DNA of 64,000 nucleotides. Source: Butyrivibrio fibrisolvens 16/4. GTDB taxonomy: Bacteria > Bacillota > Clostridia > Lachnospirales > Lachnospiraceae. Each line of letters begins with the position of its first letter. Positions within the stretch are counted from its first letter, which is position 1. The notes beneath the pieces are model-generated. The model made no database searches and had not been told where the DNA came from. It worked only from the letters and a program-made list of their open reading frames with translations. The stretch covers positions 353,340 through 417,339 of the forward strand of contig FP929036.1 of NCBI GenBank assembly GCA_000209815.1, in the 5' to 3' direction. A program made the position numbers and the translations under genes. Below are positions 1 to 64,000 of this stretch, one piece after another.

Positions 1-22
1 ATTTAACATTTGCATCAATCAA

Positions 23-54
23 TATAATATAAACAAATATTAATTAATAAGGAG
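23..54 (+). promoter_or_regulatory. -10 box and ribosome site of peptide gene 1
   Basis: A perfect TATAAT lies at 23-28. AAGGAG at 49-54 sits 8 bases before the ATG at 63. The -35 region would fall at or before the window start and only a weak ATTTAA is visible there. The same AAGGAG with the same 8-base spacing precedes peptide gene 2 at 57850. Confidence 0.6.
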
Positions 55-62
55 AAACCCTA

Positions 63-197
63 ATGAAATCAGTAAGAAAAATATTTATAGTGCTAATTAT
101 ATCACTTTTACTTTCGGCTACAGCCTCCCACTCACTCTACCAACCTTGTAACAATGGATCAGAGGAAATAGAAGAAGTTTTTAACTCATCTCTATAA
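63..197 (+). CDS. Small secreted peptide, candidate signalling pro-peptide (module 1)
   Basis: This 44-residue ORF has a strong ribosome site and a perfect -10 box. Residues 1-6 (MKSVRK) are basic, residues 7-18 are a hydrophobic core (IFIVLIISLLLS), and ATASHS looks like a signal peptidase region. A polar acidic tail follows, ending in EEIEEVFNSSL. It is not a family I recognise. Its place, tail to tail with an RRNPP-like regulator (46-base gap, no terminator between), and the same arrangement at 57850, suggest an exported peptide whose C-terminal piece is sensed by that regulator. Export and sensing are inference. It could instead be a small lipoprotein-like or toxin peptide, or an orphan signal-bearing ORF. 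Confidence 0.62.
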   Translation: MKSVRKIFIVLIISLLLSATASHSLYQPCNNGSEEIEEVFNSSL

Positions 198-243
198 AAA
201 TTTGCCATCTTGTTCTCACAGAAGTCACACAACTTTACAGACC

Positions 244-1989
244 TTAAGACACCTTTATTATATACATCAAGTGTGGCTTCTTTTTTTCTGCTTCATAATT
301 ATTCCAATAAATATTATAATTGGCCCGATATAATCCATGAAACCTTTTTAATCTAAAAGAATTTCTTATTATCTTTTCAGAAATATCGTTTGAATCATCA
401 TACTCCCCTAGATTCCCTACCATACTTGCTTCCCAATCTTTTACTAATTCATAAATAGGAAAATGTGAAAGTAATACCTCATTTTTAAGTTCATATAAGC
501 TGCAATCTAAAAATCGTCTATAACAGCTATTAAAGTCTTCTTGCGTTGCAATGTTGTATAACAGAACTTTTTCTCCTTCAGTGAAAAAAAACATTGATGC
601 CTGATTTAAATTATGATCTATTGACAGCTTCCAGGCTTTCTTTAAATTTGCTATATAAATTTGCTTTTCTATACCATTCTCAAATCTTTTCCTCACATTT
701 ACCATCCGTATAATTGCCTGTCTATTAGGTATGTATCTCTTATCTAGTTTATCAACTAGATATTCTATAATTTCAAATGCTTCCTCATACTTTTTCTGAT
801 TAATAAAGACCTTATACTTATTAAATGTTCTAATCATTTTTACATCATCAGTAATTATTTCGGCGCGCCTATACGCTCCTATCAGATTCAATTTTGAAAA
901 CAAACCTTGCATCACATACATCTGTGGTTTTGAATGCTTTGCCTCTATCCTCTCAAGTGTTCTTACAGTACAAACTCCGTCCGCTAACTCGGCCCGCGAA
1001 ATACCAAACATTCTCCTTCTCGTATGAATGACATCTGCTATACAATAAATAATTGAATCTCTGTAAATGTATCCACTCCGACTCATAGGAATATCTGTCG
1101 CATATTTTCCTTCAAAATCATCTAATATTTTAACAACTTCCTTCTCCAATATCAGTTCATCTGAATGATATTTTAGAGTTGATGCCAATTTTTCTCTTGC
1201 TTCTACAAGTTCCTTTAGATAATAAAATCTTTCTGTGTTTTTTAGTACTCGAATAGCTCGTTCCGTATGTTCCCATAGTTTTCTATAATCCCAAGAAATA
1301 TTTGCCTTTCCTACCCCTTGAAATAAAACATAATCAGCAAATGGCAATACTTTAGCTTTTGCTATATCATCAAGTGCTGAATCTTCTACCAAATCTATAA
1401 ATCTGTCATATTTCAGTATGATTTCTCTTACATCTGTGCCATTAGAGACACTTACTCTATAGCTAACCCACTTGATAACATAATAAATTTCCACAGGTGA
1501 CAGAAATATTCTCGAACTATCGCAGTCAAAAATCTCTTTATCAACAGTAAGTCCAACTATCTCCTCATATATACTAAGTAATTCTTTGGAACTAGCTCCA
1601 GCCTGTTCTGTAAATCTAGCTTTCATATCTAATAGAAACTGTTTCTCAATAGCGCTGACAGGATTCCAGCTAGTAACTATCAAATCAAATAGATTTCTTG
1701 CTTCCTCCCATTTAGCTTCCTCTATCAAGCATATTAGTTTCTGCTTTTGTATCCAACGTTCATACTCATCATACTGAACATAATCCTCATACCCTTCTGA
1801 GGAAATCCCCAGTCTGGCCATTATTCTATTTCGCATTAAATAATCTGGAAGTCTTTCTCCATTAAGAATGTAATGCATTTGTGTAGATGAACATAAACCT
1901 CTTCCAACCTGTTCTGGCAAGACACCTCTATCCCTTATAACTGACTCTAATAAAATGTGATATCCAATTAAATCTTTTTCGTACTTCAT
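244..1989 (-). CDS. RRNPP-like peptide-sensing transcription regulator, two HTH motifs (module 1)
   Basis: The protein has 581 residues and two XRE-type helix-turn-helix segments. One is N-terminal, about residues 10-62, with VGRGLCSSTQ. The second is internal, about 317-370, with LADGVCTVRTLERIE. The [AG]-x-G-[LIV]-C-[ST] pattern matches the LAEGICSVSYLS hallmark of PlcR/NprR/Rgg-type HTH domains. The rest is helical and repeat-like, as expected for TPR peptide-binding domains. The second regulator in this window has the same layout and length. The gene faces peptide gene 1 and no terminator separates them, so the two transcripts probably overlap. The sense A7 run at 281-287 is a risk: one extra base there would carry the frame to 137, antisense through the peptide gene. 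Peptide sensing is inferred from family and context. Confidence 0.72.
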   Translation of the reverse strand: MKYEKDLIGYHILLESVIRDRGVLPEQVGRGLCSSTQMHYILNGERLPDYLMRNRIMARLGISSEGYEDYVQYDEYERWIQKQKLICLIEEAKWEEARNLFDLIVTSWNPVSAIEKQFLLDMKARFTEQAGASSKELLSIYEEIVGLTVDKEIFDCDSSRIFLSPVEIYYVIKWVSYRVSVSNGTDVREIILKYDRFIDLVEDSALDDIAKAKVLPFADYVLFQGVGKANISWDYRKLWEHTERAIRVLKNTERFYYLKELVEAREKLASTLKYHSDELILEKEVVKILDDFEGKYATDIPMSRSGYIYRDSIIYCIADVIHTRRRMFGISRAELADGVCTVRTLERIEAKHSKPQMYVMQGLFSKLNLIGAYRRAEIITDDVKMIRTFNKYKVFINQKKYEEAFEIIEYLVDKLDKRYIPNRQAIIRMVNVRKRFENGIEKQIYIANLKKAWKLSIDHNLNQASMFFFTEGEKVLLYNIATQEDFNSCYRRFLDCSLYELKNEVLLSHFPIYELVKDWEASMVGNLGEYDDSNDISEKIIRNSFRLKRFHGLYRANYNIYWNNYEAEKKKPHLMYIIKVS

Positions 1990-2010
1990 AACTTTTTCTT
2001 ATCCCAAAAT

Positions 2011-2042
2011 TTAAGCACCTCGAATTAATTCGAGATGCTTAA
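2011..2042 (-). terminator. Perfectly centred palindrome: sbcC terminator or regulator operator
   Basis: The arms TTAAGCACCTCGAATT and AATTCGAGATGCTTAA match with one difference, which is a G-U wobble in minus-strand RNA. It begins 4 bases after the corrected sbcC stop at 2046 and is followed by AAATTTT on the minus strand, so a sbcCD terminator is the simplest reading. It also lies just downstream of a -10 box for the regulator gene, where an operator would sit. Confidence 0.6.
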
Positions 2043-2044
2043 AT

Positions 2045-2072
2045 ATTATAACCTACTATCATGACATGTAAA
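2045..2072 (-). promoter_or_regulatory. Promoter of regulator 1
   Basis: Read on the minus strand, TTTACA (2067-2072), 16 bases, then TATAAT (2045-2050). It overlaps the last codons of sbcC. Transcription would start near 2038, inside the palindrome at 2011-2042. Confidence 0.5.
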
Positions 2073-4716
2073 ATACACTGTCTGCCTGTCGGCTGCAATC
2101 TTATGAAGGAGCTTTAGAGACTCCTTTATTTTTTGTCATCGAGATTTGTGAATGGATCATCCAAAATAAGGATTGGCTTCTCATCTGGGTAGAGCACGTC
2201 TACAAGGGCGAGACGTGAGCAAAGTGCCACCAAATCCTGATAGCCCTGTGAAAGGTACTCAGCGCTCTTTGTGCTTCCAGAATAAGAAAGCTTTATATTT
2301 AAATCCATATCCAGCTCGAAGTCATCAATGGCATAGCCAGACTTTGTGCCATCTGGGCTATCCAAAAGACTAAGATATTTGTGCAATCCGTTCTGAAGCG
2401 GTTGCATATATTTCGACAGGAAGCTCTCTCTTGATTTCTGAAGGAAATCTTCTGTCTTTGCAAGGATATCTGCGTTCTTCTTATATTCCTTTTCCTGCTC
2501 CTCCAGACGCTCAATCTGCTCTGCAATATCTGCCAAGCGCTCCACCTCTTCGAGGGCCTGAGAAAGATTGTCCTTCTCTTGGATAATCTGACGATTCAGC
2601 TCCATAATCTGCTCATCAAGTGCTATCTGTTGCTGCTGCAAATCATCCACTGACTGTACCTGTTCATTTACATCATACATGGATTCAAAATTCGCTATTT
2701 CTTCCTTAAGCTGATTTACTCGCTGAGAAACTGCCTCATACTCTCGTTTTTAATTCCTATAACCTGAACCTTTTCAGCTCTATCGAGACTTTCATCAATA
2801 GGAAAATTTTTCAACACGTTATTTATATCAGCAGTCATTGTACGAATAGTGTTTTCGTGGCGCGCCATCTCCTCCAGCTTGGCAAGATAATCACTGTATC
2901 TCTGTGCATCCTTTTTCAGCTGAGCAAGAAATTCGTATTCGCCACCCATATCATAAAGATTGATTCCATAGGCTGACGCAAAAGGTTGAATCTTTGTGTA
3001 CAGTTCCAGCTGTAAATCAGCCAGCTCATCAAGTGTGCCTTCCGCCTCCTGATGACGAGACTGCTCCTCCGCCATCAAATGCCTGTATTGATCCAGCTTA
3101 CGGCGAATCTCATATACATTTTCCTGCATTGTGGATGCCCTGGTCAGTAGGAAATGAGAAAGGAATTCCTCGCACTCCTCCTCAAGTTCTCTAAGCTCCA
3201 GCTTGCTGACCTCCAAGGAATCCTCTTCCTCTGCGATTCGCTCCGCATAGTCTAGGGCCGTTTCCATCTTTGTTTTATAAGCACGACGGCCTGTAATAAG
3301 AAGAATGAGCAAATCCAGCATCACGGCCACAAAGCTGCCTATTTCTATTATGCGACCTACCTGATCATTGATAAATCTGGTAAATACTACTCCTGTTAAA
3401 ATAAAAATAACCAGAAGAATAGTTCCCAATATATGCCATACCGTAATACTCTTTGACTTGCTGTGGCGCTCCTCTGCATCACGTTCTGCAATAAGTGTAA
3501 TGAGTCTTTCGTTGCTCTGATCTACTCTGGCGCTGATACCAGTAATAAGAGTAGTCTGATGCTCTATGTGAGCCAGCTGCTCATCTGTAGGAACCATTTT
3601 ATCAAAGAAGAATTTTAACTCTGTTAATTGACGATTAGACTCCTCTGAAAGCTTAGCATGCTCTGCCTTCGCTCTAAGCTCCGAAAGATTAGACGCCATC
3701 TTGTTCCAGATAGCAAATTCTCCCTCATCAGGAATCCTGTCCTCAAAAGGTTTTTCAAAAACAGGAGTCTCCTTTTCCTGCTCATCATTAAGAACGTTCA
3801 CAGCTCTTTCGTGAACTGATAAATCGCGCTCTGTCTGCTCCAGGATAACCAGCTCTTCATCTGTTGGAAGTCCTGCTGCAAAAAAGCTATTAAGCTGCTC
3901 CATATGTTCCAGCTCTTTGCCCAGGTTTTCCTTGTGAAGCTTGTAAGCTCCCAGCTCCTGCTCCTTTTTACTCTGAAGCTGAATTGTCTCGGCAAGCTTT
4001 GCTTTATCGGCTGTAAGCTTATCTATATTTGCCTGTTTTTCCTCCACCAGGCAGCTCATAGCCTCTACACTTTCCTCTATGGCTGGAAGCTTTTCATACT
4101 CTTCCTTGCAGCGATTAATCTCCATCTTAACAGCGTAAAGCTTTCCTGGATTAATCTTGGAATTGCGTGTGTAGTTAGTTTTAGCATCCTTCACACTCTT
4201 TAATGCCACATCAAAATTACTAATATCATCCTTTGCTGCTGCAAGATTTCCCATCTTCGCATTAAGAGAATCTGTCATTGCAGTAGCCAGGCTGGTTTGA
4301 GGAATATAGACACTCTTCTCGAAGGAATCTCTATCTACACGGAATAATTCCTCGCCAATATTCTCGCTATAATCGTCAGAAAGAAGCCCTGTTACATTAT
4401 CGTACAGAGCAAAGGTATCATCCTTATCTGACTGGCCAAAGGTACGCTCAATGCGGTACTCCTTGCCCTTAGCCTGAAAAACTATATTTCCACCGCAAAC
4501 ACTTCCGTCCCAAGGCAGATAGTGATTGCGCTCTAATAATTTCTTTTTTGTATTTGGAGAATACTCCAGGCCATAAAACATAGCCTTAATAAACACAGAG
4601 AAGGTGGTCTTGCCCCATCCATTCTCCTGTAAAACGGAATTGAACCCATCTTCAAAATTGAACTTAAATTCATTAATTTTGCCAAAATGGGCGATATAAC
4701 AAGATACTATTTTCAT
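2046..4716 (-). CDS. SbcC/YhaN-like AAA ATPase, DNA repair (two homopolymer frameshifts)
   Basis: This is the ATPase partner of the adjacent phosphoesterase, in the Rad50/SbcC group. Walker A is NGWGKTTFS near residue 33, long coiled coils follow, and the C-terminal part has LSQGYQDLVALCSRLALVD (signature) and LILDDPFTNLDDKK (Walker B). Two short A-runs break the frame: T5 at 2747-2751 and T6 at 2129-2134 on the plus strand. Adding one base at each joins the pieces into about 890 residues and restores the family ending KIKESLKLLHKIAADRQ, then VYFTCHDSRL. Unlike classical SbcC, two hydrophobic segments lie in mid-chain (about 420-470), as I recall for YhaN-type proteins, suggesting membrane association. 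The start overlaps the sbcD-like stop by 4 bases. Confidence 0.85.
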
Positions 4717-5798
4717 TCGATATCCTCCCCCAGAATGGCTCTTATACCAAGCTCAATTATTTTTGCTTTTTCATCCTCATCCATATCCTGTGCCTGCACC
4801 AGACGGACAAACTCTCCCTTAAGAGATTTGTCGTAGAGGAAGCTGTCGTAATCTACCATGGTCTTTGTACGGTCATAGCATTTTACGAAGAAATATTTAT
4901 TCTCAAAATTTCTAACGAAACGAACAATATCCAGCTCATCATCCAGCTCACGCTCACCTGTAATGACAAACTTAATCATATCCTGTGGGTCCACATCATC
5001 TATTAGACGTTTAGCCTTATTGATGGCTCCCTGTAGATCCATCTCTGCCTTAACATTTACTTCGATTTCGTGGAGACGTCTCTTTGCAAATGGAATAAAT
5101 TCTGCTTCGATTTTGCCATCATTGATTTCCATAAGAACAAAGCCCTTATCCCCTGTCTCATCAAAGCCACGGCCCTCTAGACAGCCTGGATAACAGTATA
5201 CGCCTCTGTCATCAAGCTGCTCGTAGATATACTTATGGACGTGCCCTAATGCAAGATAGTCTATGAACTTTCCTTTAAGTGTGGTGGTATTAACGATTTC
5301 TGCACCATCCTTGCCATCATAATCAGACTGCTGACCATGAAGCATAACGATATTAGTGGCTGCAGAATCCAATACGAGACGCTGTGCCAATGTGGATGCA
5401 TTGGTAGAATTGAGCTCCATGCCTGTAATAACAACGTCCTCACATGTGTAGCTAGTCCAGCTCTCGGAATTAAACATATGGAAATTAGAGGGAATTGTAT
5501 CAATTCCCTCTTCCATAAAATCACATCTGTCATGATTTCCCTTGAGATAGTAAAAATCTATCTCCGGGTGGGAAACAATCTGCTCTACCACACGCTTTTT
5601 AACTTCTTTACGAATGTGTGGCTTGTCAAATAAATCTCCCGCTATAAGAATCGCTCTAACCTGATTTGCCTCTGCATATTCGACCATGCGCTCGTAGGTT
5701 TCTATTAATTCTGAACGTCTAAGAAGCGCCTGATCTCTATCTAAATTGCTCTCCATTTTGGAGTCCAGATGCAAGTCAGCACAATGAATAATACGCAT
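4713..5798 (-). CDS. SbcD/YhaO-like metallophosphoesterase (DNA exonuclease)
   Basis: A 361-residue calcineurin-like phosphoesterase. The metal-binding motifs appear in order: DLHLDS (residues 8-13), GDLFD, GNHD, a lone HGQ and GHVH. This is the Mre11/SbcD pattern, cutting DNA ends or hairpins together with the SbcC-type ATPase. The C-terminal half (FAKRRLHEIEVNV onward) is the capping and partner-binding region. ATGA overlap with the ATPase start shows translational coupling. It starts the two-gene operon, with only about 70 bases between it and the chemoreceptor stop. Confidence 0.88.
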   Translation of the reverse strand: MRIIHCADLHLDSKMESNLDRDQALLRRSELIETYERMVEYAEANQVRAILIAGDLFDKPHIRKEVKKRVVEQIVSHPEIDFYYLKGNHDRCDFMEEGIDTIPSNFHMFNSESWTSYTCEDVVITGMELNSTNASTLAQRLVLDSAATNIVMLHGQQSDYDGKDGAEIVNTTTLKGKFIDYLALGHVHKYIYEQLDDRGVYCYPGCLEGRGFDETGDKGFVLMEINDGKIEAEFIPFAKRRLHEIEVNVKAEMDLQGAINKAKRLIDDVDPQDMIKFVITGERELDDELDIVRFVRNFENKYFFVKCYDRTKTMVDYDSFLYDKSLKGEFVRLVQAQDMDEDEKAKIIELGIRAILGEDIE

Positions 5799-5868
5799 AC
5801 AATCTCCCTAACATTAATTCTCCCCATATATGATAATATTAGTGCGGTTTTGTGTCTAGCATTTTAAA

Positions 5869-7926
5869 CTATTCACTTAGCTTAAACTGACTAACAACTC
5901 TTGAAAGATCGTCAGAGATAGAATTCTGGTCATCTGACATATCATTAATGTTAGATACAGTACCTGAAAGGTGATCTATAGAATCCATGACCTCACCGCT
6001 GTTAGCCGCAGTATTCTGTGTTGCCTCCGCAATATTCTGCAGTGCAAGACGCACCTCGCTCATTATATTCTGAATAGAATCAGTCATTATTGAAAGCTGC
6101 TCTGAACTATTCTTTATGTTCTCCGCATCCTGTCCGTATCTTTCTGCTACACCAACGAAGTTCTTGTAATCAGGTGTAACAGTATCTGATACATAATCAA
6201 GAAGTGACTTAGCATTTGTTGAAAGACCTTCAAATGCATCCTTGATTGCAGAAATAGTTTCCTGAATCTTTTCTACAGAATCAGAGGTCTGACCTGCAAG
6301 TTTTCCAATCTCTGTTGCTACTACCGCAAAGCCCTTGCCCTGCTCACCTGCTCTTGCTGCCTCAATAGATGCATTAAGAGAAAGCAATGTAATCTGGTCA
6401 GCAATATCAGCAATAACACTGGCCATCTCACCAATATTTTCAACAACCTGAGACTGAGAAATACTTTCCTCTAACTTCTCCTGGAAGCTAGCCTGAAGGG
6501 TCTGAGATTTATCAAAGGCCTCCTGGCTGTTCTTTCCGATTTCAGTTGCACGCTTTTCAATATCAATTGCCAAATCAAGACTATTCTTTGTCTCTTCGTT
6601 AAGGTTATCAGCAGACTGGGCAACCTGATCAACAGAAGCTGAAAGCTCTTCTGTAGCTGCTGATGAATTCATCATATCCGCATTTACAGATGTCATAATA
6701 TCAACAATCTTATCGAATTCTGTCTTCAGCTCCCCTGCTGCAACCTTAAGATTACTGCTGGAATTATTTATCTCAACTGCATAATCAGATATGCTCTGAA
6801 TAACGCCCTTGTTGTTTCCATACATTTCATTAAGGGAATTAGACATTACTGCCAGCTCATCCTTACCCTTTATTGAAAGCTGATTAATAGTAAAATCTCC
6901 ACCTGCCAGCTCTGTGGCAAATTTCTGTACTCTCTTAATAGTCTTGGCTACGCCGCCAATTCCTATAATGATTATTATGATTGCAAGGCAAACTGCAGCG
7001 ATACAAACAAGTACAAGTCTATTAATCAACAGATATATTGGCTGTAGAAGCTCATAACCATCAATGGAAATCATAAATTTCCAACCTGTTTCTTCTATTG
7101 TGTCGTAGAATACCTTGTAATTGGTTTTTCCTTCTTGGTAGCCTGTAACACCTGATGGATTTTTCAAAACATCCTCTGCCATAGCAACAAAGGATGGATT
7201 GGAATCTTCTGACACACTCTTTCCGTCCTGAACCATCTGGTCGTCATGACCTGCTATAAGCAAGCCATTTGCAGCCGTAAGAATACCAACACCAGTCCTT
7301 CCAACCTTAACATTTCCAATTATATCCGTAATTGCGGTAAGCTCAATATCAACAGTTACGCAACCGATTTTCTTGCCTCCTGCAATAATAGGAGTAGAGC
7401 AAGATGACATAACAATTCCTGATGATGGATCATAATATGGGTCAGTAATCATTGCAACATCTGAACCCATAGCATTGGTATAATATTCCTGATTAAAGTA
7501 ATCATACTCGGCATTGCTATAATCCCAGGTAGTTACTGTGGAATTACCATCCTTGTAAACATAAGGGCCATAGTACTGCTGCTCAGGGTCATAAGCATAA
7601 GGCTCAAACCAAAGTCCAGAGCCTAGAACAATGTCATTAGTAGCAATCATATCCTGCAGCATCTTCTCGTAATCGTCCCACTTAGTGTAAGTGTAGGAAT
7701 CTGCTACACTGATAGCAATAGCATCTGCTAAGGTCTTAACATCTCTAAGGTATCCTCCAACGATGGAATTGTTAGCCTTGAGCTCTGCCTCCATTGCCTG
7801 CTGTGTCTTTTCATCTACCAATGCATTACTTGATGTTGCAGACATGATTGTAAGAACAATCTGTGCTAACACAAGCACTGGTAAAATCATAACTAACATC
7901 TTGGTTCCAATCTTCTTGAAATTCAT
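5869..7926 (-). CDS. Methyl-accepting chemotaxis protein with dCache sensor
   Basis: A 685-residue transmembrane chemoreceptor. TM1 is about residues 9-30. A large extracellular dCache-type domain follows (about 33-290, with [20 protein letters not shown]). TM2 is about 300-327, then a HAMP linker, and a long cytoplasmic signalling coiled coil. The hairpin tip has [20 protein letters not shown] near residues 523-545, the conserved CheA/CheW contact. The ligand cannot be read from sequence; dCache domains often bind amino acids or other small molecules. It is followed directly by the phosphorelay genes on the same strand, but no che genes are present in the window. Confidence 0.93.
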
Positions 7927-8005
7927 AGGCGCCCCCCACTAAAAATTTTATTTCAACCTACCATTTCATTCATAACAATTTGTCCCTATATGCTAGTATT
8001 CAGTT

Positions 8006-8770
8006 TCACTCTCCCTGCTTTAAAAATATATTTTCTATAGCATTTATAATTTTCGTCTGCATTGGTGGTTTAACAAAATAACCTGCAGGCTTTAAATCCA
8101 ACACCGCATCTACATGCTCTTTATCCGCTATACCTGTAAGGAAAATTACAGGAACATTTCTGTAGTCTTCCTCGGCTCTTATCATCTCTAATGTCTGTTT
8201 ACCATCCACCACAGGCATTTCATAGTCTAAGATAATAAGATCTGGACTGTCCTGCCCCATAGCCTTCATACACTGTGCTGCTGATGTAGCCAAAGTCACT
8301 CTGTACTTGTCCTGCAACATGTTTCTCATATTTCGAAGAAGCACAGGATTGTCATCTACCACAATGATATGTTTCTTCTCTGTATCAACAATAGCATTTA
8401 TGATGGCATCCGCGTTCATATTAAACTCTTTGCAGATTTCTCGAATTATTATTTCTCGTGATGGCTGAGGAATGTGTCTGCATTGTCCTGAGTAATAGTA
8501 TGAAATGAACATCTGCTTTTTTAATTCTCTTCCATATGTGATAACCGGAAGGGATGGATCATATTCCTGAATAGCCTCAAATACATCCTCGTTTACATTT
8601 TCAAACCCATCAATATCCATCAATACTAAATCAGGCACATACATTTTCAGCATGCTCTTTACTATTTTCCCACTGTCTGTGCATAGCTGGGTGTGAAAAT
8701 GCTGCTCAAGATATGAATTTACATCGCTAGTATCATTACTAAAATCCCCAACAATCAATATTTTTCGCAT
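8006..8770 (-). CDS. Double receiver-domain response regulator
   Basis: This 254-residue protein has two CheY-like receivers and no output domain. The first (1-115) is degenerate: it keeps LVLMDIDG (D52) but has GDF in place of the acidic pair at the N-terminus. The second (about 133-250) is complete: VVDD (139-140), phospho-acceptor D182 in LILDYEMP, T in FLTG and K in VKPP. The start follows CTAAGGAGAATAGAA. With the HPt gene 18 bases upstream and the hybrid kinase before that, it is probably the end point of a phosphorelay acting through protein contact. Confidence 0.88.
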   Translation of the reverse strand: MRKILIVGDFSNDTSDVNSYLEQHFHTQLCTDSGKIVKSMLKMYVPDLVLMDIDGFENVNEDVFEAIQEYDPSLPVITYGRELKKQMFISYYYSGQCRHIPQPSREIIIREICKEFNMNADAIINAIVDTEKKHIIVVDDNPVLLRNMRNMLQDKYRVTLATSAAQCMKAMGQDSPDLIILDYEMPVVDGKQTLEMIRAEEDYRNVPVIFLTGIADKEHVDAVLDLKPAGYFVKPPMQTKIINAIENIFLKQGE

Positions 8771-8788
8771 TTCTATTCTCCTTAGTCC

Positions 8789-9466
8789 TTACATTTGCAA
8801 AACATCTATGTCCATAAATGCTTCATCTTCTTCAAAATTCAAAATATGTATATTTAGCTGGTCTATCTTAACCTGTATATCATCTGGATATCTAAATGCC
8901 ATAATCTGCTTCATTATTTTATCACTTTGATCCGAATTATGACTTCTAAGTGACATCTTAAGCATTTCTAGAAGAGCAAACATCTCATCCATATCCTCAA
9001 TCATTGGTTTTTCTACCTCTGAAGATAGAACGGATAGCCTGTCCTTCATAATATCCATCTCATCAATTAATACTGGTGTAAGCACCTTTATTCTGTCTAT
9101 TTGATTGTCCCTTGCAGCATATTCACAAAGCTTAGCCAATCCTCCTAGAGCAGTGGCTCCTATTGTATTGGACATGCTCTTAATGGCATGTACTTTTATT
9201 CTGTAATCCTCAATTGGGAAGCTGTCGCTATCAATCTCGTTGTAATATCTTAATACTTCATCTCTTTCGTATCCAATTGAATCATAATAATCAACTGCAG
9301 TCTGAAAAACCATATTTGCCTCTGGGAAATGAAGCAAGGCATAATCCCAATCCACTCCCTCTATCTCCGGAAGCTCAACCTGCTTTACCCTGTTCTTTCT
9401 GGCTTCATCAGTTGCATTTGTCTCGTGATATTCCAGAAGGTCTTCTGGAAGGAAATCACGAATCAT
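8789..9466 (-). CDS. HPt-domain phosphotransfer protein
   Basis: A 225-residue protein with an HPt four-helix motif, KVHAIKSMSNTIGATALGGLA, whose H93 is the expected phosphorylated histidine. A C-terminal helical region of about 90 residues is not recognised. It overlaps the hybrid kinase by 4 bases (ATGA), so the two are made together. The expected role is to move phosphate from the kinase receiver to the double-receiver protein downstream. Start and function are well supported by synteny and motif. Confidence 0.85.
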   Translation of the reverse strand: MIRDFLPEDLLEYHETNATDEARKNRVKQVELPEIEGVDWDYALLHFPEANMVFQTAVDYYDSIGYERDEVLRYYNEIDSDSFPIEDYRIKVHAIKSMSNTIGATALGGLAKLCEYAARDNQIDRIKVLTPVLIDEMDIMKDRLSVLSSEVEKPMIEDMDEMFALLEMLKMSLRSHNSDQSDKIMKQIMAFRYPDDIQVKIDQLNIHILNFEEDEAFMDIDVLQM

Positions 9467-11246
9467 TTTTCAAGCTGAGCTGGAACAATAGGCTTTGACA
9501 GGAAGCCATGGAATCCCAGTGTCATATAGCGTTCTTTTGCTCCTGCTATAGCATTTGCAGTAAGAGCTACCACCGGCGTTCCCAGACATTTATTTCCTTC
9601 AAGTGAAGCCATAAGCTTGAATGTTTCAAGACCATCCAACCCCGGCATCATATGATCAAGGAAAATCATATCGTAGTGTTCTTTCTTAATCTTTGCCAAG
9701 CACTCTTCTCCGCCTGCAGCCTCTTCTATCTGAACCTTGGCTTCCTTTAAAAGCGATACAAATACCTTTCGGTTCATTGCGTTATCATCTACCACTAAGA
9801 ATTTTGCCTTTGGAGCTTCAAAGCTAGTGCTATATTCGTAGCTTGAGGTTAGCTGTCTCAGTTTCTGATCAAAGTCTCCGATATTTTCAGCATTTACTAT
9901 TTCCTGATTAATTGTAAATGAGAAGGTAGAGCCTTTGCCGTAAACACTATGAACCTCAAGATTACTTCCCATCATCTTTAAAAGATTCTGAGTGATGGCC
10001 ATTCCAAGGCCTGCGCCCTCGATATTTCTGTTTCTGTTTTCCTCCAAACGCTCAAAGGATTCAAACATTCGCTTAATATCTTCCTGCTTGATACCAATTC
10101 CAGTATCACGAACGGCGAATGTCAAATCCGCTGTATTATCGTAATTACGTTTACAGGTTGCAGAAATATCTATATAGCCTTCCTGAGTATATTTTACCGC
10201 ATTAGTAAGAATATTTGTTAATACCTGTCGAATTCTTACATCATCGCCAAACATATCACAAGGTATGTTGCTTGCAATATTCAGTCTGACTTCTAGGCCT
10301 TTTTCCTTTGCACGAATCATAACGTTGTTCAGTACGTCGTGCATCAGGCTCATAAACTGGTATTCACCGTTTACTAAGCCCATTTTACCTGATTCAATTT
10401 TTGTAATATCAAGAATGTCATTTATAAGTGAAAGCAGATTCTGGGAAGCTGCTTTAATATCCAATGCGTATTCTTCAACAACCTTTTCTGAGGTTTCACG
10501 AAGAATCATTTCATCCATACCCATAATGGTATTGATAGGTGTACGGATTTCGTGAGACATATTTGCAAGAAAGCTGCTTTTTGCCTCAGTGGCAGTCTGT
10601 GCCTGACGCTCAGCCTTCTTTGCCTGAAGTGTCTTCTCCAGCAAATCATCGTTATTAATTGAAGCCTGCTTATACAAATTCACATAAATAGATTTTTGGA
10701 ATTTGATGATAGCGCCTATCGCAAATGCGGATATTAATAAAGACTGAATAACATCGAATACTACACTTCTATCTGAATCCAGACTTATTACATAATCCGG
10801 ATGATAGTAAGAAACAACATAGCAGCCTATAATAATAGCCACGTCTGTAAGAAGCATAAACACAAAATCCATGCCATCTAACAGCATAAATATAAAGATG
10901 ATTCCCATAGAGAACCAGCAAACCATTCCGCTGTTAATACCACCAGTAAGAAAAACATAACCGGCAACAGTCCTATTCCTACTGTAAAACAAACTGCAAT
11001 AGTAGCGTTCTTCAGCTTGTTTCTATAGTTTGCCTCATAAATACAGATACTATCATTTATAATTGCAATGGCGATGATAATAGTAAGTGCAGGTGTTGTC
11101 CCATTTACAGCATTAAAAGGAATCGCTATTAAACCACCTAAAAAGCCTATGATTGTAATAATGTTAAATAATATTAAATCTGTAGGTAAATCCGGGCTAA
11201 AAAATTTTTTTATAAAACCAGTAATTTTTTTCATGGCAAACTTCAA
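9463..11246 (-). CDS. Hybrid sensor histidine kinase (one frameshift)
   Basis: The N-terminal part is polytopic (several membrane segments over about residues 22-185). Then come the HisKA domain with H232 in FLANMSHEIRTP, the HATPase domain with ILTNAVKYTQEG (N box), DTGIGI and GAGLGMAIT, and a C-terminal receiver with FLVVDDNAMNRK and FLDHMMPG. The frame breaks at an A5 run on the plus strand (10951-10955). One extra base gives LLPVMFFLTGGINSG and about 594 residues. A TTG start is chosen because an AGGGGG site lies 11 bases upstream; an ATG 12 bases inside is possible. The sensed signal is unknown. It heads the kinase-HPt-receiver operon. Confidence 0.87.
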
Positions 11247-11356
11247 TTGAAAAAGAACCCCCTAACATCACGCAGTAATCCTAGCGTAAAATACTCTAAT
11301 ATAAATATAATTGAAATGGGAAACTGACACAATAAACAAACCGTGAATAATATGTG

Positions 11357-11400
11357 AAAAAGCCTGTTATTTACGGTATTTCCGCAAATAACAGGCTTTT
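11357..11400. terminator. Hairpin terminator after ung
   Basis: Arms AAAAGCCTGTTATTT and AAATAACAGGCTTTT surround a 13-16 base loop that contains CGG/CCG. It starts next to the ung stop and is flanked by A and T runs on both sides, so it can end minus-strand transcription of the nad operon. Confidence 0.85.
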
Positions 11401-11401
11401 A

Positions 11402-12076
11402 CTATATGTTTTCTATCTGCCAATCGATTGGATTCAATCCTTTCGACTTCAAAAATGCATTTGTCCTACTAAAATGCTTACAACCAAAGAAGCCTCGATA
11501 GGCTGAAAGAGGTGATGGATGCGGTGCCTTCAGTATCAAATGATTAGGGTTATTTAGCTTTGCACATTTTTTTGCTGCAGGTGAGCCCCATAAAAGGAAA
11601 ACAATTGGTCTGTCCTGCTTATTTAAAATATCTATTACAGCATCTGTGAACTGCTCCCACCCCAAATCCTTGTGGGAATTGGCCTCGTGAGCCCTTACCG
11701 TAAGGACATTATTGAGCATTAACACACCCTGTCTTGCCCATTTTTCAAGATATCCGTTATTTGGAATATAACAACCTAAGTCATCCTGTAATTCCTTATA
11801 GATATTTACAAGTGATGGAGGTGTCTTCACCCCTGGCTTTACTGAAAAGCAAAGGCCGTGGGCCTGGCCTGGCTCGTGATATGGATCCTGTCCGATTATG
11901 ACCACCTTTACCTGAGAAAGCGGTGTAAAATCAAAAGCATTGAAAATGTCGTCCGCTGGTGGATACACCTGGTGACTGTGGTATTCGCTTTTGACGCTCT
12001 CATATAAATTTTTGTAATATGGCTTTTTAAATTCCGGAGTCAGTGGCTCCAGCCAATCATTTGAAATTGCAGACAT
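11402..12076 (-). CDS. ung: Uracil-DNA glycosylase
   Basis: This 224-residue family 1 enzyme removes uracil from DNA as the first step of base excision repair. The catalytic water-activating motif GQDPYH (D64) and the minor-groove loop HPSPLS are both present, as is LLWGSPA. The length is normal for Ung. It is the last gene of the nadABC-niaR operon, 10 bases after niaR, and ends at a strong hairpin. Its link with NAD synthesis is positional only. Confidence 0.97.
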   Translation of the reverse strand: MSAISNDWLEPLTPEFKKPYYKNLYESVKSEYHSHQVYPPADDIFNAFDFTPLSQVKVVIIGQDPYHEPGQAHGLCFSVKPGVKTPPSLVNIYKELQDDLGCYIPNNGYLEKWARQGVLMLNNVLTVRAHEANSHKDLGWEQFTDAVIDILNKQDRPIVFLLWGSPAAKKCAKLNNPNHLILKAPHPSPLSAYRGFFGCKHFSRTNAFLKSKGLNPIDWQIENI

Positions 12077-12086
12077 TTTATTCTCC

Positions 12087-12614
12087 CTATTCTAAAATCC
12101 AACTATCGAGTGGCAACCAAAAGCCCTTTTCTTTTAATTCCTGCTCAATTAAATCGAGGGTCTCTTCGTCGGCTGCACTGATTACGTGATAGTGGTAACC
12201 ACTTGTGGCGGAGCTAAGAGATTTTGATTTACCGGATTCGATTGCTGCCATAAATTCCTTGGCCTCTCGGCGTGAGCTCACATTAAGTGGAGCCTCCAGT
12301 CTATTGTAATAGCGATGGTTGATGATGATATTCTCAGCCACCCCTCCATTATCAACTATGGTAAACAATTCATCCAAAATCTGGTCATCAGTATGGCGAC
12401 TCTTTATGATTCTCTTGCATTTATTGGTATTCGTAATTACGTATCCTCTGTTGGTAGACGTAATATCCACTCCATTTGCTCTGATAAGGGCGATATCTGT
12501 AACAACAACCTGGCGACTAACATCAAGCTGCTTAGCCAACGCTGTACCTGATACAGGCTTATCAGATTTTTGAATAATCTCTATTAACTTTTGTCTTCTA
12601 GCCTGTCCGTCCAT
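12087..12614 (-). CDS. niaR: NiaR, niacin-responsive repressor of NAD synthesis
   Basis: An N-terminal HTH_11 domain (LAKQLDVSRQVVVTDIALIR) is followed by a 3H domain containing three conserved histidine regions (HRYYNRLEAPLNVSSRREA, then GYHYHVIS). This is the NiaR/YrxA family, which represses nad genes when niacin is present. The ATG at 12614 is chosen because AAGGAG lies 7 bases before it. An upstream in-frame ATG at 12638 lies inside nadC and has no such site. The protein has 175 residues. A matching operator-like sequence overlaps the nadA promoter at 15824-15837, consistent with autoregulation of the operon. Confidence 0.93.
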   Translation of the reverse strand: MDGQARRQKLIEIIQKSDKPVSGTALAKQLDVSRQVVVTDIALIRANGVDITSTNRGYVITNTNKCKRIIKSRHTDDQILDELFTIVDNGGVAENIIINHRYYNRLEAPLNVSSRREAKEFMAAIESGKSKSLSSATSGYHYHVISAADEETLDLIEQELKEKGFWLPLDSWILE

Positions 12615-12627
12615 AGATTTCTCCTTA

Positions 12628-13479
12628 TTAGACTGCATGTAAATTTTTCATTGAAATATCAAGAATTGGTGCAGAATGTGTAAGTGCACCGCTTGAAACA
12701 TAATCAACACCGCTATCGATAATGTTTGCGATATTCTCCTTAGTAACATTTCCAGAGCACTCGGTCTTTGCACGACCATCTATTATTTTAACAGCTTCCT
12801 TCATTGTTGCAACATCCATATTATCAAGCATTATAATATCTGCTCCAGCCTCCACTGCTTCCTTCACCTGGTCAAGTGTCTCTGTCTCTATTTCGATTTT
12901 ACGAACAAATGGGGCATAAGCCTTTGCCATCTCTATTGCTTTTGTAATAGAACCTGCTGCACCAATGTGATTATCCTTCAAAAGAATTCCATCTGAAAGA
13001 TTATAACGATGATTCTGTCCACCACCGCACTTTACTGCATACTTTTCAAAAATTCTCATATTTGGAGTAGTCTTTCTTGTGTCAAGAAGAACTGTCTTGC
13101 TGCCCTTCAAAAGTGATGCAACCTGATTTGTGTATGTAGCAATACCGCTCATTCTCTGAAGATAATTGAGGGCTACGCGCTCTCCTGAAAGGAGCACTCT
13201 AATATCTCCCTTTACCTTGCCCATAAGCTGGCCCTTCTTAACCTCATCTCCATCCTTAACATACTTTTCAACAACTGTGCTTTCATCAAGAATCTTAAAT
13301 ACTCGCTCATATACATCCATTCCACAGATGATACCATCCTGCTTGCAGATAAGCTCTACCTCACCTGGCTGAGCCTCAGGCATTACAGAATTTGTAGTAA
13401 CATCCTCGCTTGAAATATCCTCTCTAAGAGCCATTTTGATAAGCTCATCTGCATTTAAAGTCATTGTAATATTGTTCAT
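12628..13479 (-). CDS. nadC: Quinolinate phosphoribosyltransferase (decarboxylating)
   Basis: This 283-residue enzyme converts quinolinate and PRPP to nicotinate mononucleotide, joining the NadA/NadB route to NAD. Family motifs seen are REDISSEDVTT near the N-terminus, LNYLQRMSGIAT, DTRKTTPNMR, GGGQNHRYNLSDGILLKDNH and a late VDYVSSGALTHS phosphate-binding segment. Length is typical. It sits 24 bases after nadB and 13 bases before niaR. Confidence 0.97.
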   Translation of the reverse strand: MNNITMTLNADELIKMALREDISSEDVTTNSVMPEAQPGEVELICKQDGIICGMDVYERVFKILDESTVVEKYVKDGDEVKKGQLMGKVKGDIRVLLSGERVALNYLQRMSGIATYTNQVASLLKGSKTVLLDTRKTTPNMRIFEKYAVKCGGGQNHRYNLSDGILLKDNHIGAAGSITKAIEMAKAYAPFVRKIEIETETLDQVKEAVEAGADIIMLDNMDVATMKEAVKIIDGRAKTECSGNVTKENIANIIDSGVDYVSSGALTHSAPILDISMKNLHAV

Positions 13480-13503
13480 TTTATATAGCCTCCTTCTTGG
13501 CTC

Positions 13504-14787
13504 TTAAATTCTCTTCTTTTTAATTTCCCCAACTACCATAGCATGATAGTTTTCCATAATAGATGTAAGATCCTGATATCCATCCATATTTACAAGATTA
13601 TCAAAATCCTCTGATGTTTTAAAGGACTTCGTATTTACGATATCAGCTGCTGCACGCTTTGCAAAAACAAGACTTTCCAAAAGGGAATTGCTGGCAAGTC
13701 TGTTTCTTCCGTGAACACCATTGCAGCTGGTTTCGCCAACAGCGTAAAGCTGCTTCATTGTAGTCTTGCTGTCCTTATCTACGTATATACCACCCATGAA
13801 ATAATGCTGTGCAGGAACTACAGGAACCCATGTTTCCAGCGGATCATAGCCTGCCTCCTTGCAGCGAGCATATATATTTGGAAAATGATTTAGTATTTCT
13901 TCCTTTGGAATAGGTGAAAAATCGAGCCATACATGCTCTGTGCCATCCTTTTCCATCTGAGCAAAAATAGCCTTGCTTACCACATCTCTTGGCTGAAGCT
14001 CATCTGTGAAACGATTACCATTCTTATCACGAAGGACTGCACCTTCTCCTCTTACAGATTCTGAAATCAAAAAGCTTCTACCACTTTGATTTGAATAAAG
14101 TGTAGTAGGGTGAATCTGTACATAGTCACAGTTTTCCAATTTTACATTGTGGTACATGGCAAGGGCCAGAGCATCTCCTGATATATGGCGATAGTTTGTA
14201 GAATGTGGGTATACTCCACCCAAACCACCACAGGCTAATACTGTAACATCGCCCTGAATAGCTGTGGTTTTTCCGTCCATATCTGCCACAACAATTCCAT
14301 AGCATACATTATCCTTGCAAACCCAGTCCACCATAGTTGTATGGGCCTTTAGTGTGATGTTATCACGCTCCTTAGCTCTGGCTAAAAGCTTGCTGGTAAT
14401 CTCTCTTCCTGTAATATCAGCATGAAATAAAATTCTATTATTTGAATGGGCACCTTCCTTCGTAAATACGAATTCACCATTCTTCTTTTCGAACTCTACA
14501 CCATAACCTTCCAAGTCCTTAATAATATCCTGTGAGCTTCTGATCATAATCTCTACAGATTCTTTGCGATTCTCATAATGACCTGCTCGCATAGTGTCCT
14601 CAAAGTATGCATCATAATCATCCTCATCCCTGAGCATACAGATACCACCCTGGGCAAGGAAGGAATCGCATCCATCCAAAGCATCCTTTGAAATCACAAG
14701 TATTTTCTTTTCTCGTGGTAGGCTAAGAGCGCAGAATAATCCTCCTACGCCACTACCAACTATAATCACATCATATTTCTTATCCAT
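13504..14787 (-). CDS. nadB: L-aspartate oxidase
   Basis: A flavoprotein that oxidises L-aspartate to iminoaspartate for NadA. The FAD-binding motif is VIIVGSGVGGLFCALSL at the N-terminus; SESVRGEGAVLRD and GGIYVDKDSKT are family segments, and NGVHGRNRLASNSLLE is the conserved C-terminal FAD loop. At 427 residues it lacks most of the C-terminal helical domain found in the 540-residue E. coli enzyme, as seen in other short clostridial NadB proteins. The start follows AAAGGAG. A palindromic element separates it from nadA. Confidence 0.95.
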   Translation of the reverse strand: MDKKYDVIIVGSGVGGLFCALSLPREKKILVISKDALDGCDSFLAQGGICMLRDEDDYDAYFEDTMRAGHYENRKESVEIMIRSSQDIIKDLEGYGVEFEKKNGEFVFTKEGAHSNNRILFHADITGREITSKLLARAKERDNITLKAHTTMVDWVCKDNVCYGIVVADMDGKTTAIQGDVTVLACGGLGGVYPHSTNYRHISGDALALAMYHNVKLENCDYVQIHPTTLYSNQSGRSFLISESVRGEGAVLRDKNGNRFTDELQPRDVVSKAIFAQMEKDGTEHVWLDFSPIPKEEILNHFPNIYARCKEAGYDPLETWVPVVPAQHYFMGGIYVDKDSKTTMKQLYAVGETSCNGVHGRNRLASNSLLESLVFAKRAAADIVNTKSFKTSEDFDNLVNMDGYQDLTSIMENYHAMVVGEIKKKRI

Positions 14788-14800
14788 TATTATCTCCTTT

Positions 14801-14848
14801 GGCTTCTCCCTCTGGGAGAAGCTGTCAGCGCTAGCTGACTGATGAGGG
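14801..14848. repeat. Double-hairpin intergenic repeat, nadA-nadB gap
   Basis: Two adjacent hairpins: GCTTCTCCC/GGGAGAAGC and GTCAGC/GCTGAC, ending GATGAGGG. The form (CCTCATC at one end, a GC-rich hairpin and a purine/pyrimidine hairpin) resembles the element at 27066-27112. I recognise this type as dispersed intergenic palindromes of gut and rumen Clostridia, with no assigned function. It may protect or split the operon mRNA. Confidence 0.65.
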
Positions 14849-14854
14849 TCTTTC

Positions 14855-15762
14855 CTATTTAGCTAATTCCAGCATTCTCTTCAATGGCACCAAAGATTTC
14901 TCCATCTTCTCATCGCTGACCTCTACTACTCCTGTGCCATCGCGAAGACAATTGCGCACCTTCTCAAGTGTAACCTTCTTCATATTAGGGCAAATCTGAA
15001 CTGAACCTGCTGCATAAAATGTCTTATCTGGATTCTTCTGCTTTAACTGGTAAAGAACACCAAGCTCTGTAGAGATGATGAACTCCTTCTTATCAGAATT
15101 TGTAGCGTAGTCAATAATGCCAGATGTGCTACCAATGTAATCTGCATACTCTAAAACATCCAATGTACACTCTGGATGAATAAGCACCTCTGCCTCTAGA
15201 TGGGACTCCTTAGCACGCTTTACCATATCTGCAGTTACGTTCTTGTGAACATGGCAATATCCGTCGTTGAAAATGAAATTCTTCTCTGGAACCTTTGTAG
15301 CTATATATCTTCCAAGATTCTCGTCAGGAATGAAAAAGATATTCTTATTTGGAAGTGACTTTACGATCTTCATAGCATTTGCAGATGTTACGCACACATC
15401 CGAATGCATCTTAAGCTCTGCGGTAGAATTGATGTAGCAAACTACAGCCACGTCATCATACTCACGTCTTACTTCCTCAATACGCTCTATCTCCGCCATA
15501 TGAGCCATCGGGCAATCAGCCTTTTCGTCAGGCATAAGTACTGTTTTTTCAGGATTAAGAATCTTCGCAGATTCTCCCATAAACTTTACTCCTGCAAATA
15601 CGATAGTCTTTTCCTTTAATCCTACAGCCACCTTGGCCAGATAGTAGCTGTCCCCAATATAGTCTGCGATAGCCTGTACTTCATCATTAACATAATAATG
15701 AGCAAGGATTACCGCATCCTTTTCCTTTTTAACTTCTGAATTTCTTCTACCAGTGTATTCAT
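14855..15762 (-). CDS. nadA: Quinolinate synthase (one frameshift)
   Basis: This [4Fe-4S] enzyme condenses iminoaspartate with dihydroxyacetone phosphate to quinolinate. AHYYVNDEVQAIADYIGDS, PDEKADCPMA, VCYINSTAELK and HPECTLDVLEYADYIGST carry substrate and cluster residues. The frame breaks at T5 15726-15730. Adding one base restores the N-terminus MNTLVEEIQKLKKEKD and a start with AAAAGGAG upstream, giving about 302 residues. Without the correction an unrelated N-terminus (MTPACKRR) is read. It is the first gene of nadA-nadB-nadC-niaR-ung. Confidence 0.95.
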
Positions 15763-15802
15763 AACATATTCTCCTTTTACAAGCCGGTGTCATTTAACAG
15801 CA

Positions 15803-15837
15803 ACTATAACACATGTAAAGTCTACTGACAAGACAGT
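15803..15837 (-). promoter_or_regulatory. nadA promoter with candidate NiaR operator
   Basis: On the minus strand TTGTCA (15826-15831), 17 bases, TATAGT (15803-15808). The -35 is embedded in ACTGTCTTGTCAGT (15824-15837), close to the TGTC-TT-GACA core I recall for NiaR sites. Binding there would block RNA polymerase. Confidence 0.65.
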
Positions 15838-15875
15838 TGTACACATCACTGTAAATCCTAAGAATTTCAATAAAA

Positions 15876-15897
15876 AATAAGACCCGAAGGTCTTATT
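15876..15897 (-). terminator. Terminator of the acyltransferase operon
   Basis: Stem AATAAGACC/GGTCTTATT with a four-base loop, followed on the minus strand by TTTTTTA. It overlaps the acyltransferase stop codon. Confidence 0.85.
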
Positions 15898-17038
15898 CTT
15901 TGATAAACAATATTTTACATTTTTTCAGAAGCTTTTCGCCCAATACAAATAGGTAGTAAGCTACAAGTCCTGTTACAAATACTCCTAAGGTCCATATTCC
16001 AAGCTTTGCCATAAATCCCCAGAAATCCTCATACAAAAGTGTAATCCAGTCCTGGGTCTCCCAAAGACTATATGCAAATCCATTGTCGTGGATAAGATAA
16101 ATCATAAATGTAGCTTTAGCAATTCCATTTAAAATCTTAAGGGATGGAAGATTTATTCTTCTAAATAGCTCGAAAATACAAATTCCAAGGATAACTACAA
16201 CGATACTGTAATTATCAAACTTTGGAATAGACTGGGTGAACTCTGTTGCTGGTACAGATTGCACTGTCTGATTGTAGTAATATGCCTGAATCTTTCCCAT
16301 TACTATGTTGTGATAAGAAATCCCTATAAGAATATTTATAAGGATAATCACAAGGAAAATAACGTATCCTCTCACCTTATCAAACGGATTGTACTTTTTA
16401 ATGTAGCCTCCTAATGAATAGAGGAATACACCAATTACCACTGTACGCAGTCCCTTTGCCAAATCATCCAAAAGAGAACCTGACCAACTCAGCTGTGAAA
16501 TAGCAAGGATCGTAAATAAAAATCCCAAATACTTTTTTCTATCTAATGTAGCTATGAATCTGTTTAGGAAACAGAATGCCAAAAGCATAATGATAAAATA
16601 ATATCCCACAAACCAAGACATTTTATTAAAGTACTGGATTCTGATGTAGCTAAAAAGATTCTCACTGACATCCGTATTTGCGTAATTTCTTATGAATAAT
16701 GCTGAAGCCAACACAAGTGCTGTAGCTGCAAATAAAAGCTGTGACAAAAGCTTCTTGGAAATCTTGAGCATATCGATTTCCCTATCAATCAGGAAATATC
16801 CTGAAATCAAAATAAAAATAGCATTGCCCACCAAACCAAATGGCATCATCATCTCCAGTGCCATAAGCTGCTTGAAAAACATAGGCTGGTTAAACCATCC
16901 ATTTTGTAACTTCTCAATAGAAGTAACATTTACCAGCTGCACATTTACGCAGTGAAGAATAATGTGATAGGCAATAATCATAAGCATCGCCACTATTCTT
17001 AGTAACTCTATATTTGAAGAGCGGTTTTTGTTGTTCAT
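15893..17038 (-). CDS. Acyltransferase 3 family membrane protein
   Basis: A 381-residue protein with about ten hydrophobic segments. The N-terminus NIELLRIVAMLMIIAYHIILH is the acyltransferase-3 signature with the putative catalytic histidine in the first membrane helix. Family members O-acylate surface polysaccharides, peptidoglycan or lipids. Substrate is unknown. The start at 17038 is chosen because AGGGAG precedes it and the earlier in-frame start lies inside the TSCPD gene. It is last in a seven-gene same-strand run. Confidence 0.85.
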   Translation of the reverse strand: MNNKNRSSNIELLRIVAMLMIIAYHIILHCVNVQLVNVTSIEKLQNGWFNQPMFFKQLMALEMMMPFGLVGNAIFILISGYFLIDREIDMLKISKKLLSQLLFAATALVLASALFIRNYANTDVSENLFSYIRIQYFNKMSWFVGYYFIIMLLAFCFLNRFIATLDRKKYLGFLFTILAISQLSWSGSLLDDLAKGLRTVVIGVFLYSLGGYIKKYNPFDKVRGYVIFLVIILINILIGISYHNIVMGKIQAYYYNQTVQSVPATEFTQSIPKFDNYSIVVVILGICIFELFRRINLPSLKILNGIAKATFMIYLIHDNGFAYSLWETQDWITLLYEDFWGFMAKLGIWTLGVFVTGLVAYYLFVLGEKLLKKCKILFIKE

Positions 17039-17046
17039 ATATCTAC

Positions 17047-17298
17047 TTATCTCCCTAATACCTCTTCTATCCCCTTTGCAAGCTGGTCTGCGCAGCTTGT
17101 GCCCTTCATTCCGCAAAGGTTTCCCTTTAAAATCTCTACTGTACGAGCTGCATCAGCGCCCTCTAAAAGCTTGCTGATTGCCTTTGTATTTCCGTCGCAG
17201 CCACCTGTGAATTTTACATTGTGAAGCTTGCCATCCTCCATCTCAAAATCAATCTGTCTGGCGCAAACGCCCTTTGGAATATAAGTAAACTTTTCCAT
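17047..17298 (-). CDS. TSCPD domain protein (TIGR03905 type)
   Basis: This 83-residue protein matches the small stand-alone TSCPD family found in anaerobic Firmicutes. Segments are YIPKGVCARQIDFE, FTGGCDGNTKAISKLLEG, LKGNLCGMKGTSCADQLA; the five conserved cysteines and glycines suggest a metal or cofactor site. The domain also occurs at the end of some class II ribonucleotide reductases. The biochemical role is unknown. It lies between the YARHG protein and the acyltransferase with short gaps. Confidence 0.85.
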   Translation of the reverse strand: MEKFTYIPKGVCARQIDFEMEDGKLHNVKFTGGCDGNTKAISKLLEGADAARTVEILKGNLCGMKGTSCADQLAKGIEEVLGR

Positions 17299-17316
17299 CT
17301 TTGTCTTAAAACTCCT

Positions 17317-18051
17317 TTACATTTTATCAATTGAATTCAACATATCCAGGTTTTTAACCTCTGTCTCTGTAAAAGTCTTCTCTGAAAAATCTGCTGGCAT
17401 TACTGATGGGCTATACCAAATCTGCCCCATAAAATAATTGCTAAGGTCTTCGTCTCTGAAGCTGTATCCGTGACGAGCGTAAAGCTCATTCTTTGCTATG
17501 TGAATAACCTCAGGAGAAAGCCCTTCAAAATCTGATGCTGAGTATACCTTACTGCTTGTATCAAATAAGTATGTACAGAAACGGGCATCACCGGAAATGC
17601 CTTTTGTCTGCCAATATGAGTCTACTGCGGACCAGTATTTATTTCCATCAAGATAGTGGGCACGCTCAGAAACTGCTGCTGCAATCTCCTCCTGTGACCA
17701 GTTTGCAATATCTCCAACATATACTCCTGGATCTACCACTTCGATAACTACATCTCCATAATCCTGTTCCTCTTTTTCTTCCATAGAAGAACCAGCCTCG
17801 ATATTTTCATCACCAGACTGTTCCTGTACAGGTGTAGCTGCATTTTCCTCACTAACAGCAAGTGTCTTTTTCTCGTGATTTAATATATTAAATGTGATTA
17901 CCGCAGAAAGAATGCCCACAGCTATTGCTATGCAGCCCTCTATTAACCATCTTTTTGCATTTGGATTTTCCTTAAAGAAATCTCTCACATCATCACGACG
18001 ATCTAGTATCCAATCAATAAAATCCAAAAATCTCTCTTTTACATCTTCCAT
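17317..18051 (-). CDS. Membrane-anchored YARHG domain protein
   Basis: The 244-residue chain has a basic cytoplasmic N-terminus, one membrane helix (about residues 37-56, GCIAIAVGILSAVITFNIL), an acidic linker (EEKEEQDYGD) and an extracytoplasmic YARHG domain near the C-terminus (NELYARHGYSFRDEDLSNYF, then WYSPS). YARHG domains are extracellular modules of Firmicutes with no firm function. It is co-directional with AlaX-like and TSCPD genes, 15 bases downstream of the former. Confidence 0.82.
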   Translation of the reverse strand: MEDVKERFLDFIDWILDRRDDVRDFFKENPNAKRWLIEGCIAIAVGILSAVITFNILNHEKKTLAVSEENAATPVQEQSGDENIEAGSSMEEKEEQDYGDVVIEVVDPGVYVGDIANWSQEEIAAAVSERAHYLDGNKYWSAVDSYWQTKGISGDARFCTYLFDTSSKVYSASDFEGLSPEVIHIAKNELYARHGYSFRDEDLSNYFMGQIWYSPSVMPADFSEKTFTETEVKNLDMLNSIDKM

Positions 18052-18066
18052 AATTCATCCCTCTTT

Positions 18067-19211
18067 CTATAAAGTCCTTTCAATAGCGCTTCGGGTAGCG
18101 TCTACTGAACCTTGGGCCATCTGATTACTTCCACCGCCTTTGGCCCCTAATAATTCTCGCAAGCCTGTTGCTATAGCTTTGCAATCTCTGGTGCTGCTTC
18201 CGATGACGAAATTGTAGCCGTCCTCGTCATTTCCAGAAAAGATTGCACATAAGCCATCATGCTTTTCTACAAGGGCATTTACGCCGTCTCTCATAGTCTT
18301 AGCATCAAGATCCTCAGTGAATATTGTAACATCACTAAGGTCCGAAGGATATCCAGCTATCTGATTCATCAGAATGTCCCCTTTGATTTGGGAAATTCTG
18401 TATTTAAGCTGCTTGTTCTCCTCCATTATACCAGCTATTCTGTCCGGAAGATTTTCCTCTGGGCAATTTAGCTTTTGATATGACTGAGCTAGTAGGCTCA
18501 TTTTATGATTGTAATCATCTAAAGCTCTCAATCCACAAAGGATATATACCCTGGTGCCACCCTTGTACTTTCCAAATGAAATAACCTTTAGCATCCCTAC
18601 CTGGCCTGTAGTATTTACGTGTGGTGCACAGCAGGCGCAAATATCTACTCCCTCGATTTCTACCAGGCGAATAGCACCATCTATTTCCTTTTTGCTACGA
18701 TAATCTGTGGCAGCAAGAGTAGCCTCATCAGGATAGTAAGCCTTTACAGGAAAATCCTTAGCGATAACAAGATTTGCTGTTCTTTCAATACGGCGAACCT
18801 GCTCCTCACTAAGCTCGATATTCAAATCCAGCGTAACTGTATTATCGCTGAGATGAAAACCAACATTATCTGCTCCATATATATTGTGAGCCAGCCCTGT
18901 GAAAATGTGCTCGCCAGTATGCTGCTGCATATTTCCAAAACGATGGGCCCAGTCTATAACGCCAACCACCTTCTGGCCAGCCGCAAAAGCCCTGTCACAA
19001 TAGTGGTAAATCACATCATTTTCTATTTGAACATCGGAAACTTTTGCCTCGCCAATATGGCCTACATCACTGGTCTGACCACCCTGCTCTGGAAAAACAA
19101 GGTCTTGTCTAGCACTACCTTGTAGCCATCCTCTAGCTTTTCACAGAAAATAACCTCTGCAGAAAACTCGGTAGCAAAAGAATCGTCATCATACAATGCA
19201 ATTGTTTTCAT
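18067..19211 (-). CDS. AlaX-like alanyl-tRNA editing protein (one frameshift)
   Basis: A stand-alone relative of the AlaRS editing domain, expected to hydrolyse misacylated Ser- or Gly-tRNA(Ala). The zinc-binding motifs are HTGEH (QQHTGEHIF) and CxxxH (ICACCAPH). A DHHA1-like C-terminal part (GLRELLGAKGGGSNQMAQG) makes it an AlaX-L type. The frame breaks at A5 19093-19097; adding one base gives LDKTLFFPEQGGQTSDVGHIG, exactly the family pattern, and about 381 residues. The ATG at 19211 is then the start. It follows the asparaginase by 5 bases. Confidence 0.9.
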
Positions 19212-19216
19212 AATCA

Positions 19217-20221
19217 CTAATTCTTTCTAAATAAAATATCCCTGTTTATTTCTGTATAAAAAGCTTCTCTAAGTCTCTTGTTGCTGTAGTTTAATCCGCG
19301 AAGCCACATAAGCTTTGTCATAGTAGCCTCAAGTGTCATGTCGTAGGATTCAATCATATGGAAATCCTGCTTAACCTGACGACCAACCTCGTAGATTGTC
19401 ATATTGCTGCCTTCGTTAGCAACCTGTGTAGTCATAACAGCAAGCTTGTCTGTGCCCTTCCATTTTTCCATTTCTTCATAGAAGGTATCCATAAGTGTCT
19501 GTGGCATACCGCCCACACCAAAGCTTTCAATAACGATGATATCGTAATTTTCAAAGAGGTAGCTGAGCACATCTGGCTTCATGCCTGGGTACAGTTTTAA
19601 AAGTGTCACCTTATCAGACATTTCGTAATAGAAGCTAGGAATGCCCCTCACTGGAACCTCTGGAATATAGCGAATAATCACCCCATCCTGAATCACTGCA
19701 AGATAAGGGAAATTAATGCTGGAAAATGCATTGTAGCTCTTTGCTCTTTCCTTCTTAGCTCTGGTTCCGCAGATAACCTTACCATCAAATACTATGCTGA
19801 CATTCTGTGATTCATCATCTGATGCGTAGATGAAGGAATCTAGAAGATTTGTCTTTGCATCAGTAACATCCTTGCTGATAGGCTTCTGTGAGCCTGTAAC
19901 AACAATAGGCTTTGCAGAATTCTGAATCATATAGCTAAGAGCTGCTGCAGTATAAGCCAAGGTATCTGTACCGTGGCAAACTACAAACCCATCATAGCTG
20001 GCATAGTTTTCCTCTATCGCATTTACGATATCCTTCCACATCACAGGAGTCATATTGGAACTATCAATATTCATAACCTGCATGGTCTCTACCTGACATA
20101 CATTTTTAACTGCAGGAATGTAAGCCAAAATGTCCTCTGCTGTAAGTCCTGGTGTAAGACCAGCATCTGTTTGTTTTGAAGCAATGGTACCGCCTGTACC
20201 AATCATAAGTATCTTTTTCAT
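19217..20221 (-). CDS. ansA: Type I L-asparaginase
   Basis: This 334-residue cytoplasmic enzyme hydrolyses L-asparagine to aspartate and ammonia. The two catalytic threonine motifs are GTGGTIASKQ (residues 8-17) and HGTDTLAYTA; VVTGSQKPI follows. No signal peptide is present, consistent with the type I cytoplasmic form. It starts 2 bases after an unknown small gene and probably shares its mRNA. Aspartate made here could feed the neighbouring NadB route, but that link is only inference. Confidence 0.93.
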   Translation of the reverse strand: MKKILMIGTGGTIASKQTDAGLTPGLTAEDILAYIPAVKNVCQVETMQVMNIDSSNMTPVMWKDIVNAIEENYASYDGFVVCHGTDTLAYTAAALSYMIQNSAKPIVVTGSQKPISKDVTDAKTNLLDSFIYASDDESQNVSIVFDGKVICGTRAKKERAKSYNAFSSINFPYLAVIQDGVIIRYIPEVPVRGIPSFYYEMSDKVTLLKLYPGMKPDVLSYLFENYDIIVIESFGVGGMPQTLMDTFYEEMEKWKGTDKLAVMTTQVANEGSNMTIYEVGRQVKQDFHMIESYDMTLEATMTKLMWLRGLNYSNKRLREAFYTEINRDILFRKN

Positions 20222-20223
20222 TG

Positions 20224-20643
20224 TTAATTCTTTCCAATTGGGATTCCGAAAATTTTGGTCTGGAAGCCCTCATATAAAGTATTGTAATCTGTGTAATTAA
20301 TATTACATTTGAAATATGTATTCCAGGTATCTCTGAGGGTGTCACAAATCACCTTGCCCTCCTGCTCCTCGCAAAGAATTGTTGGGAACACATAATAAAT
20401 CATAAAGTAATTAAGGTTCATCTGATCTGTTCCACGAACCTTTCCAAACTTCTTAAAGCTAAGGAATATATCCTCACAGAATCGCTTTGCCTCTGTCTCC
20501 ACATCATCAGCATGTACTAAATCTGAAAGCTCCTCGTATCTATCAAGCTTGAAACGTCTAGTGTTTCCCTCGTACTCATTTTTGCTGTGAACCTTGCTAA
20601 GATATGCAACATCCTCAAATATTTTATCTACATTGTAGTTCAT
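20224..20643 (-). CDS. Conserved hypothetical protein
   Basis: A 139-residue soluble protein with no family I recognise. It begins MNYNVDKIFEDVAYLSK and is rich in acidic and aromatic residues, with NTRRFKLDRYEELSDLVH and LNYFMIYYVFPTILC. No signal or membrane segment. It has a clear ribosome site (GGAGAAGG) and is tightly packed between the HAD phosphatase (19-base gap) and asparaginase (2-base gap), so it is probably real and co-expressed. Confidence 0.75.
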   Translation of the reverse strand: MNYNVDKIFEDVAYLSKVHSKNEYEGNTRRFKLDRYEELSDLVHADDVETEAKRFCEDIFLSFKKFGKVRGTDQMNLNYFMIYYVFPTILCEEQEGKVICDTLRDTWNTYFKCNINYTDYNTLYEGFQTKIFGIPIGKN

Positions 20644-20662
20644 AACACCTTCTCCATTCCTT

Positions 20663-21302
20663 TTATTCTATAATCTCTGTAAGCTCAGTAATGCTGTCGA
20701 TTTTGGCAACATAGCTGTCTATTGATTTACCATAACCATAAGCTGCCCAGATAAAATCAACCCCTGCTTTATCACAAGCATCCTTGTCCCCCCTGAATAT
20801 CACCTAAATAAACCGGATGCTGGATTTTATTCTTTTCTACAAGTCCTTTTATATTATCTGCTTTTCCAAGGCCATTGTCACCATAGCAGATAAAGTCTGT
20901 AAAATACTTTCCATGGCCTGTGCGCTCAAGATAAGTCTCTATATAGCCTGCCTGACAATTGCTGACAATGTAGAGGTTTGTGCGCTGAGATAACTCCTTA
21001 AGAACATCCTCTAGCCCTGGATATGTGGTATCCTTATCACTGACAGCCAAATCTGCCATCTCGTACTCCTCGCAAAGCTCAAGTGTCTTGTAGCGCTTTG
21101 CAGGGTCTGGATCTGGAATACTGGCATCTGCAATGTCCGTCATAGTCTTTCCAAAAAGCCCCATAAGCATATCTCCGGTAAATACGATCTCGTATCCCAT
21201 TTCCTTTGCGGCTCTGGTCCAGCTATCAGCAAAAACCGGGATATTGTCCCAGATTGTTCCATCCATATCAAAAATGATACCATCTGTTTTGATTTTTCCC
21301 AT
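20663..21302 (-). CDS. HAD-superfamily phosphatase (one frameshift)
   Basis: About 212 residues after correction. Motif I is FDMDGTIWD, motif II is IVSNCQ, the lysine region is GLGKADNI, and motif IV is YLGDIQGDKDACDKAG. The last motif only appears if one C is removed from the C6 run at 20788-20793 (an expansion, unlike most sites here); otherwise the protein stops at QGGQGCL. It is close to phosphoglycolate phosphatase-type HADs; the substrate cannot be assigned. The ATG at 21302 (MGKIKTDG) is preferred over an upstream TTG. Confidence 0.85.
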
Positions 21303-21423
21303 AAAACTAACCTTACTTTCTAATATCAACTAGGTGCTATTTTACCCTATTTTAAGTATAATTAAAACTCAAAGGTCTTTGTTTCCTTATTTATCCACAA
21401 TTATTTGTCAGGAAGGATTATTT

Positions 21424-22190
21424 ATGAACGACGACGAACAGCTTTTATACAAAAGATTAATAGAGCTATCTAACAGGGCTTATCAAAATAATATATACAC
21501 CTTTAGCGATTTTCTCAGCCTCAGCCAGCAAGAGGTAATGTATCAGGCTGCCAGAGACAAGGGCTTTGCCCCTATTTCTTATGATTTGTTTGGAGGCTAC
21601 GAGAACTGCGAAAGAAAAATGGTCCGCTTTGGAAGTGAAGCTGACTTTGGTTATGATGTGGATTTTCCTATCAAATGTATAAAGGTAGAGCCACTTGCCA
21701 AGAAATTTGCCAAGGAATACACCCATAGGGATTATCTTGGTTCCCTTATGAGTCTTGGAATTGATAGAAAAAATTCGGCGACATCTTCGTGGATGGCATG
21801 GACGCTTACATCTATGCCGACGAATCTACCGCCGATTACTTATTAGAAAATTTCGTTTCTGTAGGTCGAAACTCTGTTAAATGCTCTATATCCGAGCTAC
21901 CAGAATCCTATAAACGCGCAGCCTTAAAGGAAGCAACGATTCAGGTTGCGTCTCCTCGAGCCGATGCAGTTATTGCAAAGGTTTACAACCTAAGCCGCAA
22001 GGATACCATTCCTTACTTCACAGAAAAGAAGGTTTCCGTAAATGGGCACATTGTGGAAAACAATGACAAGCTTCTTGCTGCCGGAGACTCCATCTCAGTC
22101 CGAGGCTTTGGAAAGTTCAACATCGTAGAAGAAGGCGGATTATCCCGAAAAGGAAAGCTGAACCTTGTAGTGGAAATATTTGGCAAATAA
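21424..22190 (+). CDS. YlmH-like S4-domain RNA-binding protein (one frameshift)
   Basis: After correcting the A6 run at 21768-21773 by one base (RKKFGDIFVDGMDAYI) the protein has about 255 residues. The N-terminal half matches the YlmH fold (LFGGYENCERKMVRF, HRDYLGSLMSLGI) and the last 70 residues are an S4 domain (SRADAVIAKVYNLSR-like region and VSVNGHIVENNDKLLAAGD). YlmH proteins bind stalled 50S ribosomes in rescue and are linked to cell division loci in Bacillus, but here the gene stands alone. ATG chosen after GGAAGG; the upstream in-frame start has no ribosome site. Confidence 0.9.
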
Positions 22191-22192
22191 AA

Positions 22193-22250
22193 AAGTCCAG
22201 TAACTATCAATCTCTGGGTATTGCTCAAGGTTGATAGTGTAACTGGGCTT
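22193..22250. terminator. Bidirectional terminator between convergent genes
   Basis: Long stem: AAGTCCAGT pairs with ACTGGGCTT, and ACTATCAA pairs with TTGATAGT, around a 20-base loop. A-runs lie on the left and T-runs on the right, serving the S4 gene and the SGNH gene. Confidence 0.8.
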
Positions 22251-22263
22251 ATTTTAATTAAGT

Positions 22264-23328
22264 TTATAACGCCCCTATAAGGTGCTGGGCTATTGCTGCA
22301 AATCCCTGGTCGTTAGGATGGCCGGCAAGAAAAGAACCTATCGTATATACGGTACCATCAGGTGTGGTGTACTGATCACCTGCCTGAAGCATATAATCCT
22401 GCACACCCTGAATATCTGAGAGACTTACATAAGTGAGCCCCTGCTCAGAAGCCACTTCCTTCTTCATGCTGATAATACTCTTATATGCCCAGAAATTATC
22501 AAGCATCACAATCCTTGCGTTTGGATTGTAGGTCTTTATGTATGTAATCATATCTGTCAAATCTTCCTTGAAATGACTCTCGTGGCCTTTTACATTTTCA
22601 CCTAGCTCAATGACGATTGTGCCATACTGATATTTTGTAATGTATGGATCCAAATCATCCAATTCATAATTTCTTGTATTTGAAAATTCCCAAGATCTAA
22701 GAGACATATAATCGTAAGAGCTATATCCCTTTGCAGCTACTGTCAGATGAACATAATCGTTCTCTGGTGTGGTGGCACCACAGCCCCAGCCGGAGCCCCA
22801 CCAATCCTTTGTAGCAGGATAAAGTGTGATGGAATTTCCGATGAATAAAATATCTTTTGTAGCTGATGGAACGGATTTTGAGCTTGATACAGGAATAGGG
22901 ATTGGGAGATATTCTTCCGAAACATCATCGAAGGAAATATATCCGTAGTCTCCATTTATCTTAATTTTGTAAAAATCGCTCTCCTTACATTTTCCGACTA
23001 TGCTGACATTGGAATCAAGTGTAAGTGTGCCAATAATCTCTGCTGTATCATAAGGCTCTTCACGAACAGTAGCCTTAGATTGAGCGTAGTAGGTAGCTTC
23101 CATATCCGTAAAGGTGTACTCATCTTTTGGTAAATCTTCCTGCTCCTTTTCTTTTTCGGCCTCAGCCTCCTCCTGAGCCTTTCGCTGAGCCTCCTGCTCT
23201 TTTTCAATACGAATCTGCTCGGCTCTCTCCTTGGCCTCCTTCTTGTTTTCCAACACAAGCATTGTTGCAAAAACAATGATTAAAATTAATAAAGAAATCC
23301 AAAGTATTGCCACTATCTTTTTCTTCAA
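22264..23328 (-). CDS. Membrane-anchored SH3b-SGNH hydrolase
   Basis: A 354-residue protein. Residues 5-25 form a membrane anchor, followed by a highly charged coiled coil rich in E, K, R (about 28-65). A bacterial SH3 domain comes next (SKATVREEPYDTAEIIGTL), then an SGNH/GDSL hydrolase: FIGNSIT (catalytic Ser), ELGENV and a late HPNDQG with the Asp/His pair. It is likely an esterase or deacylase acting at the cell wall. Substrate unknown. It is divergent from nnr with 99 bases between. Confidence 0.82.
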   Translation of the reverse strand: MKKKIVAILWISLLILIIVFATMLVLENKKEAKERAEQIRIEKEQEAQRKAQEEAEAEKEKEQEDLPKDEYTFTDMEATYYAQSKATVREEPYDTAEIIGTLTLDSNVSIVGKCKESDFYKIKINGDYGYISFDDVSEEYLPIPIPVSSSKSVPSATKDILFIGNSITLYPATKDWWGSGWGCGATTPENDYVHLTVAAKGYSSYDYMSLRSWEFSNTRNYELDDLDPYITKYQYGTIVIELGENVKGHESHFKEDLTDMITYIKTYNPNARIVMLDNFWAYKSIISMKKEVASEQGLTYVSLSDIQGVQDYMLQAGDQYTTPDGTVYTIGSFLAGHPNDQGFAAIAQHLIGAL

Positions 23329-23427
23329 AATAATTCTCCTATCAAAAAATATTTAATTATTCTATAATTGTCATAGTAAAGAGTATTATATCACTTGCGT
23401 TCTAATAAGTCATTTTAGGGGAGATTT

Positions 23428-24934
23428 ATGCAACCAATTCTATCTGCATCCCAAATGAAAGAATGGGACTCAAAAACAATTGAACACTATGGTATTCCAT
23501 CTCTTGTTTTGATGGAGCGGGCCGCACTACAGGTGTGTGATAAACTCCAGGAGCTTTTTTCCATCTGAAAAAAGTATTGGAATCATTGCTGGTCCCGGAA
23601 ACAATGGTGGCGATGGCATTGCTATTGCCAGAATCCTTCACAACAAAGGTATGGCCGTCAAAGCTCTCATCCTAGGAGATTCAAAGAAATATTCTCCTCA
23701 GCTTCGTCAGGAACTGACCATAGCAGGAAACTACGGAGTAGATATCGTTTATCCTTGGAACATCGATGATATTAGCACTAAAGAGCTTTCCAAAATCTTT
23801 AGGGATTGTGATGTTCTCGTTGATGCTATGTTTGGAATAGGACTTACCCGTGGGTTGGCTTCAGAATATACAATGGCAGCGGAGTATATCAATAGCAGTG
23901 GAAAGCCTGTTATAGCTGTGGATATCCCATCTGGATATGATACAGATAGTGGAAAACTGTTAGGTGATGTGGGTGTTGTAGCAAATCATACAGTTACCTT
24001 TGCCTATATGAAGAAGGCTCTGGTTCTCGGGGATTGCAAAACAGCCGCTGGTGAGATTACTGTTGCTGATGTTGGAATTTATTGCAATGACAATTCCGTA
24101 TCTCTACTGCTTGATGATGAAATTCTGGAAAGAATTCCAAAAAGAAAAGCCACTGTAAACAAAGGTAGCTGCGGTAAAATACTGGTAATTGCAGGAAGTG
24201 AAAGCATCTACGGTGCTTGCTATTTAGCCGCAAATGCATCACTAGTAACCGGTGCTGGTCTTGTAAAAATTTATACCCATCAGAATAATATCGAATCTAT
24301 TCAGCAAGCATTGCCGGAGACTATGTACAAGGGCTATACCCGTTTTGATAAAGATGAAATAATAGAGCAAATCCGCTGGGCTGATGCAATTATAATCGGG
24401 CCTGGACTTGGCACTTCTGATTTGGCAAAGTCGATTCTTGAAACAGTCGCTGAAAATGCCAAGGTACCTGTAGTAATTGATGCAGATGGACTAAATCTGC
24501 TGGCAGAAAATATTAATCTTCTTGATAATTTGTCTTCAAGAGTGCCCGTCATTCTTACTCCTCATTTAAAAGAGATGGAAAGACTCTGTGGCACGCCACT
24601 TGCTGATATCAATTACAATATGGAAAAGGTAGCCTCTGATTTTTCCATGGCCCACAATTGCATCCTGGTTCTAAAAAATCATACAACAGTGATTACTAAC
24701 GTAAATACGATATATTATTGTAATAGTGGAAATGAAGGTCTTGCCACTCCTGGTAGCGGGGATGTCTTAGCCGGAATCATTGGCGCTCTTCTTGGTCAGG
24801 GAATTGATGCAATTTCCTCGGCTTCAGCAGGTGCCTATATTCACGGACGAGCTGGCACTATCGCCTCCAAGGAAGTAGGTATAAAAGGACTATTAGCAAG
24901 AGATATTATTGCAAACATTAATAAGTTGATATAG
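23428..24934 (+). CDS. nnr: Bifunctional NAD(P)H-hydrate epimerase/dehydratase (one frameshift)
   Basis: It repairs hydrated NAD(P)H. The N-terminal YjeF_N epimerase domain shows ERAALQVCDKL and AGPGNNGGDGIAIAR; the C-terminal carbohydrate-kinase-like dehydratase shows KGSCGKILVIAGS, VIDADGLN, LTPHLKEMERL and GSGDVLAGIIGALLGQG. The frame breaks at T6 23555-23560; removing one T (or adding two) gives LQELFPSEKSIGIIAGPG and about 501 residues. The start has AGGGGAG. It lies 100 bases before nadE, so NAD synthesis and repair genes are close, though a terminator lies between. Confidence 0.93.
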
Positions 24935-24950
24935 AATACTTGCAGAACAA

Positions 24951-24984
24951 AGGGGTTCTGCCGTGGCAGGATCCCTATTTTTTA
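24951..24984 (+). terminator. Terminator after nnr
   Basis: Stem AGGGGTTCTGCC with GGCAGGATCCCT (twelve pairs including G-U) followed by ATTTTTT. A second small hairpin GTTCTG/CAGAAC lies just downstream, before nadE. Confidence 0.8.
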
Positions 24985-25036
24985 AATTTTTGTTCTGCCG
25001 GTCAGAACTCTAAGATAAAGATGGAAGGTAAATAAA

Positions 25037-25786
25037 ATGAGAGAATTTGATGTAGAAAAACAAACTAAACAGTTAATCCAGTACACAAGAGAATGGTTCA
25101 ACAAATTTGGCGACAATAGCCGAGCTGTTATCGGTATCTCAGGTGGAAAGGATTCTTCTGTTACAGCTGCTGTTTTAAAGGAGGCTCTTGGAGCTGATAG
25201 AGTTGTTGGAATCATTATGCCAAACGGCGAGATGAGTGATTTAGATGACGCAAAGCTTCTTGTGGATTTCCTAGGAATTCCAAATGAAATCGTTCCTATT
25301 ACAGATTATTACAATGCAGCTATCGCTACATTCGAAAAGGCAGATAAATTTGAAGTTACAAAGGATCTTAAAATCAATCTTGCTCCTCGTCTTCGTATGT
25401 CTACACTTTACGCTGTAGCCCAGGGGCAGCCTGTAACTTCATTCGTTGTTAACACCTGCAATGCATCAGAGGATTATGTAGGCTACTCTACAAAGTACGG
25501 TGATGCCGCTGGTGATGTTTCACTTCTTCAGGATTTCACAGTTACTGAGGTTCTTCAGATTGGTGAGTACCTTGGTCTTCCACAGCAGTTGGTTCACAAG
25601 ACTCCTTCTGATGGCCTTTCAGGAATGAGTGACGAGGACAAACTCGGATTCAAATATGCTCAGCTTGATGAATACATTTCTGATGAAAATGCAGATATTC
25701 CTGCTGATGTGCGTGCATCCATCGACAGGAAGCACGTGGCAAATCTCCACAAACTCCAGCTCATGCCCGCATACCATAGACATTAA
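25037..25786 (+). CDS. nadE: Ammonia-dependent NAD synthetase
   Basis: A 249-residue enzyme that amidates nicotinate adenine dinucleotide to NAD. The ATP pyrophosphatase loop is GISGGKDSSVTAAVL (residues 35-49); NTCNASEDYVGYSTKYGD and KTPSDGLSGMSDEDKLGF are the family substrate segments. No glutaminase domain, so it uses free ammonia. Strong AAGG-type ribosome site. Its stop is immediately adjacent to the convergent DHHW gene stop. Confidence 0.96.
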   Translation: MREFDVEKQTKQLIQYTREWFNKFGDNSRAVIGISGGKDSSVTAAVLKEALGADRVVGIIMPNGEMSDLDDAKLLVDFLGIPNEIVPITDYYNAAIATFEKADKFEVTKDLKINLAPRLRMSTLYAVAQGQPVTSFVVNTCNASEDYVGYSTKYGDAAGDVSLLQDFTVTEVLQIGEYLGLPQQLVHKTPSDGLSGMSDEDKLGFKYAQLDEYISDENADIPADVRASIDRKHVANLHKLQLMPAYHRH

Positions 25787-27060
25787 TTATTTCATCATAT
25801 TTATCACACGCTGGATTGTGTGGAATGCTTCGTAGTCGTAGCGTTCTACGGCCTCAATGACAATGATATCAGAGTTTAGGATGTCGCTTTTCACATCACC
25901 CATATAGTCACGATGTACAAAGGTACACTTTGTGAAGTCCTTTGAGATGTATGGCATCATATTTACGCGGAAGCTGTCGCCTATTAGGCACAGCTTCTTT
26001 TCATTTGCTCCATCACTGGTGGTGTGGCAAATCATCTTATCAACATCAAGTCCCTTTACAGTTACCTCTGGTCGATAATCCACTGCACATTCCACATCAT
26101 CATGGTCAAAATTAGAATCCGGAATACCCATATAGGTGTATAGCTCGTACTTATCAGCCTCCTGAACTCCTGTAATCCACTGGGCAGGATCAGTCTGCTC
26201 CACTCCCATATATGAATAGAGCACATTGGTGCCATAAAGAGCGCCAATATGATTCCAGTGACTGTCGTATTTGTAATAAACCTGATAATGGTTCGATGCC
26301 TGCATCTCCTCTAAAAGAGGGAAGGCAACGGGTGCCTTACAATCCTGCTGCATTCTCTGATACAGCTGCTGGATACGTCTATAGCTTTCCACCACTTCCA
26401 CGGTAGGCATAAAGTTTGGATAAACAGAGGATTTATTAGGAGCGAAATAAATGTACAACTCCTTTCCCCTTGCCTGGCACATATCATAAAGCTGATTGGT
26501 TATATTAATGTAATGCTGAGTCTCTTCCTCACTGAGGATATTGGTGCCTGTGTAGCATTCAATTTCATTTTCCCCGTAAAGGAACAGCCATCCTCCTCTA
26601 CCAATAATTACATCCTGATACACCTTAAGAGGGTAGAAATTAGGAATCTCCGGCTCCACTTCAGCAACTTCCTGAACCTCTTCTCCTGGAACGATTGGTT
26701 TATTTGTTTCACCACGCTCCACTACGTGCTCTTCCTTTGCAGTATAGAGCTTCTGTCCCACTACAGCTGCCACCTTTTGATACTGGCCATCTACAGCATC
26801 ACTGAGAGATTTGTACCAGGAAATCAAAGTATATCTAAAAGGAATTCTATCATCTACAAATCCACTCAGGCTTTCTCCTGTGCTAAGAAGATTTGACCAC
26901 TCTATCTGCTGCATTTCTCTCTTTTCAGTTTCTACGACTGATACTGACTTATAGGTCTCTGGTGAGATTAGGCGCAAAGCGGCCCCAGCTATCCATGGGA
27001 ATGTAAGGATGGCTAGAAAAGTGATTATGAATATTTTGTTTTTAGATTAGTAAAGTTCAT
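25787..27060 (-). CDS. DHHW/AlgX-like SGNH acetyl-transfer protein (one frameshift)
   Basis: The mature part has YKYDSHWNHIGA (the DHHW-type Asp-x-His motif) and LIGDSFRVNMMPY (SGNH serine), as in AlgJ/AlgX/DltX-side proteins that work with MBOAT partners in O-acetylation of polymers outside the membrane. Adding one base at T5 27039-27043 recovers the N-terminal anchor MNFTNLKNKIFIITFLAIL and a GAGGTG ribosome site, giving about 424 residues. Without it the protein lacks its signal. It is just downstream of the MBOAT gene, an arrangement typical of these systems. Confidence 0.85.
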
Positions 27061-27065
27061 GTTAC

Positions 27066-27138
27066 ACCTCATCCACCGCTAAAGCGGTCCCCCTTCCCCT
27101 CAAGGGGAAGGCATATAACATCCACTGCTAAAGCGGTC
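27066..27138. repeat. Intergenic palindromic repeat, full plus partial copy
   Basis: First copy 27066-27112 holds ACCGCTAAAGCGGT (hairpin) and CCTTCCCCTCAAGGGGAAGG (hairpin) after CCTCATCC. A partial copy, ATCCACTGCTAAAGCGGTCCC, lies at 27118-27138. Same element type as 14801-14848. The first copy touches the ribosome site of the DHHW gene, so folding could influence its translation. Confidence 0.75.
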
Positions 27139-27139
27139 C

Positions 27140-28605
27140 CTAGAACTGGTAGTAAATGAATGGATTGTATGTACTGTTCACAAGGAAAAGTAAGCTAAGT
27201 AGTAAAAGTACAAGACACACAAAGGCATTTCCTTTTACAGCCTTTACGCTCATATGGGCCTGTACAAAACCGCCAAAAATACTTGCACAGATAAATGCAA
27301 TCACACTCATACCTGAAAGGTAATTAAGCAGATTAATTGGCTTGAAACCGCCCACAAACATTCGTGAGATAAATGTCCACGCATCTACGATTGTTCCTGC
27401 TCTAAATACCACCCAAAGAATTGTTACAACAATAAAAATAATAATTCTGTTTATAAATTTAACTGGATTCTTTTCCAGAATTTTTCCAAGCCAAAGTCTT
27501 TCATTTATCAGCAGGATTCCATACACAAGCCCCCACGCTAAGAAGGTCCAGTTGGCCCCGTGCCAAATACCAGTTAGAAGAAAGACTACAAAAATATTCC
27601 AGCAGGTTTTCACCATACTGCAACGGCTTCCACCAAGCGGGATATAAACATAATCCCTAAACCAGGTAGACAGAGATATATGCCAACGTCTCCAAAATTC
27701 TCTAATGGACTCAGCTCTGTATGGATGATTAAAGTTCTCTTTGAAATCAAATCCAAACATTTTTCCAAGGCCGATTGCCATATCTGAGTAACCGCTGAAA
27801 TCATAATATATCTGGAAGGTATAGCATATAGCCCCGAGCCAGGCCACAGTGGAATCCAATTTTGAAATATCAGTATTCCATACTTTTTCTGCAACCTCTG
27901 CTAACGTATTTGCGATAAGCACTTTTTTGCTAAGTCCAAAACAAAATCTTTTTATACCGTCTGAGAACTCGTGTGAACCAACATTTCTTTCTGTAAGCTG
28001 TCCAGCGATGTCCTTGTAATGAACAATAGGACCTGCAATGAGCTGTGGGAAACATGCAATGTAAAGTGCGAAATAAAAAGATTTCCCTGAACCTCAACAG
28101 TATTGGTATAAACATCAATTACATAGGACAGCGCCTGGAAAGTAAAAAATGAAATACCAACAGGTAACACTATCTGACCTATTCCAAGGGCACCTGTTCC
28201 TGTCCCTGAAACTATTCCTGCCATTCTTTCTGCACCTGACAATTTGCCTGCAAAAAATACGTTTTCAATTGTAGCTATAAATAAATTGAAATATTTGAAA
28301 AAGAACAAAAGACCCATGTCACAAAGTACTGCGCCTATAAGTGAAAGGCGCCTTACCGCAGTGCCATGTCTATCCTTTGATACAAGAAATCCTGCGCACC
28401 AGTTTATAAAAATAACCGCAGCAATAAGCAGCAAATATTTCACGCCTCCAAAGGCATAAAACACTAAACTGAAGCACAGCAATATGTAATTAGATAAAAT
28501 GATTTTGCGCTCCTGTCCCTTCCCAAGTACTCTTGGAACCCCATAGTAAACCAAGAGACAAAGTGGAAGGAATATTGTGCAAAATATAAGTGAGCTGAAA
28601 ACCAA
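27140..28605 (-). CDS. MBOAT O-acyltransferase, AlgI/DltB-like (one frameshift)
   Basis: About 488 residues after adding one base at A5 28075-28079, which joins GNLFYFALYIACFPQLIAGP. It is a polytopic membrane protein with the MBOAT core: CFPQLIAGPIVHYK, FWRRWHISLSTWFRDYVYIPLGG (split motif) and the invariant histidine in LTGIWHGANWTFLAWG. Such proteins move acetyl groups across the membrane to envelope polymers. It lies between an acyltransferase-3 gene (1-base gap) and a DHHW protein, forming an O-acetylation operon. Confidence 0.93.
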
Positions 28606-28606
28606 T

Positions 28607-29706
28607 TTACTCTCCCCTAGAATTAAAAATTAACCTACTGAAAGGTTTATTCTTTTTTAACCATCCTATAGTTTTATCACATATAAAAGCACCTAAGAAG
28701 GTGACCACCGTGCAGGCAACAGCCTTTACAGGGAAGCTTGCATCATCAAGAAGCTCCTGCACCAATCGGATGGCATAAAACTGATTCAGATAAATAGTAA
28801 GACTAATCCTTCCCAGCCAAGCAAATATTGGCTTGTCAAAGAACTCGTTGCAAGGATTAATCTCGGAAAATGAAAGAATTACTGCTACCCACATTACAAA
28901 TACTACTGGATAACTATAATTTACATCCATTTCGGTACATGCATATTTGAATACAAGAACATAACAAAGAACCTCTAATATTCCAAGTATTCTTCTGCCT
29001 GCCTTGGAAAAATCGTATCGATTAAACTGTCTTGTAAGACTGTATGTACAGCATCCAAGTGCCATTTCCGAAGTACCTCTTAGGAAGCACTTATAGAACA
29101 TTCCAGTCCAGGCATCAACACCTGCGATTCCATCATACTCGTGGGCCATATAACCTAGAATGAACAGTGCTAATAATGGGCAAATAATCTTTACAAATAC
29201 ATCATAATATTTTCTAAGTAATGGATAGAAAATAAATGTAACCATGAACCATACATCAAGATACCAGGTGAGCTTGTTTACCCAGGTACTGTCAAATCCG
29301 AATACCTGAAGGAAGAAAATCGAAGCCCAGGAATCAATTACATAATGGTATCTATCTAGTGCAGTATGCTCCAGGAAATACGCATTTACGATAATTGTCA
29401 GCAAAGTTGCAAAGAGATGATATGGAAAAACATTCCAGAACTTTTTCTTCATCATCAATGCTGTTTCTGTGCCGATAAATTCTGTAGATTGCTCCCTTTT
29501 GGCATAGGCGCTGGCTGCCAGCAGATAGCCTGATACCAAAAAGAAAAACTCTACTCCTATGTAGCCTCTGGCGAAGAAGTTAAGCCCGGTATTACCAAGC
29601 TCAATCATCCCCCCATCAGCAAATCTTTTGTGAATGTGAAAGAACAATATTGCCAAAGCAAAAATAAAACGTAAAAACTCCACCCGTCCATTTTCTTTGT
29701 CATCAT
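28607..29706 (-). CDS. Acyltransferase 3 family membrane protein (probable N-terminal frameshift)
   Basis: A polytopic protein beginning GRVEFLRFIFALAILFFHIHK, the acyltransferase-3 first helix with its histidine. The frame upstream is open only from a GTG at 29683. One extra A in the sense A4 run (29691-29694) links it to an ATG at 29703/29706 after AAGGAGG, reading MTKKNGRVEFLRF, which is a better start. About 366 residues. First gene of the O-acetylation operon; substrate unknown. Confidence 0.83.
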
Positions 29707-29742
29707 TGCCTCCTTAAATATTTTTAAAATGTGACTTTGTTA

Positions 29743-30519
29743 TTAGAAGCTGTGGCCACCGCCGGAGTGACCTCCACCAGAGAAGCCACCGCCGCCACCG
29801 CCGGAGAATCCTCCACCTGAGAAGCCTCCCGAATGGCCTCCACCATTGTCCGACGCTCGTCGTACTCTTTTTGTATCGTATACAGCTGCCGATCCTACAA
29901 TTGATGCGCCAGCCATGATTACCATAGCATCGGAATTCTTGAAAGCAGCCTTGGCGCTTGCTCGCTGTTCCATTGCTATAAAGAATGTAATTAAAAATCC
30001 TATAACTATAGATAAAAGCAGAGCCACTATTACTCTCATTGGGCGTAAGATGAATCCCTTATTAGTTAAAACATCCGCCTGCTCAAAGGCCTTAATTATG
30101 CAGGTGTAATAATCCCTATTAGAAGCATATCTATAGATATTATCCGTAATATCCAGTGCATCTGCATCTGAAATGCTCTTCTCATATTTTCCGTAGCCAG
30201 AGATGTAAATCTCCCTGTTTTCCATATCGATGAGGAAAGCTACACCGTCATCATAATTTGAAAACGCTGCTGTGTAATAGTGCTCCAATTTGGAATCTGC
30301 ATCAAAGCCATAATCATCACTATCACTGGTAGCTACTACATAATTTGTTTCAGGATTCAAAGTCTGAAGATATGAATCTATCTTCTGAATCTCCTCCTGG
30401 CTTAAAAGAGAAGCATCATCTGTTATAGCAATATTGCTTGCCGCTGCATTAGCTGTCATTGGAAGCATTAGCAGTGCTATAACAAATAGTCCTAATAAAT
30501 ATTTCCTAATCTCTCGCAT
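29743..30519 (-). CDS. TPM-domain secreted/membrane protein, YdjH-like
   Basis: A 258-residue protein with a signal peptide (residues 7-26, ending TANAAA), a TPM domain (about 30-150, NIAITDDASLLSQEEIQKID, YVVATSDSDDYG), a membrane helix (about 163-183) and a C-terminal tail of Gly, Ser, His and Phe repeats (GGFSGGG, GGHSGGG). The Gly/Ser/His tail is typical of TPM proteins such as B. subtilis YdjH. It overlaps the zinc-ribbon gene by 14 bases. Together with that gene and the SPFH gene it forms a YdjH-YdjG-YdjI-like set linked to PspA-type membrane stress. Confidence 0.87.
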   Translation of the reverse strand: MREIRKYLLGLFVIALLMLPMTANAAASNIAITDDASLLSQEEIQKIDSYLQTLNPETNYVVATSDSDDYGFDADSKLEHYYTAAFSNYDDGVAFLIDMENREIYISGYGKYEKSISDADALDITDNIYRYASNRDYYTCIIKAFEQADVLTNKGFILRPMRVIVALLLSIVIGFLITFFIAMEQRASAKAAFKNSDAMVIMAGASIVGSAAVYDTKRVRRASDNGGGHSGGFSGGGFSGGGGGGFSGGGHSGGGHSF

Positions 30520-32110
30520 TTTCTAATCTACCTCCCTTCTTTAAGAATTGAGGTGATGGATGAGTTGCAAAGCGATTGTACTCATCAATTATCGCATTTA
30601 CGGATATAAGAATGATAATAAATGCAATAATAAGGGCTCCATAATAATAAATGTCGTTAGGTGGATTAATCACTCTGATTCCAACGGAATAAACCCAACC
30701 AATCAAACCTAGAAGCATTACCTTTTTATTGCCCTTTTTCACTGCAAAAAGAGACATTATCACAAGCACAAAGCTGGCTGGATAAAGAACTACTGGTAGT
30801 ATGCTGATAAATTGTCCAGCATCCTGCATAACCCCAACAAAAATAGACAACGCTATCAACACAAATAGTGCTAGTGAAAGAGTTCCATTAAGGCTCATAG
30901 ACTTTTGTGACTTTATCTTAACCTTTTTCTTTTTACTCTGTTCTTTTACATTTTCTAATGAAACAAAGTAGCCTTTATCATCTAAATGATTGTCAGCGCG
31001 ATAGGTCTTGTTAGCAAGCACCGCTCCTACATATCCAATGATAGAAGAAATCAAAGCTCCATAACTGCAAAGCTCCTTCACCTTAAAGCTAAAATCAAGA
31101 ATGAAGCTAGCAAATAGAATCAGCAAAAATAATGCTCCTGAAAACTTTATGGCGAAGCTAAACATCTTGCGCTTTTCAATAGGCATATCAATATATGAAT
31201 TTCCAGATGCACCATTTACCATGGAGTAAGCTACTCTGTCATTGTACCTGGTTGTTAAGAAATACATTGGTAAATACGCACCGCTAGTTTCATCATATCT
31301 TAAATCATTAGTAAGCTTAGTCTGCACATCGTACAAAGCGCCCTGACTAGGTGTGTAGCCATGGCTACGCTGCTGCACCTCAGTCATTAGATGTGACAGG
31401 GCCTTATCCAGGCTCTCATCCTTATAAAGGTCATTATCCACTGTGGAATTTTCCACAAAGAACCCTGCAAGATAATTAGGATTAAAGCTTTTTAGTTTGT
31501 CCATAGGAAATGGTTCAAGCTTTGCTGCAATACAATCATCCAATGTCTGTGAGGCATCATATGGCACCTTAAGACTATCCACATCTACCTTAACATCCAC
31601 ATTGGCATAATCTGTGATGTAATAATCTGCTGTTGAGCGGGTAGTCTCACCTTTATAGATAATCTCATCGTTTATGCTGTACTCATAAAGATGGTAAGGC
31701 ACATACATTCCTACCAGCTTATCGATATTTTCATCGTCGCCTAGCCCATCAGGAGCAAATAAAATTTTCTCTGTAAGCTTTCTATATTTTTCTCTCGCCT
31801 GTTTCTTATTAATCTGAAATGGAAGTATGAATTTTGGTACACCTTCATCGGAAAAATGCTCCTGCATAGTAGCCTGTGTTCCGCAGAAGGGACAAAACTC
31901 CATTCCATCATTATCAATCAGCTGAATTTCTCCTGCGCAGTTTGGACACTGGTAAATCTTCGTATTTACGGAATCCATTCCTACACTATCATCTGGCTTG
32001 TAGCTGTCTACATCTGTCAGTTCGCCGCAGGAAACGCATTTCATTTGCTGCTTTTCAGCTGAGAATCTAAGCTGCCCTCCACAATTAGGGCAGGGAAACA
32101 TTGTTGCCAT
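30506..32110 (-). CDS. Zinc-ribbon membrane protein, YdjG-like
   Basis: A 534-residue protein. The N-terminus has two zinc ribbons: CPNCGG...CVSCG (residues 7-28) and CPNCAGEI...CPFCGTQ. A large soluble region (FILPFQINKKQAREKYRKL, then MYVPYHLYEY) follows, then about six membrane helices. This organisation matches B. subtilis YdjG. It lies between SPFH and TPM genes. Function inferred from the Bacillus complex that recruits PspA to the membrane; no PspA gene is visible here. Confidence 0.83.
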   Translation of the reverse strand: MATMFPCPNCGGQLRFSAEKQQMKCVSCGELTDVDSYKPDDSVGMDSVNTKIYQCPNCAGEIQLIDNDGMEFCPFCGTQATMQEHFSDEGVPKFILPFQINKKQAREKYRKLTEKILFAPDGLGDDENIDKLVGMYVPYHLYEYSINDEIIYKGETTRSTADYYITDYANVDVKVDVDSLKVPYDASQTLDDCIAAKLEPFPMDKLKSFNPNYLAGFFVENSTVDNDLYKDESLDKALSHLMTEVQQRSHGYTPSQGALYDVQTKLTNDLRYDETSGAYLPMYFLTTRYNDRVAYSMVNGASGNSYIDMPIEKRKMFSFAIKFSGALFLLILFASFILDFSFKVKELCSYGALISSIIGYVGAVLANKTYRADNHLDDKGYFVSLENVKEQSKKKKVKIKSQKSMSLNGTLSLALFVLIALSIFVGVMQDAGQFISILPVVLYPASFVLVIMSLFAVKKGNKKVMLLGLIGWVYSVGIRVINPPNDIYYYGALIIAFIIILISVNAIIDEYNRFATHPSPQFLKKGGRLENARD

Positions 32111-32132
32111 TAATCAAATCTCCAAATCTTTA

Positions 32133-33257
32133 CTATGGTCGCTTTGTACCACAATTTACACAGAAGTTACCATAGTTCTCATTTCCACAGTTAGGGCAGA
32201 ACCATCTTCCTGCCTGTGGCTGTCCCATCTGCATACCCTGCTGAGGATTCTGCTGCGACTGTAGAGCACCCTGATTTAACAAATCGTTTGCGTTTGCTCC
32301 ACCAGCCTGCATAGCCATATTCATTCCGAAGAATCCCATAGCTGCTCCGTTTGCATTTCCAGCTGCTGCCTTCATAGCCTCAGCCTGAGCCTGTACAAGT
32401 GTAGCTCCAGCCATTGCCTGATTGCGGAATGCGCCGGTCTTCTGAAGCTCCTTAAGTGTAGCTGCGTCCTCATCTGGGATAACAGTTGCAAGAATCTGAA
32501 CAGAGGTAATACTAAGGCCGTATTTATCTGTCCATTCATAGTTCAGCTCTTCAGCCATTGCATCAGAGATTTCCTTTGTGTAGTTAGGAATTGCTGATGG
32601 TCTGATTCCCATTCCAGAAAGCTTTCCAAGAGCTGGCTGTAATCCCTGTACAAATGTAGCACGAAGCTGATCCTGAATATCTTCTATTGTGTATTCGTCC
32701 TTTACATTTCCTGCAAGGTTTGTGTAAAGAGCTGTAGGATCTGATACCTTAAGGCTATAATTTCCGTTGCACTTTAAGGTAGTATCCATATCAAGACCAA
32801 TGTTTGCATCCAACACTCTGAAAGGAATAGGTGTTGGAGTACCAAACTTAAGTCCTGTAATATCCTTTGTATTTACGAAGTAAACTCTCTGCTGAACTGG
32901 CTTCTCTCCTCCGAATGTGAATCTGCGACCAAACTCCTTAAATACTTCTGCGAAATTTCCTGCAAAAATAGAAGCAGAACCATTTTCCTCCCAAGTATAT
33001 GCACCTGCTTCTGCAGCCACATCAATAATCTTGCCACTGTCTACTAAAAGTGCACACTGGCCTTCATTTACGATTACCACTGAATCTTTTGTGATAACAT
33101 CCTGATCACCTTTTGTGTTGCTGCTTCTTCCAGAAACCTTGTGAGTAGCTCTCTTTAAAAGAACGTCATTCGACACAGAATCACAGACAAAGAATTCTTT
33201 CCACTGATTAGCAAGCTCACCTGAAACTGAGCCTTTAAAAGCCTGAATTAATCCCAT
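32133..33257 (-). CDS. SPFH-domain protein with C-terminal zinc ribbon, YdjI-like
   Basis: A 374-residue protein with an SPFH core (about 50-300: ITKDSVVIVNEGQCALLVDSG, VYFVNTKDITGLKFGTPTPI, FVQGLQPALGKLSGMGIRP). A Gln/Met/Gly/Ala-rich linker follows, and a C-terminal zinc ribbon CPNCGNENYGNFCVNCGTKR. This is the YdjI/virion-core-like family. The ATG at 33257 (MGLIQAFKGS) is chosen for its GGAGG site; an earlier ATG lacks one. First gene of the three-gene module. Confidence 0.88.
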   Translation of the reverse strand: MGLIQAFKGSVSGELANQWKEFFVCDSVSNDVLLKRATHKVSGRSSNTKGDQDVITKDSVVIVNEGQCALLVDSGKIIDVAAEAGAYTWEENGSASIFAGNFAEVFKEFGRRFTFGGEKPVQQRVYFVNTKDITGLKFGTPTPIPFRVLDANIGLDMDTTLKCNGNYSLKVSDPTALYTNLAGNVKDEYTIEDIQDQLRATFVQGLQPALGKLSGMGIRPSAIPNYTKEISDAMAEELNYEWTDKYGLSITSVQILATVIPDEDAATLKELQKTGAFRNQAMAGATLVQAQAEAMKAAAGNANGAAMGFFGMNMAMQAGGANANDLLNQGALQSQQNPQQGMQMGQPQAGRWFCPNCGNENYGNFCVNCGTKRP

Positions 33258-33325
33258 TTTTACATTACCTCCCTGGTTCATATACTAATATCAATATTAT
33301 AATCAATCTTACTCACTAAAACAAA

Positions 33326-33348
33326 TAGGAGGCCTTTTAAGCCTCCTA
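33326..33348 (-). terminator. Terminator of the ABC transporter operon
   Basis: TAGGAGGC and GCCTCCTA arms around a 7-base loop, 10 bases beyond the last permease stop, followed on the minus strand by TTTGTTTT. Confidence 0.75.
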
Positions 33349-33358
33349 AAACTAAATA

Positions 33359-34028
33359 TTAAGCTGAGTAATTTACTGGAATCTTTCTAAATGTAAGCCA
33401 GTTAACAATCAGTCCAAGCAAATCAAAGACTAATATTGCTGTCCATACAATTCCCTGATTAAAAAATGGATTTATAAAGAAATCCCATAAAACTGCTAAT
33501 GGTGTTCCAAATGAAGGGATGAAATATCCCAATCTTGGCAATGCAATACATGCAAACAAAAATACAAAATAGTAAACCCAGTATGCAATCTTGCCATATC
33601 TAACAACGCTATTACCTGCTATGCCTTCCACCCACATATATATACCATATAGTGTAACTGCAACCTTTAAAATCATTGAAACACCGATAGCTTTAAGAAA
33701 TGCAAAAGCGACAAGTGTAAAGAATATAATTTCAAGCAGATCCACTATTCTGCAGCCTATGAATAGTTTTCTTCTTGTCATACCAAATGTAAGTCCTCTT
33801 GGTACCTCATCTGCAATGAAAAAATCTTAAAAACATACTTGTACCAACGTATCCACCAATGATACCACCAGCAAGCATCATAGATAAGCTATCTGTTTCG
33901 AAGGAAGTATCAGTGGAAAAAAATACTATCATTAGCAGCATTGCAGCTACGATTATTGCAACCATAAATATATTGAATAATTCATTATATTTTTTTATAT
34001 GAAGTATTGCTTTAATATCTCTACTCAT
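33359..34028 (-). CDS. ABC-type membrane permease, second subunit (one frameshift)
   Basis: Two open frames combine into a 222-residue protein with about six hydrophobic helices. Removing one base from the A6 run at 33819-33824 joins SMFLRFFIADEVPRGLTFGMTRRKLFIG; the GMTRRK segment is the cytoplasmic motif typical of ABC-2-like permeases and resembles SMGARRRDVF in the next gene. It is the last gene of a GntR-ATPase-permease-permease operon. Substrate unknown; such YtrA-type sets often respond to cell-wall antibiotics or membrane stress. Confidence 0.75.
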
Positions 34029-34040
34029 AATTCCTCCTCT

Positions 34041-34691
34041 CTAGTTCACCATACACTTCTGATTCAATTTATATGCCCAAAGCTCAAGTAAAGTGAAAAC
34101 TACAACAGCTCCAACTCCAATTATTGAAAGCATTATATAACTATTTAAGCTGCTAATTGGAAGTTTTATTCCAGCTGCCAGTACGAATCCCCAAATACCT
34201 GCTTGCACACCAACAATTATTAGAAGGATAAATATAACAATCTTTCCATACTTTTTGACTTTGTATCCAATGGCAAGGCCTAATGCCCCTAAAATCATAG
34301 CAGCAGCAACGGCCACTATGGTATATCCCATAAAATTTTCATGTTTGAAAACCACGCATAATACAATACTAAGGATTGTTGATAATCCAACATACGTGCA
34401 CTGCTTGATTAACTGACCCCAGAATACATCTCTTCTTCTGGCGCCCATAGAAAGCACCATGCTGTCGTACCAGTTAGGACCATATATTGCAAACATCATG
34501 TTGAAAAGCACCATGAACATCGCATTGAATGTAATGATATTCTGAGAAACATAACCCACAATATCCGCTTCCTCAGCACCAAAAAATATCCACTCAACAA
34601 CCAAAAGCAACTGCACTGCAGCCACATATCCAAATAGTTTTAACCCTGCAAGAAAATAATATTTTCTTGTTCTTGCTGATAAACTATTCAT
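34041..34691 (-). CDS. ABC-type membrane permease, first subunit
   Basis: A 216-residue protein with six predicted membrane helices and a cytoplasmic SMGARRRDVFWGQ motif. The ATG at 34691 is chosen because AAAGGAGG lies 6 bases upstream; the earlier in-frame start lies within the ATPase gene. It starts next to the ATPase stop and 12 bases before the second permease. Function inferred from operon: the membrane channel of an exporter-like ABC complex. Confidence 0.8.
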   Translation of the reverse strand: MNSLSARTRKYYFLAGLKLFGYVAAVQLLLVVEWIFFGAEEADIVGYVSQNIITFNAMFMVLFNMMFAIYGPNWYDSMVLSMGARRRDVFWGQLIKQCTYVGLSTILSIVLCVVFKHENFMGYTIVAVAAAMILGALGLAIGYKVKKYGKIVIFILLIIVGVQAGIWGFVLAAGIKLPISSLNSYIMLSIIGVGAVVVFTLLELWAYKLNQKCMVN

Positions 34692-34692
34692 G

Positions 34693-35571
34693 CTATGCCT
34701 CCTTTCTGCCATCTACACACATAGCATAGAAAAGATTCTGAAGTGCTACTGGCTCAACCTGAACATCACCATCAAATCCCTCAATAGGTTCATCGGCCAG
34801 CACTGTTACCACCTTGTTTCTACCAATACTTTCAGGATGATATACCTTGTAACCTTCAACTGCTGTATCAACTGCCTCTGTCTCACCTGATACACGATAA
34901 GCTCTTGATAAAAGCTCCTCTGTATTTTCCTTAAGGACAATCTGCCCCTCATCAAGCATTATAACTTCTTCGAATAAGGAAGCAGCCTCCTCAATAATAT
35001 GAGTACTGATAATAAATGTACGTCCAGTCTGGGCATACTCATCAATTACAAGCTTGTAGAACTGCTCACGTGCTACAACATCAAGTCCTGCAACTGGCTC
35101 ATCAAGGATAGTAATATCTGCCTTGCTTGCAAGAGCAATGATGATTGTAAGAGAAGAAAGCATACCTTTTGAAAGCTTGCTTACCTTCTTTTTTGCATCC
35201 AGGTTAAAAAGCTTTACTAGCTCTTTAGCATATTCCTCGTCCCAATATTTATAGAAAACCTTTGCTGTTTTTAGATAGTCCTTTACTTTTAATGTATTAG
35301 GACCAAACATTGTAACCTGTGGAATCTCTCTTGAATAACAGATGTGAGATAAAGCTTCTTCATTCTCCCATACTGGCTTTCCATCAAGTGTAACTGTCCC
35401 CTCTGTAGCAGGATTCTGAGCTGTAAGAATTGAAAGAAGTGTTGTCTTTCCAGCTCCGTTTCTTCCGATAAGTCCGTAAATCTTTCCTGTCTCAATATCA
35501 ATATCTACATTCTTAAGGACTGTATCCTTGCCATATTTTTTAACTATATTCTTACCAGATAAAGTTCCCAT
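34693..35571 (-). CDS. ABC transporter ATPase
   Basis: A 292-residue ATPase with Walker A GLIGRNGAGKTTLLSIL, signature LSKGMLSSL, Walker B ITILDEPVAGLD and the switch histidine in IISTHIIEE. The C-terminal 80 residues are an accessory domain. The proteins of the YtrB/YhcH and CcmA-like group share this organisation. It follows the GntR gene by 28 bases. Confidence 0.93.
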   Translation of the reverse strand: MGTLSGKNIVKKYGKDTVLKNVDIDIETGKIYGLIGRNGAGKTTLLSILTAQNPATEGTVTLDGKPVWENEEALSHICYSREIPQVTMFGPNTLKVKDYLKTAKVFYKYWDEEYAKELVKLFNLDAKKKVSKLSKGMLSSLTIIIALASKADITILDEPVAGLDVVAREQFYKLVIDEYAQTGRTFIISTHIIEEAASLFEEVIMLDEGQIVLKENTEELLSRAYRVSGETEAVDTAVEGYKVYHPESIGRNKVVTVLADEPIEGFDGDVQVEPVALQNLFYAMCVDGRKEA

Positions 35572-35599
35572 ATCTTTTCTCCTTTGCTCCTACTTATTT

Positions 35600-35965
35600 T
35601 TATTCCTCTGTGGCATCAATCATCTTCTTCAGTTCGGCCTTGTCTATTCCTATAAGCTTTGCCTCGCTAATGATTCGTTTAACATAGTTCTCATAGAAGC
35701 TTGTCTTTCTAGCTTCTTTTATTCTGTCCTTTGCACCCTCACATACAAACATACCAATACCTCTTTTCTTGTATAATATGCCTTTGTCTACCAAAAGATT
35801 AATTCCTTTCGCTGCTGTAGCTGGATTAATCTTGTAAAACTTTGAAAGCTCTGTGGTGCTAGGCACCTGCTCCTCTTCCTTTAAAATGTCCCTTAATATT
35901 TCATCCTCAATCATCTCACTGATTTGAAGATATATAGATTTATCTTCCCCAAGATTAGCTAACAC
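35600..35965 (-). CDS. GntR family regulator, YtrA type
   Basis: A 121-residue regulator with a winged HTH (IYLQISEMIEDEILRDIL, then TTELSKFYKINPATAAKGIN and GMFV wing) and a short C-terminal dimerisation helix pair. This is the YtrA subfamily, which normally represses its own ABC operon. A GTG start is chosen: AGGAGG lies 8 bases upstream, while the longer frame has no ribosome site. A palindrome overlapping its promoter at 36020-36043 is the likely operator. Confidence 0.88.
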   Translation of the reverse strand: MLANLGEDKSIYLQISEMIEDEILRDILKEEEQVPSTTELSKFYKINPATAAKGINLLVDKGILYKKRGIGMFVCEGAKDRIKEARKTSFYENYVKRIISEAKLIGIDKAELKKMIDATEE

Positions 35966-36019
35966 ATGCTCACCTCCTGTATATATCTGTTGGGCTTTTA
36001 TTTGCCTCATCTGTTCATC

Positions 36020-36069
36020 GGTTAATTACTTGTGTAATTAACCATATCACCATTTAAGTTTTCTGTCAA
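36020..36069 (-). promoter_or_regulatory. Promoter and GntR operator of the ABC operon
   Basis: Minus-strand TTGACA (36064-36069), 17 bases, TATGGT (36041-36046). A perfect inverted repeat covers 36020-36043: GGTTAATTAC, four bases TTGT, then GTAATTAACC. It overlaps the -10 and start point, as expected for a repressor site. Confidence 0.78.
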
Positions 36070-36087
36070 CTCTAATATTAAAAAATA

Positions 36088-36118
36088 TAAGGCTTAGCCT
36101 TCTCTGGGCTAAGCCTTA
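36088..36118 (-). terminator. Terminator of the membrane protein gene
   Basis: Stem TAAGGCTTAGCC/GGCTAAGCCTTA with a 7-base loop, followed on the minus strand by ATTTTTT. Confidence 0.85.
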
Positions 36119-36141
36119 TCAGTTAACTTATCTCTACTTTT

Positions 36142-37101
36142 TTACAAATCTATTATCTCAATATCTATTTCTTCTTCCTGACTATAGTCTTCCTCATAAT
36201 CCGGGAATCTTTCTTGATTATGTGGTCTCCTATTCCTATGGGTTCTTTCTAGTTCCCTATCTTCTCTGGCTCTATGAGTTCTTTCTGTTTCCCTTTCCTC
36301 TCTGCGTCTCTTGCGATCAGGAGTTTTAGGTTTATCCAGATTCTTCACCTTCTTCTTTGCCACCAGCCTTGCAGGAATAAAGTGCCAAAGAAAAATAGCT
36401 ACTATGATATACAAATGTACAAAGAATATATTGGTGATTACTCCATTATGCTTCAGCAAATATTCTGTGGAATAACCGTAGGCACAAAGTATTGCAAGAT
36501 TTGCAAGGGCCATTATCATAATAGGAATATTAGCTGCTGCATTCTTGATGCAATTAAGAAAATCCTTGAAGCTGGCATCAAAGTAAACGAAACGGCCTAT
36601 CATAAGAGTAAGGAAATAGGCAATAAGTGTATCGTAGTTGTTACTCTCATAGATAAACTTAAGATAGCATAAAATAAGAATCATATATGCCATTCCCGTA
36701 AGTCTGATGGATGCCATATCGTCTCTATCCAGATGCTTTAATCTCACAAGCACATGGTCACAGAATGAATTAAGCAGGATTGAAATAATCATAAAAATCA
36801 AAAGCAGGTAATCCTTGTATGAATCCCATATATTTTTTAATTCACCAGGTCCTAAGAACAAATTTATCAAAAAGTAAACTGCCATAAATCCAATGATGCT
36901 TCCACCTGAGAAAATCAGCTCATAATATCTTTCTGATAATGAAAAAAATTTCTGCTCAAAAAAATCGTCCTGCTTTGTAGTGTTCTTGGCATATAAATAA
37001 AAGATTACATACACTACTGCAAGCAATACACTAGTCAGGAGAAAAAATATTATACACTGTGGCATTTCAAAATAATGTGCCACGTATTCACTATAGCTCA
37101 T
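36142..37101 (-). CDS. Unknown polytopic membrane protein with charged tail
   Basis: A 319-residue protein not assigned to a family. About seven to eight hydrophobic helices fill residues 15-255. The C-terminus (about 260-319) is cytoplasmic in character: basic and repeated (RERTHR-like units ERTHRAREDRELERTHRNRR) then strongly acidic (DYEEDYSQEEEIDIEIIDL). This basic-then-acidic tail may bind partners or lipids. It is divergent from tldD and ends at a clear terminator. Confidence 0.75.
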   Translation of the reverse strand: MSYSEYVAHYFEMPQCIIFFLLTSVLLAVVYVIFYLYAKNTTKQDDFFEQKFFSLSERYYELIFSGGSIIGFMAVYFLINLFLGPGELKNIWDSYKDYLLLIFMIISILLNSFCDHVLVRLKHLDRDDMASIRLTGMAYMILILCYLKFIYESNNYDTLIAYFLTLMIGRFVYFDASFKDFLNCIKNAAANIPIMIMALANLAILCAYGYSTEYLLKHNGVITNIFFVHLYIIVAIFLWHFIPARLVAKKKVKNLDKPKTPDRKRRREERETERTHRAREDRELERTHRNRRPHNQERFPDYEEDYSQEEEIDIEIIDL

Positions 37102-37137
37102 TTCTTATACCTTCTTTACCATAAATAACAAGATTCC

Positions 37138-37163
37138 CAAATGTAAATACTATATTACATTTG
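37138..37163. promoter_or_regulatory. Inverted repeat between divergent genes
   Basis: CAAATGTAA and TTACATTTG are perfect 9-base arms spaced by 8 bases, upstream of the membrane-protein gene on one side and the tldD promoter on the other. It looks like a dimeric regulator site; the regulator is not known. Confidence 0.45.
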
Positions 37164-37242
37164 TAAATCCATCCTAAATCAGTTTAATCATCACTTCTCA
37201 AACCGTCAACCTAAACAAATTAATAAAACTGAGTATTTTTGC

Positions 37243-37271
37243 TTGTGAGCCCTATATTATTAGCATATAAT
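37243..37271 (+). promoter_or_regulatory. tldD promoter
   Basis: TTGTGA (37243-37248), 17 bases, TATAAT (37266-37271), 39 bases before the tldD start, which has GGGAGG at 37300-37305. Confidence 0.7.
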
Positions 37272-37310
37272 CAATCCATACTAGTTTTATATAATTCAAG
37301 GGAGGTAGTG

Positions 37311-38696
37311 ATGTTAGAAGATATTTTAGGCAAAAGTAAATCTCTATTTGAGACTGGGGCTCAGTCTGTTCTTCGTGGACAGGAAAACCGTCTCAGATCA
37401 GTTGTAATTAATCAGGGTGTTTTAGTGGTCAACACTCGCTCCGAAGAAAGCGGTGTATGTGCCAAGGTTTACAAAAACGGTGTAAACGGCTTTGCTTCTA
37501 TGGCAGAGTATAGTGAGGCCGCTGCTGAACAGGTTATAAAGGCTGCCACTACAAATGCAAATTATCTTAGAAAGTATGCCCAAACACAAAAAGGTGTGCT
37601 TCCTTCTATTTCTTCGCAGATTATTAATTCTAAACGTTTCATAATTGATTTTGAGCAGAAAAGAATTATAGATATTTGTCAGGATATTGATGCTTATATC
37701 GTGAAGCACTGTCCTAAAATCACCAGCCGAATGGTGAACTACAGAGAAGATACAATGGAGAAATTCATTTACACTTCTGATGCCTGCGATGGTCACGTAG
37801 CTTATCCTCGCTGCAGAATCCTATTCATTTTGAAAATGGAAGCACTGGATGGCAGCACAGTAGAGCTTCATGAAATCGCGGGAGGATTTGGTCATATTGA
37901 GGATCACTTCCAGAATCTTGATTATGTTTATAGAAAAGTAGACGAGACATATAAGCGTCTGTGTGATAAGGCAGAAGGTGTGTACGCTGAAGCTGGTGAA
38001 AAAACTGTTATCCTTCACCCAGATGTAGCTGGTATGATTGCCCACGAAGCCATCGGACATACTGTAGAGGCCGATCTGGTTTTAGGCGGTTCTGTTGCAG
38101 GACAAAACCTTAATAAGAAGGTTGCTTCTGATATTGTTAACATTGTTGACTTCGCAAATACGTATCAGGGTGAACAGGCTCCTCTTCCAGTATACATTGA
38201 TGATGAAGGTATCCCAGCCAAGGATGCAGTCCTAGTTAAGGATGGCGTACTGACTGGCTTTATGCACAACAGAGAATCTGCTCTTCATTTTGGCGTGGAG
38301 CCACTTGGAAATGCCAGAGGTCACGTATTCTCAGATGAACCACTTATCAGAATGCGAAACACAACTGTTCTTCCTGGCAAAGATAAATTGGAAGATATGA
38401 TTGCTTCCATAGATGATGGCTACTATCTATTAAATACAGGTAACGGAGAGGCTGATTTGACAGGTGAGTTTATGTTTGGTATTACCTGCGGCTACGAAAT
38501 CAAACACGGAAAGCTTGGTAAGGCTATTCTTGATACTACAGTTTCTGGCATCGCATTTGATTTACTTAAAACAGTAGATATGCTTTCTGATGAAGTGACC
38601 TGGTGTCCATCAGGAACCTGCGGCAAAAAACAGCTGATGCCAGTGTCAATGGGTGGCCCTGCTGTAAAATGCAAAATCAACATAGGAGGACGATAA
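37311..38696 (+). CDS. tldD: TldD metalloprotease subunit
   Basis: A 461-residue protein of the TldD/PmbA family. The zinc motif is HEAIGHTVEADLV (HExxxH) near residue 250, with a third ligand Cys probable in FGITCGYE. TldD and TldE form a heterodimeric protease that trims small peptides, for example microcin B17 and CcdA. ATG at 37311 chosen for its GGGAGG site; the longer frame starts without one. It precedes tldE by one base. Confidence 0.93.
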   Translation: MLEDILGKSKSLFETGAQSVLRGQENRLRSVVINQGVLVVNTRSEESGVCAKVYKNGVNGFASMAEYSEAAAEQVIKAATTNANYLRKYAQTQKGVLPSISSQIINSKRFIIDFEQKRIIDICQDIDAYIVKHCPKITSRMVNYREDTMEKFIYTSDACDGHVAYPRCRILFILKMEALDGSTVELHEIAGGFGHIEDHFQNLDYVYRKVDETYKRLCDKAEGVYAEAGEKTVILHPDVAGMIAHEAIGHTVEADLVLGGSVAGQNLNKKVASDIVNIVDFANTYQGEQAPLPVYIDDEGIPAKDAVLVKDGVLTGFMHNRESALHFGVEPLGNARGHVFSDEPLIRMRNTTVLPGKDKLEDMIASIDDGYYLLNTGNGEADLTGEFMFGITCGYEIKHGKLGKAILDTTVSGIAFDLLKTVDMLSDEVTWCPSGTCGKKQLMPVSMGGPAVKCKINIGGR

Positions 38697-38697
38697 C

Positions 38698-40005
38698 ATG
38701 AGCGACATGACAAAAATAACAAAAGCAGCTGACTACTTATCTGGATTGCTTAAAGAAAAGCAGAATCTAAAGGCTCAGTTTGAAATTTCCGAAATCACAA
38801 CAACAGAAATAACTGTAGAAAACGGAGATTTTTCCCTCCTCAGAACTATGTTTGATAAAGATGTAGCTATTAAAGTTCTTGTAGATCAAAAGCCTGGAAC
38901 TACTTCTATCAATTCTTTTGAAGAGGCAGACATCAAAGATGCTTTGGAAAATGCCATTACATCATCAGCTTCTGCAGTGGCAGATGATTGCTTCAATCTT
39001 GCACCTGCTATAAAAGGTGAGGAATTCACAAGAGGTCCTCTTGAGCCAGATATGGATACTCTTATGTCTCGCACCGCCGAGCTTAAGGAAGCCATCGCAA
39101 AAGAATATCCTAATATCCTTTTAATGATGGGTATAGTAGAGCACGTTCGTACTGACTCTATGTATCGAAACACTAATGGAACAGAGGATGTAGTTCATAG
39201 TGGTGTATATAATATTTATCTGGAATTTGCTGGCAATGATGGAAATAATACAAGTGGTATCAGCGGTTCTAGTATTTCCATTGAAACCCTTGATACACCA
39301 TTTATTGAACTTGGAAGAATTCGCAAGGACCTTGAAGATGCAGAAAAGTCTGTGGCACCAACCTCTGTAGATGGAAAATTTGAAGGTAAAATAATTTTCA
39401 CTCCAGAATGCTTTAAAAATGCCTTAAATACTTATATGCAGATAGCTTTATCAGATATTGTAATAGTTGATAATTCCAGCTTATGGCGCAACAAGATTGG
39501 TCAGAAGGTAGCTGCCGATTCATTTACATTCTCAGTTAAGCCTTGGGATAAGAGAATCATAGACCATGAATACCATACAGCAGATGGATTTAGAAGTGAG
39601 GACTATACCATCATTGAAAATGGTGTACTAAAGTCTTTTGCCACATCTCTTTACGGAGCTAATAAAGCGAAGGTAGAGCGAGCTGGAAATACCAGTGCTG
39701 CCTACGTGGTTGAACCAGGTACTACCTCACTTGATGATATGATTAAGAATATTGATAGAGGCTTGATTGTAGGCGCTATTTCTGCTGGTGCTCCTGGAGT
39801 AAATGGAGAAATTGCCGGAGTAGCCAAGAACGCATTCTACATCGAAAATGGAAAAATCGTAAATGCGGTAACTGAAACCATGATTAGTTTCAATGTTGTT
39901 AATGTTTTAAATAACATAGTAGATATTTCAAAAGAAGTGCTTTGCAATGGAGATTTTGTAATCCCATACATTTGCGTCGATGGTATAACAATTTCCGGAA
40001 AATAA
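38698..40005 (+). CDS. tldE: TldE/PmbA metalloprotease partner
   Basis: A 435-residue PmbA/TldE protein without the HExxxH zinc motif, as expected for the inactive partner. Family segments are VENGDFSLLRTMFDKD at the N-terminus, SGSSISIETLDT and AISAGAPGVNGEIAGVAKNAFYIENG at the C-terminus. It begins one base after tldD, with AGGAGG inside the tldD end. The pair ends at a strong terminator. Confidence 0.92.
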   Translation: MSDMTKITKAADYLSGLLKEKQNLKAQFEISEITTTEITVENGDFSLLRTMFDKDVAIKVLVDQKPGTTSINSFEEADIKDALENAITSSASAVADDCFNLAPAIKGEEFTRGPLEPDMDTLMSRTAELKEAIAKEYPNILLMMGIVEHVRTDSMYRNTNGTEDVVHSGVYNIYLEFAGNDGNNTSGISGSSISIETLDTPFIELGRIRKDLEDAEKSVAPTSVDGKFEGKIIFTPECFKNALNTYMQIALSDIVIVDNSSLWRNKIGQKVAADSFTFSVKPWDKRIIDHEYHTADGFRSEDYTIIENGVLKSFATSLYGANKAKVERAGNTSAAYVVEPGTTSLDDMIKNIDRGLIVGAISAGAPGVNGEIAGVAKNAFYIENGKIVNAVTETMISFNVVNVLNNIVDISKEVLCNGDFVIPYICVDGITISGK

Positions 40006-40010
40006 AAACT

Positions 40011-40039
40011 GGAGGCGAATCTATTTTAGACTCGCCTCC
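40011..40039. terminator. Bidirectional terminator, tldE / PH-domain gene
   Basis: GGAGGCGA and TCGCCTCC arms, extended by TCTA/TAGA, with ATATTTTT on the plus side and AGTTTTTATT on the minus side. Confidence 0.88.
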
Positions 40040-40045
40040 ATATTT

Positions 40046-40426
40046 TTAATGCATTTCATCATCGTCATCAAAATCTACATCGCCGCCCATGTACTCACGG
40101 CCCACAACTCTCTTTGATTCGCGTTGCTGTTCTACCTGAACAGAAAGCATTTCCTTTACATTAGCTGAGTGCTTAATGTTTCTGATTTCAAATGTACCTA
40201 AATTTTTATCAGATGAGCTAACGAAAATCGAACCTACCCCAAAAATTCTCTGGCCAAGGCTCCTCTTAAGCTGAAGATCAAGGATTCTATATAGTCTGAC
40301 CTCGTTTTGTGTAAGATTTAAAAAACCTGTCTCTACAAATAATCTGTCTTCACTCATGCTATATTTGGTAAAGCTGAGCGGAAGTCCAAAATGTCTTTTT
40401 CTATCGTGCCATAAAATGTCTGCCAT
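40046..40426 (-). CDS. Bacterial PH-domain protein
   Basis: A 126-residue protein of the bPH type (pleckstrin-homology-like). LSFTKYSMSEDRLFVETGFLN and EVRLYRILDLQLKRSLGQRIFG match the YdbS/YdbT core strands, and GTFEIRNIKH follows. The last 13 residues are acidic (DVDFDDDDEMH). Family members are linked to membranes or stress. It is a single gene with a terminator on its 3' side. Confidence 0.8.
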   Translation of the reverse strand: MADILWHDRKRHFGLPLSFTKYSMSEDRLFVETGFLNLTQNEVRLYRILDLQLKRSLGQRIFGVGSIFVSSSDKNLGTFEIRNIKHSANVKEMLSVQVEQQRESKRVVGREYMGGDVDFDDDDEMH

Positions 40427-40469
40427 AATCTCCTCCTAATAGATATCTATATTTTATCTAAGATATTTT

Positions 40470-40760
40470 CTATTTATACATTTGTATCTTCGATAATTCA
40501 TCTTCTAGTTCTATTCTTGCATTTCTAAGATTAATATCGTCTTGCATTTTTAGGAAATAATTATCACTTACTCCAAAAAATTTTCCTAATCTTAAGGATG
40601 TATCTACAGTTATCTGTCTGCGACCATGAATTATATCCTGAATTCTTGAGACTGGCACAAAAATTTCATGTGCCAATCTGTATGCTGAAATGCCTAAAGG
40701 ATCCATAAATTCTTCCTTTAAAATTTCACCAATGGTAGGTGTCTGTATTGTAACTGCCAT
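40470..40760 (-). CDS. higA: HigA-type antitoxin
   Basis: A 96-residue HTH protein. TIGEILKEEFMDPLGISAYRLA and VPVSRIQDIIHGRRQITVDTSLRLGKFFG are the HigA/VapI signature. It neutralises the HigB toxin and represses the operon. The ATG at 40760 has AGGAGG 9 bases upstream; a longer frame from 40790 is less likely. It follows the toxin gene, the toxin-first order typical of higBA. Confidence 0.92.
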   Translation of the reverse strand: MAVTIQTPTIGEILKEEFMDPLGISAYRLAHEIFVPVSRIQDIIHGRRQITVDTSLRLGKFFGVSDNYFLKMQDDINLRNARIELEDELSKIQMYK

Positions 40761-40786
40761 TTCTTTTCCTCCTAACATATACTGCA

Positions 40787-41068
40787 TCAATGATAATCTG
40801 TAATCTCAACATCAAAAAAATCACCATTTTCTTCTTTAAAACATATTCTAAATTGGTCATTTATTCTGATGCTATACTGCCCCTCCCTATCACCTGAAAG
40901 TTTTTCCAATCTATTTCCAGGAGGAACCCTCAAATCATTAATACAATTAGCATTATCAATCATAATCAATTTTCTTAATGCTATCCTTGCAACATTATTA
41001 GGAATTGATTTAACAAAATGCTGTTCATATACTCTTTGTGTTGCTATATTTTTAAATTCCGAAATCAT
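40787..41068 (-). CDS. higB: HigB-type mRNA interferase toxin
   Basis: A 93-residue RelE-fold toxin. KLIMIDNANCINDLRVPPGNRLEKL is typical, and the end YSIRINDQFRICFKEENGDFFDVEITDYH is the HigB C-terminal sheet with the active arginine region. It is expected to cleave mRNA at the ribosome. It precedes higA by about 26 bases. Whether the module has a plasmid or phage origin is not evident; no mobile gene is near. Confidence 0.92.
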   Translation of the reverse strand: MISEFKNIATQRVYEQHFVKSIPNNVARIALRKLIMIDNANCINDLRVPPGNRLEKLSGDREGQYSIRINDQFRICFKEENGDFFDVEITDYH

Positions 41069-41122
41069 AATTTACCTCAAGATTATTATACACGCTCCCC
41101 GTGTACATTTCAAGAATACATA

Positions 41123-43383
41123 TTATTTCTTGCTTCTTGCGTTAAGTATAATTCTTTCATTCATAACTAAATCATTCTCTTCTACTGTTACAGGATGATT
41201 CTCTAAATCCCCGTACTCTACACGATAAAAAACATCAAACACCTTTTGTAAGACTTCTTTCTTTTCCTCCGGTACCAGCTTTAAGTAGTCCGAGATTAAG
41301 CCTCTATCTGATATTTTACCCTCTGCTCTCTTGCATAGCTGTTCCTTAATCAAGCCTACATCTATTCTGATTTTCTCTTCAGGAGATGCCAGCTTATAGT
41401 GGATTCTTCTATACATTTCCGCAAACACCATAATCAGTATAATTAACAGAGCAATGCTAAGCACCACTACTCCAATTATCTTAAGTAACTGGTAACTAGC
41501 TGTCCTATATGTTGTTTCAATCTGCGTTTCTTCTGCCTCTGGAATCTCTGGCACATCCTGATTCTCTAATTCCTGTTTTAGAATCTCAGCCTCTAGCTCT
41601 TTCTCTCCTTTTCTGTGCCAGGTGTATTCTGCCGCTGTAGTGTATGCACTTGTTGGTTCAAATGGAACCCAACCTACATTTTCAATAAAGGCCTCTGGCC
41701 ACACATGGGCGCAATTAGCCTCTACCACATAATTTTCCTGAACATCAAATGGGAAAGAATATCTATAGCCATTAGCTACCCTTGCTGGAATTCCTGCCAA
41801 TCTTAACAGCATAACCATTGATGATGTGTAGTGAACACAGTAGCCCTGTTCTGTCTCAAACAAGAATCTATCTGCTATGTCTGCCATTCCCTCTGCTGTA
41901 CTCATATCGGAGTCAGGATTGTGTCCTCCTGCAGCATAGATAGAATATTCGTATTTACGAAGATATTTTTCTATGAGCTTAGCCTTATCATAGTCGTTAT
42001 CTACCCCTGCTGTGATTTTCTCTGCAAGCTCCCGCATCCTCTCAGATGCGCCCGTTGTTTCGCTATATAATTCATTAATAATACTGTTATCGCAATATCC
42101 TATATACTCCTTTTCATTCATCACATCAAAAAGATCCTGATTGTATAGCTCCTTGAAATAGTCTGATGTCTCAGCATAAGTCATTCTATCTCTATCAACC
42201 AGTGCTCCTGCAGGATGCTCATAAAGAGCTTGAAGATAAGGGCTTCCATAGTCTATGTCCAGATATTTAACCTTTAGCTTGTAACCTTTTTTATGTTTAC
42301 TGTCTCCTTTACCTTCAGTTACATATCCCTCATCATTTTTTATAACAAGTGCCCCTGCAGGTGCAATTTCATCCGCTGTACTTAGATAAACATATTCAAG
42401 CTCCAACTTTGAAATCTGAGAAAAAACATTAGCCTCTTCTTTATCTACACCATTATCTTTTAGAAATTGAAGCCACTCTACCAGGGCTTTCCCATCTACT
42501 CCCCGGCCACCAGACAGATAAAGGGTACGACGCATTTTCATTTTTTTGCCTGTTTCTGAATCCGTATATACGAAGTATGGCTTCTCCACAGATTCAAGAA
42601 CCAACTGTAATTTATCCGAACGTGATATGGTTCCACCTGTTACATTTAGAGATCCATAACCTGTGGTATATTCGCTACCGCTAAATACCGAACTAAAATA
42701 ATATCCAGTAGCATCTGCTGCATTTCCAAAATATTCCTCTAGCCTAGTCCAATCCAAAGGCTCCTGCTTTATAGGGATGACAATCAATAGAACTCCTAGA
42801 AGAGCAAAATATTCAAAGGGAAATCCCCCATCTTTCCTTCCCCAAATAATCTGCTGCAATGAAGAAAAAACCAGCACTGCAAGTGCTATAAAAACAAGCT
42901 TATCTAAAATAGAATCTCCCCAAAAGGAATTCCAATATATACACATAAAGACAGCAATACATGCCAAAATAAAACTGCCATACCTTATTATGATTTCACG
43001 TGATGGAAGATAAACGAAAATAATCCTTAAAACTACGGCTAATAGCACAGCCCAGGCAAAATCACTTAACTTGTCATTTATCCTCAACATTAAAAATGAA
43101 ATGCCAGCTGGTATAAGTGAAAAAAATGGAACCGCCTTACTTTCCATAAAACTGTAAAAACGTATTCCAATGCTGTAAATAAAAAGAAGAAAATAATAGA
43201 CACAAAAACAAAGCTACCCCTATTCAGGTCATAGCCTTCTCCCTTGATTTGCAAAAATATCTCCAAACATATGGCAATTAACGCAAATACGAATATATGA
43301 AGTTTTTTCTCAGTCGCAAATAAGGCAGTTACTCTCTCCCTCCATTGGAGATTCTTTGATGATAATCCAGGTTTCGTTGTCAT
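41123..43383 (-). CDS. TgpA-like membrane transglutaminase-domain protein (one frameshift)
   Basis: After adding one base at A5 43156-43160 (ALEYVFYSFMESKAVPFF) the protein has about 753 residues. Seven or so N-terminal membrane helices, an extracytoplasmic transglutaminase core with catalytic Cys in EQGYCVHYTSSMVMLLRLAG, His in NCAHVWPEAF and acidic FEPTSAY, then a membrane helix (near residue 645) and a cytoplasmic tail (DUF4129-like). It is the third gene of a MoxR-DUF58-TgpA operon, whose members are thought to act together on cell-envelope targets. It overlaps the DUF58 gene by 74 bases. Confidence 0.88.
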
Positions 43384-44380
43384 AACTACTCATCCTCCGC
43401 TCTGACGAAAGCCTTTGTATCTCCTTAAAAGTCTTTTCAGAACCGTAAAAAATATCATCTGCTACTACACTATAAAAATCCAAAAAGCTTTCACCAGAAT
43501 CCACTATTGATTCTTTCACATCACCTGATGGATAAATCAGTCTGACAGGGACACCCTGTTGGCCAAAATGCCATGCTGCGGAAACAACAAATTCCAAGAA
43601 AATATCTCGCTGCTTTAGGAATTCCAAATCCTCCTGATTATCAGGCTGTTTTGCTGCCTCCATTAGGATAGTTACAGTTCTCTTTTCCATCCTATCAGGA
43701 GTACGGACCACCAAATCCCCCAGCCTTGCAGAGACTTTCCAGTTGATTGTATTGATGGAATCCCCCTTTTGATATGCTCTAATATCACTTCCTGGGATTT
43801 CCTCAAAAAGTCTGTTACTTTTCAAGCCTGTATTGTTAATAAGGTTTTCTATATCAAGAAACTTTGTTGCCACATCTGTAATCTGAGGCCTTACTATCGC
43901 CCTAAAAGAATATGGAACATCAAGCTCAATTGTATAAATGTAAAATGGATCTGATAAAGCTATTCTGTCTATTCCAATATTATATGCCCCTGCATACCTG
44001 CAGCTGATTCCAGAGAATATTTCCTGCTTTTCATGTCCAGCCAGCGATATTTCCTGACCATCTTCTATCTCATAGAGATTGCATCTATCACTGAGAGTGA
44101 ATATCCCCATCCTATGTATAGGTAGAATGCCCGCATTTTCAAAAAGCACCCTGTATCTATGCTCTTCGCCACGTGTCACTTTATGCACTTCAATTTCCTG
44201 GAAAATATTTAGAAATTTATAATTTAAAAGAGTGTAAAAACAAGAAAAAGGAATGATAAGCAGCATTCCATAGAGCCAAACGTAAGAAACTGGCCCTCCA
44301 TAGAAACTGGCAAATATCACACTACACACCAGCCCCATCAAATATGCAATTATCCCCCTTTTATGAATTTTCAGCTTCAT
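43310..44380 (-). CDS. DUF58 domain protein
   Basis: A 356-residue protein with two N-terminal membrane helices (about 10-55) and a DUF58 core whose signature DIRAYQKGDSINTINWKVSARLGDLVVRT is clear (near residue 205). A von Willebrand-like fold is expected after it. Genes of this type almost always follow a MoxR ATPase and precede a transglutaminase protein, as here. Function is unknown. It starts 26 bases after moxR. Confidence 0.9.
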   Translation of the reverse strand: MKLKIHKRGIIAYLMGLVCSVIFASFYGGPVSYVWLYGMLLIIPFSCFYTLLNYKFLNIFQEIEVHKVTRGEEHRYRVLFENAGILPIHRMGIFTLSDRCNLYEIEDGQEISLAGHEKQEIFSGISCRYAGAYNIGIDRIALSDPFYIYTIELDVPYSFRAIVRPQITDVATKFLDIENLINNTGLKSNRLFEEIPGSDIRAYQKGDSINTINWKVSARLGDLVVRTPDRMEKRTVTILMEAAKQPDNQEDLEFLKQRDIFLEFVVSAAWHFGQQGVPVRLIYPSGDVKESIVDSGESFLDFYSVVADDIFYGSEKTFKEIQRLSSERRMSSYDNETWIIIKESPMEGESNCLICD

Positions 44381-44406
44381 TTTTCCACAAGATATCTCAG
44401 TCTTTG

Positions 44407-45342
44407 TTAATTAGTAGCCTGTCCACATTTTACCTGTTGAAGAATGCTCGTAATTAGAAATTCTTTTGTTGTTCTGCTAAGCTTTGCCTCACTGGTAAGA
44501 ATAATTCGATGAGGAAGGGTAAGCTTTGCAGCCTCTGCAATATCCTCTGGAATGCAATAATCTCTATCAGCCATAAAAGCAATAGCCTGGGCGCAACGAA
44601 GCAATGATAAAAGTGCTCTAGGGGATGCACCGCATGCAACCTCTGAATTGTTTCTGGTTGCCTCCACAATATTTACAGCATAATCTCTCAGATTATCTTT
44701 TATGGTTACAGCCTTCACCTGTGTTCGCATTTCATTAATATCATCCCCAGAAAGAACCGGCTTTGTCTCCTGATGAAGTTGCCCCTCAAGGAATCTACTA
44801 ACCATATCATTAGAAGCATCTGCATTTGGGTAGCCCACAGAAAGTTTCATCATAAATCTATCCAGCTGCGCTTCTGGAAGTGGATAGGTTCCTGCCATTT
44901 CCATAGGATTCTGTGTACCTATAACCATAAAAGGATTAGGAACGGAAATCTCTTTTCCATCTATTGTAACCTGATTCTCCTCCATAACCTGAAGAAGGGC
45001 CGATTGTGTTTTTGGGGAAGTACGATTGAGTTCATCTACGAGAACGATATTATTAACCACAGGACCTGGAACCACCTGAAAGCTTTGGTCCTTAGAATTG
45101 AAAATAGAAACACCGGTTATATCCGATGGCATAGTATCTGGAGTACACTGAATACGGGCAAATGACAATGCTACAGAATCCGCTAGAGATTTTGCCAGTG
45201 ATGTTTTTCCTACCCCAGGAACATCCTCCAAAAGTACATGTCCCTCAGCCAGAAATGCAGCAATCAGCTTATCTATCACATCACCTTTTCCCACAATGCG
45301 CTGTTCAATAGCAGCCTTAAGCCTAACAACCTTCTCGTTCAT
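44407..45342 (-). CDS. MoxR family AAA+ ATPase
   Basis: A 311-residue AAA+ ATPase. Walker A is EDVPGVGKTSLAKSLA (about residue 38), Walker B is NIVLVDELNRTSPKTQSALLQ, and sensor motifs ATQNPMEMAGTYPLPEAQLDRF and GASPRALLSLLR follow. MoxR proteins are chaperone-like and serve the DUF58/transglutaminase partners in the same operon. It begins the operon; the 250-base gap to the condensation gene carries divergent promoters but no gene I can support. Confidence 0.93.
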   Translation of the reverse strand: MNEKVVRLKAAIEQRIVGKGDVIDKLIAAFLAEGHVLLEDVPGVGKTSLAKSLADSVALSFARIQCTPDTMPSDITGVSIFNSKDQSFQVVPGPVVNNIVLVDELNRTSPKTQSALLQVMEENQVTIDGKEISVPNPFMVIGTQNPMEMAGTYPLPEAQLDRFMMKLSVGYPNADASNDMVSRFLEGQLHQETKPVLSGDDINEMRTQVKAVTIKDNLRDYAVNIVEATRNNSEVACGASPRALLSLLRCAQAIAFMADRDYCIPEDIAEAAKLTLPHRIILTSEAKLSRTTKEFLITSILQQVKCGQATN

Positions 45343-45592
45343 AATATCCCCCCATAATTGAATTCTTATTTGCCCCTATGGTCTTATCATACTCATTTAT
45401 AAGGAAGTGTTCAATATCTTTTATCATACCAATGTCACATAAGGAAATTTACATTATCGAACAGTTTACATAGATGTGTATGATATGTCGTGGACACTTT
45501 CTTTCGTTTTGTTTAATAAGTCTTCCGGTCACTAGTATTGCCATTTCAAATATGATAGCTTTCTTTAAAACAAAAATTATGGAGATGAAGTT

Positions 45593-46975
45593 ATGAAAAA
45601 ATACCCACTTACCCCAGCGCAGAAAATACACTACAACTGGATTCGTAAATACGGTACGCAGCAGGTTTCTGGCCTAAGCATTGTTGCATCCTTACAGGCT
45701 AATCTGGATTTTGATTTGCTGAAAAAATGTATTCAGCTGGAGATTAAACGCTACGGTTGTATGCGAGTGCGATTTACAAAGCCTGATAAAAATGGTGATA
45801 TTCTTCAATATCTTTCTGAGGATGAGAATTACGATATCCCACTGAAGGATTTATCTGAGATGACCATGGATAAGGCAGATGAGACAATGCAGTCCTGGGC
45901 CTACAACACCTTTGATGGTGATGATATTCCCATGTTTGAAATCTTTCTTATGAAGCTTCCCGATGGCTACAATGGATTTTTCCTACACATGGATCACAGG
46001 CTTATCGATTCCTGCGGGGTAACAGTTCTTACAAACGACATTATGTCTCTCTACACACATTTCAGATTCGATGCCCCAATGCCTGCAGATTTAGCAGATT
46101 ATGAAACAGTTCTTCAAAACGATTTAAAAAAGATTTCGAATGAGAAACGTTTTTTGAAGGATAAAAAGTTTTGGGATGATTTACTGGATAAATGGGGCGA
46201 GCCTATCTACAGTGATATTGCAGGGCCTGCTGCTTTGGAGAACTCAAGGCTTACCCATAATAACTCCGCTCTCAATTGCGCAGATATTGAGCTTAAAAAT
46301 CTTTTCGTTGAGGTGAAGAATTATAAGCTGGAAGAAGCTGGTGCAAAGCAGCTATTTGATTTTTGCCAAAACCATCTACTTTCCATGACAAATCTTCTAT
46401 TGCTTGGCATCCGCACATATCTTTCAAAGGTAAACAATGGGCAAAAGGATATTTCCATACAGAATTTCATTTCCCGAAGGTCTACACATGATGAGTGGAC
46501 CTCTGGTGGAAGCCGAACCATAATGTTCCCTTGCCGAACAGTGATTGAGGATGACACAGATTTTCTGGAGGCTGCTTATCAGATTCAAAATATGCAAAAT
46601 CAAATCTACATGCATTCCAACTATGATCCGGATTTGATTTATGAGGAGATTGAAAAAAGATATGGCACACCACAGAACACCACCTACGAAAGCTGCTATC
46701 TCACCTATCAGCCTCTTCCGGTGAAAATGGAAAATCCATATCTAAAGGACATTCCTATGTATTGCAAATGGTTTGCCAATGGTGCTGCCACCAAAAAGAT
46801 GTACCTGACTGTGTCTCACACAGAAGATGGGGGAATGAATTTTTCATATCATTATCAGGTGGCAGACCTTACAGAAAAACAGGTGGAGCTTTTCAACTAT
46901 TATCTAATGCGCATTATTTTTAGAGGGGTGGAACAACCAAACCTTACTATAGGAGAAATAATTAATATCGTATAA
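45593..46975 (+). CDS. Stand-alone condensation-domain acyltransferase
   Basis: A 460-residue protein of the NRPS condensation/acyl-CoA-dependent transferase superfamily. MKKYPLTPAQKIHYNWI is the opening, and HMDHRLIDSCGVTVLTNDI carries the HHxxxDG-type site (second His and Asp kept, first His replaced by Asp). A later segment NFISRRSTHDEW fits the floor loop. It should join an acyl or aminoacyl group from a carrier protein to another amine or alcohol. The next genes encode a carrier protein and an AMP ligase, with gaps of 20 and -1 bases. It is not part of a large NRPS. Product unknown. Confidence 0.8.
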   Translation: MKKYPLTPAQKIHYNWIRKYGTQQVSGLSIVASLQANLDFDLLKKCIQLEIKRYGCMRVRFTKPDKNGDILQYLSEDENYDIPLKDLSEMTMDKADETMQSWAYNTFDGDDIPMFEIFLMKLPDGYNGFFLHMDHRLIDSCGVTVLTNDIMSLYTHFRFDAPMPADLADYETVLQNDLKKISNEKRFLKDKKFWDDLLDKWGEPIYSDIAGPAALENSRLTHNNSALNCADIELKNLFVEVKNYKLEEAGAKQLFDFCQNHLLSMTNLLLLGIRTYLSKVNNGQKDISIQNFISRRSTHDEWTSGGSRTIMFPCRTVIEDDTDFLEAAYQIQNMQNQIYMHSNYDPDLIYEEIEKRYGTPQNTTYESCYLTYQPLPVKMENPYLKDIPMYCKWFANGAATKKMYLTVSHTEDGGMNFSYHYQVADLTEKQVELFNYYLMRIIFRGVEQPNLTIGEIINIV

Positions 46976-46995
46976 ACGAAGTGGAGGGATTAGTT

Positions 46996-47235
46996 ATGTC
47001 AATGGAAAAACAGTTTAAGGAATTAGTTTCACAGTACTGCCAGGTTTCACCTGATAATCTGAAGGGAGACAGCCGATTCAGAGAAGATTTGGATTTTAGT
47101 TCTCTTGATTTCATGTCCTTTTTAGGAGAATTGGAGGACGAATTTGATATTGAGCTTCAGCAGGAGCGTATCGTAAACATCCGCACTATCGACGAGGCTC
47201 TTTCAGTGATTCAGGATTTACAGGAGGCATCATAA
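46996..47235 (+). CDS. Acyl/peptidyl carrier protein
   Basis: A 79-residue carrier protein. FREDLDFSSLDFMSFLGELEDEFDIE holds the phosphopantetheine attachment serine in the D-[FL]-x-S-L context. Second and third helices are recognisable. The ATG at 46996 follows GGAGGG. It overlaps the AMP ligase start by one base (TAATG), so the two are translationally coupled. A phosphopantetheinyl transferase is not encoded in the window. Confidence 0.85.
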   Translation: MSMEKQFKELVSQYCQVSPDNLKGDSRFREDLDFSSLDFMSFLGELEDEFDIELQQERIVNIRTIDEALSVIQDLQEAS

Positions 47236-48790
47236 TGGATAATTTGCGTACACTTTGGGAAAATGCTGCCAAATCTTACAAGCCGCTGACAGCAATTAGA
47301 TATTTAGATAAAAAGGAAATCAAGGAGGTTACCTACGACAGCCTTGATAAAATGATTCGCTTAATTCGTGGCGGTCTGGCTAAAACTGGCATATCATCTG
47401 ACCATGTAGCACTGATTGGTGAAACCAGCGTCCAGTGGGTTGCCAGCTATCTAGCCATTGTAACTGGCGATAATGTGGCAGTACCTCTTGATGCGCTTTT
47501 GCCAGCAGAGGATTTGATTGATTTATTAAACCGCTCTCATACCAAGGTTTTATTTTTAAGTCCTAAGTTAATAGGATTAGCCAATCAGATCCTTAAGCAA
47601 TGTCCTAATCTTAAACAGATTTGGCTTTTGAACGACTCCTACGATCAATTTGTTCAAAATGGACAGATTGGTGCATTGGCAGAGCTTATGAACCTGGGCA
47701 ATACCTCTGTTGATGTTAAGGCGTCAGCGCCAAATGACCTTACCACAATCATCTTCACCTCCGGCACCACTGGAAAAAGCAAGGGCGTAATGCTCACCCA
47801 GAAAAATCTTTTCGACAATGTGGCAAACGTTCATTACCAGGTGGACCCTGGCTGCGTAATGATGAGCGTACTTCCAATCCACCACGCCTACTGCCTTGTT
47901 ATGGACTGGCTAAAAGGATTTTCATTAGGCGCAATCGTATGCATAAACGATTCCTTCATGCATATGATTAGGAATATGAGCATTTTCCGGCCGGAAGTTA
48001 TCCTTATGGTGCCACTGATGATTGAATCAATTTATAAAAGGTTGTCCGCTAATCCTGATGTGCCTGTGGAGGCTGTTAAAGAAAATGTATTTGGCGGAAA
48101 CCTGCGAATCGTCTTCACCGGCGGGGCCCATCTTGATCCGTTTTATATAGAGGAATTTAAAAATATGATATTGATATATTAGAGGGCTATGGTATGTCGG
48201 AATGTTCTCCTGTAATCACCACCAACACTCCTGAATTCCACAAACCTGGTTCTATTGGAAAGCCACTTGATAATGTTGAAATCAAAATCGAAAACGATGA
48301 AATTATGGTGCGTGGCACAAGCGTTATGAAAGGCTATTTTGAAATGCCATCTGAAACCCGTGCTGTATTTACCGATGGATGGCTGCACACTGGTGACAAG
48401 GGTTACATAGATGAGGATGGCTATCTATTTATCAACGGACGTGTAAAAAATCTTATCATTATGTCAAATGGAGAAAATATTTCTCCTGAAGAGATAGAAA
48501 ATAAAATCGCTTTGAACCCTTTGGTGTCTGAGGTTATCATATCAGGCAACAATACAGGGCTTACGGCACACATATATCCGGATATGGATTATGCACAAAG
48601 ACAGCTTTTGAACTCTGTAGATATCAACAATGAACTACAGGATTTCATTGATAAATATAATAAAGCCCAGCCTAGCTACCGACATATCACTAGTCTGGTA
48701 ATCAGGACTGAGCCATTCATTAGAAACACTACCGGTAAAATTAAACGAAAAGACCCATCAATTCTCTATGAAGGGCAGAACGCCGTTTAA
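47235..48790 (+). CDS. AMP-dependent acyl/amino-acid ligase (one frameshift)
   Basis: An ANL-family adenylation enzyme of about 518 residues after adding one base to A5 at 48159-48163 (EFKKYDIDILEGYGMSECSP). Motifs: FTSGTTGKSKGVMLT (A3), GYGMSECSP (A5), WLHTGDKGYID (A7), GRVKNLIIMSNGENISPEEIE (A8) and catalytic lysine in NTTGKIKRKD (A10). It should load the adjacent carrier protein. Fatty-acid ligase-like rather than a clear amino-acid code. Its end overlaps the convergent TetR gene by 33 bases. Confidence 0.87.
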
Positions 48791-49334
48791 AAATACTGTA
48801 GTCAAAATATCAGCTATTTCTTCAGCGGGGGACTCACAGTCCTCCGCTGTCCATTTGTGAAGAACACCAAGAGTGGAACCAATTGTGGCAGCTATAAGAT
48901 ATGAAAACTGCTGTTTATTTTTCCTAGTCATTGTATCACTTTGACTGATGGTAGATACATATTTGTGGAACATCATCATAGCTTTTTCCAGAAACCTGTC
49001 CCCCCGAGGACTATGAAGAACACTTGCTAGAAATTGGTTTTCTTTTGTATAGTTACAGATAGCAAGAAAGTATGACTTGCAAAGTTGATGATCATCCTTT
49101 GGATGAAAGCTTTCCATCAGCTGAAAAATATCTTCGATAGTCTTGTCCTCAGCAGCAGACAAAAGTGCTGGCACATTTTCATAGTGATTGTAAAAGGTAC
49201 TGCGAACAACACCTGATTTTTTTCACCACATCAGAAACGGTAATTTTTTCAAATTCCTTCTCACTGCTGAGAATAAAAAATGAATCAATTATAGCCTCCT
49301 CAGAGGTTGTGTATCTCTCGTCTAATTCATTCAT
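48758..49334 (-). CDS. TetR family regulator (one frameshift)
   Basis: About 191 residues. The N-terminal HTH reads FEKITVSDVVKKSGVVRSTFYNHYENVPAL once one base is removed from the T7 run at 49217-49223; observed sequence runs into KKIRCCS instead. The C-terminal ligand domain is helical and unassigned (TetR_C_7-like). The start has GGGAG. It is convergent with the condensation/carrier/ligase trio, overlapping the last gene, and may control it. Confidence 0.83.
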
Positions 49335-49371
49335 AACTTTCTCCCTTACGTGCAATTGCTGATACTAAAAA

Positions 49372-49406
49372 ACCACCCAGTAGGCTTGTTACCGTAACTG
49401 GGTGGT
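49372..49406. terminator. Terminator, phosphohexomutase side
   Basis: ACCACCCAGT and ACTGGGTGGT are perfect 10-base arms, flanked by an A-run and a T-run. It lies between the TetR start and the phosphohexomutase stop and ends the latter. Confidence 0.88.
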
Positions 49407-49412
49407 CATTTT

Positions 49413-51104
49413 TTATTTGAATATAGGCTTTAATGCATCAGCAAGCTTATCCTTCATTGCCTCAGCCTCAGCAAGATCCTTACCCTTTGTAGTGAAGTAA
49501 GTCTTAATCTTTGGCTCTGTACCTGAAGGACGAACTACTACTGTGCATCCATTCTCAAGACCGTAGATAAGAACATTTGCTGATGGAAGTCCTGTCTCAG
49601 CTGTGTTCTTGTAGTCTGTAACCTTTGTTACCTTGATACCTGCAAATTCTGCTGGAGCATTCTCACGAAGTGAGCTCATGATACCAGCCATTGTATCCAT
49701 ACCTGAAAGGCCTGGGAACTCGAATGAGTCTACCTTGTTAAGGTAACGACCGTACTCAGCATAAATCTCCTCAAGACGCTGCTTAAGTGAGCTTCCAATG
49801 CTGCGGTAGTAAGCAGCCATCTCGCAGATAAGCATAGAACCGATAACAGCATCCTTATCACGAACATAAGGACCAGCAAGGTATCCGTAAGACTCCTCAA
49901 AACCGAAGATGAATCTATCTACCTCACCATCAGCCTCAAGACCGGCAATCTGATCACCAATCCACTTGAAGCCTGTAAGAACTGAACGAAGCTCTACGCC
50001 ATAATTCTCTGCAACTGCATCAGCAAGTGGTGTAGAAACGATAGACTTAACTGCTACAGGGTTCTTTGGCATTGTGCCCTTTTCGATACGACCTGCTGCA
50101 ATATAGTCAAGAAGAAGTACACCCACCTCGTTACCAGAAACAAGCTCGTAGCTTCCGTCTGGACACTTCATAGCGATACCTACACGGTCTGCATCTGGAT
50201 CTGTAGCAAGCATAAGATCTGCACCCTCTGCCTTTGCAAGCTCAAGACCAAGCTTAAGCGCATCAAAGATCTCTGGGTTTGGATAACTACATGTTGTGAA
50301 GTAGCCGTTTGGATATTCCTGCTCTGGAACGATAGTGATATCTGTGATACCGATATCGTTGAGAACACGTGTAACTGGTACTAAGCCAGAACCATTAAGT
50401 GGGCTATATACAAGCTTGAGACCAGCTGTCTTGCAAAGACCTGGACGAACCTGACGCTCCTCGATTGCTGCATAGAAAGCATCCTTGCAATCATCTCCAA
50501 CGAACTTGATAAGTCCCTTCTCAACGCCCTCTGCAAATGACATAACCTTTGCACCTGTAAGTACATCAGTCTTCTGTATCTCCGCATATACGATAGCTGC
50601 AGCATCATCTGTCATCTGACAGCCGTCTGGACCATAAGCCTTGTAACCATTGTACTTAGCTGGGTTGTGGCTGGCAGTAACCATGATACCTGCGTTACAT
50701 TTATAATATCTTGTAGCAAATGAAAGTGCTGGAACTGGCATAAGAGCATCGTAAATACGAACATTAATGCCGTTTGCTGCAAGTACACCAGCTGCTGTCT
50801 TAGCGAAAACATCACTCTTAAGACGAGAGTCATAGCTGATTGCAACTGTCTGATTGCCACCCTGAGTCTTAACCCAGTTTGCAAGTCCCTGTGTAGCCTG
50901 ACGAACAACATAGATGTTCATTCTGTTAGTACCTGCACCAAGAACCCCACGAAGACCAGCTGTACCAAAAGCAAGTGCTACAGCAAATCTGTCTTTGATT
51001 TCTTCTTCATTTCCATTGATTTTTGTAAGCTCAGGCTTAAGATCGCAATCCTCAAGGTCTGCGGCAAGCCAACGCTCATAATCTTTCATATACATAATCT
51101 TCAT
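49413..51104 (-). CDS. Phosphoglucomutase/phosphomannomutase
   Basis: A 563-residue alpha-D-phosphohexomutase. FGTAGLRGVLGAGTNRMN is the N-terminal substrate loop, the phosphoserine motif is TASHNPAKYNGYK, metal ligands are in DPDADRVGIA, the sugar-specificity loop is FGFEESYG, and the phosphate loop is RPSGTEPKIKTY. It interconverts glucose-1-P and glucose-6-P (or the mannose equivalents) for glycogen and envelope sugar synthesis. Length fits the eukaryote-like PgcA group. Flanked by terminators, so monocistronic. Confidence 0.94.
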   Translation of the reverse strand: MKIMYMKDYERWLAADLEDCDLKPELTKINGNEEEIKDRFAVALAFGTAGLRGVLGAGTNRMNIYVVRQATQGLANWVKTQGGNQTVAISYDSRLKSDVFAKTAAGVLAANGINVRIYDALMPVPALSFATRYYKCNAGIMVTASHNPAKYNGYKAYGPDGCQMTDDAAAIVYAEIQKTDVLTGAKVMSFAEGVEKGLIKFVGDDCKDAFYAAIEERQVRPGLCKTAGLKLVYSPLNGSGLVPVTRVLNDIGITDITIVPEQEYPNGYFTTCSYPNPEIFDALKLGLELAKAEGADLMLATDPDADRVGIAMKCPDGSYELVSGNEVGVLLLDYIAAGRIEKGTMPKNPVAVKSIVSTPLADAVAENYGVELRSVLTGFKWIGDQIAGLEADGEVDRFIFGFEESYGYLAGPYVRDKDAVIGSMLICEMAAYYRSIGSSLKQRLEEIYAEYGRYLNKVDSFEFPGLSGMDTMAGIMSSLRENAPAEFAGIKVTKVTDYKNTAETGLPSANVLIYGLENGCTVVVRPSGTEPKIKTYFTTKGKDLAEAEAMKDKLADALKPIFK

Positions 51105-51180
51105 CTCCTCGTTTTCATCTACTTAAAAACTTCTTTAATTTTAAGTTTTCCAGTTAGGCATGTCAACCTAAGTGTAGAAA

Positions 51181-51213
51181 AAAGCCCATTACCTAATAGG
51201 TAATGAGCTTTTT
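51181..51213 (-). terminator. Terminator of xfp
   Basis: Arms AAAGCCCATTACCTA and TAGGTAATGAGCTTT (one mismatch), 20 bases after the xfp stop, with A-runs and T-runs at the two sides. Confidence 0.85.
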
Positions 51214-51231
51214 ATTATTTATGGAATAATT

Positions 51232-53597
51232 TTATTTAAGTCCTGTCCACTTCCACTCTGCGATTTCTGGCATATCTACACCGATATCGTGAATGTATGT
51301 CTTGTGCTCAACAAGCTTGTCTCTCATCTTCTGCTTAAGGAATGCGCCCTTGTTTTCCATCTCAGGCATATTATTAAGCATAGCGATTACAAGGTTGAAA
51401 CGGTCAATCTTGTTCTGAACTCTCATATCGAATGGAGTTGTGATTGTACCTTCCTCATGATAACCATATACGTGGATGTTTCTATTGTGACGTGTATATG
51501 TAAGCTCATGAATAAGTGTTGGATATCCATGGAATGCAAAGATTATTGGCTTATCCTTTGTAAAGATTGAATCGTACTCTACATCTGAAAGACCGTGTGG
51601 ATGCTTGTTGCTTGGCTCCATCTTCATAAGGTCAACTACGTTTACGAAACGAACCTTAATGTCTGGCATTTCCTTGTGAAGAATATCAACTGCTGCAAGA
51701 GCCTCAAGTGTAGGTGTGTCACCACAGCAAGCAAGTACGATATCTGGCTCCTGGCCCTTATCTGTAGAAGCCCAATCCCAGATACCAATACCCTGAGTAC
51801 AGTGCTTAACAGCCTGCTCCATTGTGAGCCACTGTGGTCTAGGATGCTTTGATGCAACAATTGCATTTACATAGTTCTTGCTCTTTAAACAATGATCCAT
51901 TGTAGAGAGCAAGCAGTTTGCATCTGGTGGAAGGTAAAGTCTAACCACGTCTGCCTTCTTGTTAGCGATGTGATCAAGGAAACCTGGATCCTGATGTGTA
52001 AATCCGTTGTGATCCTGCTGCCATACATTTGATGTAAGAAGGAGGTTAAGTGATGCAATTGGACGTCTCCATGGGAGGCTGTTGCAAACCTTAAGCCACT
52101 TAGCATGCTGAGCTGCCATAGAATCGATGATTCTGATGAAAGCTTCGTAGCTTGCGAAGAAGCCGTGACGACCTGTAAGAAGGTAACCTTCTAACCAGCC
52201 TTCACACATGTGCTCAGAAAGCATTGAATCCATTACACGACCATCCTTTGCAAGGAACTGATCTGTGCCTTCTTCAATTGGTGAGTTCCAATCTCTATTT
52301 GTAACCTCGAATACCTTGTTAAGACGGTTAGACATTGTCTCGTCTGGTCCAAAGATACGGAAGTTCTTCTGCTCTTCGTTAAGCTTGAATACGTCACGGA
52401 TGTATCCGCCAAGCTCAATCATATCCTGCTTTTCAACAGCACCAGGTGCTGGTACATCGATAGCGTAATCACGGAAATCTGGAAGTCTAAGATCGTGAAG
52501 AAGCTTACCACCATTAGCATGTGGATTAGCACCCATACGTCTGTCTCCCTTTGGAGCAAGCTCCTCAAGCTCTGGAATAAGGCGTCCGTTCTCATCGAAA
52601 AGTTCCTCTGGATGATAGCTCTTTAACCACTTCTCAAGGATTTCCATGTGCTCTGGCTTGTCCATCATAACTGGAACCTGATGAGCTGCAAATGAACCTT
52701 CAATCTTGTTTCCATCTACAACCTTTGGACCTGTCCATCCCTTTGGTGTACGAAGAATGATCATTGGCCATACTGGTCTTGTTGCATCGCCTGTTTCTCT
52801 AGCGTGCTTCTGATTTGCCTTAATCTTATCCATACATACATCAAGAGTTTCAGCCATCTTCTTGTGCATTTCCTTAGGATCGTCACCCTCTACAAAGTGT
52901 GGCTCCCATCCCATACCTGTGAAGAAGCTTACGAGCTCTTCGTGTGACATACGAGCAAGGATTGTAGGGTTAGAAATCTTAAATCCGTTAAGGTGAAGGA
53001 TTGGAAGAACCGCACCATCTGTAATAGGATTTAAGAATTTGTTTGACTGCCATGATGTAGCAAGTGGGCCTGTCTCAGCCTCGCCATCACCAACAACGCA
53101 AGCAGCGATAAGGTCTGGATTATCAAATACTGCACCAAATGAATGAGCGATAGAATATCCAAGCTCACCACCCTCATGGATTGAACCAGGGTTTTCTGGA
53201 GCAACGTGGCTTGAGATACCGCCTGGGAATGAGAACTGCTTGCAAAGCTTCTGCATACCAGCAACATCGCGGCTTACATTTGGATATACCTCACTGTAAG
53301 AACCCTCAAGGTATGTGTTAGCTACAAAGAAGTTTCCACCGTGACCTGGACCAGAAATAAGGATCATATCCTGATCATATTTGTTAATTACACGATTGAG
53401 GTGTACATAGATAAAGTTCTGTCCTGGTACTGTTCCCCAATGTCCTACGATTTTTTCTTTACCTGTTCTCTCTTGAGTGGCTCACGAAGAAGTGGGTTAT
53501 CAAGAAGATACAACTGAGCTGCTGCGAGGTAGTTAGTTGCACGCCAGTAGGCGTCCATTTTAGCTAAATACTCTTCAGTAATTTCATTGTGATTCAT
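51232..53597 (-). CDS. xfp: Xylulose-5-P/fructose-6-P phosphoketolase (one frameshift)
   Basis: A thiamine-diphosphate enzyme that splits xylulose-5-P (and usually fructose-6-P) with phosphate to acetyl-P. The N-terminal 50 residues ([21 protein letters not shown]) end at T6 53451-53456; one added base gives [25 protein letters not shown] and about 788 residues, the family length. Further motifs: [23 protein letters not shown] (ThDP binding), [22 protein letters not shown], and a C-terminal [14 protein letters not shown]. Start follows AGGAG. Gives pentose fermentation through acetyl-P. Confidence 0.96.
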
Positions 53598-53734
53598 TTT
53601 TAGCTCTCCTTTAATCTTTTCATGTTCATTGTTAAATTTTTATCCAATTCGGATATATTATCCATTTTTTTATCTTTTTAGGGATGGTCTTTTTTACCTC
53701 ATACTAGTTCTTTTTTGCGTTTAAGCAATAAAAA

Positions 53735-53772
53735 AAGGATAATGCTACATTAAAACTGGTAACATTATCCTT
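53735..53772 (-). terminator. Terminator after mtnN
   Basis: AAGGATAATG and CATTATCCTT arms, then TTTTTTT on the minus strand. It lies 42 bases beyond the mtnN stop. The 217-base xfp-mtnN gap otherwise holds the xfp leader; no gene is seen. Confidence 0.82.
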
Positions 53773-53814
53773 CCTCATCCTGTAAAAAATCCACTTGATT
53801 ACAGAAATTCTGCT

Positions 53815-54501
53815 TTATTTTAATCTCTTAATAACATCTAAAACGATGCTGATTGACTGCTCTGCAGCCTTTCCTGCAAATGTGTTGTAGTCCATTGCAC
53901 TACCATCTCCATCTGAGATAGAACGGATAAGTGTAAATGGAACATTGTTGATATAGCAAACGTGAGCAATGCTTCCGCCTTCCATCTCACAAGCTATAGC
54001 ATTAAAGCTCTGGCGGATTCTATCACGCTGCTTATCTGTATCTACAAACATATCTCCTGAAGCAATAACACCTGTCTGGTAATTGATGCCCTTATCCTTA
54101 AGAACATCACAAACAATCTGTGTAAGCTTTTTATCAGATTCAAAATTTACAACATTGATTCCTGAAATAAGACCAATTGGATCCCCAAGTGCAGATGTGT
54201 TCATATCATGCTGAACTGCTGATTCTGCAACAGCTACATCAAGAACCTTTAAATCTTTTACGAGAGTGCCTGCCACACCAATATTGATAATATGGTCTAC
54301 TCCAAAATGAAGAACCATAATCTCAGTACATACTGCTGCAAAAACCTTGCCAACTCCGCTGACTGCTGCAACCACATCGATACCATTAATCTGGCCTTTG
54401 ATGAATGTAGCGCCACTAATTGTCTCTAAAACTGGGTTCTTAATAGATGGCTTGAGGTTCTCAATTTCCATCTGCATAGCACCAATAATTCCAAGTGTCA
54501 T
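53815..54501 (-). CDS. mtnN: 5'-Methylthioadenosine/S-adenosylhomocysteine nucleosidase
   Basis: A 228-residue nucleosidase that cleaves MTA, SAH and 5'-deoxyadenosine. GIIGAMQMEIENLK (N-terminal), SGVGKVFAAVCTEIM, NIGVAGTL, EMEGGSIAHVCYIN and RSISDGDGSAM are the family motifs; the catalytic Asp is in SDGDG. The product S-ribosylhomocysteine is the LuxS substrate and luxS lies just upstream. A large hairpin occupies the intervening leader (54519-54602). Confidence 0.95.
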   Translation of the reverse strand: MTLGIIGAMQMEIENLKPSIKNPVLETISGATFIKGQINGIDVVAAVSGVGKVFAAVCTEIMVLHFGVDHIINIGVAGTLVKDLKVLDVAVAESAVQHDMNTSALGDPIGLISGINVVNFESDKKLTQIVCDVLKDKGINYQTGVIASGDMFVDTDKQRDRIRQSFNAIACEMEGGSIAHVCYINNVPFTLIRSISDGDGSAMDYNTFAGKAAEQSISIVLDVIKRLK

Positions 54502-54518
54502 AATCTACTCCTTTTCTC

Positions 54519-54602
54519 GCCAGTCACACAGACAAGCCATATATTACTACGCTCATCTAACACGATTCGCTTTAGTAACATATGAGCTTGTCTACTACTG
54601 GC
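54519..54602 (-). promoter_or_regulatory. Long imperfect hairpin in the luxS-mtnN gap
   Basis: Outer arms GCCAGT/ACTGGC, then GACAAGC/GCTTGTC, then CATAT and TACTA/TAGTA pairings close a loop of about 22 bases. It stops about 10 bases before the mtnN AAGGAG site on the minus strand. No U-tract follows, so it is not a standard terminator. It may be an mRNA processing or translational control structure. Confidence 0.5.
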
Positions 54603-54643
54603 TATTTAAACTCTTTATTATCATTGTAATTATTTATTTTACG

Positions 54644-55105
54644 CTATTCTGGATATGTGAATTCCATGTTTGTCCACGAATTTAGTACCTCTAAGTAACG
54701 CTGGCACTCTTTTTTCGCTAAGGAAATATCCAGATTTTCGTAGTGACCACACTCGATGGCGCTCTTTCCGAATACTTCTCCATCGTGGTTTACAGTCTGT
54801 TCAAACACCTTCTTAACCACTTCAAATGTCTTCTTAGAGTCCACGCCCTTTACAACGAGATAGAAGCCTGTTTGGCATCCCATAGGTCCAAAGTAAATAA
54901 CGTGGTCTGCGATTTCTGAATTACGTATATACGTAGCAATCATATGCTCCACAGAATGCATTGTTGCATTGTCCATGTAATCCCCTGCATTTGGCTTGCG
55001 TGTACGTAAATCATAAGTGATGATATCTCCATCATCTACTCTTGAAATATAAAATCCTGGAGTAAGAATGTTGTGATTAATTGTAAAACTCTTAATTCTT
55101 TCCAT
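54644..55105 (-). CDS. luxS: S-ribosylhomocysteine lyase (AI-2 synthesis)
   Basis: A 153-residue LuxS. The metal ligands are H50 and H54 in HSVEH and C119 in ECGHYENL; the catalytic cysteine C77 is in GPMGCQTGFY and E53 is the conserved glutamate. It makes homocysteine and DPD, the AI-2 precursor. With mtnN it forms the two-step SAH recycling route. Start is standard. No AI-2 receptor is visible in the window. Confidence 0.97.
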   Translation of the reverse strand: MERIKSFTINHNILTPGFYISRVDDGDIITYDLRTRKPNAGDYMDNATMHSVEHMIATYIRNSEIADHVIYFGPMGCQTGFYLVVKGVDSKKTFEVVKKVFEQTVNHDGEVFGKSAIECGHYENLDISLAKKECQRYLEVLNSWTNMEFTYPE

Positions 55106-55165
55106 ATAATCCTTCCTTTATATAAAAATACAATAACTCTTATTTGCCTTTTTATAATAACACAA

Positions 55166-55191
55166 AAGGAAGGCATATACACACCTTCCTT
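55166..55191 (-). terminator. Terminator of the MFS gene
   Basis: AAGGAAGG and CCTTCCTT arms around a 10-base loop, 8 bases after the MFS stop, followed on the minus strand by TTGTGTTATT. Confidence 0.65.
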
Positions 55192-55198
55192 CTGAATA

Positions 55199-56523
55199 TT
55201 ATGCCTCAATAGCTTCCTGAGGCTCATTATCATCTTCTGACTGAATTGATTCTGTAAACTGTTCTGACTGTTCTTCGCTTTTCTCATCAAAGAGGTAAAG
55301 GAACTTGCTTAATGCAACATCTGCAACTAAAACAACAATACCACTTACAATAAATACTGTCTGTACTGATACAAATGTAACAACACCACTTACAATAAAC
55401 GAAACTACTGGCATAGACATAACGCTCACTGATGTAGCAATAGCCGCTGCACGAGCAATATACTCCTTATTTACATTTCTCATGAAGATAACAGATATCA
55501 TACTATTTCCGATTGAGACACCCATTCCCAACAAAATAGATAATACGGATACTATCACATAAGTAAATATCTTACTGCTGTATAATGGCTCTGCTACTAC
55601 TATGCCAACGTAGAATGCAAATATAGCCACCATCTCTCCCCAATACAGTATCTTCGTTGTAATCCTTTGGGCTATGAATGGATAAACAAATGACCCTAAA
55701 AGCATTCCCACTGTTATTGTGATAGAGAAAATAGAAAGCACCTCTACACCACTGTGAAGTAGCTGCTCTGCCATAGGTGCCTGTAATCCGTTGATAGGAA
55801 CCAACACTGCATTAAGGCATACTGTGTAGAGCAGGAAAAATACAATTATTGCTTCCTTTGAAACGTATTTTACTCCATCAATAAAATCCTTTGTATACTC
55901 ACTAAATTTAAAGACAACCTTCTCTTTCTTAGTCTCATGTGAATTTACAAAAAGAATAATTGCCGCAGACATAATGAATGTAGCCATATCAATATATAAA
56001 GCACCTGAAATACCTACAAGAGCAATGATTCCTGCAGCGCATCCTAAACCAATCAGCTGAACAATCTGAGACAACGAACTACTAAGTGACATTCCGAATT
56101 CATATAACTCATCAGCTAAAACCATTGGTGTTAATGAAGTACTAGCTGGACCTCTGAATGCTTCAACAGTTGAAATAATAAGAGTTGAAATAACTAGCAT
56201 CCATGGCTGTAGCAAATCAACTAAAAACAATGATGCTACCGCAGCAACAACAATAGCACGAATAATATCTGTAACAATCATTATTCGCTTTTTGTTTTTC
56301 CCTCTACCCATGGACCAGCCAATGGTGTGACAACAACAGTTGGTAAATTGTTAATACCAAATATCAAAGCAGACCAGGCTGCTGAACCTGTAATCTGATA
56401 TACAATCCAAGTGCTTGCGATTGCGTCGATAGAATCTCCGAATCGATTGATAAGTGCCGCAAACATTATTTTCACATACTCAGTTTGTGAAAATACGTCT
56501 TTGTACGAGTGCTTTTTGTCCAT
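55199..56523 (-). CDS. MFS transporter (one frameshift)
   Basis: A 12-helix major facilitator of about 441 residues. The MFS motif A region PLAGPWVEGKNKKRIMIVTDIIRA is only read through when one base is added at T5 56295-56299. FGDSIDAIASTWIVYQITGSAAWSA at the N-terminus fits the macrolide-efflux/MFS-3 type. The C-terminus is an acidic Glu/Ser/Gln-rich tail (EKSEEQSEQFTESIQSEDDN). Substrate unknown. Single gene between PfpI and luxS. Confidence 0.88.
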
Positions 56524-56561
56524 ACATTTTCTCCCAGTATTAATTTTTATTGATAATTCTA

Positions 56562-57119
56562 CTATAATGCACTCTTGTATACAATTGCTTTTGATAATCT
56601 ATCTGCAGCTCCATCCCCTTGGAAAGTTCTAACTATCTCCAGCGCAAATGGAATAGCTGTTCCAAGCCCACGGCTGGTGATGATATTTCCATCGTGGCAT
56701 ACCTCATCCGTTGAGAATTTAGCTCCATCCAAATCGCCTTCCATACCTGGGTAGCAGGTAGCTTTCTTGCCCTTTAAAAGTCCTGCTTTTCCAAATACAG
56801 TTGGGGCTGCACATATAGCAGCAATGTTCTTTCCTGCATTATTAAATTTGTGAACCTGCTCCATAAGAGGCTGACAAAGCTCCAGATTAAGAGTGCCTGG
56901 CATTCCACCTGGAAGTACTAGCATATCTGCGCTATTAAAATCTACCTCCTCGATAAGCTGATCACAGACAGTTACTATTCCGTGACTTCCCGGAACCATC
57001 CTGTTGCTGGTAATTGAAACTGTCTCTATTTCTATTCCTGCTCGTCTAAGTAAATCTACTACTGTGAGGGCTTCGATTTCCTCATGTCCCTCTGCCATAA
57101 ATATTAATACTTTGCTCAT
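56562..57119 (-). CDS. DJ-1/PfpI family protein
   Basis: A 185-residue DJ-1/ThiJ-type protein. The nucleophile elbow is AAICAAPTVFGKAG (Cys near residue 105) and the conserved glutamate is in FMAEGHEEIEALT. Family roles include deglycase, chaperone and amidase-like activity; the substrate here is not known. Start follows GGGAGG. It is upstream of the MFS gene. Confidence 0.9.
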   Translation of the reverse strand: MSKVLIFMAEGHEEIEALTVVDLLRRAGIEIETVSITSNRMVPGSHGIVTVCDQLIEEVDFNSADMLVLPGGMPGTLNLELCQPLMEQVHKFNNAGKNIAAICAAPTVFGKAGLLKGKKATCYPGMEGDLDGAKFSTDEVCHDGNIITSRGLGTAIPFALEIVRTFQGDGAADRLSKAIVYKSAL

Positions 57120-57210
57120 TTCTACCTCCCGTTTTTCGATTTATAAATCAAAGTACACTTATAATAGATAATAGCATAGCAGGATTCTTGCTGACAATTT
57201 CATAGTTGCT

Positions 57211-57662
57211 TTAAAAAATCATTTCCTTTGCCTGAATAGCCTCTAGTATCTCCACATTCTTGATAACTATCTTGCCATCCACAAGCTCTACATCATCCTT
57301 TGAAATCTTGATTTTTCCAACTCCTATTCCATCCCCATTGAAAAAATCCAATTTTTTTCTTCCAAGCCCTTATGCTCCTCTCCCCTATTGTATTTGCAGT
57401 CATATTCAGATATAGCCCCTATAAGAGTATAGTTTCTAAGATCTTTTATGTTATTTTCTCTGAGGGACTGGGCCTCCAGCTCCTCCATTAATCGATGAAG
57501 CTCTTCATACTTTTCCACCAGTAGCTTTGCTCTCTTTTCGTCTAGCAAAGCCAATGTTGCTTTTTTATTATTTATTGTGTCGTCTCTTATAGCAGAAACT
57601 GTATGCTCCATCATTTCCCCAAACTGCTTTGCTTGAGCCTCAATGGTACAAATATCTTTCAT
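57211..57662 (-). CDS. Hypothetical coiled-coil protein (one frameshift)
   Basis: The N-terminal 105 residues are helical and charged (AQAKQFGEMMEHTVSAIRDD, LLDEKRAKLLVEKYEELHRL). One added base in T7 at 57352-57358 reads EEKKLDFFNGDGIGVGKIKI and continues to EILEAIQAKEMIF, total about 150 residues. The C-terminal strand-like part (VELVDGKIVIKNVE) is distinct. No family recognised. Its promoter region is the same intergenic space as the palindrome and peptide 2. Confidence 0.65.
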
Positions 57663-57745
57663 TCACACTGCCTCCATTACACAAACAATAGATTTGCTTA
57701 TTTTAATATTCATCAATATATTTTTATCAAAGCATAAAAACGTAA

Positions 57746-57791
57746 ACAAGGGACAGAGGAGTCAAACTAATTTGACCACTCTGTCCCTTGT
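57746..57791. repeat. Large inverted repeat upstream of peptide gene 2
   Basis: Two 21-base arms, starting ACAAGGGACAGAG and ending CTCTGTCCCTTGT, with GTCAAA/TTTGAC near a 4-base CTAA loop; only two arm positions do not pair. A TTTTT tract follows on the minus strand. It ends 16 bases before the -10 box of peptide gene 2. It could terminate the long minus-strand regulator 2 transcript, or be an operator or a dispersed repeat. Confidence 0.7.
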
Positions 57792-57807
57792 CGGCTTTAC
57801 ATTTTTT

Positions 57808-57841
57808 TATAATAATATAAGTGGAAGTTCATACTAAGGAG
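57808..57841 (+). promoter_or_regulatory. -10 box and ribosome site of peptide gene 2
   Basis: TATAAT at 57808-57813 and AAGGAG at 57836-57841, 8 bases before the ATG. No good -35 is present, which suggests that an activator is needed; the inverted repeat at 57746-57791 covers the -35 area. Confidence 0.6.
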
Positions 57842-57849
57842 AAGTTGTT

Positions 57850-58002
57850 ATGAAGAAAATCAATACTTTTTTACTCATTTTTGGGGTAATCCTCTCAACA
57901 GTAGTAATGCCTGCTGTACAGGTTACTACTGGTACCCAGGCTCAGGGTCAGTTTATCACTGCCGAGCCAAACTCTAACCTTGAGGTAGAATACGTGCTTT
58001 AA
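57850..58002 (+). CDS. Small secreted peptide, candidate signalling pro-peptide (module 2)
   Basis: A 50-residue ORF with a good ribosome site. Residues 2-3 are lysines, residues 6-22 are hydrophobic (TFLLIFGVILSTVVMPA), followed by a polar Thr/Gln/Gly stretch and a C-terminal EPNSNLEVEYVL. It has the same size class, promoter layout and convergent orientation to an RRNPP-like regulator as the gene at 63. Its stop directly abuts the regulator stop at 58003. The mature signal is likely from the C-terminal part. Export and sensing are inference. Confidence 0.68.
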   Translation: MKKINTFLLIFGVILSTVVMPAVQVTTGTQAQGQFITAEPNSNLEVEYVL

Positions 58003-59823
58003 TTAATCCATCCAGTTTTTTCTTTCTTGAATGTTATTAATTATATGTTGCATAAATTCTACACTCTTATTATCTTTAATAAACTCAGACAGGACATAGC
58101 ACACAAATATTTTATGGCAAACGTCATCACTGAACATGTCTTTTTCATTACTTGATTTTACAGAATTCCAAACTATATCATACAGACATTTGTGTGCAGT
58201 CCTGAGTTTATTATTTTCCAAATCCACCTGTAATGACATTCTAGCATATCTATCAGAAAGTAAAAATCTCCAATCTTTTCATATCTATCTGACATCCATC
58301 TAAGTAATATTGCTCTTGATTCTTTTCCTAGATTATTGCAATTATTCTTATCAAATAGTTCTTTAAAGAAGTCCAACAAAACTATATTTTTGTATGTGTC
58401 TGTGACCATAGTCATATAAAAAGACATTGAACCTCCATCCCTGTAAAATAACCTTCTCCTATATTGGTATTCTCATTTAATTGTACAGTAATAGAGAGAG
58501 CCTCATCTAGTTGTTCTAAATACACCTCTTGAGAAATATTTCCCATAGTGTAGTTCAAATATGCTTTATCCATTTTTAGCATCTGTTCGTTCTGAGGATT
58601 TTTTTCTGCATATTGTTCTAAGTACGACAAAAGGTAATTTGCTTGAATATACTTTCTATCTCTAAGTGCCATACGTAATTCATGGGCTGTTCTCAAAACC
58701 TCCCAATCATCAGTAATATAATTATCATACTGAGTCTCCCCTGGCAGATTTAGTCTCTGCATCAATGGCTCAATAACCGCATACTGACTATTCACTATCC
58801 CCTGCTCGATTCTGCGCAAGGTCTTTACACTACATATTCCATCTGCAAGCTGGCTTTGAGTAAGCCCCAACAATGAGCGACGTTTTCTAATCATATCAGA
58901 AATATCTATAGATACTTCATCGTACAAAAAGTAAACACCACATTCGGTGTTGTTCTTTACCTCTGCTATCTTGTAGATTTCTTCTAACGCCTTGATTCGA
59001 TTATCATAGGCTTCCTTTTCTTTGTCTGCGCCAGCCATTCCATCAAAAATAAAGGCCTTTATCTTTAAAAGGTCCATAAGATTAAATGAACGATTGGATT
59101 TTATAAGCATCTCAAGAGCTCTATCCACCCTATTGTTTAGCAATAAGATATTGAAATACTCTGAGTCTTTAACCAGCTCGTAATATTGTTCCAAAGCAAA
59201 AGAATATATTCCGCACTTCTTGGTCTCTACAATATCACTTCGCTCGATTTTATCTAAAATAGCTAACAGGCAATCTGTGTTTTCCTCTAATTTTGAGACA
59301 TCCGCTTTTGCCTTACTATAACAGCGCATAACAAGATAATAATATTCTATAGGTGCCAAAAGATATTGATTAAGGCTTGCCCTATCAATTCCTGCCATAG
59401 TACACTCCACAGCTTTTTCATAGGCAGAGTTTGCCCCCTGATAGTCTCTTTCAGAAAAACATATCAATCCTAAAACATCATAATAAAACTGTTTTGATAT
59501 AGCATCTGACTCAACAATTCTCTCCTCTATAACAGACTTTTGAGCCTTTAGTGCATCCCAGTCTTCCTCCTTAATCATTTTTACAAACTGGTTCTTTTCT
59601 CTCTGATCAAAGTATTCCTTCCCTTTAAATACATTCACATAGCTCTGGAAGGAACCTCCCAGTCTATCTAAAAGTCTTTGGCGAAGCTCAACACTAGGGA
59701 TTTTTTCTCCCTTTTCAATATAAGAAAGCAGACTGACACTACACAGCCCGTGAGCAAGCTGCTTCTGACTTACCTTTTTTCAAGTCGCATAGACTTTATC
59801 ATTTTAAAATAATACTCGCTCAA
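58003..59823 (-). CDS. RRNPP-like peptide-sensing regulator, two HTH motifs (module 2, three frameshifts)
   Basis: Four pieces in different frames form one protein of about 607 residues if one base is added at T6 59775-59780, A4 58445-58448 and A5 58262-58266. The first HTH (residues about 5-60) has KKVSQKQLAHGLCSVSLLSY and the second (about 305-360) has LTQSQLADGICSVKTLRRIE; both match the RRNPP hallmark. Between and after are helical repeats. It aligns with the regulator at 244-1989 over its length, including YFYRDGGSMSFY against FFFTEGEKVLLY. A TTG start with AGGGG upstream is inferred. It lies 27 bases after the MerR gene and faces peptide 2. Three indels could also mean a dead gene. Confidence 0.72.
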
Positions 59824-59850
59824 TTCTTATCATCCCCTGTGCCAAAAAAA

Positions 59851-60681
59851 TTATTCTATTGGTATTATAGTCTGCACCTGCAAAAACTCCCCATCTGCCT
59901 CATGACTAACACAAAGTCTTTTCTGCCATACTACTCCCTTGTTTTTTAAACCATGTTCTTTGAGAATCCTAAGTGGCTCAGATAAATCCCACACCTTATC
60001 ACTTAGTTTTCCCTCTTCATCATAATCTGTTGGAATAGCATACTCATAAACAAAACACTTTGCTCCACCAATTACAGTTATTCCATTATTAGGATTACTA
60101 ATGGCCTCTTTATATATTATGTTAGAAAATGGCTGTACGGCTCCCCAATAACGTTCAAAATTTCCTGCTTCAAGTCTATCACAATTTCGATCCTTCAATT
60201 TAACATACTGAGTAATATTCATACTGAAATTGTCTTTCCAAACAGGATTTTTTAGTGATTCACTATTATCAAAAGATTTTGGATAAACAAAATAGGCAAT
60301 TGGAACTTCGGCTATTCGCCAACCTCTTTTATTTATAATATTTTCCATAGCAAATGATGTATCCTCTATTTGCTTTAGGAACAATTCCATCTGTTCCAAT
60401 TCCTGTCTCTTCTCATCACAAGCCTTTTTATAAATCTCAAGTCGGTCTTTAAGATTGGCATGCTCTTTGATTTCCTTGGCATCATCCAAGGATACACCCA
60501 TTCGACTTAGCTGTTGATATTCTAAAAAATGGGTCACCTGATAATCCCCATAATATCTATAGGAACGGTCATCCTTCCAAGCCGGAGATACTAATCCTTT
60601 CTTTTCATAAAACTTAAGAAATTCAGGAGAGACTCCAACTTTTTTAGAATAATCTCCTATTGATAAGAATCTTTTTTTCAT
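59851..60681 (-). CDS. MerR family regulator with GyrI-like effector domain
   Basis: A 276-residue regulator. The N-terminal MerR winged HTH (FLSIGDYSKKVGVSPEFLKFYEKKGLV, then RYYGDYQVTHFLEYQQLSRMG), a coiled-coil dimerisation helix (about 75-115) and a C-terminal GyrI/BmrR-type effector-binding domain (about 120-276). It is divergent from the esterase gene, and its expected operator (19-base spacer promoter) is in the shared gap. The ligand is unknown; such domains usually bind small lipophilic or cationic molecules. Confidence 0.9.
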   Translation of the reverse strand: MKKRFLSIGDYSKKVGVSPEFLKFYEKKGLVSPAWKDDRSYRYYGDYQVTHFLEYQQLSRMGVSLDDAKEIKEHANLKDRLEIYKKACDEKRQELEQMELFLKQIEDTSFAMENIINKRGWRIAEVPIAYFVYPKSFDNSESLKNPVWKDNFSMNITQYVKLKDRNCDRLEAGNFERYWGAVQPFSNIIYKEAISNPNNGITVIGGAKCFVYEYAIPTDYDEEGKLSDKVWDLSEPLRILKEHGLKNKGVVWQKRLCVSHEADGEFLQVQTIIPIE

Positions 60682-60752
60682 TACATTTCCCCTAAAACGA
60701 TGATTTTAAATTATATAGGCAATTTTACTAAAATTCAATTAATTGATTTTAA

Positions 60753-60783
60753 TTGCATGGTAGTTACTACCACCCCCTATACT
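60753..60783 (+). promoter_or_regulatory. MerR-type promoter of the esterase gene
   Basis: TTGCAT (60753-60758), a 19-base spacer, then TATACT (60778-60783). The dyad GGTAGTTACTACC (60759-60771) lies in the spacer. The long spacer with a central dyad is the hallmark of MerR-activated promoters. Confidence 0.8.
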
Positions 60784-60825
60784 CATTACGTATTAAACTT
60801 TTGGGATGAAAAGGAGAAGAAAAAA

Positions 60826-62529
60826 ATGAAGAAGAGGTTATCAAAGATTATGGCATTATCACTTGCCATCGCAATGGTTAGCAGTTCGAGCTTAACAGTA
60901 CTTGCAGCTCCAGAAGCAACTACAAATGTTAGCGTGGAAAATAACGTCGCTGCTACATCATTAGTAAAACAAACACAATATGGTGCTGTTAAGGGAACCA
61001 GTACTGACACTTGTAATGTATGGTACTCAATTCCATATGCTGCTGCACCTACCGGTGATTTAAGATGGGCAGCTCCTACTGCTCCTGCAAGCTGGGCTAC
61101 ACCATTAGACTGTTCAAAACTTGGAAACAAAGCCATTCAGAGTGGAACTGATTATGCCACAGGCAAGACTGTTGTTTCTGGTTCTGAAGACTGTCTAAAC
61201 CTTGATGTTTACGCACCAGCCAATGCAAATAATCTTCCTGTAATGGTTTATATCCACGGTGGAAACAACCAGACTGGAAGCTCGACAGAAATTGATGGTA
61301 CACAGATTACAGTTGACGAAAATTGTATCTATGTTTCTCTCAACTATCGACTTGGAATTCTTGGATTCAATGCGCTTCCAGCATTCCACACAACAGAAGA
61401 TTCGACTGGTAACTATGCTATGTTAGATATTGCTATGGCCCTTGACTGGGTTAGAAATAACATCGCACAGTTCGGTGGAAATCCTAACAACATCACTGTA
61501 TCTGGATTCTCTGCAGGTGGACGAGATGTAATGACTATGCTTATCAGCCCACTTTTCGAAGGCAAATTTGATAAAGCTGTAGTTTATTCTGGTGGTATGA
61601 CAGTGGCTGACGAAGAGGAAAGTGCTGAGATTATGGCAAAAGCTGTTGCTCCTTTAGTTGTTGAGGATGGCCTATTTGCTGATACAGAAACAGCAAAGAG
61701 CTGGTTGTTATCTAATGATCCTGCTGTTGTTAAGTATATGAAAGGCATAGATGCTGATCGTCTTTGTCAGCTTATGTCAAATGCAGGTATTAGAATGAGT
61801 GTCTTCCCTCATTTATATGCAGATGATGTTGTCATTCCATCAGAGGGCTTTAAGACAACTAAATTCAACAATGTACCTGTGTTAATGCTTACTGGTGAAA
61901 CAGAGTTCAGCTTGTTCTCAGCTTATGACGGATACTTCTCAGGCGCAGATATGAAGGCACTTGATGCAAAAACTCAAAACCTGGCTAAGTCATATGCCAT
62001 CGAATATGGTTCAGAAATGTATAGAATCTTTAATGCACAGTGTTCTGCAGAAGAAATGTACGGCAAGTATAAAAACAATATGTACCTTTGCCAGGTAAGA
62101 TATGGTAGCAATGATAGTGCTACAAGAATACCATTAATGGGCTCATTCCATGGCATATTTGTTCCAATGCTTACCAATAATCATTCTTACGGAAGTTTTG
62201 CTGATTTCAGTAATGCAGGCTATCAGAATATGGCCCACGTATTTGATCAGTACCTTACAAATTTTATGGTTACAGGCAATCCTAATGGTGAAGGTTTGAA
62301 TAAGTGGAGTAACTGGACAAGTGCAAATCCTGTTTCTCTTGTTCTTGATGCTGATTCAGAAAAAGCTATTGTTTCTCTTGAAAACGTTTCTTCATCATAT
62401 GGAAAAATTATAGGTCAGATGAGCTCTGATGATATTGTTTCTGAAAATGTAAAAGACCTTATGGGTAAGAACGTTCTTAATGGAAGATGGTTCTCATCAA
62501 CATTAGATAACTACTACAAAAACAAATAA
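60826..62529 (+). CDS. Secreted type B carboxylesterase
   Basis: A 567-residue protein. Signal peptide residues 1-28 (MKKRLSKIMALSLAIAMVSS, ending VLAAPE). The alpha/beta hydrolase has HGGNN (residues 144-148, oxyanion hole), the nucleophile elbow GFSAG with S229, an acidic residue in TGETE near 358, and a His in GSFHG (H442). GESAG is usual in the family, here GFSAG. It hydrolyses esters outside the cell, perhaps acyl substituents of plant polymers. ATG at 60826 after AAGGAG, chosen over a longer upstream frame. Probably controlled by the divergent MerR protein. Confidence 0.9.
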   Translation: MKKRLSKIMALSLAIAMVSSSSLTVLAAPEATTNVSVENNVAATSLVKQTQYGAVKGTSTDTCNVWYSIPYAAAPTGDLRWAAPTAPASWATPLDCSKLGNKAIQSGTDYATGKTVVSGSEDCLNLDVYAPANANNLPVMVYIHGGNNQTGSSTEIDGTQITVDENCIYVSLNYRLGILGFNALPAFHTTEDSTGNYAMLDIAMALDWVRNNIAQFGGNPNNITVSGFSAGGRDVMTMLISPLFEGKFDKAVVYSGGMTVADEEESAEIMAKAVAPLVVEDGLFADTETAKSWLLSNDPAVVKYMKGIDADRLCQLMSNAGIRMSVFPHLYADDVVIPSEGFKTTKFNNVPVLMLTGETEFSLFSAYDGYFSGADMKALDAKTQNLAKSYAIEYGSEMYRIFNAQCSAEEMYGKYKNNMYLCQVRYGSNDSATRIPLMGSFHGIFVPMLTNNHSYGSFADFSNAGYQNMAHVFDQYLTNFMVTGNPNGEGLNKWSNWTSANPVSLVLDADSEKAIVSLENVSSSYGKIIGQMSSDDIVSENVKDLMGKNVLNGRWFSSTLDNYYKNK

Positions 62530-62537
62530 TCTATTTT

Positions 62538-62586
62538 AAAGAGGCGGCACATTGTGCCGCCTGGCACATTGTGCCGCCTCCTCTTT
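62538..62586. terminator. Bidirectional terminator with tandem 17-base repeat
   Basis: AAAGAGGCGGCACA pairs with TGTGCCGCCTC-C-TCTTT. Inside, GGCACATTGTGCCGCCT is repeated exactly in tandem (62546-62562 and 62563-62579), each copy able to fold on itself. It separates the convergent esterase and cstA genes. Confidence 0.85.
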
Positions 62587-62600
62587 ATCTATCCGCTAAA

Positions 62601-64000
62601 CTATGCGTGATGATGTAAATGGAAATGCTTAAAGAACTCGTGATGCTCAACAGTTGCGTGGAAGAACAAACCTAAGAATATCAGTGCTGCTATAAGTCCT
62701 ATTGGATAAGCTATTGTTGTTGATAAGTGCAAGCACTCTGGTGCGCAGAAGAAATAGGTTACTGATACTGCTGACATAAAGGTTGCTGGTACAACTGTAA
62801 TCCAATAATTCTTAGCATTCTTATATAGATACATTGAAGCTGTCCAAAGAGCTATCATTGCAAGAGTCTGATTTGACCAGCTGAAATATCTCCAAATTAC
62901 ACCGTAATTTAACTGGCTGATTAATGCACCTGCTGCAAGAAGTGGTACACAGATATATAAACGATTACGATAATGCTTCTGCTCAATCTTGAACCAGTCT
63001 GCAATAACAAGTCTAGCTGAACGGAATGCTGTATCACCTGAGGTAATAGGACATGCAATAACACCAAGCATTGCAAGAATGATACCTACACCACCCATTG
63101 TCTTTGTGCAAATATCGTATACACATGTTGCCTGACCATTTGCAAGCATCTCTGTTAATCCTACTGTCAATCCACCAGTTCTGGCATATACTGCACTACC
63201 TGCTGCCGCCCAAATAAGAGCGATTACACCTTCGCATACCATAGCGCCGTAGAATACCATATGACTTTCCTTCTCTGTCTTACAGCAACGAGCCATAAGT
63301 GGAGACTGTGTAGCATGAAAACCTGAAATAGCACCACAGGCAACAGATACAAACATCATTGGCCATATAGGTGTATTTGCTGGATGAAGATTTGATAACT
63401 GAATCTCAGGAATTGTATATCCATGAGTAACGATACCAATTCCAACACCAACAGCCATAACTAAAAGGCAAATACCAAATACTGGATAAAGCTTTCCAAT
63501 AATCTTATCGATTGGAATAAATGTTGCTATGAAGTAATAAATCAATATAATTGCAAGCCAGAAATATGTATTAGTAAGAAGACCAGAGCCTCCGTGATTA
63601 CCAATCAAAAGTGAAATCAAACCAGCTGGTCCAACTGCAAATACTGTACCAACCATTACAAGAAGAACTACACTAAAAATTCTCATGATAGTCTTCATGA
63701 TGTTTCCAAGATAAATACCTGTAAGTTCCGATACACTTGCGCCGTCGTGACGCATGCTCATAAATCCTACTGAAAAATCATGAACACCACCTGCAAGGAT
63801 TGTACCAAGTGTAATCCAAAGGAATACTGATGTACCCCACTGAGCACCTGCTAATGCTCCGTAGATAGGTCCAAGTCCAGCTATATTTAAAAGCTGAATA
63901 AGGAACAACTTCCATTTTGGCATTACTACGAAATCAACACCATCATTGATTCGTACCGCAGGAGTTTCTCTGTCGTCTGGACCATAGATGCCCTCGACAA
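62601..64000 (-). CDS. cstA: CstA/BtsT-type carbon starvation transporter (5' end cut)
   Basis: About 466 residues are seen; the N-terminus lies beyond the window, since the frame is open through GPDDRETPAVRINDGVDF to the edge. A polytopic protein (more than ten helices) with PKWKLFLIQLLNIAGLGPIYG and GGVHDFSVGFMSMRHDGASV, motifs of CstA. Members import pyruvate or peptides at carbon limitation. C-terminal His-rich end HLHHHA. Start and promoter are outside the window. Confidence 0.92.
   Translation of the reverse strand, partial: VEGIYGPDDRETPAVRINDGVDFVVMPKWKLFLIQLLNIAGLGPIYGALAGAQWGTSVFLWITLGTILAGGVHDFSVGFMSMRHDGASVSELTGIYLGNIMKTIMRIFSVVLLVMVGTVFAVGPAGLISLLIGNHGGSGLLTNTYFWLAIILIYYFIATFIPIDKIIGKLYPVFGICLLVMAVGVGIGIVTHGYTIPEIQLSNLHPANTPIWPMMFVSVACGAISGFHATQSPLMARCCKTEKESHMVFYGAMVCEGVIALIWAAAGSAVYARTGGLTVGLTEMLANGQATCVYDICTKTMGGVGIILAMLGVIACPITSGDTAFRSARLVIADWFKIEQKHYRNRLYICVPLLAAGALISQLNYGVIWRYFSWSNQTLAMIALWTASMYLYKNAKNYWITVVPATFMSAVSVTYFFCAPECLHLSTTIAYPIGLIAALIFLGLFFHATVEHHEFFKHFHLHHHA

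Follow-up and report, generated by a model that had tools for sequence, protein, structure and literature searches.

A cassette at 57850-59823 of the DNA analyzed here, a 64,000-nucleotide stretch of the Butyrivibrio fibrisolvens 16/4 genome (hereafter the window), probably represents a double-receptor variant of RRNPP quorum sensing that controls RiPP or other secreted-peptide genes. If so, gut and rumen bacteria would harbor a new architecture of peptide quorum-sensing receptor, one excluded by a published length rule; silent clusters for RiPPs and other secreted peptides could be turned on there with a synthetic peptide, and the two-way palindrome of the cassette would serve as a sequence marker for finding more of them. 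Among the observations that count against this explanation, the window regulator is frame-broken, and operator-like palindromes also occur away from recognized cassettes (L085 and L151).

What does the window cassette contain? An ATG-initiated ORF of 50 aa on the forward strand (57850..58002, +), with a basic start followed by a hydrophobic stretch, is a candidate signal-peptide-bearing pheromone precursor, and a counterpart adjoins the regulator's ortholog, L004. The first-pass annotation had described a 50-residue signal-type ORF abutting the regulator stop to stop, and indeed there are 0 bases between the ORF's stop and the last regulator frame (58003-58239, -); its loss from a close relative that keeps the regulator, which would have spoken against the pairing, was not seen. 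The ribosome-binding site AAGGAG lies, as first described, 8 bases before the peptide ATG (57836..57841, +). The -10 of the peptide gene, TATAAT (57808..57813, +), is 42 bp off the axis of the palindrome described below. This box had been said to lack a good -35; the box itself stands, and the absence of a -35 is nearly right, as a promoter scan pairs a weak -35, TTGTCG at 57788 on the palindrome edge, with AATAAT 17 bases on. The scan found 2 promoter-like sites at this peptide gene vs. 1.8 in shuffles. A gene for LuxS (S-ribosylhomocysteinase, Pfam E 8.4e-46) lies at 54644-55105 (-), ~2.7 kb from the peptide ORF.

The convergent gene (58003..59823, -) encodes a double-HTH/TPR regulator of ~610 aa. 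It is not one ORF; homology passes through three frames, with breaks at about 59775, 58418, and 58262, each at a run of 5-6 equal bases. Its ortholog L004 (genome G018, a member of the window genus; L022 is the same stretch) is a single open frame of 611 aa with 63% identity to the window regulator. The first HTH domain (59642..59811, -, aligned to L004 residues 8-64) is not intact in the window and was therefore judged from the ortholog, in which Pfam places HTH_3 in two stretches, while the second (58736..58903, -, aligned to L004 residues 311-366) exceeds the Pfam cut-off in the window piece itself. The double HTH proposed from the first reading is thus upheld. Identity between window and ortholog is 79% and 89% in the HTHs vs. 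60% and 55% in the TPR halves, which suggests that the putative sensing part evolves faster.

On the other side of the cassette, a divergent gene, a 112-aa ORF with GGAGG (57324..57662, -), has no Pfam family at 0.01 and overlaps, in another frame, the ORF of a RiPP precursor leader-like stretch (57223..57315, -). In this stretch, 23/31 residues match those of a precursor-like ORF next to the ortholog (74% identity over 31 residues, E 1.7e-9, the only genome match at E ≤1); no core follows it, and no maturase adjoins. At the ortholog (L022), the divergent operon encodes an M16 peptidase (Pfam; weakly YfmH-like) and a protein of 174 aa, followed by two precursor-like ORFs (55 and 56 aa) and a B12-radical-SAM protein whose closest family is ApyD (E 8.3e-39, well short of that family's cut-off); the contig end cuts the gene of this last protein. 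Is the window copy, then, a decaying relic that has lost its RiPP operon and no longer signals? We consider this quite possible. Three frame breaks fall in one regulator gene, the precursor leader is left without a visible core, and the ortholog's M16 and B12-radical-SAM genes do not adjoin the window cassette. Furthermore, two other broken genes that we inspected have no long one-base run at their break regions, so not every break is marked as a run error. Against this, each of the three regulator breaks falls on a run of 5-6 equal bases, and the peptide ORF, Shine-Dalgarno (SD) sequence, -10, and palindrome of the window are intact. Other genes of the assembly are broken as well, which fits sequencing error: the ABC genes near the genome's third cassette (see below) and the window genes at 2126-4716 and 55199-56523, whose breaks suggest short-indel assembly errors or local decay. 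Sequencing error is thus a fair explanation of the regulator breaks, and the number of breaks in one gene, together with those elsewhere that lack a long run, also allows for decay. Under the quorum-sensing explanation, all that is left of the target cluster at this locus would be a remnant of a precursor leader, and one or the other would have broken the regulator frame.

To which proteins is the receptor related, and how is it built? In a set of 44 fused regulators, the N half aligns to the C half across 261 columns (E 6.5e-37), which indicates duplication of the whole HTH+TPR unit. HTH-like stretches occupy both places in the alignment of these 44 proteins, which, like the other fused regulators, fall within 575-699 aa, and HTH_3 was found in all 6 fused regulators run against Pfam. 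Six split loci (L047, L048, L050, L070, L072, and L073) carry two adjacent genes of ~310 aa in place of the fused one; in 6/6, the N-half model is the better fit for the upstream gene and the C-half model for the downstream gene, and in 5/6 a convergent peptide ORF accompanies the downstream gene. Five loci of a second set (L106 and L137-L140; the two sets are described below) likewise have two single-unit genes side by side, with a peptide ORF at L106 only. A profile of 20 fused members matched PlcR residues 10-285 end to end with its C half (E 1.5e-16, profile positions 313-604) and the start of Rgg2 with its N half (E 1.5e-6); an engineered TPR protein had the best E-value for this profile but no significant single stretch. 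In an AF2 model of the ortholog (pLDDT 80, pTM 0.81), the two best Foldseek matches were both PlcR (E 8.7e-5 and 4.8e-4), the N half superposed on NprR (Z 17.0, rmsd 3.0, 193 residues), and the C half superposed on PlcR (Z 14.0, rmsd 3.0, 210 residues). Because unrelated TPR proteins reach structural scores near those of NprR and PlcR, the main weight falls on the sequence match to PlcR. The TPR domain is thus homologous to those of known RRNPP receptors, and the regulator is two whole PlcR/Rgg-like units in tandem.

Is the window cassette one of a family? Genome G000, to which the window belongs (3.16 Mb, one contig), encodes three such regulators, each with a convergent signal-type ORF. One is the paralogous double-HTH regulator at the start of the window (244..1989, -), with an apparently frame-broken 3' end; the third, found by counting cassettes across the genome as had been suggested, lies at G000:C1:2647036-2648832. 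The regulator at 244-1989 is homologous to that of the cassette studied here over query residues 8-391 (E 8.5e-24). The alignment thus runs beyond the HTH, where its ending would have undermined paralogy, and identity between the two is 17-19% in the TPR halves vs. 33-43% in the HTHs. The small signal-type ORF of this other cassette (63..197, +) has its stop 46 nt before the regulator, so that the first window module, convergent like the others, does not abut. That the two modules belong to a paralogous peptide/regulator signaling family, as the first-pass annotation suspected, is borne out by the three cassettes, by recurrence in other genera, and by profile and fold matches to PlcR, NprR, and Rgg. 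Its further suggestion that differing peptide sequences would confer differing specificity agrees with C-termini that diverge between the peptides and with TPR halves that change faster than the HTHs. That annotation did not include the regulator's internal duplication, the palindrome, the RiPP-type genes on the divergent side, or the lack of abutment in the first module.

How widespread is the double form? Relatives at E 1e-20 were found in 3/29 genomes of the window genus. Scoring the best 3 candidates per genome, we found matches in 28/397 genomes of the window family, in 21 of which one match covers at least 480 of 602 model positions, and in 56/392 genomes of the order (which we take to be Lachnospirales), single-unit relatives counted. 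A phylum-wide draw of 398 genomes, scored in the same way, held seven matching genomes besides G000, all of them single-unit with open frames of 210-333 aa. Within these draws, therefore, the double form is seen only inside the order. Named carriers are Pseudobutyrivibrio metagenome-assembled genomes (MAGs) from deer reticulum and one Butyrivibrio MAG. A plasmid or phage origin is unsupported, as neither collection held an L004 relative at E 1e-10. Two variants of the arrangement were also observed: in G006:C117 (L009 and L011), a more distant double-unit regulator of 633 aa is convergent with an ORF that by eye is SPASM radical-SAM-like, and in G401 (L055/L032), two fused regulators lie in tandem on one strand, of which, by the fixed rules given next, only the downstream one has a convergent peptide ORF.

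How regularly does a peptide gene accompany the regulator? We applied fixed rules (an ATG, a purine-rich SD, 28-80 codons, a hydrophobic stretch after a basic residue, and an end no more than ~60 nt from the stop of the regulator), with signal sequences judged by a simple hydrophobicity rule. A convergent signal-type ORF was present at 45/69 fused regulators vs. 1/179 control genes of the same loci, the sole control match being the 3' fragment of a stop-interrupted regulator. By set, the counts were 30/42 vs. 1/98 in the first (44 fused regulators with L057 and L009, at contig edges, dropped before counting for want of flank) and 15/27 vs. 0/81 in the second, which includes L133, whose ORF looks spurious. 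These numbers agree with the earlier view that chance is an unlikely cause of the recurrence. Because a model derived from the first set was used to find the second, the two are not fully independent; in addition, some loci are close relatives of each other (e.g., L097 and L099). A total of 24/69 fused regulators had no peptide ORF by the fixed rules, including L023, which has an ORF with a poor SD; single-unit regulators had one in 5/19 and 3/21 cases. An adjacent small gene for a propeptide of predicted export, as is typical of RRNPP systems, is thus a frequent companion of the fused receptor. The precursors are 39-73 aa long with a signal sequence and an acidic C-terminus (the last 20 residues are net acidic in 49/52 peptides, L133 excluded), and the commonest spacing between peptide gene and regulator is a 4-nt overlap.

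We also asked what lies on the divergent side of these cassettes. A minority of them have RiPP clusters among the divergent genes. We found a radical-SAM motif in 6/43 divergent flanks vs. 0/47 flanks at the regulator 5' side (L133 excluded), and reading 20 divergent flanks extended to 4-8 kb revealed a clear RiPP maturase in 6; the other ~14/20 held secreted proteins, transporters, or nothing suggestive. Pfam radical-SAM proteins are divergent at L008, L067, L100, L106, and L122, a SPASM protein at L098, a piece of a CXXX-repeat peptide maturase at L065 (NCBIfam E 8.2e-96, just under the cut-off), and a ThiF-family protein (Pfam) at L046, followed by genes that by eye are M16 peptidase-like and ABC transporter-like. 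All NCBIfam radical-SAM matches fall under the curated cut-offs of specific families. Short precursor-like ORFs adjoin several of these RiPP-type genes. Pfam named none of five divergent secreted or orphan proteins (L043, L153, L073, L028, and L152); L153 and L073 had no NCBIfam match either, and a lactococcin-972-like reading of these two was dropped for lack of evidence. Likewise, a 290-aa protein beside L064, taken by eye for part of a lantibiotic dehydratase, gave no match.

What element might connect the peptide gene to its divergent neighbor? In the window, a 46-bp palindrome (57746..57791) is a candidate two-way operator. Searching the 200 bp ahead of each peptide ATG, we found a strong palindrome (best score 12 or more) in 31/51 cassettes vs. 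19/937 control windows: 20/33 vs. 7/601 random windows of the same loci in the first set (without L051, excluded for shortness) and 11/18 vs. 12/336 in the second. In 8 of the cassettes counted here (5 in the first set and 3 in the second), the peptide gene adjoins a single-unit regulator; masking of its upstream DNA kept L003, the cassette at the window start, out of both the palindrome and the promoter counts. The remaining 20/51 peptide-bearing cassettes had no strong palindrome. Lengths range from 37 to 71 bp. Six Pseudobutyrivibrio-type sites show 15 cells changed on both arms and 0 on one arm, and eight CCATGAC-type sites show 17 and 2, respectively; because sites were picked by palindrome score, their pairing and, in part, the two-sided changes follow from that choice, so these counts support selection on the dyad without proving it. 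With ≤1 mismatch allowed, the window has 7 copies of a single arm vs. 4.7 expected, which does not exceed chance, and the two exact copies are the palindrome's own arms.

Genomes were also searched with covariance models of the palindromes, scoring the best 150 candidates per genome. With the first type, only the two unmasked peptide promoters of G000 scored below E 1 (next, E 4.6). At E <1e-3, the same model recovered, in six other genomes, four cassette sites in G018 and G006 and, in G414, one cassette site (L028) and one elsewhere (L085), between two converging ORFs. Genus members without the regulator (G003, G008, and G009) had no first-model site below 1e-3, with one in G008 at 0.002. The second, CCATGAC-type model found mostly cassettes, plus L149, L151, L152, and L153. 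A small signal-type ORF adjoins the palindrome at L152 and L153, and at L149 the palindrome is near a radical-SAM gene. L151 has a strong operator-type palindrome with no recognized cassette in the stretch examined.

How are these palindromes placed relative to promoters? On the peptide side, the best -10-like hexamer is 42-50 bp away from the axis in 20/31 cassettes, and on the divergent side in 19/32 (L133 excluded); any other 9-bp bin holds the best hexamer of ≤3 cassettes. In 1,000 dinucleotide shuffles, the means were 6.5 (peptide side) and 4.2 (divergent side), with maxima of 14 and 10, and mononucleotide shuffles agreed. Distances on the two sides are equal in L052 and L130 (44/44), L002 (46/46), and L098 and L126 (45/45). 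Matched distances imply that a protein at the axis could serve both promoters alike, and the palindrome looks like one two-way operator, for which its symmetry and placement make it a candidate. In the window, the TATATT at 57715..57720 (-), a possible -10 of the divergent gene, is ~51 bp off the axis and outside the 42-50 range; another one, 66 bp out, is the best-scoring -10-like hexamer on that side. Activation is the role of PlcR and of most Rgg proteins, and a weak -35 with a palindrome at and upstream of it is the usual position for an activator. Both facts make it unlikely that the receptor is instead a repressor released by the peptide, although some profile matches are named repressors or antitoxins. 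It is more improbable still that the effector is the product of the small ORF, acting as a secreted peptide with an antimicrobial or other role, and that the regulator senses something else. The signal sequence and variable C-terminus of the ORF would suit such a role, as would the strong palindrome sites of G000, which occur only at peptide genes. However, the nearest full-unit matches of solved structure include peptide receptors, the small ORF is frequently convergent with one receptor family, and the divergent clusters fit an antimicrobial role better than it does. It is highly improbable that the palindrome works in RNA, as a hairpin or transcription terminator, instead of binding a protein, for although the window palindrome folds very stably as RNA (z -8.2) and the L085 palindrome between converging ORFs belongs to the same model, no terminator-like site was called at 57600-58100, a -10-like box sits at the preferred distance on both sides, and one-sided arm changes are few (0 and 2), though an RNA stem would tolerate G-U.

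How might the cassette work as an RRNPP-type quorum-sensing system? With the whole HTH+TPR unit duplicated in one chain, the receptor would act as an RRNPP-type peptide switch. The small ORF product would be exported via its signal sequence and then trimmed, and its acidic C-terminal part would re-enter the cell and bind the TPR units. The receptor, probably a dimer with four HTHs, would bind the long palindrome, which lies beside the -35 regions of two divergent promoters, and would activate both. One promoter would drive the peptide gene, creating positive feedback; the other would drive the target operon, which in some cassettes is a RiPP cluster by gene content. A more elaborate, two-input version strikes us as rather unlikely: each chain would have two unequal pockets, and only when both were occupied, by two copies of the cassette's peptide or by one of these plus a foreign peptide, would the four HTHs grip the palindrome and fire both promoters together, each HTH reading one quarter. 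A dyad inside each arm (GACAA-AG-TTGTC) occurs in the Pseudobutyrivibrio-type sites and a few others, not in all, so the one-quarter assignment is only an idea.

How does this arrangement compare with known systems? As in PlcR/PapR, a small exported-type peptide gene adjoins the receptor gene, and the C-terminal unit of the receptor matches the HTH and TPR fold end to end. Unlike PlcR, which has a single unit per chain, the cassette receptor consists of two whole units; its peptide gene is convergent and often overlapping, and its palindromes span 37-71 bp with promoters on both sides, whereas the PlcR box is about 16 bp. The group III Rgg/SHP systems of streptococci have a peptide gene that is convergent with the receptor gene and overlaps its 3' end (PMC13361665), an arrangement shared by the cassettes. 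The SHPs of this group are rich in hydrophobic residues, in contrast to the cassette peptides, which have acidic C-termini (49/52), 39-73 aa, and a signal sequence, and the cassette receptor has double the length. In solventogenic clostridia, the Qsr/QssR receptors are RRNPP proteins counted among receptors of 285-473 aa (PMC10075063); they resemble ours as RRNPP-type receptors in Clostridia, a likeness by description, not by sequence. The same source states that RRNPP_detector accepts receptors of 250-500 aa, a range set from validated receptors of 285-473 aa (PMC10075063). At 575-699 aa, the fused receptors fall outside this range, which is a search default and not a biological definition, so that the program, as described there, would skip them. 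Within titles and abstract openings, from a literature collection that largely leaves aside subscription journals and preprints, we found none on double-length RRNPP receptors or on RRNPP systems in Lachnospiraceae, and one article (PMC10885120) contains Rgg, Lachnospiraceae, and RiPP. Within that scope, the double-length receptor variant appears to be new, while the RRNPP kind, the convergent overlap, and Rgg/SHP control of radical-SAM RiPPs are already known.

The last of these precedents comes from streptococci, in which Rgg/SHP systems are reported to control radical-SAM RiPPs (PMC8092268). Like PdrA/SHP-wgk and the other Rgg-controlled RaS-RiPP systems covered there, the cassettes can place a quorum-sensing receptor and its peptide beside a radical-SAM RiPP operon (PMC8092268). 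In PdrA/SHP-wgk, the SHP and receptor genes are divergent and a 17-nt motif is proposed for each promoter, whereas in our cassettes one palindrome seems to serve both promoters. One cassette (L026) faces a 22-aa ORF with a weak SD that shares NSWGK with tryglysin A, VNSWGKH (PMC8092268); the contig ends there, so no enzyme is visible. The tiny precursor-like ORFs of L025 and L026 had no NCBIfam match. That of L025 (L025:6120-6191) and a 25-codon ORF at L170, from different genomes, share an RGCG motif and are possible precursors of one RiPP class.
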